A DNA stretch of 46,647 nt from Acetobacteraceae bacterium (GTDB taxonomy: Bacteria; Pseudomonadota; Alphaproteobacteria; Acetobacterales; Acetobacteraceae). The stretch covers positions 1-46,647 of the forward strand of contig JASHQG010000097.1 in NCBI GenBank assembly GCA_030037665.1. The letters run 5' to 3'. The notes under the pieces were generated by a model, which was not told the DNA's origin, made no database searches, and saw only the letters and a list, made by a program, of their open reading frames with translations. Below, one piece after another: positions 1 to 46,647 of this stretch; positions within the stretch are counted from its first letter, which is position 1, and the number at the start of each line of letters is the position of its first letter. The translations under genes and the position numbers were made by a program.

Positions 1-837
1 GCCCGTGTCGCGCGTCGCCTGCAGCAGATCGTAGTAGGTCGTGCGGTGGCGCTTGAAGTAGTGCGAGAGATAGAGGACGGGCTTTTCCAGCACGCCCCCC
101 TCGCAGAGCAGGAAGGCGATCAGAAGCCGCCCGACACGCCCATTGCCGTCGAGGAACGGATGGATGGTCTCGAACTGCGCATGCGCGAGGCCGATCTTGA
201 TCAGGATCGGCAGGTTGCTCTCTCCATGTAGGAATTTTTCCAGATCTCCGAGCGCCTCGGGCACCACGTGGGGCGGGGGCGGCACGAAGGTCGCTTCGTT
301 CAGCGTGCATCCCGTCGGGCCGATCCAGTTCTGCGTTCGACGAAGCTCCCCGGGAGTGAGATGCGAGCCGCGAACGCCATCCAGCAGCTTTTCGTGAATC
401 TCGCGAATGAGCCGCATCGAGACGGGCAGTTCCCGAAGCCGCGCGAGACCGTGGTTCATCGCCGCCACATAGTTGACGACCTCGTCCACGTCCTTCGGCG
501 CATCCGGCGCGTAGAGTTGGGCTTCGGCGGCCAGGAGGTCTTGGAGCGAGCTTTGCGTGCCCTCGATCTGGCTCGACAGCACGGCTTCCTTGCGGACATA
601 CATGAAGACGAACAGGTCAGGGTTCGGCAGGGTGAGGATCGAGCCGTCGAGCCGGCCAAGGGCCAGATTGGCTTCGGAAAGGAACCCTTGGAGTCGGCCT
701 GACAGATCGACCGGAGGCGCTGGCGGGAGCGGCGCCGGGACGAAAGCCCGGTAGCCGGCCGGCTGGCGCTGATATGTTCCTGCGCGGGTCTGGACGCCCT
801 TCGCGCCTTGCGCTTCCTTGGTATTGGTTTCTTGCAT
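1..837 (-). CDS. Fic family protein (AMP-transferase), partial
   Basis: Fic proteins transfer AMP (or related groups) from a nucleotide to target-protein hydroxyls. The frame runs from ATG at 837 to the window edge without a stop, giving 279 residues, so the C-terminus is missing. The catalytic motif [12 protein letters not shown] is intact (the family pattern is HPFxxGNGRxxR), about 40 residues before the cut. An SxxxEG motif (SSQIEG) sits in the N-terminal helical part. In class II Fic proteins this is the self-inhibitory helix whose Glu blocks ATP binding, so the enzyme is probably autoinhibited. No antitoxin gene is adjacent upstream. The only upstream coding trace is the broken ORF at 1027. 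An imperfect palindrome lies 24 bases upstream of the start. Whether it modifies a host target or is part of a mobile island is inference. Confidence 0.9.
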
Positions 838-860
838 AGCGACAGCCAGACGCACCAGTA

Positions 861-918
861 TTAAAGCCTGCCTTGCATATAGGCGCCGGCGCGACCCCAT
901 ATGCAAGGCAAACTTTAG
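861..918. promoter_or_regulatory. Imperfect palindrome upstream of fic
   Basis: The 20-base arms 861-880 and 899-918 are inverted copies with three mismatches, separated by 18 bases. The inner 12 bases of each arm (TGCCTTGCATAT and its complement) match perfectly. It lies 24 bases upstream of the fic start, where a repressor operator or a promoter with bound regulator would be expected. The arms are too far apart for a simple terminator, and no T-run follows. Function is inferred from position only. Confidence 0.5.
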
Positions 919-1026
919 CTGGCTCTCGGCTTCCCGACGACGTCGGCCGTCTGCTCGCCGGGTTCCTCGGGCCGCGGCAAGCCGGTGCTCCTGGCACGAT
1001 ATCTCAGAAAGTCACATGAGCTAACC

Positions 1027-1398
1027 ATGGGTCGCCCATCACTCAAGGGAACCGCCGTGACCGACGCCCAACGCATGCGGCGCTATCGCGCCCTGATCAG
1101 GAGGCGAACGACAACGCCCAAGCCCAGCACAGGCTGCACCACCTCCGGGGCTACCTAGGCCGATCCTGAGGCGATTGCACGGGCACTCGACGACGCCGTG
1201 CGGGAGGACCAGGCGCTCTGGATAAGCGAGGCCATGCGACGGCTGGTAGCGGAATACGGCGCCGACATGCCGGCGCCCAGATTACTGCGGCTGTCGTCGG
1301 CGGACTGTCCTAAGCGCATTTGCCGGACAGAATCCGACGTGAGCGGTCAGTGGCCAGGGCAGCTGGTGCTAGGGTGGCCCGCCGGACGGCTGCTTTGA
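1027..1398 (+). pseudogene. Broken small basic ORF, two halves in one frame
   Basis: ATG at 1027 opens a basic N-terminus (MGRPSLKGTAVTDAQRMRRY) that stops at TAG 1156-1158. The same frame then continues with protein-like sequence (DPEAIARALDDAVREDQALW, then ISEAMRRLVAEYGAD) to a stop at 1396-1398. Read through the stop, this looks like one small DNA-binding-like or helical protein interrupted by a nonsense mutation, possibly with an additional shift near 1107. I do not recognise the family. It is divergent from fic and might once have been its partner, but this is speculation. Alternatively the second half is a separate gene starting at GTG 1198. Confidence 0.3.
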
Positions 1399-1665
1399 CT
1401 GGGTGTCAGTGGACTTCGATGATGTTGGCAAAGGCGAGATCTGCGCCAGCACGAACTCCACGAAGGTCGATAGCGAGCGATTGTTCTTCCCCTCCGGAGT
1501 CAGCCACAGGTAGTAACCTCTGTGCCGCCCGAGCGGGATTAGGCCGGTTTCCGGAGGCGTGTTCTGAACGGACGCAAGCAGCCACGGCTTCGTGGGATCG
1601 TAGATCTTCAGCAGTCGGTTGATATAGTCCGGCGTCTCGACCTGACCCTCTTGGATCGTCGTCAT
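1369..1665 (-). CDS. Hypothetical protein, possibly a 5'-truncated remnant
   Basis: The frame encodes 98 residues from ATG 1665. The composition looks coding (IYDPTKPWLLASVQNTPP, then GYYLWLTPEGKNNRSLSTFV) and the tail is a Ser/Thr/Pro-rich run. The same frame stays protein-like for about 20 residues upstream of the ATG, so the ORF may be the surviving C-terminal part of a larger gene. The stretch around GYYLW...FVEFVL faintly resembles the end of a LysR-type effector domain, but this is too weak to name it. It lies between fic and the 3' end of tRNA-Leu. The 371 bases between this ORF and the tRNA hold nothing else I can support. Confidence 0.4.
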   Translation of the reverse strand: MTTIQEGQVETPDYINRLLKIYDPTKPWLLASVQNTPPETGLIPLGRHRGYYLWLTPEGKNNRSLSTFVEFVLAQISPLPTSSKSTDTQSKQPSGGPP

Positions 1666-2036
1666 ATCGGGCGAACCAAGCGCCTTCGCCTGAGCCGCTG
1701 TGAGGCAGAACACACAATATGCAGGCTGCCTTCGACTTGGGAGGCGGGGCGCCGCGGTCTGATCGCCGTGGTCGAAGCGGCATCGCCGCCTGATACCGAG
1801 CGCGCCGCCCGCGGCGCACTCAGTGGGCGATCTGGTTCGCGCGCGCTCCCGCCGCAAACGCATCCGCCACAGTCGTCGCGCCAGGGGATGTGAGGGCCGT
1901 CACGTTTGGGCGTCGATAGCACCTTTTCGGCCTACTTGTCCGCACAATGTCCGCAGACTCCGTCAGATGTCTTGAATTATCAGCGGCGGCGCTGGGGTCG
2001 AAAAACGCTCATTTACTTAATCGAATCATAGACTTG

Positions 2037-2119
2037 TGCCCGCCTAGGGATTCGAACCCTAACGTCCTCACGGACTACGGATTTTAAGTCCGCTGCGTCT
2101 ACCGTTCCGCCAGGCGGGC
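2037..2119 (-). tRNA. tRNA-Leu (anticodon TAA)
   Basis: The reverse strand folds into a class II tRNA of 83 nt. The acceptor stem GCCCGCC pairs with GGCGGGC, the anticodon loop is CTTAAAA (anticodon TAA), there is a variable arm (AGTCCGTGAGGACGT region), and the T-arm contains GGTTCGAATCC. The discriminator base is A at 2037, and CCA is not encoded. The fic-bearing flank begins directly after its 3' end, the side where tRNA-targeted integrases insert. Confidence 0.95.
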
Positions 2120-2394
2120 GTGGGCGACCGTTATAGCAGGCGATCGAGTGAGCGAAATCCGTTGGGAATGGGCAAGCGCGCGGCAACGGCAGCGACCGGT
2201 ATGCCTGTTCGCCGAGTCCACTGGCGGTGAACAGGACGGGCTTTATTGCTGCCAGACCTCTTTGCGGGTCGGGACGCATCGTTACCGAAATTGCCGGTCG
2301 CGCTGCGGATCGGGACCTCATCGGCTTGGGCAATCCCAAAACGCGCCAATGTCTCATTGCTTCACGGCAGCCGGTCGACCATCTGCCTGGCAGG

Positions 2395-3312
2395 TCACCG
2401 CGCGCCGCCGGCCAGCCCATCGGCGATATCCAGCGCGCGGCGGATCAGGTTCTCGCTCGCCTCGGGGGTGCGGAACGCGGAGTGCGCCGAGAGTGTGACG
2501 TTCTCCATGCGCGTCAGTGGATGATCGGACGGCAACGGCTCGGTCGCGAATACGTCCAGCGCGGCGTGGCACAGGCGGCCGTCCTGCAGCGCGGCGATCA
2601 TCGCTGCCTCATCCACGATCGCGCCCCGCGCCGTGTTGACGAGGATTGCGCGCGGCCGCATGCGGCCGATGCGCTCCGCATTCAAGAGGCCGCGTGTCTC
2701 GTCGTTCAACAGCAAGTGCACCGACAGCACGTGGCTTTCCGCGAGCAGCGTGTCCATGTCGACAAACATGACGCCAGGCGCGCTCTTGGGCGAGCGATTC
2801 CACGCCAGTACACGCATGCCGGAGCCATGCGCGATGCGTGCCACTTCGGCCGCAATGCCGCCGAAGCCGAGCAAGCCGATGGTCTTGCCGGTTAGTTGCG
2901 GCCCCTCGGTGCGCAGCCAGTTGCCGGCGCGCACGGCGTGGTCCATCCGCGCGACGCCGCGTGCGGCCGCCCACATCAGCGCGACGGCGTGCTCCGCCAC
3001 CGCGGTGTCGCCGTAGCCTTTGATGATGTGCACCGTGATGCCGAGTTCGGCGAGTTCTTCGGGGTGCATGTAGCTGCGCGCGCCCGTGCCGAGGAAAATG
3101 ATATGTTTCAGGCCGGCGCAGCGACGCATGACGTCGGTGGGCATCTGGCTGTGGTCGTCGAGCACGAAATCGTACCCGGCCAGCAGGCCCGGCAGTTCAT
3201 CCGGCCGTACCGTATCCTGCTGACGAACGGTCACCGGCGGGTCTGTGGGGCGTACGACCCTTTGGAACACATCGGCCAGATCATCGACGGCGTCGAGAAA
3301 CACACCTCTCAT
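2395..3312 (-). CDS. D-isomer-specific 2-hydroxyacid dehydrogenase
   Basis: The predicted role is NAD(P)-dependent reduction of a 2-keto acid or oxidation of a D-2-hydroxy acid in the cytoplasm. The protein has 305 residues. The Rossmann glycine motif GFGG is at about 149-152, the substrate-binding and catalytic Arg is in NTARG (about 229), the catalytic Glu is in DVFATEP (about 258), and the acid/base His is in SAHSAF (about 277). All three family residues are therefore kept. The start at 3312 is preceded by GGAGG with a 6-base spacer; an upstream ATG at 3327 has no such site. The substrate cannot be told from sequence. The protein is near the short end for the family. The 275 bases to tRNA-Leu contain nothing recognisable. 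Confidence 0.9.
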   Translation of the reverse strand: MRGVFLDAVDDLADVFQRVVRPTDPPVTVRQQDTVRPDELPGLLAGYDFVLDDHSQMPTDVMRRCAGLKHIIFLGTGARSYMHPEELAELGITVHIIKGYGDTAVAEHAVALMWAAARGVARMDHAVRAGNWLRTEGPQLTGKTIGLLGFGGIAAEVARIAHGSGMRVLAWNRSPKSAPGVMFVDMDTLLAESHVLSVHLLLNDETRGLLNAERIGRMRPRAILVNTARGAIVDEAAMIAALQDGRLCHAALDVFATEPLPSDHPLTRMENVTLSAHSAFRTPEASENLIRRALDIADGLAGGAR

Positions 3313-3432
3313 ACGCGTCCTCCACACAGCGAGCGGAGGGCTCCGCGGCGCTCGTCACGCGTGGCTCGGCGCGGCAGCAGTCCCCGACCAGAGATTGCAG
3401 CGCCGCTACGCGCGCGGCAATGATGACAGAGG

Positions 3433-4056
3433 CTATGTGCCGCGCTTGGCAGGTCCGATCGGACGCGCGGTGTCGCGGGCGGTCCATACCCGGGCGCGCG
3501 CGCTCGGGGGTGCCATGTTGGGAATGGCACGCGGTGCGATCGGCGCAACGACCGGGCTGGCCGGCGCCTGCATGCTCACCGCGCCGCAGCCGTTGCCACT
3601 GCGCGCCACATGTACCTGCGGCTTGCCGCCATTCGCCGGGTAGTCGTAGGTGATCGCCTCACTGCACACACGGTGGCCCGAATTGATGGATGTGAGGAAG
3701 ACGCCTGTCCCGGCGCCCGGCTGCGGCATGCCACGCATCGCCGCCTCAAAGACCTGCTGCGGGTCAGGCATCGGCGTGGCGAACATCGCGTTCATGTCGG
3801 CGATCATCCGCTGCATCATCGCATCCTGCTGCGCGATGATGCTGGCAATGGGGAAGCCCATCGGTGCCGATGTCACGTAAGCCGGCGCGGCGGTCGTCGC
3901 CAGGCGGGGCAGCACGACCACCGTCGCACCAGCCGGGACGTAGACGTAATGGCCGCCGGTCGGCGGCGGGGCTGCGCTGGCGCTCTTGCCTGCACAGAGG
4001 AAGAGGAACGGGAGTGCCAGGATGACACCCAGAATGGCCCGTTGGCCCTTGTGCAT
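3433..4056 (-). CDS. Hypothetical exported protein
   Basis: The protein has 207 residues with a clear signal peptide (positive MHKGQR, hydrophobic ILGVILALPFLFLCAG, cleavage after SASA). The start at 4056 is set by GGAGGAAG upstream. The mature part is rich in Ala, Pro and Met. It contains a Met-rich segment (QQDAMMQRMIADMNAMFATP), two Cys residues (RVCSEA and GNGCG) that could form a disulfide, and a Pro/Ala-rich basic tail. I do not recognise a domain. It is probably periplasmic. It lies upstream of, and divergent from, the alcohol dehydrogenase gene. Confidence 0.65.
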   Translation of the reverse strand: MHKGQRAILGVILALPFLFLCAGKSASAAPPPTGGHYVYVPAGATVVVLPRLATTAAPAYVTSAPMGFPIASIIAQQDAMMQRMIADMNAMFATPMPDPQQVFEAAMRGMPQPGAGTGVFLTSINSGHRVCSEAITYDYPANGGKPQVHVARSGNGCGAVSMQAPASPVVAPIAPRAIPNMAPPSARARVWTARDTARPIGPAKRGT

Positions 4057-4225
4057 CGTGCTTCCTCCAATCTTCGTCCACGTCAAAGTATCGGCAGTGT
4101 TCCGCGGGCGGCTTTGCGTGGCGTCTGCCTCGCGATGAATTTTTGGTCATGTCCGGCGCGTGACGCTCCCGGCCGCGGGGAGTAAAGCGGCCTCCGACCA
4201 GACAGCCAGACAGGAGGAAATGACC

Positions 4226-5413
4226 ATGACCACCGTCAACGCAAATATTGCCTCCCCGCGGATGCTGCTGGTCGGCGGTGGCAGCGTGCGGCAGATCGCC
4301 GACGTGCTGAGCCGGTTCGATCTGTCCCGACCGCTGGTGGTGAGCGACCCGGTGATGGTCTCCACGGGCCTCATTCAACGCGTGGTGGAACCGTTGACCG
4401 CAGCGGGCATGGCGCCGAGCGTGTTTGCAGACACCGTGTCCGACCCCACCGACATGGTGATCGAGGCCGGCGTCAAGGTCTTCGGTCAGGGCCATTACGA
4501 CTGCCTGGTCGGGTTCGGCGGCGGCTCACCAATCGACACCGCGAAGGGCATGGCCATCCTGGCCGCGGGTGGGGGAAAGATGCGCAACTACAAAGCACCG
4601 GTCGCCGCCGACAAAGGCGCGGTACCGATCATCGCCATCCCGACCACGGCGGGCACTGGCAGCGAGTGCACGCGGTTCACCGTCATCACCGATACCGAGC
4701 ATGACGAGAAGATGCTGATCGCCGGTTTCGGCGCTCTGCCGCTGGCAGCGGTCGTCGATTACGAACTGACGTACACCGTTCCGGCGCGCACCACCGCCGA
4801 TACGGGCATCGACAGTTTCACACATGCACTGGAAGCGTTCGTCTCGAAGCGTGCCAATCCATTCAGCGACGCGCTTGCTCTGTCTGCGATGGAACTGATC
4901 GGCCGGCACATCCGCACCGCCTATGCCGAACCGCGCAACGCGGGCGCTCGCGAGGGCATGATGTTGGGTGCAACCCAGGCGGGGCTGGCGTTCTCCAACT
5001 CGTCAGTCGCGCTTGTTCACGGCATGTCGCGGCCGATCGGCGCGCATTTTCACGTGCCGCATGGGTTGTCGAACGCGATGCTGTTGCCGGCGGTGACGCG
5101 CTATTCCGTTGCCGGCGCCGAGGCGCGCTATGCCGAGGCGGCGCGCCGGGTCGGCTTCGCCGCGGCGGGCGATAGAGACGCTGCGGCAGCGGCGAAGCTG
5201 ATCACCGGGCTGCAGACGTGGAACAAGGAACTGTCAGTGCCCACGCCGGCTGATTACGGGATCAAGGAAGCGGACTGGAACACCAAGATGGCGCTGATGG
5301 CGGAGCAGGCGCTGGCGTCGGGCAGCCCGGGCAACAATCCGCGCGTCCCGGATGCAGGGCAGATTGTGGCCCTCTACCGGGAAGTGTGGACCGGCGCGGC
5401 AACGAATGCGTGA
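4226..5413 (+). CDS. Iron-containing alcohol dehydrogenase
   Basis: This is a group III (Fe-dependent) alcohol dehydrogenase of 395 residues that interconverts an alcohol and an aldehyde or ketone with NAD(P). The dinucleotide motif GGGSPIDTAK is at 98-107. The metal ligands expected in this family are all present: Asp196 and His200 (GIDSFTHALEA), His265 (ALVHGM) and His279 (VPHG). GGAGG ends 8 bases before ATG 4226. An ATG at 4220 lies only 2 bases from it, so 4226 is preferred. Substrate is unknown. The downstream gene on the same strand is 800 bases away and separated by the decayed RidA gene, so no operon is evident. Confidence 0.93.
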   Translation: MTTVNANIASPRMLLVGGGSVRQIADVLSRFDLSRPLVVSDPVMVSTGLIQRVVEPLTAAGMAPSVFADTVSDPTDMVIEAGVKVFGQGHYDCLVGFGGGSPIDTAKGMAILAAGGGKMRNYKAPVAADKGAVPIIAIPTTAGTGSECTRFTVITDTEHDEKMLIAGFGALPLAAVVDYELTYTVPARTTADTGIDSFTHALEAFVSKRANPFSDALALSAMELIGRHIRTAYAEPRNAGAREGMMLGATQAGLAFSNSSVALVHGMSRPIGAHFHVPHGLSNAMLLPAVTRYSVAGAEARYAEAARRVGFAAAGDRDAAAAAKLITGLQTWNKELSVPTPADYGIKEADWNTKMALMAEQALASGSPGNNPRVPDAGQIVALYREVWTGAATNA

Positions 5414-5529
5414 TGGCGATCGCGCTCTGCCATGACGGAGTGCGGTCGTGTGGCCCGCGTCCAGGAATGTCGGTCGCTACCTGCCCAACAGCTGCCCCTC
5501 GGTGACGGGGAGGCTCCGGCAGCCGCGGT

Positions 5530-5945
5530 TCATCGGTTATGAACCGCCACGGCCTCGATCTCGATCATGAAGTCCGGTCTCGCCAGGCGCGTGACGCCGG
5601 CCGTCGTGCTGGTCGGCATCGCGACGCCGAACTAGCGTATGCCCGCGTCGGTGCTTTTCCGGGACCCGCCGAAACCGGTGGCATACGCGTTTGGTCTGCA
5701 GGGCACCTGCCCGTGTTACGCCCGCCGCCTCGAGGCATCGGTCGAAATTCTCAAGTTGTGCTCCATGAGCGCACGCATCTCGCCGATACCGACACAGCGG
5801 CCGTCGATGTCACGAGTGAACTGGCCGGCAAGGAATACGATCCTGCCGGTGCCACTGAGCGTTACGCCATGCGAATACGATGGCGCCCGGCCGGCATACG
5901 CACATTCATGCCTTCGGGCTGAAGCCGATCGACTTTGATAGTCAC
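5530..5945 (-). pseudogene. Decayed RidA/YjgF family gene
   Basis: Three reading frames together spell a RidA-like protein. The start is VTIKVDRLQPEGM at GTG 5945. After a frameshift comes YSHGVTLSGTGRIVFLAGQF...MRALMEHNL, then NFDRCLEAAGV in another frame. The typical C-terminus, MPTSTTAGVTRLARPDFMIE followed by IEAVAV, ends at TGA 5530-5532, with an internal stop (TAG) just before that segment. At least two frameshifts and one nonsense codon are therefore needed, and the gene cannot make a full product. An intact RidA relative is at 39833-40294. Confidence 0.8.
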
Positions 5946-6226
5946 GTTCTTCCTTCCAGTCTCTGAAACGCCCCGTCCCGCTTGCGTTGCAAGGCGTGCG
6001 GAGCCGAAGCGCTCGCCCGCGGGAGCTCGCTTCGCCGCCGTGCGCCCCGCTAGGTGGAAGAACTTCTCCGACCGCCCACCGGAAACCTGCAACGAAGAGG
6101 TCTCTCATCCCGGGCGGGTGGGGTGACGGGCTGGCGGGGAACGCACACCACCGCCTCTGGCATTTGCCACTCCCGTCGTTACGCCGCACCATACCCAGGC
6201 CGCCACCTGGGAGGGGTCCGCCAACG

Positions 6227-7399
6227 ATGATCGCGCAGGAAGCCCGCAACTTCCGTCTGATCGGCCACGATCGATCCGCGGGCTGGGGCGGCGGCAGTCT
6301 GGTCGAAGTGCGGAACGGCCATGCCTATGTCGGCGCGATCGGCGGATCATCGTATGACGGCATCGAGGGCTTCACCGTCCACGATGTCACCGATCCGCGC
6401 AGACCACGCAAAGTCTGGGAATTCCGCGCCCCACCGGGTGTGCACATGCACAAGCTGCGTTACGTGCATGAAAATCTGCTCTATGTGAATTCGGAACGCC
6501 TGCCCGGCGATGCCGGCGCCAATGCGCGAGGCGGCTTCTACATCTTCGATATCTCCATTCCGCACGAGCCGCGGCAGGTCGGCTTCGTCGACATGCCTGG
6601 CAGCGGCCCACATCGCTTCGGCGTCGATAATCAACGACACCTGGCATTCTTCCCCTCCGACGCGCCCGGCTGGAAGAGACGCGTGATCTGGACGATGGAC
6701 ATCAGCAATCCGCTGGACCCGCGCGTGGTCGGCATCTGGGGCCTGCCGTGGCAGAAGGATCCCGACGCGGAACCGGCGAACGATCCGCACCCGAACGAGC
6801 GTGCCGTCACCTTCCACGGCCCGCCGATGATTCGCCACAACCGCATGTTTGCCGCGTTCTGGGGTGGTGGCGTCGCGGTGATCGACTGCTCCAACATCGG
6901 CGACATGAAGCTGCTCGGTCATGTCTGCTGGTCGCCGCCATTTGTCGGCTGTACCCATACAGCGTGGCCGATTGGTAATCGGCCATACCTCGTCGTGACC
7001 GACGAAGCGCGCGGGCGGCAGAACTATTGGGACAGCCAGTTCATGTGGGTCGTCGATATCCGCGACGAGACCAATCCCACGCCTGTCGCCACCTGGTTCC
7101 CCGAGCGCGAGAAATACTTCAACCGCGGCGGCCGGTTCGGCGCGCATAACATCCTGGAGAATGTGACCGACGAAGGCCCATGGTCCAATACGGTGTTCAT
7201 CACGTACTTCAACGCCGGTCTCCGCGCAGTCGATGTATCCGATCCATTGCGCCCGAAGGAGAAAGGCTGCTTCGTGCCGGCGCAGAGCGACAGCGAGCGT
7301 CCCGTGCAATCAAACGACATCGGCTGTGATGCGGATGGGCGGTTGTATCTGATCGACCGCTGGGGGAAGGGGATGCATATCCTGGAGTACACCGGCTGA
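6227..7399 (+). CDS. LVIVD-repeat beta-propeller protein
   Basis: The protein has 390 residues and no signal peptide. Repeated blocks of the form V-D-V-(T/S)-D-P with following proline/arginine (VHDVTDPRRPRKVWEF, FDISIPHEPRQVGFV, MDISNPLDPRVVGIW, VVDIRDETNPTPVATW, AVDVSDPLRPKEKGCF) are the signature of LVIVD repeats, which build a beta-propeller. It has many His residues and a CTHTAW segment, but no recognised catalytic triad. The open frame extends upstream to 5987, but GGGAGGGG about 11 bases before ATG 6227 and the loss of coding character upstream favour 6227. The enzymatic role is unknown. Confidence 0.75.
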   Translation: MIAQEARNFRLIGHDRSAGWGGGSLVEVRNGHAYVGAIGGSSYDGIEGFTVHDVTDPRRPRKVWEFRAPPGVHMHKLRYVHENLLYVNSERLPGDAGANARGGFYIFDISIPHEPRQVGFVDMPGSGPHRFGVDNQRHLAFFPSDAPGWKRRVIWTMDISNPLDPRVVGIWGLPWQKDPDAEPANDPHPNERAVTFHGPPMIRHNRMFAAFWGGGVAVIDCSNIGDMKLLGHVCWSPPFVGCTHTAWPIGNRPYLVVTDEARGRQNYWDSQFMWVVDIRDETNPTPVATWFPEREKYFNRGGRFGAHNILENVTDEGPWSNTVFITYFNAGLRAVDVSDPLRPKEKGCFVPAQSDSERPVQSNDIGCDADGRLYLIDRWGKGMHILEYTG

Positions 7400-7659
7400 T
7401 GTGTATGTTCTGCTACTATCCGGAGCAACCTCAGGCGGGCATCAGTCCGGCGTTGGCTGTTCGTGCGCGTCGCATCGAGGCAGCGCAGGCAGGGGAACGC
7501 GCGCCGGACAAAGCCTGGGAAATCTTTCTCGGCAGAGAGTCGGGCCCGGTCGCGTGGCGACACACTGCGCGCATTCTAGCGGCGCTGGAGGAAGCGTCGA
7601 ATTCGCCATCCGCCCGGCTGCGCTGTGACGCGGTCACCGCGCCGGCAGCGCCGGTGTAG
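7399..7659 (+). CDS. Possible small ORF overlapping the LVIVD stop codon
   Basis: ATG at 7399 overlaps the TGA of the LVIVD gene (TGATG), the pattern of translational coupling. It would encode 86 residues starting MCMFCYYPEQPQAG (a CxxxC pair near the N-terminus), with a helical, charged middle (RARRIEAAQAGERAPDKAWE). I recognise no family. The reading could be chance. Its main support is the stop/start overlap and the otherwise empty 291-base gap. Confidence 0.3.
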   Translation: MCMFCYYPEQPQAGISPALAVRARRIEAAQAGERAPDKAWEIFLGRESGPVAWRHTARILAALEEASNSPSARLRCDAVTAPAAPV

Positions 7660-7690
7660 GCTCGGGCGAATGTCAAGCGGGAGATGAGCG

Positions 7691-8104
7691 ATGGCAAGTG
7701 CACTGGAGGAAAAGGACGCGATCCGCGAGGTCCTGGGAAGCTATTGCTTTTACCTCGACAGCGGCGATTTCGAAGCAATGGCCGCGCTTTTCGCCGAGGA
7801 CGGCACGTGGCACACCGATTTCGGCAAGGGCACCGGCCACGCGGGAATCGTGGAACATGCGCGGAGCCTCCGGAAAGGCAGTGCACCGCAACCGCGCGGC
7901 GTGCACCTTACCACCAATATCGTCATCGAACTGAACGGTGACCACGCCACCGTTCGTTCGAACTGGATCGTGGCGCAGAACACCGATGCGGGGCCAAGGG
8001 TCAGCTCGGCCGGTGGCTATGCGGATGATATGGTGAAACGGGACGGGCGCTGGCTGTTCCAGCTACGCAGGATCGACCGCTTCGTCGCAGAGGGAAAATT
8101 CTAA
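7691..8104 (+). CDS. SnoaL/NTF2-like protein
   Basis: This is a 137-residue protein with the architecture of SnoaL-type NTF2-like folds. The N-terminal helix EEKDAIREVLGSYCFYLDSG is followed by DFEAMAALFAEDGTWHTDFG, the typical 'activity over acidic tip' segment. The central strands (HLTTNIVIELNGDHATVRSNW) lead to a C-terminal strand pair (DGRWLFQLRRIDRF). Members act as small isomerases, dehydratases, hydrolases or binding proteins, and the substrate cannot be predicted. GGGAGA lies about 8 bases before the ATG. The IS5-like relic begins immediately downstream. Confidence 0.8.
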   Translation: MASALEEKDAIREVLGSYCFYLDSGDFEAMAALFAEDGTWHTDFGKGTGHAGIVEHARSLRKGSAPQPRGVHLTTNIVIELNGDHATVRSNWIVAQNTDAGPRVSSAGGYADDMVKRDGRWLFQLRRIDRFVAEGKF

Positions 8105-8452
8105 GTGGCCGGAAAGCTCATGAGGAATTACTGAGCGGACGCACCATGAGTCGCACCGATGCCCAGCGAAGAAGCGCCAGGGCATTGTGCGCCAAGCATT
8201 CGAAATCCTTTGCGAGCCGGAGGCAACGGCCGGGCCGGGCGAATTTCTCCTTCACAGCACGGCGCCGTGGCAGCACGTTGAACCCACGGTCGGACCGGTT
8301 GACGTTCTCGGCGTTCAGTCGCGGCCTGACCGGCTTTGCTCGATCGCGGAACCTCGCGAATCGGTGCGAAGCCTGGCATCAGGTCAAGCCAACGGCTTCA
8401 CGGTCAAAATGCCAATCGACTCCGAAGACTCGTGAACTTCAGGGCCAGACAC
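8105..8452 (-). mobile_element. Relic of an IS5-family element, left of permease
   Basis: The minus strand from about 8325 to the stop at 8118-8120 encodes the C-terminus typical of IS5-family transposases: NRSDR...GFNVLPRR, then RLAKDFECLAHNALALLRWA and SVRLMVRPL. Segment 8347-8452 matches 10871-10976 on the same strand with no gaps (about 80% identity by hand count over 106 bases). That second segment is the non-coding 5' end of the other relic. This copy thus keeps its 5' end and transposase C-terminus but has lost the middle. It cannot transpose. 8453-8611 holds only the leader of the permease gene. Confidence 0.75.
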
Positions 8453-8611
8453 TGCGGCCTTCAGCGCGAGAGAATGCAGGGATATCCTGCACAATGCTGG
8501 TTGTGGTCAAACATCGCCGGGGCCCGCTCTCGCCGTTGCATGCCGGTTGCAGGAAGCGAGGGTGAAGCCCAATGTGGGCCCGCCCAATCGGTCCGACTAA
8601 GGAGACGGCAA

Positions 8612-10072
8612 ATGTCGATTACACGATATACCGCTCGCAAGTCGCTAGAAGACCTTGCATCGGGTGCCGAGGAGCATGGCCCCAGGAGCCTGACGAAAAC
8701 ACTCGGTCCTCTGTCATTGATCAGTCTCGGGATCGGCTGCATCATTGGCGCAGGAATCTTTGTGCTTACCGGCAAGGCTGCAGCCAGTTACGCCGGTCCA
8801 GCGATCTCTCTCTCGTTCGTGCTTTCCGGCGTCGCCTGCGCCTTCGTCGGTCTCTGCTACGCAGAGATGGCTGCGATGATCCCGATATCGGGAAGTGCTT
8901 ACACGTACGCCTATGCGACCGTGGGCGAGATATTCGCTTGGATCATCGGTTGGGACCTGATCCTCGAGTATGCAATGGGCGCGTCAACGGTCGCAGTCGG
9001 CTGGTCCGGTTACCTCGTTAGCCTTTTGAGGAATTTCGGTATCTATGTTCCGCCGCAATGGTCGGACGCGACCGGCCAGGTGGTGGCTGTCGCAAATGGC
9101 ACGACAGGGACGGCGGTGTTTAACGTTCCCGCGGTCTTTGTCGTCGCCGTGCTTACTATCCTGCTGATGTTAGGTACGCGTGAATCGACACGTGTCAACA
9201 GCACGATGGTTGCATTCAAGTTGTTCGTGGTCGCGGTGGTAATCGTCGTCGGAGCCGCGTATGTCCGTCCTAAGAACTGGTTCCCCTTCGTACCCGAGAA
9301 CAATGGTGAGTTCGGCAGTTTCGGTTGGAGCGGCGTGCTGCGGGGGGCGTCGGTGGTATTCTTTGCCTATATTGGGTTCGACGCGGTCTCGACCGCGGCC
9401 CAGGAGGCGCGGCGCCCGCAGCGGGATATGCCAATTGGCATCCTCGGCTCTCTGGTCATCTGCACCATCCTCTATATCGGGATGGCGCTGGTGATGACTG
9501 GAATGGTCCCCTATCATAAGCTTGCTGTCGCCGATCCGGTTGCGGTGGCGATCGATGTCACCGGCATCACGTGGCTTGCTATCTTGGTCAAGTTCGCAGC
9601 CCTCGCCGGCTTGACGACAGTGATATTCGTGCTGCTGTTTGGGCAGGCTCGGATCTTGTTCACAATGGCGCATGATCGCCTGCTCCCGCCGCTGTTCAGC
9701 AACGTGCATCCGCGGTTCCGCACTCCGATCGCAAGCCAAGCGGTGATCGGCATCGTGGTCGCCGTGATAGCCGGGATGTTCCCTATCGGACTGCTGGGCG
9801 AGATGGTCAGCATCGGAACTCTGTTCGCTTTTGTTCTGGTATGCATCGCCGTTATCCATCTGCGCCGCACCGCACCCCGCGTTGGTAGGCCATTTCGCAC
9901 GCCGGGGGTGCCATGGGTGCCACTCTTCGGCATATTCTTCTCTGTGCTACTCATGCTTGGGCTGCCGCTGGCCACCTGGCTCCGCTTGGTGGTTTGGCTA
10001 ATTCTCGGGTTGGTGATCTACTTCGGCTATAGCCACCGGCACAGCTTTGCATCAGGGGCGACCGGCGCTTGA
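8612..10072 (+). CDS. APC family amino-acid permease
   Basis: This inner-membrane amino-acid/cation symporter of the APC superfamily has 486 residues with about 12 hydrophobic segments. TM1 carries the signature GIGCIIGAGIFVLTG, where the backbone break binds substrate, and EMAAMIPISGSAYTYAYATVGE matches the TM3 region of cationic amino-acid transporter-like members. The central GFDAVSTAAQEARRPQRDMP is the conserved TM6-7 loop of this subfamily. GGAG lies 7 bases before ATG 8612, although the frame is open to 8336. The gene stands alone between two IS5-like relics in the same orientation. By eye it seems less GC-rich than its neighbours, which would fit acquisition, but I have not computed this. 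The substrate is most likely a cationic or neutral amino acid. Confidence 0.9.
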   Translation: MSITRYTARKSLEDLASGAEEHGPRSLTKTLGPLSLISLGIGCIIGAGIFVLTGKAAASYAGPAISLSFVLSGVACAFVGLCYAEMAAMIPISGSAYTYAYATVGEIFAWIIGWDLILEYAMGASTVAVGWSGYLVSLLRNFGIYVPPQWSDATGQVVAVANGTTGTAVFNVPAVFVVAVLTILLMLGTRESTRVNSTMVAFKLFVVAVVIVVGAAYVRPKNWFPFVPENNGEFGSFGWSGVLRGASVVFFAYIGFDAVSTAAQEARRPQRDMPIGILGSLVICTILYIGMALVMTGMVPYHKLAVADPVAVAIDVTGITWLAILVKFAALAGLTTVIFVLLFGQARILFTMAHDRLLPPLFSNVHPRFRTPIASQAVIGIVVAVIAGMFPIGLLGEMVSIGTLFAFVLVCIAVIHLRRTAPRVGRPFRTPGVPWVPLFGIFFSVLLMLGLPLATWLRLVVWLILGLVIYFGYSHRHSFASGATGA

Positions 10073-10309
10073 GGCAGCCGATGTCCGCCAGCGAAAGCGG
10101 CAGAGCCAAACGAGCCTTGTTCTTGATTGGCCGACCTCAAGCTGCTGGGGGCCGCTCAGCCGGATGGCAACGTCCAATCCGAGCGGGGCCGCATATAATG
10201 TGAAACAATGTTTCCCGTGCGAGTCGCGATGCTGCCGCAAAATATCAACACTTTCGCGGCGATCAGGGCCCGTCCGGGGCTTTGGGAGGATGCAATGACG
10301 CAACCAGGG

Positions 10310-10976
10310 CTGGCGTAATGATACGTCGGCGCCAAGCACCAGATCCCTGCCATCCCGACCCTCAATAATTGTCTGATGTATCACCGTGCCCATCCACAGG
10401 CCCACGTAGCGATCAGGATGTGCCGCTTCCTGCCGCCGATCTTCTTCTCGGCCTCATAGCCTTTTGCATCAGCGCAAGCCCCCTCCGTTTCAGCGTTTTG
10501 CGCGCTTTGACCGTCATCGACGTCCGCGCTCGGACTGGCTTCTTGTCCGGCTCGCAGGCGACGCGCGGGATGGATTCAATCGTGGACCTTTCGCAACGTT
10601 TCATCGCAGTCCCATCGGGTGAAATAACCATGCACCGTGCTCTTCGGCAGCAGGTCCTTCGGCAAGTACTGTCACCGGCGGCCGGTGCTCAGAATCGACA
10701 TGACGCGGCCGACCGCCTTACCGATGGTCGCCTCGCGCTTGCGCCCGCCGCGCCTGGCCGGCAAAATCAGCCGCTCGACGCGTGACCACTCCGCCTCGGT
10801 CAGGTCGCTCGCATCACCGAGCTCGCTCCGGTCGTATCGGACCTGGTTGTCGGTCGTCGACATCTGGATCGGGCACCTCGCAAATCGGTGCCGAGCATGG
10901 GATTAGGGCAAGCCAACGGCCTCAGGATCAAAATGCAAACCGACACCGAACACTCCTGAACTTCGCGGACAGACAT
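10310..10976 (-). mobile_element. Relic of an IS5-family element, right of permease
   Basis: The 5' non-coding end (10871-10976) is shared with the relic at 8347-8452. It is followed on the minus strand by a degraded transposase gene whose readable part fades near 10310. The C-terminal part is absent. The esterase start codon (10993) lies just beyond this end. The stretch 10073-10310 shows no gene. It contains an isolated TATAAT at 10194-10199 without a partner -35. Confidence 0.75.
10381..10863 (-). pseudogene. IS5-family transposase, interrupted by stops
   Basis: From ATG 10863 the frame reads as an IS5-family DDE transposase. DLTEAEWSRVERLILPARRG is the N-terminal signature, followed by GRVMSILSTGRR, a TGA at 10672-10674 where the family has Trp, QYLPKDLLPKSTVHGYF, a second TGA at 10576-10578, then the first catalytic region (DVDDGQSAQNAETEG, usually IDSQSVK) and KKIGGRKRHILIAT. 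A third stop falls at 10381-10383. Further family-like sequence (VIHQTIIEGRDGRDLVLGAD) continues in a shifted frame. Multiple nonsense mutations and the missing C-terminus make it non-functional. Confidence 0.85.
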
Positions 10977-10992
10977 TAAGGGAGAGACCGCC

Positions 10993-11811
10993 ATGAATGA
11001 CGCGGTTATCGAACAAATAACCGAACAGGACATCGAATACCGGCCAGGGTTGCTGGCACGGCTATACAGGCCCAGCGGCGAGGGCCCGTTCCCCGCGATC
11101 GTCGAAGTGCACGGTGGCGCCTGGGTGAGCAGTGACCGGATGAACAATGCGCCGCTGGCGCGAGACCTGGCGCGCGATGGGATCATGACGTTGTCATTGG
11201 ATTTCCGCATGCCGCCGGACGCGGCGTATCCAGGGTCACTGCAGGACATCAACTATGGCGTGCGCTGGTTCAAGTCCCGCGCCGCGGAGTTCGGCGCACG
11301 GGCCGAGCGGGTCGGCTTGTTCGGCACGTCGAGCGGCGGCCACCAGGTAATGCTGGCGGCGATGCGGCCGAACGATCCGCGTTACGCAGCGCATCCTTTA
11401 CCTGGCGGCCCGGATGCCAGCGTGGCGTTCGTGATCTCGGCCTGGGGCGTGCTGTGCCCGCTGCTGCGTTATGGCATCGCACGCGAACAGAGCAACACTA
11501 CGATGCTGGATTCGCATCACCGGTTCTGGGGCGCCGAGACGGCGATGTCGGAAGGCAGTCCGCCGTTGATTCTGGAGCGCGGCGAAAAGGTGGAGACCCC
11601 GCCGGCCTGGGTGTTCCAGGGCGATGCCGACGAATGGGTCCCGAACGAAGTCGCCGAACGTCTCGCGGCAGGTTGGCGCAACGCAGGTGGGCAGCTGGAG
11701 CTCACCCTGTTCCCCGGAGAGAAGCACACATTCATGCGTAACTTCCCGGATTCGGCGAATTCGCAGCGTGCGTTGGCCATGCTGAAGGCATTCGTCAGGC
11801 GCCACGGATAA
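10993..11811 (+). CDS. Alpha/beta hydrolase (HSL-like esterase)
   Basis: This 272-residue cytoplasmic esterase or lipase is of the hormone-sensitive-lipase type. The oxyanion-hole motif HGGAW is at about 40-44. The nucleophile elbow is GTSSG (Ser about 113), the acid is in GDADEW (Asp about 211 or 213), and the base is in GEKHTF (His245). It has no signal peptide. AGGGAG precedes the ATG. The promoter region, if any, lies in or next to the IS5 relic that ends at 10976, so the insertion may have changed its expression. Natural substrate unknown. Confidence 0.88.
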   Translation: MNDAVIEQITEQDIEYRPGLLARLYRPSGEGPFPAIVEVHGGAWVSSDRMNNAPLARDLARDGIMTLSLDFRMPPDAAYPGSLQDINYGVRWFKSRAAEFGARAERVGLFGTSSGGHQVMLAAMRPNDPRYAAHPLPGGPDASVAFVISAWGVLCPLLRYGIAREQSNTTMLDSHHRFWGAETAMSEGSPPLILERGEKVETPPAWVFQGDADEWVPNEVAERLAAGWRNAGGQLELTLFPGEKHTFMRNFPDSANSQRALAMLKAFVRRHG

Positions 11812-12000
11812 CGGCGCTTCTGTCATTGCAACGACCGGAGCGGTCCTCCTGCTTGATCGGGGGAAACCCAGTTCGGATCATGGAAATGGAATCACAACAG
11901 GGACCGCTTCGTCGCAGACGCTCCTTGCATTAACGTGACGTGGTGTGCGCACCGCACTGCTCTGGTCCTTGACGGCCCGCTTCGGCACACTGGCGGCGTG

Positions 12001-12924
12001 ATGCGAATTTCGGTCTGCGTACTCCTGGTGCTGCTTCTCCCGGCATGCGCAAACCAGGTGTCCTGTGCGTTGGTTCCCCTGTCTCGAATGCCACTCGAGA
12101 GCGCCGGCCACCTGATGTTCGTCCCCGCGCGCATCAATGGCCATCGCTTGCGGTTGCTGGTGGATACCGGGTCCGAGCGGACGACGTTGACCGAGGCTGC
12201 GGCCGCGCGGCTCGGCCTGCCGTATACCGTACAGTACGTCACACGCACGATTGGGGTTGCCGGGATGAGTGCCAGTCGGGATCTGGCTGTCCCGGGTATC
12301 GACCTTGGCGGCGCGCATTTCCCGGTCGATCGTGTCGCGGTAGGCCGCTTCGCGCTCGATCGTTTTTCTGGCCCGCGTATCGACGGCCTGCTCGGTGCAG
12401 ACATTTTGCTGGCGTTCGACATGGACATCGATCTGCCGGCGCATCAACTGACGCTGTACCGCGTCCGTGGCTGCCCCGATGCGCTGCCCCCATGGCGGCA
12501 ACCCGCGATGGAAATCACCGGGCTCGGTCGGACGCGCGACCTGATGGTCGTACCGGTCGATCTGGATGGCCAACGTGGCACGGCGATCCTTGACACGGGT
12601 GCGCAACTCGACGTCGTCAGAGCTTCGTTTGCCCGCCGGACAGGCTTGTCGCCGCACAAGATGCATTCAGATCCGCTGATCCGGCTGTACGGTGCTTCGC
12701 CGGGTATGATGCGCGTGCCGCTTCATCGGTTCCATGAATTGCGCATCGGTTCGGTTACGATTCACCGCCCTCAGATCGAGGTCGTGCCGGATGACGCTTT
12801 GGAGGCCGATGCATTGCTCGGCGAGGACTTCCTGAGCGACCGCCGGGGCTGGCTTTCCTTGGCCACGGATCATCTGTTCGTTTCCGGACCGAAGGTGGCG
12901 AATCGCCCGCGGCGCGACCGCTGA
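12001..12924 (+). CDS. Retropepsin-like lipoprotein with two DTG motifs
   Basis: A 307-residue predicted lipoprotein: the signal MRISVCVLLVLLLPAC ends in a lipobox with Cys16. The mature chain holds two retropepsin-like halves. Half one has VDTGSERT (Asp55) and DGLLGADIL (about 128-135). Half two has LDTGAQLD (Asp198) and ADALLGEDFL. In viral proteases two identical subunits each give one DTG; here both catalytic Asp residues are on one chain, so it could form an intramolecular active site. The open frame reaches back to 11935, but the signal peptide fixes the start at 12001. The protein is probably a periplasmic aspartic protease. The target is unknown. Confidence 0.8.
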   Translation: MRISVCVLLVLLLPACANQVSCALVPLSRMPLESAGHLMFVPARINGHRLRLLVDTGSERTTLTEAAAARLGLPYTVQYVTRTIGVAGMSASRDLAVPGIDLGGAHFPVDRVAVGRFALDRFSGPRIDGLLGADILLAFDMDIDLPAHQLTLYRVRGCPDALPPWRQPAMEITGLGRTRDLMVVPVDLDGQRGTAILDTGAQLDVVRASFARRTGLSPHKMHSDPLIRLYGASPGMMRVPLHRFHELRIGSVTIHRPQIEVVPDDALEADALLGEDFLSDRRGWLSLATDHLFVSGPKVANRPRRDR

Positions 12925-12996
12925 GGGCACGGGCTTACGCAAATTCACACCTGAGGGTAAGCTGAGGCAAGATGGTATGAGGGGAGAGTCCGAGTC

Positions 12997-14223
12997 ATGA
13001 GCACCAGGCCCGAGGCGTGCCTGACAGGTATGAAGGTTCTTGACCTGACCCAGTTCGAGGCGGGTCCATCCTGCACCGAAGCGCTGGCCTGGATGGGCGC
13101 CGACGTCGTGAAGGTGGAAAATCCGAAGGCGGGCGATCCCGGCCGAACCGCCGGCGGCAAGCCGGGCCAGGACGCGTACTACTTCCTGCAATATAATGCC
13201 AATAAGCGCTCGCTCGCGGTTGATCTGAAGAGTCCGCGCGGCGTCGATCTGATCAAGCAGATGGCCAGGCATGCCGACGTGTTTTGTGAGAACTTCGCGC
13301 CGGGCGCGATTGAGCGGCTTGGCCTCGGGCCGGATGTGATCCGTGCGATCAACCCCGGCATCATATACTGTCAGACGAAAGGCTTCGGAGCCGGCAGTCC
13401 GTTCGAGAAGAGCCTGGCATTCGACATGATCGCGCAGGCCGCTGGTGGGCTGATGAGCATCACCGGCGAGGAAGACGGTCCGCCCTGCAAGCCAGGTGCG
13501 ACGATCGGTGACACCGGCACTGGCATGCTGATGGCGATCACCGTGCTCGCGGCCTATGTGCGCAAGTTGCGCACCGGTGAGGGCGAGCACCTGCAACTCG
13601 CGATGCAGGATTCGATCCTGCACTACATCCGCAATTCGTTCACTTATATGGAGCGCACCGGCAAGCCCGCGCCGCGTGCCGGATCGAAGACCGTCGGAGG
13701 CGGCAATCCGCCGATCGGGGTTTATCCGTGCAAGGGCGGTGGTCCGAATGACTATGTCTACATCTACACCAGCCGCGCCAATCCCGAGCACTGGAATCGT
13801 CTGCTGAAGGTGATGGGGCGCGAAGATCTGATCGGCGATCCGAATTACGCCACGCCCGAAGCGCGCACCGAGCGACGCGAGGAAGTCGATGCCATCGTTG
13901 CGGCGTGGACCCGCCAGCATGACAAGCACGAGGCGATGCACCTGGTCGCCAGCGCAACGATTCCGGCTGGCGCCGTTATGGACACGATGGAACTTGCGAA
14001 CGACAAGAGCTTCGAGGAGCGCGGTATCCGCCAGACGATGCAACATCCGGTGGTCGGGCCATATACGATGAGCGGCTGGCCGGTACGGTTCTCCGGCCGC
14101 ACCCCGCCGATCAGCACCGCGCCGCTCCTGGGCCAGCATAGCGAGGAAGCCTTGGCGGATTGGCTCGGGCTGGATCGTGAGGAGCTGGGCAAATTGCGCC
14201 GGGACGCGGTCATCGGCGGATGA
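12997..14223 (+). CDS. CaiB/BaiF class III CoA-transferase
   Basis: The enzyme transfers CoA between organic acids via an aspartyl-CoA mixed anhydride. It has 408 residues, the normal length. The N-terminal GMKVLDLTQFEAGPSC and VVKVENPKAGDPGR match the CoA-binding part of the family. The catalytic Asp lies in IGDTGTGM (Asp172). The formyl-CoA-transferase-like segment GFGAGSPFEKSLAFDMIAQA is also present. GGGGAGAG lies upstream of ATG 12997. The enoyl-CoA hydratase gene follows 150 bases downstream on the same strand, so the two may act on the same acyl-CoA: activation by CoA transfer, then hydration. The acid substrate is not predictable. Confidence 0.92.
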   Translation: MSTRPEACLTGMKVLDLTQFEAGPSCTEALAWMGADVVKVENPKAGDPGRTAGGKPGQDAYYFLQYNANKRSLAVDLKSPRGVDLIKQMARHADVFCENFAPGAIERLGLGPDVIRAINPGIIYCQTKGFGAGSPFEKSLAFDMIAQAAGGLMSITGEEDGPPCKPGATIGDTGTGMLMAITVLAAYVRKLRTGEGEHLQLAMQDSILHYIRNSFTYMERTGKPAPRAGSKTVGGGNPPIGVYPCKGGGPNDYVYIYTSRANPEHWNRLLKVMGREDLIGDPNYATPEARTERREEVDAIVAAWTRQHDKHEAMHLVASATIPAGAVMDTMELANDKSFEERGIRQTMQHPVVGPYTMSGWPVRFSGRTPPISTAPLLGQHSEEALADWLGLDREELGKLRRDAVIGG

Positions 14224-14375
14224 AGCCGCCGCGATCGGCGCCTCCCCGTGATGCACGAGAGGTCGACGTGCGGCGGCGCCGGGGGTGAGGGGAAGAACCG
14301 GGGGGACTACCTGTGCGTCGGTCCTCAGCGTGCGCCGCGCGGCGCGTTCCCCCATGAAACGGCAGACATGCGAGT

Positions 14376-15152
14376 ATGACCCACCAATACTGCATCGTCC
14401 ACGATGAGGGACGCATCCGCACGGTGACACTGAACCGTCCGGAGGTGTTGAATGCGCTGCACGCGGATGCGAACGACGAACTCGCCACGGTGTGGGATGA
14501 ATTCGCCGCGCGCGACGATCTGTGGGTCGGCATCATCACCGGCGCCGGTGATCGCGCGTTCTCGGCCGGCAACGACCTGAAGGTTCAGGCGGCCGGACGG
14601 CGACGCCCGAACGGGCCGAACGGCTTCGCCGGCATTACCCATCGGTTCAACCTCGACAAGCCACTGATTGCCGCGGTGAACGGCTGGGCGATGGGCGGAG
14701 GATTCGAAACAGCGCTGGCCTGCGACATCATCATCGCTGCTGAGAATGCCCTGTTCGCGCTACCGGAACCGCGTGTGGGACTGATTGCCGGCGGTGGCGG
14801 GGTGCACCGGCTGGCGCGCATCATCCCGATGAAAAAGGCGATGGGGATGATCCTGACCGGGCGGCGCGTCTCCGCGCGTGAGGGTTCGGAACTCGGATTC
14901 GTGACTGAAGTCGTGCCGCAGGGTGAGGCGCTCGCGGCCGCAAAACGCTGGGCCGGTCTTATCCTGGAGTGCTCGCCCAAGGCGGTGCGCGCATCGAAGC
15001 AGGCCGTCTATCGCGGCCTCGGCGACGCGAACCTGGAAAAGGCGATGCGGACGGTTTATCCGGCGCAGCGGGAGAACCTGGAGAGCCAGGATTACATCGA
15101 AGGGCCGAAGGCGTTCGCGGAAAAGCGGAAGCCGAACTGGCAGAACCGATGA
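14376..15152 (+). CDS. Enoyl-CoA hydratase/isomerase family protein
   Basis: The product is a 258-residue crotonase-fold enzyme. The oxyanion-hole segments are AFSAGNDLK (about 61-69) and NGWAMGGGFE (about 102-111). Both catalytic glutamates of classical hydratases are retained: Glu111 in GGGFE and Glu131 in LPEPRVGL, 20 residues apart as in rat mitochondrial hydratase. True hydratase activity on a 2-enoyl-CoA is therefore likely. GGAVHRL-type sequence (GGGGVHRLARI) follows. It probably works with the CoA-transferase upstream. Confidence 0.9.
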   Translation: MTHQYCIVHDEGRIRTVTLNRPEVLNALHADANDELATVWDEFAARDDLWVGIITGAGDRAFSAGNDLKVQAAGRRRPNGPNGFAGITHRFNLDKPLIAAVNGWAMGGGFETALACDIIIAAENALFALPEPRVGLIAGGGGVHRLARIIPMKKAMGMILTGRRVSAREGSELGFVTEVVPQGEALAAAKRWAGLILECSPKAVRASKQAVYRGLGDANLEKAMRTVYPAQRENLESQDYIEGPKAFAEKRKPNWQNR

Positions 15153-15234
15153 AGACCAAGCATCTCTCCGGCTTCGCCGGACAGGTCGAGATGCCAAGCG
15201 GTGAGGGCGAGGGGTATAACGCAGGAAGGTAGCG

Positions 15235-15276
15235 GCGGCGGGTCGCTCGGCCCTCTGCGACAACCTCTCCCGCCGC
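15235..15276 (+). other. Inverted repeat in the leader of the metY fusion gene
   Basis: The 8-base GC-only arms GCGGCGGG (15235-15242) and CCCGCCGC (15269-15276) enclose a 26-base loop and end 25 bases before the start codon. The structure could influence translation. It does not match the SAM-II or SAM-V riboswitch cores that precede met genes in many alphaproteobacteria, so I make no riboswitch call. Confidence 0.25.
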
Positions 15277-15301
15277 GCGCGGTGGGTGTACAGGAGGTAC
15301 C

Positions 15302-17107
15302 ATGACCGCGATCGAACCGATTCCGTACGCTGACGCGAAAATTCGCGGCATTCTGTCCACCGTGCGGACCATTGCCATGGTCGGCGCCTCAACCAATTGG
15401 AACCGGCCGAGTTACTTCGTCATGAAGTACCTGCAAGGTAAGGGCTATCGCGTCATTCCGGTGAACCCCGCTGCGGCGGGTCAGCAACTGCAGGGCGAGC
15501 ACGTCTATGCTTCCCTGCGCGACATTCCCGACAAGATCGACATGGTCGACATCTTTCGCCCCTCCGACCAGGTTCCGCCAATTATTGAAGATGCCATTGC
15601 TGTCGGTGCGAAAGTCGTGTGGATGCAGCTTGGCATTCGCAACGACGAAGCAGCGGCGCGGGCCGAGGCTGCTGGCATCGAAGTGATCATGAACCGCTGC
15701 CCAAAGATTGAATTTGGTCGCCTGGGAGGCGAGCTGTCGTGGAGCGGTGTCAACTCCAACATCATTCGTAACCGCGCGCCCGAGGCGCCGACCGAGCGCC
15801 ACGCAAAGCCGCGCCCGATGCCGACGCACAATGTCAGCTATGGCTTCGACACCCGCGCGATTCATGCCGGCGCCGCGCCGGACGCCACGACCGGTGCGCG
15901 CACAACGCCGATCTTTCAGACCACCGCTTATGTTTTCGACGACGTCGATCACGCCGCATCACTCTTCAACCTCCATAATTTCGGCTACATTTACACACGC
16001 CTGACCAATCCGACCGTCGCGGTACTGGAAGAACGCGTCGCTAATCTGGAAGGCGGCCGCGCCGCGGTCGCGGCGGCATCTGGCCACGCGGCGCAGTTCC
16101 TGGTGTTCGCGACGATGATGGAGCCGGGCGATGAATTTGTCGCTTCGCGTAATTTGTATGGAGGGTCGCTTACACAATTTGGCCTGTCGTTCAAGAAGCT
16201 TGGCTGGGCCTGCCACTTTGTCGATCCGACCGATCCGGAGAACTTCAGGCGCGCGGTGACGCCGCGCTGCAAGGCGATCTTCATCGAAAGCCTGGCCAAT
16301 CCGGGCGGCATCATCGTCGATCTGGAGGCGGTAGCCAAGGTGGCACATGATGCCGGCATCCCGCTGATCGTCGATAACACGCTGGCAACCCCGTATTTGT
16401 GCCGACCAATCGAGTATGGCGCCGACATCGTCACCCACTCGACGACGAAGTTTCTTGATGGGCACGGCAATTCGCTCGGCGGCATTGTGGTCGAAAGCGG
16501 TAAGTTCGATTGGGCGCAAGGGGGCAAGTTCCCGGCTCTGACCGAGCCCGAACCTGCTTATCACGGATTGCGCTTTTACGAAAATTTCGGTGACTTTGCC
16601 TTCACCACGAAAGCACGCGCCGTTGCGCTACGCGACTTCGGCCCAACGCTGGCGCCGATGAACGCATTCCTGACGATCACCGGCATCGAAACCCTGCATG
16701 TACGCATGGAACGTCACTGCACGAATGCGCAGAAGGTGGCGGAGTTCCTCGCGGCGCACCCGCGCGTCGTCTGGGTGTCTTACGCGGGCCTGGAATCGAG
16801 CCCGTATTATACGCTGGCGAAACGATACCTGCCGAAAGGTGCCGGTGCGGTCTTCACCTTCGGCGTTAAGGGCGGTTACGATGCGGGCGTGAGGCTGGTG
16901 GAAACCGTGCGGCTGTTCTCGCATCTCGCAAATATTGGTGATACGAGAAGTCTGATCCTTCATCCCGCGTCGACAACACACCGACAGCTGACGGACGAGC
17001 AGCGGCTTGCGGCCGGTGCGGGGCCCGATGTCATACGGCTCTCGATTGGTTTGGAGACGGCGGCGGATCTGATCGCCGATCTGGATCAGGCGCTGGCCAG
17101 CTCATGA
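15302..17107 (+). CDS. CoA-binding domain fused to O-acetylhomoserine sulfhydrylase
   Basis: The protein has 601 residues and two domains. Residues 15-155 form a YccU/succinyl-CoA-ligase-type CoA-binding domain (MVGASTNWNRPSYFVMKYL, VIPVNP, MVDIFRPSD, VWMQLGI, MNRCPKIE). Residues about 178-600 form a complete Cys/Met-metabolism PLP enzyme of the MetY type: GFDTRAIHAGAAPD, FGYIYTRLTNPTVAVLEERV, IPLIVDNTLATP, the PLP lysine in HSTTKFLDGHG (Lys383) and a C-terminal RLSIGLETAADLIADLD. MetY makes homocysteine from O-acetylhomoserine and sulfide. AGGAGGTACC directly precedes ATG 15302, so the fusion is not an artefact of start choice. In related bacteria the two parts are often separate genes side by side. 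Allosteric control by a CoA ester is inference. Confidence 0.9.
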   Translation: MTAIEPIPYADAKIRGILSTVRTIAMVGASTNWNRPSYFVMKYLQGKGYRVIPVNPAAAGQQLQGEHVYASLRDIPDKIDMVDIFRPSDQVPPIIEDAIAVGAKVVWMQLGIRNDEAAARAEAAGIEVIMNRCPKIEFGRLGGELSWSGVNSNIIRNRAPEAPTERHAKPRPMPTHNVSYGFDTRAIHAGAAPDATTGARTTPIFQTTAYVFDDVDHAASLFNLHNFGYIYTRLTNPTVAVLEERVANLEGGRAAVAAASGHAAQFLVFATMMEPGDEFVASRNLYGGSLTQFGLSFKKLGWACHFVDPTDPENFRRAVTPRCKAIFIESLANPGGIIVDLEAVAKVAHDAGIPLIVDNTLATPYLCRPIEYGADIVTHSTTKFLDGHGNSLGGIVVESGKFDWAQGGKFPALTEPEPAYHGLRFYENFGDFAFTTKARAVALRDFGPTLAPMNAFLTITGIETLHVRMERHCTNAQKVAEFLAAHPRVVWVSYAGLESSPYYTLAKRYLPKGAGAVFTFGVKGGYDAGVRLVETVRLFSHLANIGDTRSLILHPASTTHRQLTDEQRLAAGAGPDVIRLSIGLETAADLIADLDQALASS

Positions 17108-17182
17108 CACCTCGCCCAACCGGCAGAAGGCCTCGCGGAGGAGAGCGATCCGTGTGAGGGGCAAAGCGCGGGCGAACTGTCG

Positions 17183-18103
17183 TTATTCAACCACCACTTC
17201 AATCGGTCCATCCGCATCCGTCACTGACAGCGGCGTGAAGCCCGCCGCATCACCATCTGCCTGTGCGGGGATCGCCTCGTTACCGACTACTTCGACCCGC
17301 TGCGCCCGCATGTGCGTTACGCCAGGGGCGCGACCGAGCATGTTGACCGGCAGCGCTGCACCGTACAGCAGCATCGCCCCGGGGCCACGATGCGAGAAGA
17401 GGACGACGGAGAATCCAGGCTCGGCCGGGCGCGCATCCGGCGCCAGCAGGTAATGTCCTCCGTAAAACCGGCCCTTGCTGACGATGACATTTGCTACCTG
17501 CATCTCCTGACCGTCCACGCGCACGGTGATGGGCGGATAGCGGTAGCGTATTGACTCTCGCAGCGAGTGCAGCACGTAGGCGCCACGGCCGAAGATTTGC
17601 TTCAGCGGCACCTGCAAGCGATGCACAACCTGCGCATCGAATCCGACGCTCAGCATCTGCACGAATACACGCTTGTCGTTGCCTGCGCACATCACGCCAG
17701 GCCAGACCCGACGGGTGCGGCGAAATGCCAGAGCGGCCGCCACGGCGCGCGGCGTGAACGGCAACGATAATTCGTGTGCCAACACGTTGGCGCTGCCGAG
17801 CGGAATCACACCGAGCGGCACTTTTGTCCCCGCGACCACGCTGGCGACTTCGGCAATCGTGCCGTCGCCGCCGGCAGCCACGACCATGGGGGCACCGCCG
17901 GCAACCGCTTCGCGTGCCAGTGCCGCGGCGTGACCGGCGCAATGTGTCTGCGCGACGTCGAGCCGCACGCCGTTTGCGACGAGCACGTCGAGTACCCGCC
18001 ACAGCAAGGCGGCACGACGACGCCCGGCGACCGGATTGAAGACGATTACCATGGCCGAACGTACGGCCCTAAGAGAATCGGGTAAATCGGCGGTTTCCTG
18101 CAC
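17183..18103 (-). CDS. Diacylglycerol/lipid kinase family protein
   Basis: This is a DagK/YegS-type lipid kinase (306 residues) that phosphorylates diacylglycerol or a related lipid with ATP at the inner membrane. The opening strand MVIVFNPVAGRRR, the nucleotide motif GGDGT (about 78-82) and IPLGSANVLAHEL (usual form LGTxNxxA) are present, followed by the second-domain signature GRFYGGHYLLAPDA. The start at GTG 18103 is the longest plausible one. ATG 18052 begins at the first core strand but has no ribosome site. The gene is divergent from the PlcP-like/Agt-like pair, where it could return diacylglycerol to phosphatidate. A candidate Pho box lies in the shared upstream region. Confidence 0.85.
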   Translation of the reverse strand: MQETADLPDSLRAVRSAMVIVFNPVAGRRRAALLWRVLDVLVANGVRLDVAQTHCAGHAAALAREAVAGGAPMVVAAGGDGTIAEVASVVAGTKVPLGVIPLGSANVLAHELSLPFTPRAVAAALAFRRTRRVWPGVMCAGNDKRVFVQMLSVGFDAQVVHRLQVPLKQIFGRGAYVLHSLRESIRYRYPPITVRVDGQEMQVANVIVSKGRFYGGHYLLAPDARPAEPGFSVVLFSHRGPGAMLLYGAALPVNMLGRAPGVTHMRAQRVEVVGNEAIPAQADGDAAGFTPLSVTDADGPIEVVVE

Positions 18104-18138
18104 TGCGAAGTTGCCTTGCTGCCAGGATTCTGCGTCGC

Positions 18139-18162
18139 TTTGATGACGTTACGATGACTGCG
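18139..18162 (-). promoter_or_regulatory. Candidate Pho box between lipid kinase and plcP-like gene
   Basis: On the minus strand the direct repeat GTCATC (complement of 18153-18158 and 18142-18147) has an 11-base period, giving CAGTCATCGTA then ACGTCATCAAA. The PhoB consensus is two CTGTCAT units 11 bases apart. The units here match at 6/7 and 5/7. CAGAAT follows about 11 bases downstream as a possible -10 for the lipid kinase. The lipid-remodelling genes on either side make phosphate control plausible. The match is not strong enough alone. Confidence 0.35.
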
Positions 18163-18237
18163 GCGTTACTTTCACTAAGAGATGTAAAATCCCGTCGCGT
18201 CACGAAATGTTAATCCGCAAACCGTGCGAATCACCGT

Positions 18238-19068
18238 ATGCGCTCGCCTCGCATGAACGCGTTATCCACAACGGGCGGGCGGCCGGCTTACCGCAGCGTG
18301 TTCATCTCCGACACGCACCTGGGCACCCGTGGCTGCCGCTCCGATTTTCTTGCTGACTTTTTGCGGCGTGCGTCCTGCGAGTATCTCTACCTTGTCGGCG
18401 ATATCATCGACGGATGGCGACTGCGTAAGTCCTGGTACTGGGACGAAAATCATGACGACGTATTGCGGCAGATCGTCTGTCATGCGCGCGGCGGCACGCA
18501 GGTCACCTACATTCCGGGTAACCATGACGAGATGTTCCGGGCCTGGCTGCCGCTCGGGCTGGAAATCTCTGGCATCAAGCTGCGGCAGGAGGCGGTGCAT
18601 GTCACCGCGGACGGTACGCGCCTCTTGGTACTGCACGGCGACGAATTCGACTCAGTGGTGCGCTACGCGAAGGTCCTCGCCCTGCTTGGCGATTGGGCTT
18701 ATACGCTCGCGTTGACGGTGAACCGTTATTTCAATGCATGTCGCCGGCGGCTCGGTTATCCTTACTGGTCGCTGTCGGCCTGGCTGAAGCGGCAGGTCAA
18801 GGAAGCGGTGAAGGCGATAGACCGCTTTGAATATGCCCTCGCACACGAAGCAGAGCGGCGTGGATTCGATGGCGTGGTGTGCGGGCACATCCACCAGGCG
18901 CAGATGCGCAAAGTGGGGCGCGTTTGGTACATCAACGATGGCGACTGGGTGGAGAGCTGCACGGCGCTGGTGGAACATCATGACGGGCGGCTCGAGCTGA
19001 TCGATTGGGCCGCGTTGAACAGGCTGTCGTTCTTTGCGCCGAGGGCGCGGATGACGCAAACTGCCTGA
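18238..19068 (+). CDS. Calcineurin-like metallophosphoesterase, PlcP/LpxH-type
   Basis: This 276-residue dinuclear metallophosphoesterase has all the metal-binding motifs: SDTHLG (Asp25, His27), GDIIDGW (Asp55), GNHDE (Asn95, His96), LHGDEFD (His133) and GHIH (216-219). Automatic annotation would call this UDP-2,3-diacylglucosamine hydrolase, but the size and its position directly before an Agt-type glycosyltransferase match PlcP. In Sinorhizobium and many marine bacteria PlcP is the phospholipase C-like enzyme that releases diacylglycerol from phospholipids during phosphate starvation. ATG 18253 is an alternative start, and neither has a clear ribosome site. The glycosyltransferase follows after 34 bases. 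PlcP over LpxH is an inference from context. Confidence 0.85.
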   Translation: MRSPRMNALSTTGGRPAYRSVFISDTHLGTRGCRSDFLADFLRRASCEYLYLVGDIIDGWRLRKSWYWDENHDDVLRQIVCHARGGTQVTYIPGNHDEMFRAWLPLGLEISGIKLRQEAVHVTADGTRLLVLHGDEFDSVVRYAKVLALLGDWAYTLALTVNRYFNACRRRLGYPYWSLSAWLKRQVKEAVKAIDRFEYALAHEAERRGFDGVVCGHIHQAQMRKVGRVWYINDGDWVESCTALVEHHDGRLELIDWAALNRLSFFAPRARMTQTA

Positions 19069-19102
19069 CACCGGTGTTGGAGCGGCTGCAGGAACTGATC
19101 GG

Positions 19103-20143
19103 ATGCTGCCGCCCGCTGCTTTGCATCGCATCATGATTGTGACAGATGCCTGGACGCCGCAGGTGAACGGCGTCGTGCGCACGCTCAGTATTGTCGCCGA
19201 TGAACTCCGGGCTATGGGCCACGTGGTCGCGGTGATCGGCCCAGACCAGTTCCGTACCGTACCGTGTCCGACCTATCCAGACATCGCACTGTCGCTGCTG
19301 CCGCGGCGACGCCTCGTGCGCAAGATCGAGACTTTCAACCCTGACGCGTTACACATCGCCACCGAGGGGCCACTCGGCCTTGCCGCGCGCAGCTGGGCCC
19401 GCCGGCACGGCTTCGCATTCACCACCGCGTTTCATACGCGGTTCGCTGAATACATCAACGCTCGGATGCATATTCCGACCCGTCCGATCTACGCTTGGAT
19501 GCGACGGTTCCACGGTGCCGGCGAGGGCATCATGGTGGCGACCGAATCGCTTCGCACCGAGCTGGCGCGGCGCGGCTTCCAAAATATCCGTCCCTGGACG
19601 CGCGGTGTGGACCTCGATTTGTTCAAGCCGGAACCGCGTGAGGATTGGGGTCTGCCGAGACCGGTGTTTCTGTACGTTGGCCGGGTCGCCGTGGAAAAGA
19701 ACATCGACGCCTTCCTCGATCTCGATCTACCCGGCTCGAAGGTGGTGGTGGGCGGCGGACCACAGCTGGAGCAGCTGCGCCGGTCGTATCCGGGCGTGGT
19801 GTTCGTCGGCCCGCGCTACGGGGAGGCATTGGCACGTTCTTATGCCGGCGCGGATGTGTTCGTATTTCCCTCGCTGACCGACACGTTTGGGTTGGTGATT
19901 CTGGAGGCGCTGGCGTGCGGCACGCCAGTCGCTGCTTACCCGGTCACTGGACCGATGGATGTCATGGCCAATGCGAACGGCACGATCGGGGCCATGAATG
20001 CCGATCTGCGCACGGCGGCTTTGGAGGCGCTGAGTGCCGATCGCACCGCGTGTCGCGCGCACGCTGAAGGCTATTCATGGCGTGCCTGCGCGGAGATCTT
20101 TCTGTCGAACCTTGTGCCAATCAGGGCGGGTGAGGCGGCCTGA
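19103..20143 (+). CDS. GT4 glycosyltransferase, Agt/SqdX-like
   Basis: The 346-residue protein is a GT-B glycosyltransferase. The N-terminal IMIVTDAWTPQVNGVVRTL, TAFHTRFAEYINARM and the C-terminal donor-site segment TDTFGLVILEALACGTPVAA with YPVTGPMDVM are characteristic of the SqdX/MgtA/Agt branch, which adds a sugar to diacylglycerol. With the PlcP-like enzyme 34 bases upstream, the likely path is phospholipid to diacylglycerol to glycosyl-diacylglycerol, freeing phosphate. The sugar (glucuronate, glucose or other) cannot be assigned. No ribosome site better than weak GGA is visible, so translation may be coupled to the upstream gene. Confidence 0.87.
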   Translation: MLPPAALHRIMIVTDAWTPQVNGVVRTLSIVADELRAMGHVVAVIGPDQFRTVPCPTYPDIALSLLPRRRLVRKIETFNPDALHIATEGPLGLAARSWARRHGFAFTTAFHTRFAEYINARMHIPTRPIYAWMRRFHGAGEGIMVATESLRTELARRGFQNIRPWTRGVDLDLFKPEPREDWGLPRPVFLYVGRVAVEKNIDAFLDLDLPGSKVVVGGGPQLEQLRRSYPGVVFVGPRYGEALARSYAGADVFVFPSLTDTFGLVILEALACGTPVAAYPVTGPMDVMANANGTIGAMNADLRTAALEALSADRTACRAHAEGYSWRACAEIFLSNLVPIRAGEAA

Positions 20144-20178
20144 CCGTGCGGTGGCGGACCCACACGCTCCCACCCGAC

Positions 20179-20201
20179 ATGGCCGGCTTTGTGCCGGCCA
20201 T
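20179..20201 (+). terminator. Hairpin after the glycosyltransferase gene
   Basis: A perfect 9-base stem (ATGGCCGGC/GCCGGCCAT) with a 5-base loop (TTTGT) lies 36 bases past the stop. A second hairpin follows at 20239-20253 (CCCTCG/CGAGGG, loop CCA). The two lie between convergent genes and could stop transcription from both sides. There is no true T-run. Confidence 0.5.
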
Positions 20202-20269
20202 CGACATATTCGCGAATTGCGGAGCGAGAGTGTGTGGACCCTCGCCACGAGGGCGACCACGCTGCTGCG

Positions 20270-20653
20270 CTATCCGCGCTGGATAAGTTCAATCGAGACG
20301 TTCTGCGGTGCCGTCAGGAAGGCGATGCGCACGCCGGGACGGATCGTCTTCGGCTCCATGGTGAAGGCCACGCCTTTGCGCTTCAGATCGGCGACGGCAG
20401 CCTCGATGTTGTCCACTGTCATGCCGAAATGATCGAGGCCCATGTAAGGCGTCTGCGGTGACGGCCCCGTACTGGCCGGATCGGCACGGGCGATGAACAC
20501 CTTCTGGCCGCTGAGGTTCAGGTCGATGCGCGTCGAACCGTCCGGTTGCGGCGTGCGGATCACCTCGGCGCCCAGCTTGTCCTCGTACCACTGCGCGGTG
20601 GCCGCCGGATCCGGCGAACGCAGATGGATGTGCTCCCAGGTGAACTTGGTCAT
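20270..20653 (-). CDS. VOC family (glyoxalase-like) protein
   Basis: This is a 127-residue single vicinal-oxygen-chelate unit of two beta-alpha-beta-beta-beta modules. Possible metal ligands are His8 or His10 (WEHIHLRS), His in GLDHFGM at the start of the second module and Glu in SIELIQ near the C-terminus, as in metal-dependent glyoxalases and dioxygenases of this fold. The spacing PDPAATAQWYEDKLGAEV is the usual first helix. GGGAGGAAAG precedes the ATG. It probably dimerises. Substrate unknown. No operon partner: RNase HII starts 81 bases upstream on the same strand. Confidence 0.85.
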   Translation of the reverse strand: MTKFTWEHIHLRSPDPAATAQWYEDKLGAEVIRTPQPDGSTRIDLNLSGQKVFIARADPASTGPSPQTPYMGLDHFGMTVDNIEAAVADLKRKGVAFTMEPKTIRPGVRIAFLTAPQNVSIELIQRG

Positions 20654-20733
20654 GCTTTCCTCCCGTCGGTGTCACGCCACGGACCCGACTATAGCGGCCG
20701 TGGTGACGGTTGGCACGCCGGCCGGGGGGGCCA

Positions 20734-21351
20734 TCAGTCGGTCAGATCGAGAGTGAGCTGCGCGACCGAACCGAAATCCGGTCGGTGGTGGCGGGTCGGA
20801 CCGAGCCGCTGCAGTGCCTCGCGATGGAATTCCGTGGCATAGCCAACATTCGTGTCCCAACCGTATCCGGGGAAGCGCACCGCAAGCCGTGTCATCGCGC
20901 GATCGCGCAGCACCTTCGCAACGATCGATGCCGCGGCGATCGACAGGCAGCGTGCATCGCCGCCGACCACGCAGCGCACCGGGCAGGGCAGGTCCGGAGG
21001 CCGATTGCCATCAACCAGTGCCAGGTCAGGCGGGGCGGGCAGGTGGGCGATCGCGCGCTCCATCGCAAGCATGGCGGCGCGGAGGATATTGAGGCGATGG
21101 ATTTCGCCGACCGATGCCGCGCCCACGCCGATTTCCGCCCGTCCGGAAGCGTGCAGCGCCATGAAGGCGGCGAGGCGTTGTTCGGCGGTCAGCTTCTTCG
21201 AGTCATCCAGCAACCCCGCCAATTTGCGCGGCACGCCGGTTGGGAAGACGACAGCAGCCGCGAGCACCGGACCCGCCAATGGGCCGCGTCCGACCTCATC
21301 GACGCCTGCAACACGCCCGCCAGCCGCCTTTTCCAATGCGAAGTTCGCCAC
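20734..21351 (-). CDS. rnhB: Ribonuclease HII
   Basis: RNase HII cuts the RNA strand of RNA-DNA hybrids and starts removal of misincorporated ribonucleotides. The product has 205 residues, the normal length. The catalytic acids are Asp18 and Glu19 in [13 protein letters not shown] and Asp114 in ALVDGN, with the fourth acid in KVLRDRAM. The substrate-recognition GRG is intact, and the conserved AAASIVAKV segment precedes the last acid. The C-terminus ends soon after the HHRPDFGSV motif typical of the family. Confidence 0.96.
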
Positions 21352-21405
21352 TCCCGCCGCATAGCAGGCGGCAGGGGAGTCGGGCGAGCCGAATGACCGA
21401 TCCTG

Positions 21406-21867
21406 CTATGTACTGCGCAGGCGGTAGATCGCCTCGTCGAACGCCGAGATCACCTGAGCGTGCGTCGAGTGGTCGTTCATTTTCTCGATGTCGGTGAAGC
21501 CGCGCGACACCGCGACCATCAGCAGCGCGTGGTGCGGATCGACCGGACCGGCGCGCATACCAAGCAAGCGCACTGCCGCGCGCACGGCGCCAACCGCGCA
21601 GCGGCGGCCATCCAGCGTCTCGTAACGGCGCTGGATCCAATGGCGCTCGTCCTGGATCAGCGAACGCGCCAGACCGAGAACCTGGATCGTGCTGGCGTCG
21701 GGTGACGATGCAGGAGCGTCGGGTGGTACCGCAAAGGGCAAGCTGCGGCCGCGCGCACGCAGACTTTCCCTGAGCTGACGGAGCAGCTGCAGGGGGCGGC
21801 CGGCGGGCGGTTTTGCGGGCGTGCTTTGGACAGGCGTGGCGATGAACTCGCTTCCATCGAACGGCAT
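21406..21867 (-). CDS. DUF6197-like hypothetical protein
   Basis: The protein has 153 residues. After a Pro/Ala-rich N-terminus, residues about 60-150 contain LARSLIQDERHWIQRRYETL, GRRCAVGAVRAA and MNDHSTHAQVISAFDEAIYRL. The order (helix with HWIQ, GxxCAxGA, then MND-ST and an AxDxAI helix) resembles DUF6197 domains of unknown function. There is no signal peptide. The gene is divergent from the radical SAM gene, and the intervening 186 bases carry the LexA-type box, so it could share SOS control. Function unknown. Confidence 0.6.
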   Translation of the reverse strand: MPFDGSEFIATPVQSTPAKPPAGRPLQLLRQLRESLRARGRSLPFAVPPDAPASSPDASTIQVLGLARSLIQDERHWIQRRYETLDGRRCAVGAVRAAVRLLGMRAGPVDPHHALLMVAVSRGFTDIEKMNDHSTHAQVISAFDEAIYRLRST

Positions 21868-21975
21868 GGGGCCCTCCCGCGGGTGATCGTCTTAGTAAGT
21901 TTAGGTCGGCATCGATGAGCGAAAAGCTGCCGGGCGATGACGAATCCTTGATCGCTTCTTTCGTGGCGCACGACT

Positions 21976-21990
21976 GTTCTTCATTTGTTC
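21976..21990 (+). promoter_or_regulatory. LexA (SOS) box, GTTC-N7-GTTC
   Basis: GTTC at 21976-21979 and again at 21987-21990 with exactly 7 bases between matches the alphaproteobacterial LexA operator. It directly abuts TTGACG (21991-21996), a good -35 element for the downstream radical SAM gene at 22054, so LexA bound here would block RNA polymerase. The corresponding -10 region (around 22014) is weak. Confidence 0.6.
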
Positions 21991-22053
21991 TTGACGGTCC
22001 GGTTCGGCTCTGCCATCGTGCGGTCGCAGCGGACCAGATAAGGAACTGATTGC

Positions 22054-23256
22054 ATGCGCGCCCCGACAGATCGGGACACGGATCCCGAGGCCATTGCCGC
22101 GCTGGAGCGTGCCGGCGCACCGGAGTTGCCCCCGCATGCCACCATGCCGTCACTGGCGCGGCAAGGACGCGGGGCGACGCTGAATCCTCCTGTGCGTTTC
22201 GATCAGCAGGTCGCCAGCGCATTCGATGACGGATGGGACACTCTCACCGCGGAGTTCGGCGAACTGCCGAAACTCGCCACCACGCTGACCAAAGATTCCA
22301 GCCGTTCGGCGATAAGCTGGAACACTTCACCCGACATCGGTTTCGACCGTGCGGTGAACCCGTATCGAGGCTGCGAGCATGGCTGCATTTACTGCTACGC
22401 GCGGCCGACGCATGCCTATCTCGGATACTCCCCGGGCCTGGATTTTGAGACCAAACTGATCTTCAAGCCGGAGGTAGCGGAACTCCTCGCGAAGGAGCTG
22501 CGCAAACCGGGCTACGTGCCGCGCACGCTGGCGCTTGGCTCGAACACCGATCCGTACCAACCGGTGGAGCGGACCCTTAAGCTCACGCGCGCGGTGCTGC
22601 AGGTGCTGAACCGGTTTAACCATCCGGTCAGCATCGTGACGAAGTCGGCCGGTGTGCTACGCGATCTTGATGTGCTGTCGAGTATGGCCAGGCGGAATCT
22701 GGCGCGGGTCTATGTGTCGATCACCACACTGAACCCAGCGTTGGCGCGGGTGATGGAGCCGCGGGCGGCAACCCCGGCACGGCGCCTCAACGCGATCGCC
22801 AGTTTGAGCCGCGCCGGTATTCCTTGCGGGGTAATGACGGCCCCGATGATCCCCGGGCTGAATGACGCAGAGATGGAGAAGATCCTGGAAGCTGCTGCGC
22901 GGGCCGGCGCTCGGCATGCCGGTTATGTGCTACTGCGGCTGCCGCATGAGTTGCGGCAGATGTTTGAGGACTGGCTGGCGACGCATTTCCCCGACCGGGC
23001 GAAGCACGTGCTCAGCCTGGTCCGCGAGACGCGCGGGGGCGCACTCTCGGAGGCGCGGTTCCATCACCGCATGGCAGGGCAGGGGGTATATGCCGATCTG
23101 TTGCTGCGCCGGTTTGCACGTGCGACCCGGCAATGGGGATTGGATGAGGCACGCGAGGGGCTGGACTGTAGCGCCTTTGCCGTCCCTGAGAATGGGACGG
23201 CGATAACGGCGCCGGCGCAACTGTCGTTGTTCTCACCGAGCGGCCCCCAGGATTGA
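22054..23256 (+). CDS. PA0069 family radical SAM protein
   Basis: The protein has 400 residues. The [4Fe-4S] cluster motif CxxxCxxC is present as CEHGCIYC (Cys107, 111, 114), embedded in NPYRGCEHGCIYCYARPTH, the hallmark of the PA0069/SplB-like group. Typical downstream segments are LALGSNTDPYQPVERTLKLT, IVTKSAGVLRDLDVL, VSITTLNPALARVMEPRA and GMTAPMIPGLND-type sequence. The C-terminal region ends in a QLSLF motif, which resembles a beta-clamp binding peptide. The biochemical role is not known. Similarity to spore photoproduct lyase and an upstream LexA box suggest a DNA-damage function. The long N-terminal extension lacks known domains. Confidence 0.9.
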   Translation: MRAPTDRDTDPEAIAALERAGAPELPPHATMPSLARQGRGATLNPPVRFDQQVASAFDDGWDTLTAEFGELPKLATTLTKDSSRSAISWNTSPDIGFDRAVNPYRGCEHGCIYCYARPTHAYLGYSPGLDFETKLIFKPEVAELLAKELRKPGYVPRTLALGSNTDPYQPVERTLKLTRAVLQVLNRFNHPVSIVTKSAGVLRDLDVLSSMARRNLARVYVSITTLNPALARVMEPRAATPARRLNAIASLSRAGIPCGVMTAPMIPGLNDAEMEKILEAAARAGARHAGYVLLRLPHELRQMFEDWLATHFPDRAKHVLSLVRETRGGALSEARFHHRMAGQGVYADLLLRRFARATRQWGLDEAREGLDCSAFAVPENGTAITAPAQLSLFSPSGPQD

Positions 23257-23585
23257 GTCTAACATCCGGCATCGTGGCTGCGCTGCATTATTGCAATGCA
23301 TCGGCGATGATCGACGTCCTGTGCTGTGCGTTCTGGTTCGAAACGCAGTTTGTTCGGAATGCACCCGCCAGAACGATCGCGCCTGCATTGCGTGGTTATC
23401 GCGGGGCATGGTCACGGCGGGATCAGGCCAGATCCGACTGGTCTGCTTCGCTTCGGTTTGACCTTCGCACCTGGGCTGTCGCGTTCGCCGGCTGGCTTGT
23501 CATGGATCAGGTAGCCGTGCGGCTGAAGGCCGCAGGCGACCCCGGGACCTGAGGACCCGGTGGCGACCGGCGCCGCAAAAACCGC

Positions 23586-23630
23586 TTGACGAATAGCTGG
23601 ACGCTTCCTAATGTAAATGTCACTTACATT
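23586..23630 (+). promoter_or_regulatory. Sigma-70 promoter with operator over the -10
   Basis: TTGACG (23586-23591), a 17-base spacer and TAATGT (23609-23614) form a good sigma-70 promoter. A perfect inverted repeat AATGTAA-N7-TTACATT (23610-23616, 23624-23630) covers the -10 and the predicted start site, the classic position for a TetR- or MerR-type repressor. GAGGT and ATG 23645 follow. The regulator is not identifiable in this window. Confidence 0.65.
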
Positions 23631-23644
23631 CACATGAGGTCAGC

Positions 23645-24220
23645 ATGGCCAACGCGACAAACCAACCAGGCTATGGCGGTTCGGGCGTCGGGGCCGCGCC
23701 CTGGGGCCCCGGACCGGCCTGGAACGAACCCCGGTGGAGCTATTGGCACTGGCACTCCGGCAACCGGGCAATCTGGATCGCCGCGACGATCCTCGGCTTC
23801 ATGTTCTGGTGGCCGCTGGGCTTGATCCTGCTGTTTTGCACATTCGGAGGGAGACACATGGGCTGCTGGGGATACAGCCGTCACGACGGCTATGGAGCCG
23901 GATGGCAGGGTGATGCACCGCCGCCGCCTTGGATCGGCTGGAAGCGCCACTGGAAGCGGCAAATGCGTGAATGGTGCCGCAGCCAGGCGCAGGTCCGAGG
24001 GTATGCTGCAAAACCTCCGTCCAGCGGCAACCGCGCGTTCGACGAGTATCGCGCCGACACGCTGCGCCGATTGGAGGAGGAACAAAAGGAATTTGCCGAG
24101 TTTCTCGATCGGTTGCGGTTCGCTAAGGACAAATCGGAGTTCGACCAGTTCATGACGGAACGCCGCCAGGCTCCGCCGTCTCCGCCGGAGTCACAGCCAG
24201 GCGAACCTGGCCCGGTGTAG
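23645..24220 (+). CDS. DUF2852 domain protein
   Basis: This is a 191-residue membrane-anchored protein. After a Gly/Pro/Trp-rich N-terminus there is one strong hydrophobic segment (AIWIAATILGFMFWWPLGLILLFCTF, about 42-67). A cytoplasmic basic Trp-rich region (WKRHWKRQMREW) and the conserved amphipathic helix typical of DUF2852 follow (FDEYRADTLRRLEEEQKEFA, EFLDRLRFAKDKSEFDQFM). The C-terminus is Pro/Glu-rich. Function is unknown for the family. It is transcribed from its own regulated promoter just upstream and closed by a hairpin downstream, so it is probably monocistronic. Confidence 0.85.
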   Translation: MANATNQPGYGGSGVGAAPWGPGPAWNEPRWSYWHWHSGNRAIWIAATILGFMFWWPLGLILLFCTFGGRHMGCWGYSRHDGYGAGWQGDAPPPPWIGWKRHWKRQMREWCRSQAQVRGYAAKPPSSGNRAFDEYRADTLRRLEEEQKEFAEFLDRLRFAKDKSEFDQFMTERRQAPPSPPESQPGEPGPV

Positions 24221-24245
24221 TTGGCGTCCCGGTGTGTGTTGCGTG

Positions 24246-24272
24246 CTGTGGCCGGCCCAAAACCGGCCACAG
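24246..24272 (+). terminator. Hairpin terminator after the DUF2852 gene
   Basis: A perfect 10-base stem CTGTGGCCGG/CCGGCCACAG encloses the 7-base loop CCCAAAA. It lies 25 bases after the stop codon and is followed by CTCATTTGT rather than a clean U-run. It separates the DUF2852 gene from the CHRD gene. Confidence 0.6.
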
Positions 24273-24345
24273 CTCATTTGTCATGCCTTGCGTTCGGCCG
24301 GCCTGACACCAGTTCTGTGGCGCCACGTTTCGGTTGTCGTGGCTA

Positions 24346-24362
24346 ACACACACACACACACA
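24346..24362 (+). repeat. (AC)8 dinucleotide tract before the CHRD gene
   Basis: Seventeen bases of uninterrupted AC repeat end directly before GGAAGG, the ribosome-binding site of the CHRD gene (ATG 24378). Such tracts change length by polymerase slippage. Here a change would alter the untranslated leader or promoter spacing, not the reading frame. Confidence 0.85.
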
Positions 24363-24377
24363 GGAAGGGAAGCGCCT

Positions 24378-24827
24378 ATGTCGGTCTCACGCCGCACTCT
24401 GCTAGCTTTGGTTCCGGTCGCCTGGGCCGGATCGATAACAGCCGCGACCGCGGCGTCGATGAATTTCTCGGTGCCGCTGACCGGGGCGCAGCAGGTGCCG
24501 CCGGTCACAACGTCCGGCACCGGCACAGCCAACATGGCGTATGATCCAGCCACACGGGTGCTGACCTGGTCGGTCGCATTCAGCGGGCTGAGCAGCGCAG
24601 CCACCATGGCGCATATCCATGGTCCCGCGGCCCAAGGCAAGAACGCCGGCGTGGAGATCTGGCTCTCCAAGAAGGGCGCGGCGCTGTCGAGCCCGTTCTC
24701 GGGCTCGGCGACGCTGACCGAGGCGCAGGCGACGCAGCTCAAGGCGGGCGAGATGTACATCAACGTTCACACCAAAGATCACCCGACCGGCGAGATCCGC
24801 GGTCAGATCGTCCTACCGAAGAGCTGA
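24378..24827 (+). CDS. Exported CHRD domain protein
   Basis: The protein has 149 residues. The N-terminus MSVSRRTLLALVPVAW has a twin-arginine-like SRRTLLA motif and a cleavage site after ATAA, so Tat export of a folded protein is likely. The rest is one CHRD domain (named from chordin): FSVPLTGAQQVPPV, GTANMAYDPATRVLTW, MAHIHGPAAQGKNAGVEIWL and the C-terminal YINVHTKDHPTGEIRGQIVL. These immunoglobulin-like domains are widespread in bacteria, with unknown function. GGAAGG lies 9 bases before the ATG. Its stop is 7 bases from the stop of the convergent cytochrome gene. Confidence 0.92.
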   Translation: MSVSRRTLLALVPVAWAGSITAATAASMNFSVPLTGAQQVPPVTTSGTGTANMAYDPATRVLTWSVAFSGLSSAATMAHIHGPAAQGKNAGVEIWLSKKGAALSSPFSGSATLTEAQATQLKAGEMYINVHTKDHPTGEIRGQIVLPKS

Positions 24828-24834
24828 GATCCAC

Positions 24835-25512
24835 CTAGAAGAAGCTGGCGAGCGCCACCGCCACGGCGGCGGCGCTCGCCAGTGCCAGGAGTGCCGATAG
24901 AGGCGATGCGACGCGCGGCGGTCTGGCGTCCGCGGGAAGCGTCTTGCGGCCGGTCAGCATCGGTCGCAGCAGGTTGTGTCGTTTCGCCACGGCATAGAGC
25001 GCGATGGCGATCACATGGAGCGCAATCGCCGCGAGCAATGCATCCCATAGCCAGCCGTGCAGATTGTCGATCAGATTGGACAGCCAGGCCGGCATGATGT
25101 CAGTGAGCGGCCCGGCGTCGGCCACGTCGTTGTTGTCAATGATGCCGGTCAGCGTCTGTCCCAGCAGCAGCCCAAGCATCAGCACCACCATCCAGCCGCC
25201 GGCTGGATTGTGGCCGACCTGCTCGTCCGGTTCACGCCGCAAAATGTGTGCGAGGTGCCGGAAGGCGGCGCGCGGCGAGGCGAGGAAGCGCGCGAAACGG
25301 GCGGTGTCGCTGCCGATGATACCCCAGGCGAGGCGGAACAAGACCAGGGCGAGAAGTGCCTCGCCGGCGTAAGCGTGCCAGTCCATCCAGTTCAGGCGCC
25401 ATGTGATATATGCCGCGGCGACCAGGGCAACGGTCAGCCAGTGGAACAAACGGATGGGCAGGTCCCAGACGAGGATCATGCGGCGTGGCGGGTCCGTCGG
25501 CGGCATGGGCAA
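24835..25512 (-). CDS. Cytochrome b561/hydrogenase-type b cytochrome
   Basis: A 225-residue inner-membrane diheme cytochrome b. Four to five hydrophobic helices are visible, starting WDLPIRLFHWLTVALVAAAYIT (His24), then MDWHAYAGEALLALVLFRLAWG (His46), GWMVVLMLGLLLGQTLTG, and LIDNLHGWLWDALLAAIALHV with two further His residues. The order DxxxRxFHW...HxxxG...RxxWG is the signature of the CybB/Ni-Fe-hydrogenase b-subunit family. It ends with an extra C-terminal hydrophobic helix (LSALLALASAAAVAVALASFF). The electron partner is not next to it. Start 25512 or 25479 are both possible. Members transfer electrons from quinol or to periplasmic partners. Confidence 0.85.
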   Translation of the reverse strand: MPMPPTDPPRRMILVWDLPIRLFHWLTVALVAAAYITWRLNWMDWHAYAGEALLALVLFRLAWGIIGSDTARFARFLASPRAAFRHLAHILRREPDEQVGHNPAGGWMVVLMLGLLLGQTLTGIIDNNDVADAGPLTDIMPAWLSNLIDNLHGWLWDALLAAIALHVIAIALYAVAKRHNLLRPMLTGRKTLPADARPPRVASPLSALLALASAAAVAVALASFF

Positions 25513-25627
25513 TACTCGACGATGCTGGCATGGGATTGAACCCCCGGGGCGTGCAAAGGCGTCCCGACGGCGTGGCGAAGATCGGCGTGAGCGCCTAATA
25601 TTGCCGCCAACTACCCGGAGGTATCAC

Positions 25628-26356
25628 ATGCGTCGCGCGCTTCTCCTGCTGGTGATGCTGTGCCTGGCCGTTCCAGCGCAGGCGCGGCCCATGGATCCAG
25701 CAACGCAGCGACAATTGCTCGCCCTGTTTACGCGTTACAATCGCGCGATCGAGGCCGGCAACCTAGAGCAGGCGATGGCGCTGCGCACGGACGACGTGCG
25801 GGCTGCGGTGACGCCCCACCTCCAAAGCCCGAAGGACCGTGCCGATTTTCTCGCCGACGCGCGCGAGATGGTGCCCGACCAAATGCAGGTCCGCCACGCG
25901 AGCATCAACGATGCCGGTGACAAGGCTCTGCTGATTCTGCTTGCCGGCAAGCTGGTCTCCGGGCGGCAGGCGCAGGATGAATTCGATCTGGCCTTCGCGC
26001 GGCAGGGCGGCGCGTGGAAGCTCGCGGGAATGGGGTCAGCACCGGGTCCGGCCGACGTCAAGCGCTGTCCCGATCAGACCGCGCAGCCAGCCAGCGCCTA
26101 TGCCGGCGGTCAGCCGGTGTCGCTGGCGGGACGGATCGAGCGTGTCTTGTTCCTGCCGGATCATACCTTGGTGCTGCTCACGGCAGGTGATACCGAGGTG
26201 TGCGCGTTCCTGCCGGACCGTGCCGCACTGCGCCAGCACGGGATGGATCCTGCAATCATTCAGCCCTGGCGCGTGGCGGCTATTTCGGGCGTGGCAGCGA
26301 AGAGCGATCCGCAGAAGGTGCTGGTGAACAACATCGAGGTGCACGAGCAGAATTAG
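25628..26356 (+). CDS. Hypothetical exported protein, NTF2-like plus beta domain
   Basis: The protein has 242 residues with a signal peptide (MRRALLLLVMLCLAVPAQA). The start is set by CCGGAGG 7 bases before ATG 25628; the frame is open upstream to 25403. Residues about 22-140 (LLALFTRYNRAIEAGNLEQAMALRTDDVRAAV ... FDLAFARQGGAWKLAGMG) read like a degenerate NTF2/SnoaL-type domain. Residues about 165-240 (LAGRIERVLFLPDHTLVLLT ... WRVAAISGVAAKSDPQKVLVNNIEV) look like a small beta-barrel of OB type. I do not recognise the full-length family. The protein is probably periplasmic. ClpS follows 56 bases downstream, probably by chance. Confidence 0.6.
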   Translation: MRRALLLLVMLCLAVPAQARPMDPATQRQLLALFTRYNRAIEAGNLEQAMALRTDDVRAAVTPHLQSPKDRADFLADAREMVPDQMQVRHASINDAGDKALLILLAGKLVSGRQAQDEFDLAFARQGGAWKLAGMGSAPGPADVKRCPDQTAQPASAYAGGQPVSLAGRIERVLFLPDHTLVLLTAGDTEVCAFLPDRAALRQHGMDPAIIQPWRVAAISGVAAKSDPQKVLVNNIEVHEQN

Positions 26357-26412
26357 CCGGCCAGCTGCAACGGCCGTGCCGCGTGCGCCAGCCATCGGGA
26401 GCGCCAAATCCG

Positions 26413-26718
26413 ATGAGTGACAGCGACATCAGAACCCGCCCCAAGGTCTTGCCAAAAACGGCACGACCGCGCCTGCACAAAGTCATCGTGCTGAACGACG
26501 ACTACACGCCGCGCGATTTTGTCGTTTTGGTCCTGAAAGGCGAATTCGGCATGACTGAGACCCAGGCCTATCGCGTCATGATCACGGCGCATCGGCGCGG
26601 CTCCTGCGTGGTTGCGGTGTACACGAAAGATATTGCCGAATCGAAAGCAACGCGCGCCACCGATGCCGGCCGCAAGCACGGCTATCCGCTGCTTTTCACC
26701 ACCGAACCCGAAGAGTAG
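26413..26718 (+). CDS. clpS: ATP-dependent Clp protease adaptor ClpS
   Basis: ClpS delivers N-degron substrates to ClpAP. The 101-residue protein has an N-terminal disordered tail of about 20 residues and the core HKVIVLNDDYTPRDFVVLVL, in which the ND-D residues bind the substrate amino terminus. AYRVMITAHRRGSCVVAVYT follows, containing the second substrate His, then the C-terminal KATRATDAGRKHGYPLLFT. The sequence type (TARPRLHK..., ETQAYRVMITAH...) is closer to the ClpS2 branch of alphaproteobacteria than to classical ClpS1. clpA is not adjacent in the window. The frame is open upstream, but length and domain fix the start at 26413. Confidence 0.93.
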   Translation: MSDSDIRTRPKVLPKTARPRLHKVIVLNDDYTPRDFVVLVLKGEFGMTETQAYRVMITAHRRGSCVVAVYTKDIAESKATRATDAGRKHGYPLLFTTEPEE

Positions 26719-26789
26719 CGTCGCCCGCCCTTGCCTTTCCACGCTATCCGGCGACACTTGCCGGTGATGCATCGATGTGGGAGGGAACC

Positions 26790-27854
26790 ATGGGCTACAA
26801 GATCGCTGTGATGGGCACGGGCGCGGTGGGCGGCTATGCCGGTGCACACATGGCGCGGGCGGGCGAGGACATCACCTTTATCGATCCCTGGCCCGAACAC
26901 GTCGAGACCATGCGCAGCAAGGGTCTGAAGATCTCCCACATCCGCGACGTGCCGGAATGGAGCACCCCGGTGCGCGCGCTGCACGTCACCGATGCGCAGC
27001 AGCTCGCCAAGGAACAGCCAGTCGACATCGCTTTCGTCTGCATGAAATCCTACGACACGCAATGGGCGGCGCAGCTGATCTCGCAGTATCTGTCGCCGAA
27101 CGGCTTCGTCGTGTCGCTGCAGAACTGCATGAACGAAGAGACAATCGCATCCGTGGTCGGCTGGGGCCGCGTGGTCGGCTGTATTGCCAGTTCCATCACC
27201 GTCGATCTGTGCGAGCCCGGCCATATACGCCGTGCGGCCGGCAAAAGTGGCGACAAGCACACCGTGTTTCGCACCGGCGAAGTGCATGGCCGCATCACCG
27301 ACCGTGTGCAGGAAATCCGCCGTCTCGTCGGCCTGGCGGACTCCGCGCTGGCGACGAGCAATCTTTGGGGCGAGCGCTGGTCGAAGCTGGTGACCAACGC
27401 AATGGCCAATGGCATGTCCGCCAGTACCGGGCTGATCAGCAGGGACATCCTGCGCAATGACGCGCTCCGTCGGTTTGGCGCGCGGCTCGGCAGCGAGGCC
27501 ATCCGTGTCGGTCAGGCGCTTGGCTACGAGTTGGAAGAAATCCACCACATCAACCCGGAGATCATCGCCAAGGCGGGCGAAGGCGACGCGGCGGCGACGC
27601 GCGAATACGATGAACATCGTCTTGCTGAAGTCAGCAAGCAAGGAGGCGGCGAGCATCGCCCGTCAATGGGTCAGGACATGGTGAAGGGAAGGCGCACGGA
27701 GATCGAGTTCCTCAACGGCCTGATCGTGCGAAAGGGCGAAGAGATCGGAATTCGCACGCCGGCGAATGCTGCACTGACGGACATCGTGAAGCGCGTGGAA
27801 AAGGGCGAGTTGAAACCCGATCCGAACCACATCATCGATCTGCGGCTGAACTGA
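26790..27854 (+). CDS. Ketopantoate reductase-like enzyme
   Basis: The protein has 354 residues, longer than classical PanE (about 300). The Rossmann motif GTGAVGG is at 9-15, the central FVCMKSYDTQWAA segment and QNCMNEE follow, and the second-domain lysine lies in WSKLVTNAMANG (family catalytic position). The C-terminus contains RPSMGQDMVKGRRTEIEFLN, also found in the paralogue at 40460-41521 (RPSMAQDMAKGRRTEIELMN). GGGAGGG lies just before ATG 26790. The family reduces 2-keto acids with NADPH. Whether the substrate is ketopantoate is doubtful, given the paralogue and the catabolic neighbours. Confidence 0.85.
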   Translation: MGYKIAVMGTGAVGGYAGAHMARAGEDITFIDPWPEHVETMRSKGLKISHIRDVPEWSTPVRALHVTDAQQLAKEQPVDIAFVCMKSYDTQWAAQLISQYLSPNGFVVSLQNCMNEETIASVVGWGRVVGCIASSITVDLCEPGHIRRAAGKSGDKHTVFRTGEVHGRITDRVQEIRRLVGLADSALATSNLWGERWSKLVTNAMANGMSASTGLISRDILRNDALRRFGARLGSEAIRVGQALGYELEEIHHINPEIIAKAGEGDAAATREYDEHRLAEVSKQGGGEHRPSMGQDMVKGRRTEIEFLNGLIVRKGEEIGIRTPANAALTDIVKRVEKGELKPDPNHIIDLRLN

Positions 27855-28449
27855 CATTCAGTTCGGGCGGCCGCCGCGCGCGGGGTCGTATTGTGACGAC
27901 CACCGCGTCTCTCCGGTCGCACGGAATGGCGCTGTCACATCGTGCGCCGGACTCGCGGTGGAGCAGCGATCCTGTTCCGCGAGAGCGATGCTCGTTCTGC
28001 AAGGAAGGGTGCCTTGGCTGGCGGCGTTCTCAATCCGGGTGGCATCGGTGAGGCACCACTGTTCGACCGTGGTCATTCCGCAGAGGGATGGCCGAAGGCG
28101 TAATCACGACGTGCCGGTTGGACATCGCATAGAATAGACCGCATCAGATCCGGCCAACGAGAAGACACCATCGGGCGGCTGCAGGGCGGTCGAAGGTAAC
28201 GGCCTGAACGCCTCCCGCGGGTGAAAATGCCACGCACGTCTGAGTTGGTGATACGCCGTTCGCGAAACACCGCAAAGCCGCACCGCAGCGGCTTGATCGC
28301 AATCATGAACGTATCGCGCCAGGGGAGTAGTACGGTCTGGCCGGACCACACAGCGTGCTCTGCTGGCAAATGGTGGTCATGAAGGGCGTCGGCGTCCGGA
28401 TCGTGAACGGGCTCTATGGTGCGTCACCTTCGCATGCGATTGCAGCTTA
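27855..28449. other. Gene-poor interval
   Basis: No reading frame here has the codon character or any motif of a real gene on either strand. A minus-strand frame at 28104-28349 contains LCGVSRTAYHQLRR, faintly like the start of an IS3-type transposase, but nothing else supports it. It may be decayed sequence. Confidence 0.4.
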
Positions 28450-28626
28450 CTACTCCGGATCACGTTCTGTGAGTGGCCCGCTCCTGTGCTTGGCGCGACG
28501 ATCCCAATGATCCGCGCGAGCTCTCTCCAGCTTCACCGATTTCATCACTTTGGAACGATAGAGCGGATTACGCAGCAGCTCGCGCGCTTCAGGATCACGC
28601 CGGATAATCTTGCGCGGTCGTTTCAT
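28450..28626 (-). CDS. Small basic protein, possibly ArfA-like ribosome rescue factor
   Basis: The product has 58 residues from ATG 28626 (AGAG upstream); a TTG at 28680 would add 18 residues. It is strongly basic: MKRPRKIIRRDPEARELLRN, then PLYRSKVMKSVKLERARADH. The block A-x-x-L-L-x-x-P-L-(F/Y)-R-x-(K/R)-V is the core of ArfA proteins, which rescue ribosomes on nonstop mRNAs in place of tmRNA. The second ArfA hallmark (KGKGSY) is not present. The size and charge fit, but the assignment is only suggestive. It is the only ORF with protein-like character in a 1.1-kb gene-poor stretch. Confidence 0.45.
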   Translation of the reverse strand: MKRPRKIIRRDPEARELLRNPLYRSKVMKSVKLERARADHWDRRAKHRSGPLTERDPE

Positions 28627-28979
28627 TCGGAACTCTCTGATGCGTTCGTCGGGTGGAGTGCGTTTCGGGTAAAGTTTCAATTATTTCCAAATTGGCATAG
28701 GAAGCTGTTCGCGCACGAACAGCCGTGACAGAAGCTTGACACACCGCTTCTGCGAGCGCATATACGCGGCGTCGTCAACAATCAGGAGGTGCATGAACAG
28801 CATGACTCCACCCGGGATGTTCGGGGTTGTCGACCAGCTTGGCATCGGCAGTGATCCCCAGCAGTCCAAGCATTAGCCGGGCGTATCGAGCCCGAGCGCG
28901 AAGTTGATCTTCGCATTTTGACCCCCGTTCAAACGCGAAAGGCGTGCGGGGGTCTTTGCGTGTCTAGCGCCCCACTTTG
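28627..28979. other. Gene-poor interval
   Basis: Only short frames without motifs are seen. A minus-strand ORF at 28681-28869 has no recognisable sequence. No hairpin followed by a T-run was found. Confidence 0.4.
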
Positions 28980-29303
28980 TCATAGCCAGGGATTTCGCAA
29001 TTCAACCGGCATCGTGCCCTCTGCCACGGCCGGTCGTGCTTTGCGCTCCGCAGCCATGCGCACCCGCAGATTGTGCGCCGCGATGTTCAGCGCGTTCACA
29101 TCCAGCGCCACGTTTGCAAACCGGCGGTGAATCGCGCGGATGATCCCCAGCGGCGCAAACGGCGACACTAAGGTAAGCAGCGCCTGCAGTGCCGTCACAC
29201 GGGCGTACAGTACGTAGCCACGAAACAGCAACCGCCGGTACGCGACGTAACTCTCCGGTTCCGGCGCGCCGGCTGGTGCGCGCGGGGCGGCTGGGCTGGT
29301 CAT
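28980..29303 (-). CDS. Hypothetical protein, membrane-associated helix
   Basis: The protein has 107 residues from ATG 29303, which has GGAGG 5 bases upstream; the frame is open further upstream. After an Ala/Pro N-terminus, residues about 20-60 (AYRRLLFRGYVLYARVTALQ and ALLTLVSPFAPLGIIRAIHR) form an amphipathic to hydrophobic segment. Residues about 65-90 (FANVALDVNALNIAAHNLRV) are Asn/Ala-rich and helical, and the end is MPVELRNPWL. I do not recognise the family. It is divergent from the dihydroorotase-type gene with 144 bases between. Confidence 0.5.
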   Translation of the reverse strand: MTSPAAPRAPAGAPEPESYVAYRRLLFRGYVLYARVTALQALLTLVSPFAPLGIIRAIHRRFANVALDVNALNIAAHNLRVRMAAERKARPAVAEGTMPVELRNPWL

Positions 29304-29447
29304 GACGGCCTCCGGCCGGGGGGGTCCCGCACGCGACGGGTGCGCGACAAAGGCTAGCATTGTGTTAACAAGAGCCCAAACTCTGCCCTTGGTCAGCCGA
29401 TTCGCCGCGATCACGTTTCCGCCCATATCAATCGAAGGATGATGCAG

Positions 29448-30773
29448 ATGGCTGCACATTTCGACCTGCTGATCCGCAACGGCACCTGCGTGTTGCCCTG
29501 GGGTCTGGAAGCGACGGATGTGGGCGTGCGCGACGGGTGGATCGTGGCGTTGGGCGTGGCTGCCGAAGCGACCGCCGAGCAGGTGATCGACGCGCGTGGC
29601 CTGCACGTGCTGCCCGGGCTGATCGATCCGCACGTGCATCTGCGCGATCCGGGCGACAAGGCAGTGGAGAGCATCCCCACTGGCACCCGTGCCGCCGTGC
29701 TGGGCGGGCTTGCCGCGGTATTCGACATGCCCAACACGGCACCATCGATCACCGACGTCGACAAGCTCGCGTGGAAACAGGAATACGCCGCGCGCGAGGC
29801 CTGGTGCGACATGGGCCTCTATGTCGGTGGCACCAAGCAGAACATTCCCGAGCTGGCGAGGCTGGAACTCGGCCGCGGCGTTTGCGGCATCAAGATCTTC
29901 GCGGGCAGCTCAACCGGAGACCTCCTGGTGGAGGACGATGAGCATCTGGAGCGCGTTATGCGCTCCGGCCGCCGCCGCATCGCCTATCATTCCGAGGACG
30001 AATACCGGCTGCAGGACCGTAAGCACATGTTCCATCGCGGTGACGCGCATCGCCGTCACATGGAATGGCGCGACGCGGAATGTGCCTTCCTTGGCACGCG
30101 ACGGCTGATGGCGCTGGCCCGCGCGACGGGGCGGCCGGCGCATATTCTCCACGTCTCCACCGCTGAAGAACTCGACTACCTGAAGGGCTTCCGGGACATC
30201 GCCACCTGCGAGGTGCTGGTCAACCATCTCACCCAGGTCGCGCCCGACTGCTATGACCGGCTGGAGGGATTCGGCGTGATGAATCCGCCGATCCGCGGCC
30301 CTGAAGTACAAGAGGCATGCTGGCGGGCCATCAACGACGGCACGGTGGACACCGTCGGCTCCGATCACGCGCCACATTCGCGCGAGAAAAAGCTGCTGCC
30401 CTGGCCGGATTGCCCCGCGGGCCTCACAGGCGTGCAGACGATCGTTCCGGTCATGCTGAACCATGTCAACGCGGGACGCCTGCCGCTGACGCGGCTGGTC
30501 GACCTGCTGTGCGCCGGCCCGGCCAGGGTCTATGGCATGGTCGGCAAGGGCCGGCTGGCCGCCGGCTACGATGCCGACTTCACGCTCGTCGACATGAAGA
30601 AGCAGCGCCGGATCGAGGAATCCTGGATTGTCTCGCCCTGCGGCTGGACGCCGTTTGCCGGAATGGACATCACTGGCTGGCCCGTCGCCACGATCATTCG
30701 CGGCCGCACGGTGATGCGAGAGGATGAAGTGCTCGGCACGCCGCGCGGGAGGCTGGTGAAGTTCATCGGCTGA
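29448..30773 (+). CDS. Dihydroorotase/cyclic amidohydrolase
   Basis: The protein has 441 residues in the amidohydrolase fold. Metal site: DPHVHLRDPG (His62, His64), the carboxylated lysine in CGIKIFAGSSTG (Lys149), His181 in AYHSEDE, His235 in HILHVST, and Asp306 in GSDHAPHS. These match type I dihydroorotases, which close or open the dihydroorotate ring, and also allantoinase and hydantoinase relatives. The DHAPH end and FDMPNTAPSITD favour dihydroorotase. Three ATGs lie close together (29439, 29442, 29448). GAAGG at 29434-29438 is correctly spaced only for the last. No pyrimidine gene is adjacent, so a role in pyrimidine synthesis is likely but not proven. Confidence 0.88.
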   Translation: MAAHFDLLIRNGTCVLPWGLEATDVGVRDGWIVALGVAAEATAEQVIDARGLHVLPGLIDPHVHLRDPGDKAVESIPTGTRAAVLGGLAAVFDMPNTAPSITDVDKLAWKQEYAAREAWCDMGLYVGGTKQNIPELARLELGRGVCGIKIFAGSSTGDLLVEDDEHLERVMRSGRRRIAYHSEDEYRLQDRKHMFHRGDAHRRHMEWRDAECAFLGTRRLMALARATGRPAHILHVSTAEELDYLKGFRDIATCEVLVNHLTQVAPDCYDRLEGFGVMNPPIRGPEVQEACWRAINDGTVDTVGSDHAPHSREKKLLPWPDCPAGLTGVQTIVPVMLNHVNAGRLPLTRLVDLLCAGPARVYGMVGKGRLAAGYDADFTLVDMKKQRRIEESWIVSPCGWTPFAGMDITGWPVATIIRGRTVMREDEVLGTPRGRLVKFIG

Positions 30774-31385
30774 CGCTGCGGTCCGATCCGCGACGCCGCT
30801 CACGTCGGTCGCAACACGGAGCGTTTGTGTCGCGCATGCACTGCCGGCGCGACCGCCGGCAACACAATGCGGATGAAAGCGTGGCTGGGCACGCCGTCAG
30901 CCGGTGCATTGCGTGTGGCAGCTGATTCATTCCAGGCAGTGAGAGGCTGGCCGCACTGACCGGTTGCCCTCACTCAGACGGCAGGACGCCGGCCCCATGC
31001 CACTCACGCGAAGCCGCAGTGTTCGGTCTACGGAACATTGCCGGCGACACGGTTCGCGTCGCGCGCGACACCAGCTGCGTCATGCCTCGGAACGCCGGTC
31101 GTCCGGCCCGCTCGGCGTCCATGCGTCGGCAGGAGCGCGCGCAGTCTGTCCGCTCCGGCCGTCCGGCAAACCGCCCAGAGATACGGCATATCAGGACTGA
31201 CCACGCCGTCGAGGCGGCATGCCCTGCCGCTGCACGCAGGGCATGCCTTCAGGACCGGCCATGGCGTGCCGGCTTGCCGGCACGGGCCGGGGTGAACGCC
31301 GCGTTTGCGCCGGTTTGCCGCCGCGTCCCGCCGCCGCTATGGTCCGCCGCCCACCGCACCAGGCATGAATCGGACGAGACACGAC
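30774..31385. other. Intergenic region with three GC-rich hairpins
   Basis: No gene is supported in these 612 bases. Three perfect inverted repeats are present: TGCCGGCG/CGCCGGCA with loop CGAC (30842-30861), GGCATGCCCTGC/GCAGGGCATGCC with an 8-base loop (31216-31247), and CGTGCCGGC/GCCGGCACG with a 2-base loop (31265-31284). None has a T-run. The first could end transcription of the dihydroorotase gene. Confidence 0.6.
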
Positions 31386-32045
31386 GTGGTCGATATCTTC
31401 GACGAAATTAACGAAGAACTTCGCGCTGAGCGTACCCAGGAATTTCTCAAGCGCTACGCTGGCGTGATCCTCGCGACCGTGATGCTGATCGTGGTCGCTG
31501 CCGCCGGATGGGAAGCATGGCGCTGGTGGCAGGCGAAGCAGGACCGCGTCGCCGCCGAGAAATTCCTCGCCGCGACGACCATCGCCGAAGGCGGTAAATC
31601 TGATGCAGCGTCCCGCAAGATCGCGATCGCCGACTTCAGCGCCATCGCCGCTACCGCACCCGAGGGTTATCGCACCCTCGCCCGGCTGTACTCTGCGGCG
31701 CTGCAAGCGCAGTCGGGTGATCTCGCTGGCGCCGAGCAGCAGTGGAATGCGGTCGCCACCGACCCGAATGCCGAGCACCTGATGCGCGACCTTGCCAATC
31801 TGCTCTGGGCAGAACATCAAATCGACACCGCCGATCCGTCGCTGCTGGCCGCGCGGCTGAAGGCATTGGCCGAGCCCGGCAACCCCTGGCGCCCGCTGGC
31901 CGAGGAGCAACTCGCACTGCTTGATCTGCGTCAGGGCAAGACCGCGGCGGCAAAGACGACGCTCACCCAGTTGGCAGAGGACCTGACCGCTCCGTCGGGC
32001 GTGCGCGGGCGGGCTGTCGCATTGCTCGAACGGCTTGGTGGCTGA
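31386..32045 (+). CDS. TPR-containing inner-membrane protein, YfgM/Tpr_21-like
   Basis: The protein has 219 residues and belongs to the YfgM-like family, whose E. coli member associates with the SecYEG translocon and periplasmic chaperones. The N-terminal cytoplasmic VVDIFDEINEELRAERTQEF is followed by a single membrane helix (AGVILATVMLIVVAAAGWEAW, about 27-47). A periplasmic Ala-rich helical region with TPR-like repeats follows (YRTLARLYSAALQAQSGDLA, PLAEEQLALLDLRQGKTAAA). GTG 31386 is chosen because homologues start MVDIFDE; an ATG at 31365 is possible. bamB starts 5 bases after the stop and der follows, so this is an operon linking envelope assembly and ribosome assembly genes. Confidence 0.8.
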   Translation: MVDIFDEINEELRAERTQEFLKRYAGVILATVMLIVVAAAGWEAWRWWQAKQDRVAAEKFLAATTIAEGGKSDAASRKIAIADFSAIAATAPEGYRTLARLYSAALQAQSGDLAGAEQQWNAVATDPNAEHLMRDLANLLWAEHQIDTADPSLLAARLKALAEPGNPWRPLAEEQLALLDLRQGKTAAAKTTLTQLAEDLTAPSGVRGRAVALLERLGG

Positions 32046-32050
32046 GGGCA

Positions 32051-33391
32051 ATGACGCAGCATATCCGGTCGCCGCTTCTGGCCCGGCGTGCGGCTCTGCT
32101 GGCGCCGTTGGCGCTGGCGGGCTGCGATACGATCGAGGGGTGGTTCACCACTAACAAGAAGCCACTGCCCGGCAAGCGAGAGCTGGTCATCAGCGGTCGC
32201 AACGGTCTGTTGCCCAGTCCGGGCGCGCCCAGGGTGTCGCTGCCGCCGCCGGTGCGCAACGCCGGATGGCCGCAGGCTGGCGGCAATCCGGCGCATCTGA
32301 TGGGTCACCTCCAGGCGAACGCGAATCTGACTGAGGCATGGCGGGCCGATATCGGCAGCGGCGGCGGCTATCGGCGCGTCATTCTCGCCCAGCCGGTGGT
32401 GTCCGCCGGCCGGGTGTTCGCAATGGACTCCGCCGGCGTGGTCACCGCGTTCCAGCTGAGCAACGGCGAGCGAATCTGGCGGGCCAAGACCCGTCGCAGC
32501 GATGACGACAGCACCAATGTCGGTGGCGGATTGGCCGAGGCGAACGGCGTTCTCTACGCAGTCAACGGCCTTGCCAATCTCGTCGCGTTCGACGCGGCCA
32601 CCGGCACCGTGAAATGGCGGCGCGACATCGACGCGCCGGCCCGGTCCGCTCCGACCGTTGTCGAGGGCCGCTTGTTCTGTCTCACCATCGACGACCGGTT
32701 GCTGGCGTTAACGACGACCAGCGGTCGGCAGATCTGGCAGTACCAGGCGAGCAACGCGACCACCGCCATGCTGGGTCAACCGGCGCCGGCCTATGCCAAC
32801 GGGCTGCTTGTCGCCGGGTTCGCGTCGGGCGACCTCGCCTGTCTGCGTGCGGATACGGGTACGGTGCTCTGGACAGACAACCTGGCGACCGAAACCGGTC
32901 CCGCCAGCCTGGCCAATTTCACCTCGATCCGGGGCCGTCCGGTGATTGCCAATGACCTGGTCCTGGCGATCGGAGCTGGTGGAGAGGCGGTCGGCATCGA
33001 TCTGCCGAGCGGGCGGCGTCTGTGGGAGCGTAGTATCGCGAGCGTGAACAGTCCGTGGGTTGCCGGCAATTGGATGTTCGTTGTCTCAGCCGACCAGAAG
33101 ATGGCGGCAATTTCCACGTCCGACGGACTGATCGCCTGGGCCGTCCAGCTCCCGGAATGGAACAATCCTGCGAAGCAAAAAAATGCGATCTCCTGGTTCG
33201 GGCCGGTGCTGCTGCGTGACCGGCTCGTCGTTGCGGGGACGAGCAAAGACGCGCTTTCGGTCAGCCCCTATACCGGCAGAATTCTCAGCCGGCAGAAGTT
33301 GTCGGCCGCCGCGGCGCCGCTGGAACCCGTCGTCGCCGATGGGACGCTCTTGATCGTCTCCGACGACGGCAGGTTGCTCGCGCTACGCTGA
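32051..33391 (+). CDS. bamB: Outer membrane assembly lipoprotein BamB-like
   Basis: BamB is an eight-bladed beta-propeller lipoprotein that scaffolds the BamA outer-membrane protein insertion machine. The product has 446 residues. The signal has a lipobox LAGC with Cys25. Repeated propeller motifs of the PQQ-like type are visible: GVVTAFQLSNGERIWRAKT, NLVAFDAATGTVKWRRDI, RLLALTTTSGRQIWQYQA, DLACLRADTGTVLWTDNL and AVGIDLPSGRRLWERSI. The length is somewhat above E. coli BamB (392), with an extra N-terminal stretch. It is coupled to the TPR gene 5 bases upstream and to der 7 bases downstream. Confidence 0.9.
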   Translation: MTQHIRSPLLARRAALLAPLALAGCDTIEGWFTTNKKPLPGKRELVISGRNGLLPSPGAPRVSLPPPVRNAGWPQAGGNPAHLMGHLQANANLTEAWRADIGSGGGYRRVILAQPVVSAGRVFAMDSAGVVTAFQLSNGERIWRAKTRRSDDDSTNVGGGLAEANGVLYAVNGLANLVAFDAATGTVKWRRDIDAPARSAPTVVEGRLFCLTIDDRLLALTTTSGRQIWQYQASNATTAMLGQPAPAYANGLLVAGFASGDLACLRADTGTVLWTDNLATETGPASLANFTSIRGRPVIANDLVLAIGAGGEAVGIDLPSGRRLWERSIASVNSPWVAGNWMFVVSADQKMAAISTSDGLIAWAVQLPEWNNPAKQKNAISWFGPVLLRDRLVVAGTSKDALSVSPYTGRILSRQKLSAAAAPLEPVVADGTLLIVSDDGRLLALR

Positions 33392-33398
33392 GCCGCCC

Positions 33399-34739
33399 AT
33401 GCCGCCGACGGTTGTCATCACCGGCCGCCCCAACGTTGGCAAGTCCACGCTGTTCAACCGCCTCGCCGGGCGGCGTGCCGCACTGGTTGCTGACACGCCC
33501 GGTGTCACCCGTGACCGCAAGGAGACCGAAGCGAGGCTGCGTGGCAGAACCGTGCGCCTGATCGATACGGCAGGTCTCGAGGAGGCGCCGCCGGAGACGC
33601 TGGCAGGCAGGCTGCATGCCGGCGCGGCGGCGGCCGTCGCCCAGGCCGACCTCGTCGTGTTCGTCATTGACGCCCGCGACGGCATGACACCGGCCGACCG
33701 GCACTTTGCGCGCTGGCTGCGCCGCCAGGACCGGCCGGTGCTGCTGGTGGCAAACAAGGCGGAAGGGCGGCTGAGCAACTCCGCGGTGCTGGAAGGCTTC
33801 GAACTCGGCCTGGGCGATCCCGTCGCGGTGTCGGCAGAGCATGGCGAGGGCATCGCCGATCTCATGCTTGAGATCGCCGACCGGCTGCCGAGCGATGACG
33901 CCGCGGCCGAAGGGGAAGCAGCAGAGCGCCCCTTGCGGTTGGCTGTTGTCGGCCGGCCGAATGCTGGCAAGTCGACGCTGATCAACCGCCTGCTGGGCGA
34001 GGAACGGATGATCACGGGCCCGGAGCCGGGCCTGACACGCGATGCCATATCCGTGCCGCTGCACGACGCCGAGGGCCATCCCATCGAACTGGTCGACACG
34101 GCAGGCCTGCGTCGCCGCGCACGCGTCGAGTCGCTGCTCGAGAAGATGTCGGTCAGCGCCGCGATCGAGGCGCTGAAGATGGCAGAGGTGGTCGCGCTGA
34201 TGGTCGATGCGACCGAAGGTCTGCACGACCAGGACCTGCAGATTGCTCGCCTGATCGATCGTGAGGGCCGCGCCTCTGTCATCGCGCTGAACAAGTGGGA
34301 TGCGGTGACCGACCGCTCGGCCGCGCGACGGGCGCTGCACGATCGCCTGGAGGCGAGCCTGGCGCAGATGAAAGGCATCGAGGTGGTGCCGCTGTCCGCT
34401 TTGACCGGTGCGGGTGTGGAACGTCTGCTCCCGGCGGTGCGCCGCGCCCACGCTGTCTGGAACACGCGGCTGCCGACCGCAGCGCTGAATCGCTGGTTCG
34501 AGCAAGCACTGACGCGCCATCCGCCGCCTCTGGTGGACGGACGGCGGCTTCGGCTACGCTACATCACCCAGCCGAAGGCGCGCCCGCCAACATTTCTTGC
34601 ATTCGGCACGCGCGCCGAACGCATTCCCGAAGACTATCAACGCTACTTGACCAACAGCCTGCGCGAGACGTTCAGCTTGCCAGGAACGCCGATACGCCTG
34701 CAGTTGCGCGGAACGAAGAATCCGTATGTAACGGATTGA
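33399..34739 (+). CDS. der: GTPase Der (EngA)
   Basis: Der is the tandem-GTPase factor for 50S ribosomal subunit assembly. It has 446 residues. G domain 1 contains GRPNVGKST (9-17), DTPGVTRDR, DTAGLEE and NKAEGR, where the usual NKxD is NKAE, a common variant in alphaproteobacterial Der. G domain 2 contains GRPNAGKST (about 187), DTAGLRRRARV, NKWD and SALTGAG. The C-terminal KH-like domain contains RLRYITQPKARPPTF and NPYVTD at the end. The first-domain NKAE should lower guanine specificity there compared with domain 2. Confidence 0.96.
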   Translation: MPPTVVITGRPNVGKSTLFNRLAGRRAALVADTPGVTRDRKETEARLRGRTVRLIDTAGLEEAPPETLAGRLHAGAAAAVAQADLVVFVIDARDGMTPADRHFARWLRRQDRPVLLVANKAEGRLSNSAVLEGFELGLGDPVAVSAEHGEGIADLMLEIADRLPSDDAAAEGEAAERPLRLAVVGRPNAGKSTLINRLLGEERMITGPEPGLTRDAISVPLHDAEGHPIELVDTAGLRRRARVESLLEKMSVSAAIEALKMAEVVALMVDATEGLHDQDLQIARLIDREGRASVIALNKWDAVTDRSAARRALHDRLEASLAQMKGIEVVPLSALTGAGVERLLPAVRRAHAVWNTRLPTAALNRWFEQALTRHPPPLVDGRRLRLRYITQPKARPPTFLAFGTRAERIPEDYQRYLTNSLRETFSLPGTPIRLQLRGTKNPYVTD

Positions 34740-34773
34740 TCGTCGCTGCCGGATCGAACGGAGAGCCTGTCGT

Positions 34774-35868
34774 TCAGTCGGCCCCCAAATATTGAGACCT
34801 CAGATCGTCCCACCACTGAGTCGCAAGGATATGCAGCATCGTGCGATCGATTGATACACGCAAAGGGCTGCCGACCGGCAGAGCAATCGCATAGTTTTGC
34901 TGGTCGAAATTGGCATCGAGGACTTCGAGTGAATCGGCGTAGCCCGCGTGCACGAACCACGACATCTGAGGCTTGTCGAAGACGAAAGCGTCCACAGCCC
35001 CATCGTTGACCGCTTTCAGGCCGGCCTCCGGATTTGGAAAAGCCCGAAATTTTATTCCCCTGGCTAAGAGGTAATCCACCGCGGCAGTGTGCGCAGCGGT
35101 TCCGACGCGGACGGCATACAAATCCTGAACACCACGAACATAGCCCTCCAGTTGATAGGTCGTGAAGTACGTGGTGAGACCAGCTGTGAAGACGGCAACC
35201 GACGTTACAGCCACGACCAACCATGTGACCGCGATGATGCGTCCCGGCAGGGTTGTTGGTCCTTTCTCCGGCATGGTCTGGGTCAGAGTGCGGGCAGACC
35301 ACAACAGGCTGCTGCCGAACCCTTCTTTCACACCGCCGCCGAAATGCTCAGTATGACGGCGCTCGAGTAACCAGATGATGAATCCGACCAGGATCACCGC
35401 CGCAACCAACAAACCAAGCATCTCCAGGAACCGGACCGAGAACAGGCCTTCTGCCAGCCTCAACCAGTCGAAAACGGAAAGTCTCCTGACCGCGATACCG
35501 AGGCCAGTTGAGTAATACGGTTGAGAAAAATCGACGCTGTCGTCGCGTCCTGCCGTGACGGTGATCGCGGCAATAGCACCGTCAAGCCTGTGCGCAGCCG
35601 TTCCATTGATGAGTTCATCGAGGCTGACCTCCTTAAAGCGGTACTTCAGATGCAGGTCATCGGCGATCCGCCGCCAGAGCTCGATGCTGATCCCCGACCA
35701 CGCGCCGTCGTCCGACTTCATTGCGAACGGCGGCGAAATTTTTGTGCCGATGACCATGACATGGTCCGTTCCACCGACGAACCCCTGCGCGTCGGCGAAT
35801 GACGTCCCGAGGAAGCTGCCCAGGAGCCCTATGAGGCAGACGGTCCGTGCGAGCTGCCGCCAACCCAT
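34774..35868 (-). CDS. Ionotropic-glutamate-receptor-like protein with atypical pore
   Basis: The protein has 364 residues and a signal peptide (MGWRQLARTVCLIGLLGSFLG...ADAQG); ATG 35868 is preferred to an upstream TTG at 35904. The layout is that of prokaryotic GluR0. Ligand-binding lobe S1 covers about 35-130, with Arg108 in TAGRDDSVDFSQPY at the position that binds the amino-acid alpha-carboxylate in iGluRs. M1 is at 147-168, the pore loop and filter at about 184-204, and the inner helix at 211-236 (VFTAGLTTYFT, like SYTANLAAFLT of animal receptors). Lobe S2 follows at 245-360, with Asp295 in DAFVFDKP. The filter reads TLTQTMPEKGP and lacks the TVGYG of K+-selective GluR0. Ligand, ion and conductance are unknown. 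Confidence 0.85.
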   Translation of the reverse strand: MGWRQLARTVCLIGLLGSFLGTSFADAQGFVGGTDHVMVIGTKISPPFAMKSDDGAWSGISIELWRRIADDLHLKYRFKEVSLDELINGTAAHRLDGAIAAITVTAGRDDSVDFSQPYYSTGLGIAVRRLSVFDWLRLAEGLFSVRFLEMLGLLVAAVILVGFIIWLLERRHTEHFGGGVKEGFGSSLLWSARTLTQTMPEKGPTTLPGRIIAVTWLVVAVTSVAVFTAGLTTYFTTYQLEGYVRGVQDLYAVRVGTAAHTAAVDYLLARGIKFRAFPNPEAGLKAVNDGAVDAFVFDKPQMSWFVHAGYADSLEVLDANFDQQNYAIALPVGSPLRVSIDRTMLHILATQWWDDLRSQYLGAD

Positions 35869-36362
35869 CACCGGTTGGACCACCGGGCGACAGCAACCCC
35901 GCAACTAGCCGGCCCGCAACAAGCCGGGTGCCGATCGTGCGTGGCGGCGGGCGCACCGAGTGGCGATGGGCGTCCTGCAAACACTGCCGACCCGTCGCGC
36001 ATCGTGTCGTTTGCATAGCGTCGTCCGCCGCGCCGATACCTCCGGTGCGTGAGGCCGGTCCACGCCACGTCATCGCTCCTGTCGCGTTTGCAGGCACAAG
36101 AGAATCGCATCTCCGGGGCTCACGCAACCACGACGCAACAGTCGCCCTTGGCGTTTCGCCCCACGATATCGGCGGGTCGGCCAGGGTAGAGGGGGGCCAG
36201 GGTAGAGGGGGGCCAGGGTAGACGGGGTGTGGCCGCCCTCACTCCGGTGAACGGTGCCGCCTGCGACGGCGGCGGCGCGGTGATTCTTCCGCTTTCCGTC
36301 GACGGTCCACTCGCTCGGCGGATGCGACAAACCGCCGGCTTACAGCCAGGTATCCATTCATT
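35869..36362. other. Intergenic region with a tandem repeat
   Basis: No gene is supported between the receptor start and the truncated permease stop. The main structure is the 16-base tandem repeat at 36181-36228. The frames here are shadows with no motifs. Confidence 0.5.
36181..36228. repeat. Three tandem copies of a 16-base unit
   Basis: The unit CCAGGGTAGAGGGGGG occurs at 36181-36196 and 36197-36212 without change. A third copy at 36213-36228 differs near its end (C for G, T at the end). No gene covers it. Confidence 0.9.
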
Positions 36363-36932
36363 TCACCGGCGCCGAGCCAGCCAATTTGCAACGATTAACA
36401 TCAAAATCGACAGCGACATCATCAGGGTTGCCGCGGCAGTGATGGTTGGGTCGAGGTGTTCGCGCAGTCCGACAAACATCTGCATCGGCGGTGTCCGTTG
36501 TTGCGGTCCCGCGAGAAAAGACGCAATGACCAACTCATCGAACGAAGCGACGAACGCAAAGGCGGCGCCCGACAAGACGCGCGGGAGGATCAGGGGCAGC
36601 ATCACGCGCCGAAACGCCAGGAGTGGGTGCGCGCCGGAAATGGCCGCAGCGTGCATCAGCATGTGATCGAAGTTGGCGAGGCTCGCGCCTACAGTTACGA
36701 CGACGAATGGCGACGCAATCGTTGTCCGAGCGATCATGATTCCGACAAAGGTGTTGGCCAACCCGATCGGGGCGTAGAATTGGTAGGCACCGACGGCGGT
36801 AATGATAACCGGGACAATCAGAGGCGAGATCAGCACCGCTGCGATACTGCGTCGGGCCGGCATGCGCGGGCTCGAGAGAATGTCGCCGAATGCAGCGTAC
36901 AAAGAAATGCCGGCCGGCTCGATGAGCGACAC
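36363..36932 (-). pseudogene. 5'-truncated ABC permease, PotC type
   Basis: The frame encodes about 189 residues covering the last two thirds of a spermidine/putrescine-type permease: ISPLIVPVIITAVGAYQFYA, TIASPFVVVTVGASLANFDH, the ATPase-contact (EAA) loop AAAISGAHPLLAFRRVMLPL and the C-terminal helix LMMSLSILMLIVANWLARRR. Normal PotC/PotI proteins have about 265 residues. The first two helices are missing, and the sequence upstream (to 37096) has no continuation in any frame. Partner permease, ATPase and binding-protein genes are absent. It is most likely a remnant. Confidence 0.75.
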
Positions 36933-37096
36933 TCAGGCATCAACTCCAAGATGGCAGATAAGCCAAACCCGGCGAAACATCCGGCACTGACGCGCCCCGC
37001 CATGCCCTCCAACGCGACGCAGGGCCGCCAACGCGGTTTCCGTTTGGGTCAGACCCGTTCGAGGCGGGGCCTGACGGGTGACTGCCAGGTCATCGC

Positions 37097-38593
37097 TTAA
37101 CCTCGCGCGGACGCCGCCGCGCCTGCGCCGGCGATGCGCCCAAACGTGACGCCGGCGACAAGCCCCGTGCCGCTGCCATAGTTATGGTAGTAGAGCCCAC
37201 CGACGATTTCTCCAGCCGCGAACAGCCCAGCGATCGGTGAACCTGAGGTGTCTTCTACCTGCGCTGACTTCGTCACCTTCAGGCCACCGAACGTGAAGGT
37301 GATGCCCGCCGTCACGCCATAAGCATGGTAAGGGGGCGTATCCAGCTTCTGGGCCCAGTTGGTCTTGTCGATGGGCAGGCCCATCGTGCGCAGGCCATCA
37401 TGGATGTTCGGATTGAACGCCACGTCCGGCCGCGGTGCGGCGTTGTAGGCGCGTAGCGTCTCCAGCACACCCCCAGTATCGACTCCGGTGAGCTTTGGTG
37501 CAAGCTCTTCCAGCGTGTCGGCCGCTTCCTTTGTGATTCGGGCGATGCGGTACTCGTCGCGCAGCAGGTTGTTGATCTTCGAATCGAAGATCTGCCAGGC
37601 GAACAAGCCGTGCTGCTTCATCACCTCGTGCCCGTACTTGGCATAGGTGTAGCTGTGGAAATCGGCGCCCTCATCGAGAAAGCGTTCGCCACGGGCGTTC
37701 ACGAGAATGCCGAACGGATAATTGTGTTTCTGAAAACGGTCGCCGATCGTCAGGTCGCCGAACGGCGGCGCGTTCATGTCCCACTGCACGGCATGTGCAC
37801 CGGACCAGTGGCCGGCGACCGCGGCACCGATGTCGATTGCCATGCGGTGGCCGTAGCCCTGGTTAAAGCGCGTGCCACGCACCTTTGCCAGATCCCAGTT
37901 CGGGCCAAGATAGCGCGCCCGCATCTCCGCATTCGATTCGAAACCGCCGCAGGCAAGGACGACGGCCTCCGCGCGCAGGTCGAAAATGCTGCCGCGGTGC
38001 CGTGCACGCACGCCCCGGATGCGTGCGTCGTCATGAAGCAACGCATAGGCGGTGGTTTCGTACAGCACCGGTACGCCGGCCCTCTCAAGCGCCGTGTGCA
38101 ACGTCGGCACCAACTGCGCACCGCCGCCGAGGACGTGGCACGCGAGCCCGCCCCAGAATTTGAACTTGCCGTCGACGCGGAACGCCTGTCGCCCCAGCGC
38201 CGGCTGGAACCGAACACCATGCGCGCGCAACCATTTCGCTGATTCATAGCTGTTGGAGATCAGCACGTCGGTCAACTCGGGATCGCAGCGGTATTCCGTC
38301 AGTCGGCCCATGTCCTCGAAATACTGGCCTTCGGTGTAAGTACCGAAATCGATGCTCGCGAGATCGAGGTCCTTGATGTCCGGCGCAAGCGCGATCAGGT
38401 CGTCAACGCCAGCATAGACAAAACGGAATGCCCCGCCGGTAAACGCGGAGTTGCCACCGCGGGATTCCGCGGGCGCCGTCTCCAGCATCGCGACCCGCGC
38501 GCCGGCTTCATGGGCGGCGAGCGCCGCATTGGCGGCGGCATTGCCGGCGCCGATCACCAGAACGTCGACGGGTGCGTAATCGGCCGGCGTCAT
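37097..38593 (-). CDS. FAD-dependent tricarballylate dehydrogenase-like protein
   Basis: This flavoprotein of the fumarate-reductase/succinate-dehydrogenase flavoprotein superfamily has 498 residues. The FAD-binding N-terminus VDVLVIGAGNAAANAALAAH is followed by the pattern RGGNSAFTGGAFRF, typical of TcuA. TcuA oxidises tricarballylate to cis-aconitate in Salmonella. The C-terminal GITFTFGGLKVTKSAQVED and GLFAAGEIVGGLYYHNYGSG are the second FAD part. TcuB and TcuC are not adjacent, so the electron acceptor and the true substrate are open. It is divergent from the HpcH aldolase gene with 133 bases between, and may share control with it. Confidence 0.82.
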   Translation of the reverse strand: MTPADYAPVDVLVIGAGNAAANAALAAHEAGARVAMLETAPAESRGGNSAFTGGAFRFVYAGVDDLIALAPDIKDLDLASIDFGTYTEGQYFEDMGRLTEYRCDPELTDVLISNSYESAKWLRAHGVRFQPALGRQAFRVDGKFKFWGGLACHVLGGGAQLVPTLHTALERAGVPVLYETTAYALLHDDARIRGVRARHRGSIFDLRAEAVVLACGGFESNAEMRARYLGPNWDLAKVRGTRFNQGYGHRMAIDIGAAVAGHWSGAHAVQWDMNAPPFGDLTIGDRFQKHNYPFGILVNARGERFLDEGADFHSYTYAKYGHEVMKQHGLFAWQIFDSKINNLLRDEYRIARITKEAADTLEELAPKLTGVDTGGVLETLRAYNAAPRPDVAFNPNIHDGLRTMGLPIDKTNWAQKLDTPPYHAYGVTAGITFTFGGLKVTKSAQVEDTSGSPIAGLFAAGEIVGGLYYHNYGSGTGLVAGVTFGRIAGAGAAASARG

Positions 38594-38726
38594 GACGGTT
38601 CTTCCTTCCCGGAGCAGTGGTGGAATCGTGCGGTTCTCGGCTCGGGCTTGTCAAACCCTGCACCCTTGACGCGCACCACGTGGCGCGGCGCACACTCAGC
38701 GCGAGACCAGCAGTTGGAGAGTCGAA

Positions 38727-39680
38727 ATGCCCCCCCGCATCAACCGCGCGATCGAAATGCTCTCGCAAGATCAGGCGATCTACTACGTCGGCCCGCACAG
38801 CGGCCATGTGCTGACCTATGCGCAAGGCAACAAAGACGCGGGCACCTGGGCTGATTATATCAACGTCGGTATGGAGCATGGCTGCTTCGATATGACCGGT
38901 CTCGCTGAATACATGCTTGGCCTGGTCGAGGGGGGGCCAACGAAATCCGGGCATCGCTCGCCGGCGGTGATTGTCGAGGCGCCGGTGAACGGCATCGACG
39001 AAGCGCATGTTCGATATGCGGCGTGGCAGTTCCGGCAGATTCTTGGCCGTGGCGTGCATGGTATCCTGCTGTGTCAGGCGGAAACGGTTGACGCGGTTCG
39101 GACCTTCGTGGAGGCGTGCCGGTATCCGCATCATCTGCAGGGTGTCGATCCGGCGATTCCCGCGGCGCTGGACCGCATGCGGGGCGCACCGGGTGGCACG
39201 CGCGGCGGGATCGCGAAGGATGGACGTGTGCTGTTGGGGATCGGCATGCGGGGCAGGGGTTCGGAATCGACCGCAAGCTCGATCTGGGGGATTTCGCAGC
39301 AAGACTACATGCAGCGTTGCGACCCGTGGCCACTCAACCCGGAGGGCGAGCTGCTGCTCGGCGTCAAGCTGGAGAGTCCGGAAGGCATCGCCAATTGCGA
39401 TGCGATCTGCGCCGTGCCGGGGCTGGGATTCGCCGAGATGGGGCCTGGAGATTTGGGCCTGTCACTCGGCTACACGACGCTGCGCCGGGATCCCTATCCG
39501 CCCGAGATGCAGGAGGCCCGCGACAAAGTCCTGGCTGCGTGCCGGCGCAACGGCATCGCGTTCCTGGAGGGCGGCACAGTGGCGAACATCATCGAGCGGC
39601 TGGATCAGGGAGTGCGTGTGATCGCCGATCACGATGAGGAATCGGCACGCATCGGAAGAGCACATCAGAAGCGCACATAA
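38727..39680 (+). CDS. HpcH/HpaI aldolase family protein
   Basis: The product is a 317-residue class II aldolase of the phosphoenolpyruvate/pyruvate TIM-barrel superfamily, which cleaves or forms C-C bonds using a pyruvate enolate and a divalent metal. The metal ligands lie in GVKLESPEGI (Glu) and EMGPGDLGLSLG (Asp). YYVGPHSGHVLTYAQGNKDA and DYINVGMEHG match the N-terminal strands of the family. There is an unusually long loop (residues about 130-190), so it is longer than HpaI (about 265). GGAGAG precedes the ATG. The divergent TcuA-like enzyme suggests action on a polycarboxylic acid derivative, by inference. Confidence 0.83.
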   Translation: MPPRINRAIEMLSQDQAIYYVGPHSGHVLTYAQGNKDAGTWADYINVGMEHGCFDMTGLAEYMLGLVEGGPTKSGHRSPAVIVEAPVNGIDEAHVRYAAWQFRQILGRGVHGILLCQAETVDAVRTFVEACRYPHHLQGVDPAIPAALDRMRGAPGGTRGGIAKDGRVLLGIGMRGRGSESTASSIWGISQQDYMQRCDPWPLNPEGELLLGVKLESPEGIANCDAICAVPGLGFAEMGPGDLGLSLGYTTLRRDPYPPEMQEARDKVLAACRRNGIAFLEGGTVANIIERLDQGVRVIADHDEESARIGRAHQKRT

Positions 39681-39832
39681 CCGCTGCTCTCTGGCACTGG
39701 TGGTCCCGCACAGGAGAGGTCACGACGCGCTGCACGGAGGCGCGGCTTAAAACGACAGTCGCGTACCGAATGAGCCGCGACCCTCGCCTGCGTCGCTGCG
39801 CGCCGCGATCCTGCCAGTAGTCGAGGACGGGA

Positions 39833-40294
39833 TCAGCCACGCACCAGTGCGATTGCCTCCACTTCGACGGAAATGTTGAATGGCAGGCTGCCCATGTCAA
39901 CGGCCGACCGTGCTGGTCGCCCATGCTCTCCGAACACGTCAACGAACAGATCGGTGCAGCCGTTGATCACCTGAGGATGGCGGGTGAATTCCGGCACCGC
40001 ATTGACCATGCCGAACACCTTCAGCACAGTCTCGATGCGATCCAGTGTCCCCACCGCGGACGCCATGTTCGCGAGCAAATTCAGGCCGCACAGTTTTGCG
40101 GCTTCGTAGGCCTGCTCGATCGAAACCTCGGCGCCGACCTTACCGGTGATCATTGTGCCGTCCGCGCTGCTCGGACCGACACCGGCGAGGAACAGGAGAT
40201 TGCCGGCGAGGCGGAACGGCAGATAGTTGCCCACGGGCGTCGGTGCCGCTGGCAGAGCGAGCCCGAGCCGGGCGAAACGTTCTTCTGCGGTCAT
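39833..40294 (-). CDS. RidA/YjgF family protein
   Basis: The protein has 153 residues, of the longer YjgF group (classical RidA has about 130). Core features are LFLAGVGPSSADGTMITGKV (strand with the GVGP turn), IEQAYEAAKLCGLNLLANMA, a helix-strand with LDRIETVLKVFGMVNAVPEF, and ARSAVDMGSLPFNISVEVEA-type C-terminus. The catalytic Arg of the imine-hydrolysing RidA (R105) is replaced in this region, where SLPFNISVEVEA reads Asn/Ile, so enamine deaminase activity is uncertain. GGGAG precedes ATG 40294. It is divergent from the ketopantoate-reductase-like gene. Confidence 0.8.
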   Translation of the reverse strand: MTAEERFARLGLALPAAPTPVGNYLPFRLAGNLLFLAGVGPSSADGTMITGKVGAEVSIEQAYEAAKLCGLNLLANMASAVGTLDRIETVLKVFGMVNAVPEFTRHPQVINGCTDLFVDVFGEHGRPARSAVDMGSLPFNISVEVEAIALVRG

Positions 40295-40459
40295 TGAACA
40301 CCACTCCCTGGTTGTGACGACCTCCCAGCATGCGAGGGCGCGTCCCGGCACGCCAGAGTTGGGGTGGTGACGTCCGATCACAACGTTCGCCTGACGCTGC
40401 TTGCTCCGTCGCCCCGCCCCGTATATCCCGCCCTCTGATCGTGACGAGGGACCTCCGGG

Positions 40460-41521
40460 ATGCAGAAGCGAATTGCCATTGTCGGTGCCGGTGCCGTGGG
40501 CGGCTATGTCGGTGCCAGCCTCGCACATGCCGGGCACGACGTGACGCTGATCGACGGGTGGCCGGCCCATGTCGAGGCGATCCGCGCCAACGGCATGAAC
40601 CTCTATGGCATGACAGAAGCCGAGCGCCGCACAGTGCATGTTCCGACCATGCACGTGACCGACGTGCAGAAGCTGGCGAAGCAGCGCCCCATCGACATCG
40701 CCTTCATCTCGGTGAAGTCCTACGACACGATCTGGGCGAGCATGATGATTCGCCAGTACCTCTCGCCGGACGGGGTCGTCGTGTCGATGCAGAATTGCAT
40801 CAACGAGGAGCGTGTCGCCTCCGTTGTTGGCTGGGGCCGCACGCTCGGTGTGATCGTCGGCGGCGGCGTGGGCGTCGAACTGTACGAGCCTGGTCACATC
40901 CGCCGCGGCTATGCCAAGTCGGCGACGGCGGTCGGCTTCTCTGTCGGCGAGCCGAGCGGCCGCATAAGCCGCCGTGCGGAAGAAATCGCCGCTATGATGA
41001 ATGACGTGGACAACGCTAAGGCCACCGACAATCTTTGGGGTGAGCGCTGGACCAAGCTCTGTGTCAACGCCATGCGCAACGGCGTCTCGGCCGCCACCGG
41101 TATGGGCGGCAATGAGCGAGACAAGCACGACGCGGTGCGCCGCGTTTGCATCCGGCTCGGCGGCGAGGCGGTGCGTGTCGGGCAGGCGCGCGGCTACAAG
41201 CTCGGCAAGGTGGGCGCGCTGCCGCCGGACTCGCTGGCGCGTGCGTCGGAGAACGACAAAGGCGCGCTGGCGGAAGTCGAAGGGCTGTTGCTCTCGGCGG
41301 CGGAAGGCGGCACGCGGGCGCCGTATCAGCGCCCGTCGATGGCGCAGGACATGGCGAAGGGACGCCGCACCGAGATCGAGCTGATGAACGGCTTTATCGC
41401 CGACGAGGGGGCCAAGGTCGGCGTCTCCGCGCCGACCAACGAGATGATCACGCGGCAGGTCCTGCGCGTCGAGCGGGGCGAAATCCCGGCGCGCCCGGAG
41501 AACGTGCTGATCAATTCATAA
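40460..41521 (+). CDS. Ketopantoate reductase-like enzyme (second copy)
   Basis: The protein has 353 residues. The Rossmann motif GAGAVGG is at 9-15, then FISVKSYDTIWASMMIRQYL, QNCINEERVASVVGWG, and the catalytic lysine in WTKLCVNAMRNG. The same order and the RPSMAQDMAKGRRTEIELMN block occur in 26790-27854, so the two are paralogues. Its specific features are RRGYAKSATAVGFSVGEPSG and a shorter loop. The RidA-type gene is divergent 165 bases away. The substrate is a 2-keto acid. It is unlikely to be the housekeeping PanE. Confidence 0.85.
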   Translation: MQKRIAIVGAGAVGGYVGASLAHAGHDVTLIDGWPAHVEAIRANGMNLYGMTEAERRTVHVPTMHVTDVQKLAKQRPIDIAFISVKSYDTIWASMMIRQYLSPDGVVVSMQNCINEERVASVVGWGRTLGVIVGGGVGVELYEPGHIRRGYAKSATAVGFSVGEPSGRISRRAEEIAAMMNDVDNAKATDNLWGERWTKLCVNAMRNGVSAATGMGGNERDKHDAVRRVCIRLGGEAVRVGQARGYKLGKVGALPPDSLARASENDKGALAEVEGLLLSAAEGGTRAPYQRPSMAQDMAKGRRTEIELMNGFIADEGAKVGVSAPTNEMITRQVLRVERGEIPARPENVLINS

Positions 41522-41575
41522 GTTCCATCAAGTGGGGCTGGGCCGGGGCCACCCAGGCCATTTCGACGATGGCCG

Positions 41576-41650
41576 TGGTGGGTGCGACAGGGATTGAACC
41601 TGTGACCCCCGCCGTGTGAAGACGGTGCTCTACCGCTGAGCTACGCACCC
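41576..41650 (-). tRNA. tRNA-Val (anticodon CAC)
   Basis: The reverse strand gives a class I tRNA. The acceptor GGGTGCG pairs with CGCACCC, the D-arm is GCTC/GAGC, and the anticodon stem CCGTC/GGCGG (one U-G pair) carries loop TTCACAC (anticodon CAC). The T-arm has ACAGG/CCTGT with TTCAATC. Discriminator A at 41579 is followed by an encoded CCA (41576-41578). Confidence 0.95.
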
Positions 41651-41791
41651 GAACCGGGGCGGTGTTGATAGGCGGCGCGCCTTTCGTGTGTCAACCCGCC
41701 CATTCCATGGTGAGGCCGGTAGGGCTGAAGCCATCTCAAGCGGGGCATTGCCGCGGGGGCACAGGCGCGGCAGCGGCTAAGCGCCGCGCGA

Positions 41792-42679
41792 TCACAGAAC
41801 GATGCCGGCTTCGCGCGCCGCACGCGCCAGATTCTCGCGTCCCAGGGTCGCATAATGCAACGGGTTGGCTTTCTCCGGGTCCTGCTCTGCCTCGATCACC
41901 AACCAGCCGCTGTAGCCAGGCAGCCCGCTCAATACGGCAGCGAAGTCCACCATGCCGTCGCCCGGTACGGTGAACACGCCTGCCACCACTGCATCGAGGA
42001 AGCTCCAGTCCCCGCACCGCGCCCGTTCCATCGTGTCGCGGCGCACATCCTTGCAATGCACGTGTGCAATGCGGGCGCACCAGCGACGGGCCAACGCGAC
42101 CGGATCGGCGCCACTGAATGTCGCATGGCCCGTATCCAGAAGCAGCTTCAGCGCAGGTCCAGTGCTCGTCAGCAGCCAGTCGATTTCGTCACCGCTTTGT
42201 ATCACGGTTCCCATATGATGGTGGTAGGCGATTGAAATGCCCTCGGCCGCGGTCATCTCGGCAAGCTCAGCCAGCCGTTCGCCGAACCGCGGCAGTTCGG
42301 CCCGAGTGAGCACAGGGCGCTGCGACAGCGGCACGGAACGGCAGGCATGCACCGCATTCGATGTTTCCGCCAGGATCAGAACTGTGCAGCCCAGCGCTTT
42401 CAGCAGGTCAAGATGCGGTCGCATTGCAAACATCTCCGCCGCCGCATCGCGCGTCAGCAATGATGACGAGTACCAGCCGGAGACCAGGACCAGACTATGG
42501 CGGGCGAGCACGGCACGAAGTTCGGGTGCGGTGCGAGGGAACTTATGACCGAGCTCGATGCCGGCAAAGCCGGCCTGATGCGCCTCGGCAAGGCAGGTCT
42601 CCAACGGTGTCGCCACGCCGAGTTCCCGCAGGTCGTCGTTGGACCATGCAATGGGGTTGGTGCCAAGACGCACGACCAT
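41792..42679 (-). CDS. iolE: Inosose dehydratase
   Basis: IolE dehydrates scyllo-inosose (2-keto-myo-inositol) to 3D-(3,5/4)-trihydroxycyclohexane-1,2-dione. The product has 295 residues as a TIM barrel. The start RLGTNPIAWSNDDL and IELGHKFPRTAPELR are typical of the family. Metal-binding residues lie in SIAYHHHMGT, LLLDTGHATFSG, RIAHVHCKDV and VIEAEQDP (sugar-isomerase/epimerase fold). It is 5 bases downstream of iolD on the same strand. iolG is divergent on the other side of iolD. Confidence 0.93.
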   Translation of the reverse strand: MVVRLGTNPIAWSNDDLRELGVATPLETCLAEAHQAGFAGIELGHKFPRTAPELRAVLARHSLVLVSGWYSSSLLTRDAAAEMFAMRPHLDLLKALGCTVLILAETSNAVHACRSVPLSQRPVLTRAELPRFGERLAELAEMTAAEGISIAYHHHMGTVIQSGDEIDWLLTSTGPALKLLLDTGHATFSGADPVALARRWCARIAHVHCKDVRRDTMERARCGDWSFLDAVVAGVFTVPGDGMVDFAAVLSGLPGYSGWLVIEAEQDPEKANPLHYATLGRENLARAAREAGIVL

Positions 42680-42684
42680 GTCCG

Positions 42685-44514
42685 CTAATCTCCGGAACGC
42701 TGTGTGGCGCGTCCCGCTTCATAAGCTGCGCGTGCGGCACGAACGTCCGCTCGCTCCGACACCTCTGGCACCGCCACGTCCCACCAATGTCCGCCGGCCT
42801 CTGTCGCGACTGACGGATCTGTTTCGATCACCACCACGCTGGTACGGTGACTGTCGCGGGCACGCATGAGCGCTGCTTCCAGTTCGGCGATCCCGGCTGC
42901 CTTCTCTGCAATCGCGCCGAGGCTCTCTGCATGCGCGCGAAAATCCACGACGCCTGGCGCGTCAGCCAGATTGTTGAAGGGCGCGCCGCCGGTCGCGCGT
43001 TGCAGCCGGTTGATGCAGCCGAAACCGCCATTGTCCAGCACGACGATAACGAGCTTCAGGCCCATCGAGACGCTGGTAGAGATTTCCGCATTCAGCATGA
43101 GGTAGCTGCCGTCCCCAACCAGCACGATCACCTCGCGGTCCGGTGCCGCCAGTTTCACGCCAAGGCCGCCGGCGATCTCATAGCCCATGCAGGAGTAGCC
43201 GTATTCCAGGTGGTATCCACCAGGCTGTGCCTGCCAGCATTTGTGCAGCTCGCCTGGCAGGCCTCCTGCGGCGCACACGACGATGGCATCGCGCGGCGCC
43301 GCGCGTTGCACGGCGCCAATCACCTGCGCGTCGGTGGGACGCGGCGCGTTACCCGGCGCGGTCACGGAAGATACGTCGCCTCGCCACGTCGCCAGCAGTT
43401 CCGGCACACGCTTTGTCCAGGGTTCGGGCGCCCGGTAGGTACCCAGCGTGGCAGACAGCGCCGCAATCCCTTCGCCGGCGTCGGCGACCAGAGGCAGTGC
43501 ATGATGCTTGCCGGCATCGAACGGCTGCACGTTCAGCCCAATCAGCCGCCGGACCGGATTGCGGAATAGGGCCCAGGAACCGGTGGTGAAGTCCTGCAAC
43601 CGGGTACCGATTGCCAGCACGACATCGGCTGCTTCGGCCATTGCGTTGGCCGCCGATGTCCCGGTAACGCCGATCGCGCCGAGATTGAGCGTGTGGTCGT
43701 GCGGCAATGCTCCTTTTCCTGCCTGCGTCTCGGCGAACGGTATGCCGTGCATTTCCACAAAGTGGGCCAGAGACGCCTCCGCTTCCGCGTACCAGACGCC
43801 GCCGCCGGCGATGATCAGGGGCGCTTTGGCGCGCCGCAGCACTGCAGCGGCCTCCAGCAATTCGCGCCCATCCGGCCTAGGCCGGCGCGGCACCCACAGC
43901 CGCGGAGCAAAGAAGCTGTGTGGATAGTTGAACGCTTCGGCCTGCACGTCCTGGCAGAGCGCCAGCGTCACTGGCCCGCACCTGGCCGGGTCCGTCAGCA
44001 GGGATAGCGCGCGCGGCAAGGCCGACAGCAATTGCTCGGGCCGCGTCATGCGATCGAAATACCGCGATACCGGGCGGAAACAATCATTCGCCGAGACCGT
44101 GCCGTCCGCGAAATCCTCCACCTGCTGCAGCACGGGATCAGGCGCGCGGGAGGCGAATACATCGCCAGGTAACAGCAGCACCGGTAGGCGGTTCACGTGC
44201 GCAACCGCGGCCGCGGTCACCATGTTCGTGGCACCGGGACCTATCGACGTCGTGCAGGCCATTATCCGGCGCCGCCGCAGCGTCTTGGTATACGCAATCG
44301 CTGCATGCGCCATCGCCTGCTCGTTATGGGCACGGAAGGTCGGTAGAGTATCGCGCGCCGCATACAGCGCCTCGCCGAGCGCCGCTAGATTGCCGTGGCC
44401 AAAGATCGCCCAGACACCGCGGATCAACGTGGTCTCGCTGTCTTCAATGATCGTGCGCTGCGCCGCGAGATAACGCACCAGCGCCTGCGCCAGGGTCAGC
44501 CGGATCGTGCTCAT
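42685..44514 (-). CDS. iolD: 3D-(3,5/4)-trihydroxycyclohexane-1,2-dione hydrolase
   Basis: IolD is the thiamine-diphosphate enzyme that opens the cyclohexane-dione ring in inositol breakdown. It has 609 residues. The N-terminal ThDP domain has HNEQAMAHAAIAYT with the cofactor-activating Glu65 and MACTTSIGPGATNMVTAA. The central domain has PLIIAGGGVWYAEAEASL. The C-terminal pyrophosphate domain has GDGSYLMLNAEIS (about 467) and VVLDNGGFGCINRL, the metal/ThDP binding motif. ATG 44514 is chosen by family start (MSTIRLTLAQALVRYLA), although the frame is open upstream to 44967. iolE follows immediately. iolG is divergent with 78 bases between. Confidence 0.95.
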   Translation of the reverse strand: MSTIRLTLAQALVRYLAAQRTIIEDSETTLIRGVWAIFGHGNLAALGEALYAARDTLPTFRAHNEQAMAHAAIAYTKTLRRRRIMACTTSIGPGATNMVTAAAVAHVNRLPVLLLPGDVFASRAPDPVLQQVEDFADGTVSANDCFRPVSRYFDRMTRPEQLLSALPRALSLLTDPARCGPVTLALCQDVQAEAFNYPHSFFAPRLWVPRRPRPDGRELLEAAAVLRRAKAPLIIAGGGVWYAEAEASLAHFVEMHGIPFAETQAGKGALPHDHTLNLGAIGVTGTSAANAMAEAADVVLAIGTRLQDFTTGSWALFRNPVRRLIGLNVQPFDAGKHHALPLVADAGEGIAALSATLGTYRAPEPWTKRVPELLATWRGDVSSVTAPGNAPRPTDAQVIGAVQRAAPRDAIVVCAAGGLPGELHKCWQAQPGGYHLEYGYSCMGYEIAGGLGVKLAAPDREVIVLVGDGSYLMLNAEISTSVSMGLKLVIVVLDNGGFGCINRLQRATGGAPFNNLADAPGVVDFRAHAESLGAIAEKAAGIAELEAALMRARDSHRTSVVVIETDPSVATEAGGHWWDVAVPEVSERADVRAARAAYEAGRATQRSGD

Positions 44515-44592
44515 GCTCCGTTCCCCATTTGCCGTGCGAATCAAGGCGCGACAACATGGGCGAGTCAAACCGTAACCACGGAAGGAGTGACC

Positions 44593-45576
44593 ATGACCAC
44601 GCTTAACATCGCGGTCATTGGCGCCGGGCGTATCGGCCAGATCCACGCGCGCAATGTCGCGGCGCATTCCGCTGTGCAGCTCGCTGGCATCGCCGATCCG
44701 GACCGCGCGGCGGCCGAGCGACTGGCGCAGGCAACGTCGAGCACCATCATCGCCCTGGATGACGCGTTTCGCGCGGACGCGGTGTTGATCTGCTCTCCGA
44801 CGACCACGCATGCCGACTACATCGAGCGAGCGGCCGCGGCGGGGACGCCAGTGTTCTGCGAAAAGCCCATCGATCTTTCTGCCGAGCGCGTCCGCATCTG
44901 CCTCGAAACCGTGCGCCGGTCGGGCATTCCCCTGATGGTCGGTTTCAATCGCCGCTTTGACCGGCATTTTGGTGCGCTGAAGCAGCGCCTGGACGCAGGG
45001 GAAATCGGCACGCTCGAACTGCTGACGATCATGAGCCGCGACCCGTCCCCGCCGCCGCTCAGCTATATCGCCACATCGGGGGGATTATTCCGCGACATGA
45101 TGATCCATGACCTGGACCTTGCGCGGTATTTCCTTGGCGAGGAGCCGGTCGAAGTCTTTGCGGCGGCATCGGCGCTGGTCGATCCGGCGATCGGCGCGGC
45201 GGGCGACGTCGATACCGCCGTGGCGACGCTGAAAACCGCGAGCGGCCGGCTGTGCCAGATTTCCAATTCGCGTCGTGCCACCTATGGCTATGACCAGCGC
45301 ATCGAGCTACACGGTAGCAAGGGCTTGCTGCGCGCTGGCAATGTCGCGGCAACGACGGTGGAGCATGCGGACGGCGCCGGTTTCCGCACCGATCCCGCGC
45401 TGCCATTCTTTTCCGAACGTTATGCCGAATCGTATCGGGACGAGTTCGATGCGTTCGTCGCCGCCGTGCGAACCGGCAGTACGCCGAAACCGGATGGAGA
45501 CGACGGGCTGCGCGCGCTTGTGCTCGCGGATGCAGCCACCGAATCGGTGCGGACAGCGCAGGGGGTGCGCGTGTAG
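44593..45576 (+). CDS. iolG: Inositol 2-dehydrogenase
   Basis: IolG oxidises myo-inositol to 2-keto-myo-inositol with NAD, the first step of the pathway. The protein has 327 residues. The Rossmann motif GAGRIGQIHAR is at 10-20. The GFO/IDH/MocA active site is complete: Lys91 in CEKPID and the pair Asp167/His171 in RDMMIHDLDLARYF (4 apart, as in B. subtilis D172/H176). Its neighbours iolD and iolE, and a RbsC-type permease convergent 3 bases after the stop, support the inositol assignment over other sugars. GAAGGAG precedes ATG 44593. Confidence 0.93.
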   Translation: MTTLNIAVIGAGRIGQIHARNVAAHSAVQLAGIADPDRAAAERLAQATSSTIIALDDAFRADAVLICSPTTTHADYIERAAAAGTPVFCEKPIDLSAERVRICLETVRRSGIPLMVGFNRRFDRHFGALKQRLDAGEIGTLELLTIMSRDPSPPPLSYIATSGGLFRDMMIHDLDLARYFLGEEPVEVFAAASALVDPAIGAAGDVDTAVATLKTASGRLCQISNSRRATYGYDQRIELHGSKGLLRAGNVAATTVEHADGAGFRTDPALPFFSERYAESYRDEFDAFVAAVRTGSTPKPDGDDGLRALVLADAATESVRTAQGVRV

Positions 45577-45579
45577 CCG

Positions 45580-46587
45580 TCAGCCCATGCCCGCCTGCCG
45601 CCGCTTCTGCAGGTTGTCGATATAGACAACGAAAGCGATCAGGAGACCTTCGATCACCATCTGCCAAAACGAGTTTATCCCGAGCAGATTGGCCCCGTTG
45701 CCAAGGGTGGTGAACAGCAACGCGCCGACGAAGCAGCCGAGGATCGTGCCCCGCCCGCCGAACAGGCTCGCGCCACCGACGACGGCTGCAGCGATCGCTT
45801 CTAACTCGGAACCCGTCGCGGCCGTGGGGCTGCCCATCGACAAGCGCGCGACCAGCAGCAGACCGGATATTGTCGCAAACAACGCGGCGAGGGCGTAGGC
45901 AACCGTCGTCACGTGGGTGACGCGGATGCCGACGCGCCGTGCGGCCTCGGCGTTACTGCCGATCGCATACATATAGCGCCCGAGGCGCGTGTAGGTCAGC
46001 AGGAAGTGTGCGCTGAATCCCAGCGCCGCCATCAGAAGAAACAGCGTCGGCACATGCGCGACGTCGGACAGGGCGAACCGCTGCAGTCCCTCCGGCATGC
46101 CGGCGATGGTCATACCGCCGGATAGCAGCAGTGCGAGGCCTCGATAACCTTGCAGTCCGGCGAGCGTGACAATGAATGGCGGGATGCCAAGCCGGTCGGT
46201 TGCCCAGCCATTGATCACGCCGATCAAGAGCCCCATCGCGACCGTTGCGGCCAAAGCCGGAACAAGTCCCAGGCCAGCATTTGCGATGAGCATGCTGAAC
46301 ACGACACCGCTCAGTCCCGCGACGGAACCGACCGAAAGGTCGATGCCGGCAAGGATGATAGGGAACAGCGAACCGAACGCCAGGATGGCGTCTATGGAGA
46401 CCTGGCGCAGAATGTTGGCAATGTTGCCTTCGGTCCAGAAATAGGGCGAGACGACCGACAACAGCACCCACACCAGGATGGTCAGCGCCAGGACATAAGT
46501 CTCCAAGGGAAGCCGATGCTGCAGCTCCGTCAGCAGCGAGCTCCTCTCCTCTTCGTCCACGCCTCTGCTGACGATGCCCTGGCTCAT
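45580..46587 (-). CDS. Sugar ABC transporter permease, RbsC/IatP-like
   Basis: An inner-membrane permease (335 residues) for uptake of a sugar or, from context, inositol. About 10 hydrophobic segments follow the N-terminal LPLETYVLALTILVWVLLSVV. Signature segments of the BPD_transp_2/RbsC family are FGSLFPIILAGIDLSVGSVAG, GWATDRLGIPPFIVTLAG, RYMYAIGSNAEAARRVGIRV and AIAAAVVGGASLFGGRGTILGCF. It sits convergent to iolG (3 bases apart) and continues an operon read from beyond the window edge. ATG 46587 overlaps the stop of the upstream gene (ATGA). Confidence 0.9.
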   Translation of the reverse strand: MSQGIVSRGVDEEERSSLLTELQHRLPLETYVLALTILVWVLLSVVSPYFWTEGNIANILRQVSIDAILAFGSLFPIILAGIDLSVGSVAGLSGVVFSMLIANAGLGLVPALAATVAMGLLIGVINGWATDRLGIPPFIVTLAGLQGYRGLALLLSGGMTIAGMPEGLQRFALSDVAHVPTLFLLMAALGFSAHFLLTYTRLGRYMYAIGSNAEAARRVGIRVTHVTTVAYALAALFATISGLLLVARLSMGSPTAATGSELEAIAAAVVGGASLFGGRGTILGCFVGALLFTTLGNGANLLGINSFWQMVIEGLLIAFVVYIDNLQKRRQAGMG

Positions 46588-46647
46588 GCTCCATGCGACC
46601 CGGCTGTTGTTGCGGGTTCTCCACCCGCCCGAAGACCGACTTTCCCC
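46584..46647 (-). CDS. C-terminus of an upstream transporter gene, partial
   Basis: Twenty residues ending SHGA and a TGA at 46584-46586 are visible in one frame that stays open to the window edge. The TGA overlaps the permease ATG (ATGA), the usual arrangement for an ABC transporter operon, in which the sugar ATPase precedes the permease. No domain can be seen in so few residues. Confidence 0.5.
   Translation of the reverse strand, partial: GKVGLRAGGEPATTAGSHGA

Follow-up and report, generated by a model that had tools for sequence, protein, structure and literature searches.

A clade of alphaproteobacterial ionotropic glutamate receptor homologues with a fixed glutamine at the Q/R/N position in place of the K+ filter

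In animal ionotropic glutamate receptors (iGluRs), one pore position, the Q/R/N site, separates the permeation of AMPA and kainate receptors (Gln, edited to Arg) from that of NMDA receptors (Asn). The passage from a K+-selective ancestor to the non-selective, Ca2+-passing receptors of the synapse is usually argued from the bacterial GluR0 and the eukaryotic members alone, and a 2025 study of animal receptors took the bacterial ancestor to be GluR0, with a K+ filter only (PMC12226733). GluR0 of Synechocystis (slr1257) has a signal peptide followed by the order S1-M1-P-M3-S2, and its pore is K+-selective and carries TVGYG. Ger et al. (2010) described 22 prokaryotic iGluRs, of which 12 carry the K+ filter (the GluR0-type Group 1) and 10, their Group 2, lack it; Group 2 retrieved human receptors more readily (PMC2950845). 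The protein described here has precedents, as it fits the definition of Group 2: both are bacterial (Group 2 in part alphaproteobacterial), with S1-TM-P-TM-S2 topology, a P region without a recognisable K+ filter, a conserved Arg in S1 and a conserved Asp in S2. However, Group 2 comprised 10 sequences with P regions that the authors "do not recognize", and the main text of that work mentions neither a Gln clade of single origin nor the equivalence of its filter residue to the Q/R/N site (PMC2950845). What is new here, and well supported, is a clade within this known kind that has a fixed Gln on the Q/R/N column, an evolutionary point that can be tested. In the open-licence literature we found no report beyond Ger et al. 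of a bacterial fixed Gln or Asn at this column, or of such a receptor in rhizobia; a precedent in subscription journals is possible, for example among early prokaryotic GluR sequences.

The window analysed here is a stretch of 46,647 nucleotides from an Acetobacteraceae bacterium (contig JASHQG010000097.1). Its genome falls in a family with Roseomonas-type members, and receptor pores from other genomes of that family are identical to pores in named Roseomonas/Acetobacteraceae records, in keeping with this placement. Its minus strand carries, at 34774-35868, the gene of an iGluR homologue of 364 aa counted from an ATG start. An alternative upstream TTG at 35904 would give 376 aa, and the reading frame is intact over 34774-35904, with neither stop nor frameshift. 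An initial annotation had placed this ORF correctly, leaving its strand unstated, and had read in it the iGluR order S1-M1-pore-M2-S2, which Pfam and AlphaFold return as S1-M1-P-M3-S2. Three Pfam families matched above their curated cut-offs, SBP_bac_3 (6.8e-23, split over 51-374), Lig_chan (4e-12, at 166-263) and Lig_chan-Glu_bd (2.3e-9), and this is the sole intact Lig_chan gene of the 6.5 Mb assembly. The same genome has a degraded copy (L030) on contig C247 (3835-4204), reduced to S1 in two frames with 57% and 78% identity to the window protein; genes for branched-chain amino-acid ABC ATPases lie beside it on the opposite strand.

The AlphaFold2 model, built with 58 homologues (pLDDT 91), runs in the order S1, M1, pore helix, loop, M3, S2, all features lying on the minus strand; residues are numbered from the ATG. 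Residues 1-27 (MGWRQLARTVCLIGLLGSFLGTSFADA, 35788-35868) read as a probable Sec signal peptide, within which the model has a helix at 3-20. Alignment to NpGluR0 (2pyy) and GluR0 (1ii5) places the S1 half of the ligand-binding domain (LBD) at ca. residues 37-128 (35485-35760) and the S2 half at ca. 242-364 (34777-35145). Between them lie M1 (145-169, 35362-35436, also covered by the Lig_chan match), a re-entrant pore helix (180-195, 35284-35331, clade consensus WWSAxxMTQ), a loop (196-206) and the inner helix M3 (207-241, 35146-35250). This is the arrangement of the iGluR family, a solute-binding domain of family 3 halved by an inverted pore module of M1, re-entrant P-loop and M3. The LBD alone superposes on the NpGluR0 core with Z 28.3 and on GluR0 with Z 28.1. 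Arg108 (35545-35547), which had been proposed as the ligand Arg, does fall on the Arg that is conserved in S1 of GluR0 and occurs without exception in 58/58 homologues, and Asp298 (34975-34977) is conserved in at least 90% of them; by homology these two hold the alpha-carboxylate and the alpha-amino group of the ligand (PMC2950845). The gate motif VFTAGLTTYFT in M3, whose resemblance to SYTANLAAF had been remarked upon, aligns with that stretch of GluA2 and is conserved in the clade as FTA[GS]xTSxLT.

Full-length profiles matched GluN2D (5e-41), GluA2 (3e-40) and also delta-1, E-values that exclude a chance resemblance. The whole-chain Foldseek matches were AMPA receptor LBD-TMD chains over ca. 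370 columns, with a large rmsd because the LBD and the pore hinge differently. Unlike the AMPA receptors (GluA1-4), GluN1 or plant GLR3.4, however, the window protein ends with S2 and has neither an amino-terminal domain nor M4 nor a cytoplasmic tail.

The pore also stands as a channel by itself. Taken without the LBD (98 aa), it matched Lig_chan in 42/42 clade members and Ion_trans_2 in 31/42, and a profile of these 42 pores found GLR3.4 (2e-12), GluN1 (4e-8), GluA2 (7e-8) and KcsA (2e-7). Modelled alone (pLDDT 81), the module superposed best on AMPA transmembrane domains (92 residues at rmsd 2.1, Z 13.0); NaK and CNG-type channels followed within 1 Z unit. Since the pore alone matches channels both by profile and by structure, it is a pore-loop channel module and not a set of unrelated helices on a binding protein, which was the contrary case that the initial annotation had raised. 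For the same reason it is very improbable that the gene encodes a membrane-tethered solute-binding protein of an amino-acid ABC transporter. Such a protein would account for SBP_bac_3 being the strongest domain, for the NCBI-type models giving GlnH-like names only (every one far under its own cut-off) and for a BPD_transp_1 permease ORF (36363-36932, minus strand, 189 aa) upstream on the same strand, but its binding domain would not be split by a module that matches channels on its own. The permease ORF is short and may be a remnant; downstream of the receptor gene are Der and BamB genes, on the plus strand. Among 80 homologous loci no neighbour recurred outside close kin (maximum 8/80), and the genes beside the window gene do not accompany any of its nearest homologues. 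In addition, the model has no cytoplasmic domain. Together these two observations point to a stand-alone channel, rather than to an ABC component or a sensor working through a partner.

The departure from GluR0 lies in the filter. The segment TLTQTMPEKGP (residues 194-204, 35257-35289) replaces TLTTVGYGDxxP, as had been noticed from the sequence. We compared a set of 80 named relatives, chiefly Bradyrhizobium, Rhizobium, Mesorhizobium, Kaistia, Rhodopila and Roseomonas, in which the K-type MTTVGYGDKAP aligns without gaps with MTQAGAAQNAP, MTQASTGHRGP or similar. The window protein and its nearest relatives (L033 and L059, 53% identical) have a filter shorter by one residue, LTQTMPEKGP and MTQAGPDETP. 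At the column of Gln197 (35278-35280), which is that of the first Thr of TVGYG, Gln was found in 41 of the 42 alphaproteobacterial representatives left after removal of near-copies, and Arg in the remaining one. The 12 K-type rows all have Thr there, within an invariant TTVGYGDK (12/12). The Gln had been described as lying close to the Q/R site of AMPA receptors, but the profile alignments put it exactly on the site, a stronger result than was claimed: with profiles made separately from the Q set and the K set alike, this column receives the Gln of the GluA2 Q/R site (AFM-Q-QGC) and the Asn of the GluN1 N site (VLL-N-SGLGEGAP). GLR3.4 differs in having no Gln or Asn aligned there (SHRENTV). 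The likeness to AMPA receptors goes further in the window protein, with an acidic residue at +4, a Pro at +7 and an ungapped stretch from the Gln to PGR (QTMPEKGPTTLPGR vs. QQGCDISPRSLSGR). As a rule for the clade the acid at +4 had to be rejected, being present only in the window protein, L033 and L059, those with the shorter loop. The pore of another relative (L117, MTQRVD) is of the Q type. Two sequences, from a Hyphomicrobiales MAG and Afipia sp. 64-13 (L123, L136), carry a natural change of Gln to Arg at the Gln197 column (AMTRRGNVDYSP). In animal GluA2 the same change at the Q/R site is made by RNA editing.

Beyond the Gln the loop is variable in the Q clade, with a column identity of 0.47 against 0.93 in the K-type, as would be expected if K+ selectivity had been given up; the W, P, G-R and gate motif are retained throughout. 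It could be argued that these pores still pass K+ selectively, with TVGYG-like sites formed by the backbone carbonyls of a TQxGxxx loop. The clade is indeed close to the K-type receptors. Its loop equals TVGYGD in length in most members (TTVGYGDKAP vs. TQAGAAQDGP), some of which keep one Gly. Yet no member retains V, Y or the second Gly, column identity has fallen to half that of the K-type, and the loop in the window protein is shorter and contains Met-Pro (TMPEKGP), so that we consider a K+-permeable filter improbable.

So as not to reason in a circle, we left the pore columns out and built the trees from S1 and S2 alone. In the LBD tree the 41 Q members and the R member fell on one side of a branch with support 98/99, and a wider set gave the same grouping with support 100/99. 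A single origin of the Q filter thus appears well supported, judging from trees that contain no pore columns.

A second clade lacking TVGYG was seen in another alphaproteobacterial family, f23 (L043, L151, L154, L155, L174-L199). Its motif, WWALNLVVNGGFEERxP, has Asn in the Gln197 column in 30/30 non-K members, and this Asn aligns with the GluN1 N site. K-type members are present within the same family, where 62 of the 248 genomes sampled had a Lig_chan gene above cut-off. In the wider-set LBD tree the Asn members form their own branch (support 99/83). A single joint clade of the Q, R and N rows was rejected (AU p 0.0002, with L140 left out of the test); therefore, the Gln and Asn filters belong to separate lineages. 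Both amide-filter lineages likely descend from K-type receptors, as suggested by the placement of the surrounding K-type rows, a reading that depends on the root. Whether the K+ filter of bacterial iGluRs has been replaced at least twice at the Q/R/N position, by a fixed Gln in Acetobacteraceae and Hyphomicrobiales and by a fixed Asn in a second alphaproteobacterial family, is in our judgement evenly balanced. A special kinship with the animal receptors was also considered and rejected. The bacterial Q, K and other profiles give eukaryotic pores nearly the same scores (46/43/45 bits for GluA2, 40/41/38 for GluN1), and for this reason the shared Gln is no evidence of descent.

The way in which selection has acted along the gene bears on whether the pore is in use. 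We counted codon changes in 102 pairs of closely related Q-clade members. The pairs share ancestry, so that the values are averages and not independent samples, and they come from Bradyrhizobium/Rhizobium-type relatives rather than from the branch of the window protein (nearest relative 53% identical). The pore helix that carries the Gln had a dN/dS of 0.008, M3 one of 0.034 and the remainder of the filter one of 0.036, against 0.116 for S1 and 0.121 for S2. The ranking is clear, with constraint strongest in the pore. The initial annotation had left two functional options, a non-selective or Na+/Ca2+ channel or a non-conducting sensor. Some iGluR-like proteins may work without conduction, delta receptors being a debated case, and a sensor that keeps the iGluR fold with a dead channel and signals via a partner protein would be in accord with the variable filter loop of the Q clade. 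That the pore helix with its Gln, the filter and M3 are all more constrained than the ligand domain is hard to reconcile with such a sensor, as is the retention of the W, P, G-R and gate motif throughout the clade, and there is neither a cytoplasmic domain nor a conserved neighbour that could be the partner. We think a sensor unlikely and favour a conducting channel without K+ selectivity, because selection holds the pore most tightly and the protein lacks a cytoplasmic domain. There are two points against the favoured channel: a loop so variable after the Gln is also compatible with a filter that has lost its importance, and the filter of the window protein is one residue shorter than in most of the clade.

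The gene product is probably one subunit of an amino-acid-gated cation channel of the prokaryotic iGluR family that lacks K+ selectivity. After secretion, the N and C termini would both be periplasmic, with the S1/S2 clamshell built around an inverted pore of the K+-channel type (M1, P-helix and loop, M3). Four such subunits would assemble; an amino acid held by Arg108 and Asp298 would close the clamshell, which would pull M3 open and let cations through the pore. Where GluR0 has TVGYG, this pore has a helix ending in the Gln of the Q/R/N position and then a variable loop; discrimination between K+ and Na+ as in GluR0 is therefore not expected, and the channel would be non-selective, divalent ions possibly passing. 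Our search of the literature found no electrophysiology for any member without TVGYG. As to physiological use, we can only guess by analogy with GluR0 at an amino-acid-triggered depolarisation or an adjustment of volume or ions. In Synechocystis, GluR0 serves to regulate volume under high K+ (PMC13099474), but the analogy is weak, since the GluR0 pore is K+-selective.

If both clades conduct, non-selective and possibly Ca2+-permeable amide filters arose independently of animals. Two bacterial clades that share their fold with the K-type, in which TVGYG has given way to a fixed Gln or a fixed Asn, together with one natural change of Gln to Arg, would provide a natural and testable record of the loss of K+ selectivity in glutamate-receptor channels. 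The proteins of these clades are small (ca. 360 aa, without M4 or an amino-terminal domain) and their hosts include culturable Bradyrhizobium, Rhizobium, Roseomonas and Kaistia, so the rule that the residue at Q/R/N sets permeation can be tested in minimal proteins. They are also candidates for amino-acid-gated depolarisation in bacteria.

The window protein is one of a large clade and not an isolated oddity. The Q type was found in at least 70 named species, and Lig_chan was above cut-off in 22 of the 391 genomes sampled around the window; the clade is patchy in distribution yet well populated. Other filters exist besides. One small genome has four tandem iGluR homologues in ca. 5 kb (L036, L054, L057 and L058, G372:C64:4287-9400) that show an additional filter type (LNEAGDVST, TSANIDEGET). 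In L139, L140 and L167 the loop is much shorter (TLATQADQMPRHW, TLVSAGEMPHHW) and represents yet another type; two of these were among the strongest Lig_chan matches of the phylum sample; the filter of L140, ATQADQMP, is short and unrelated to the Q type.
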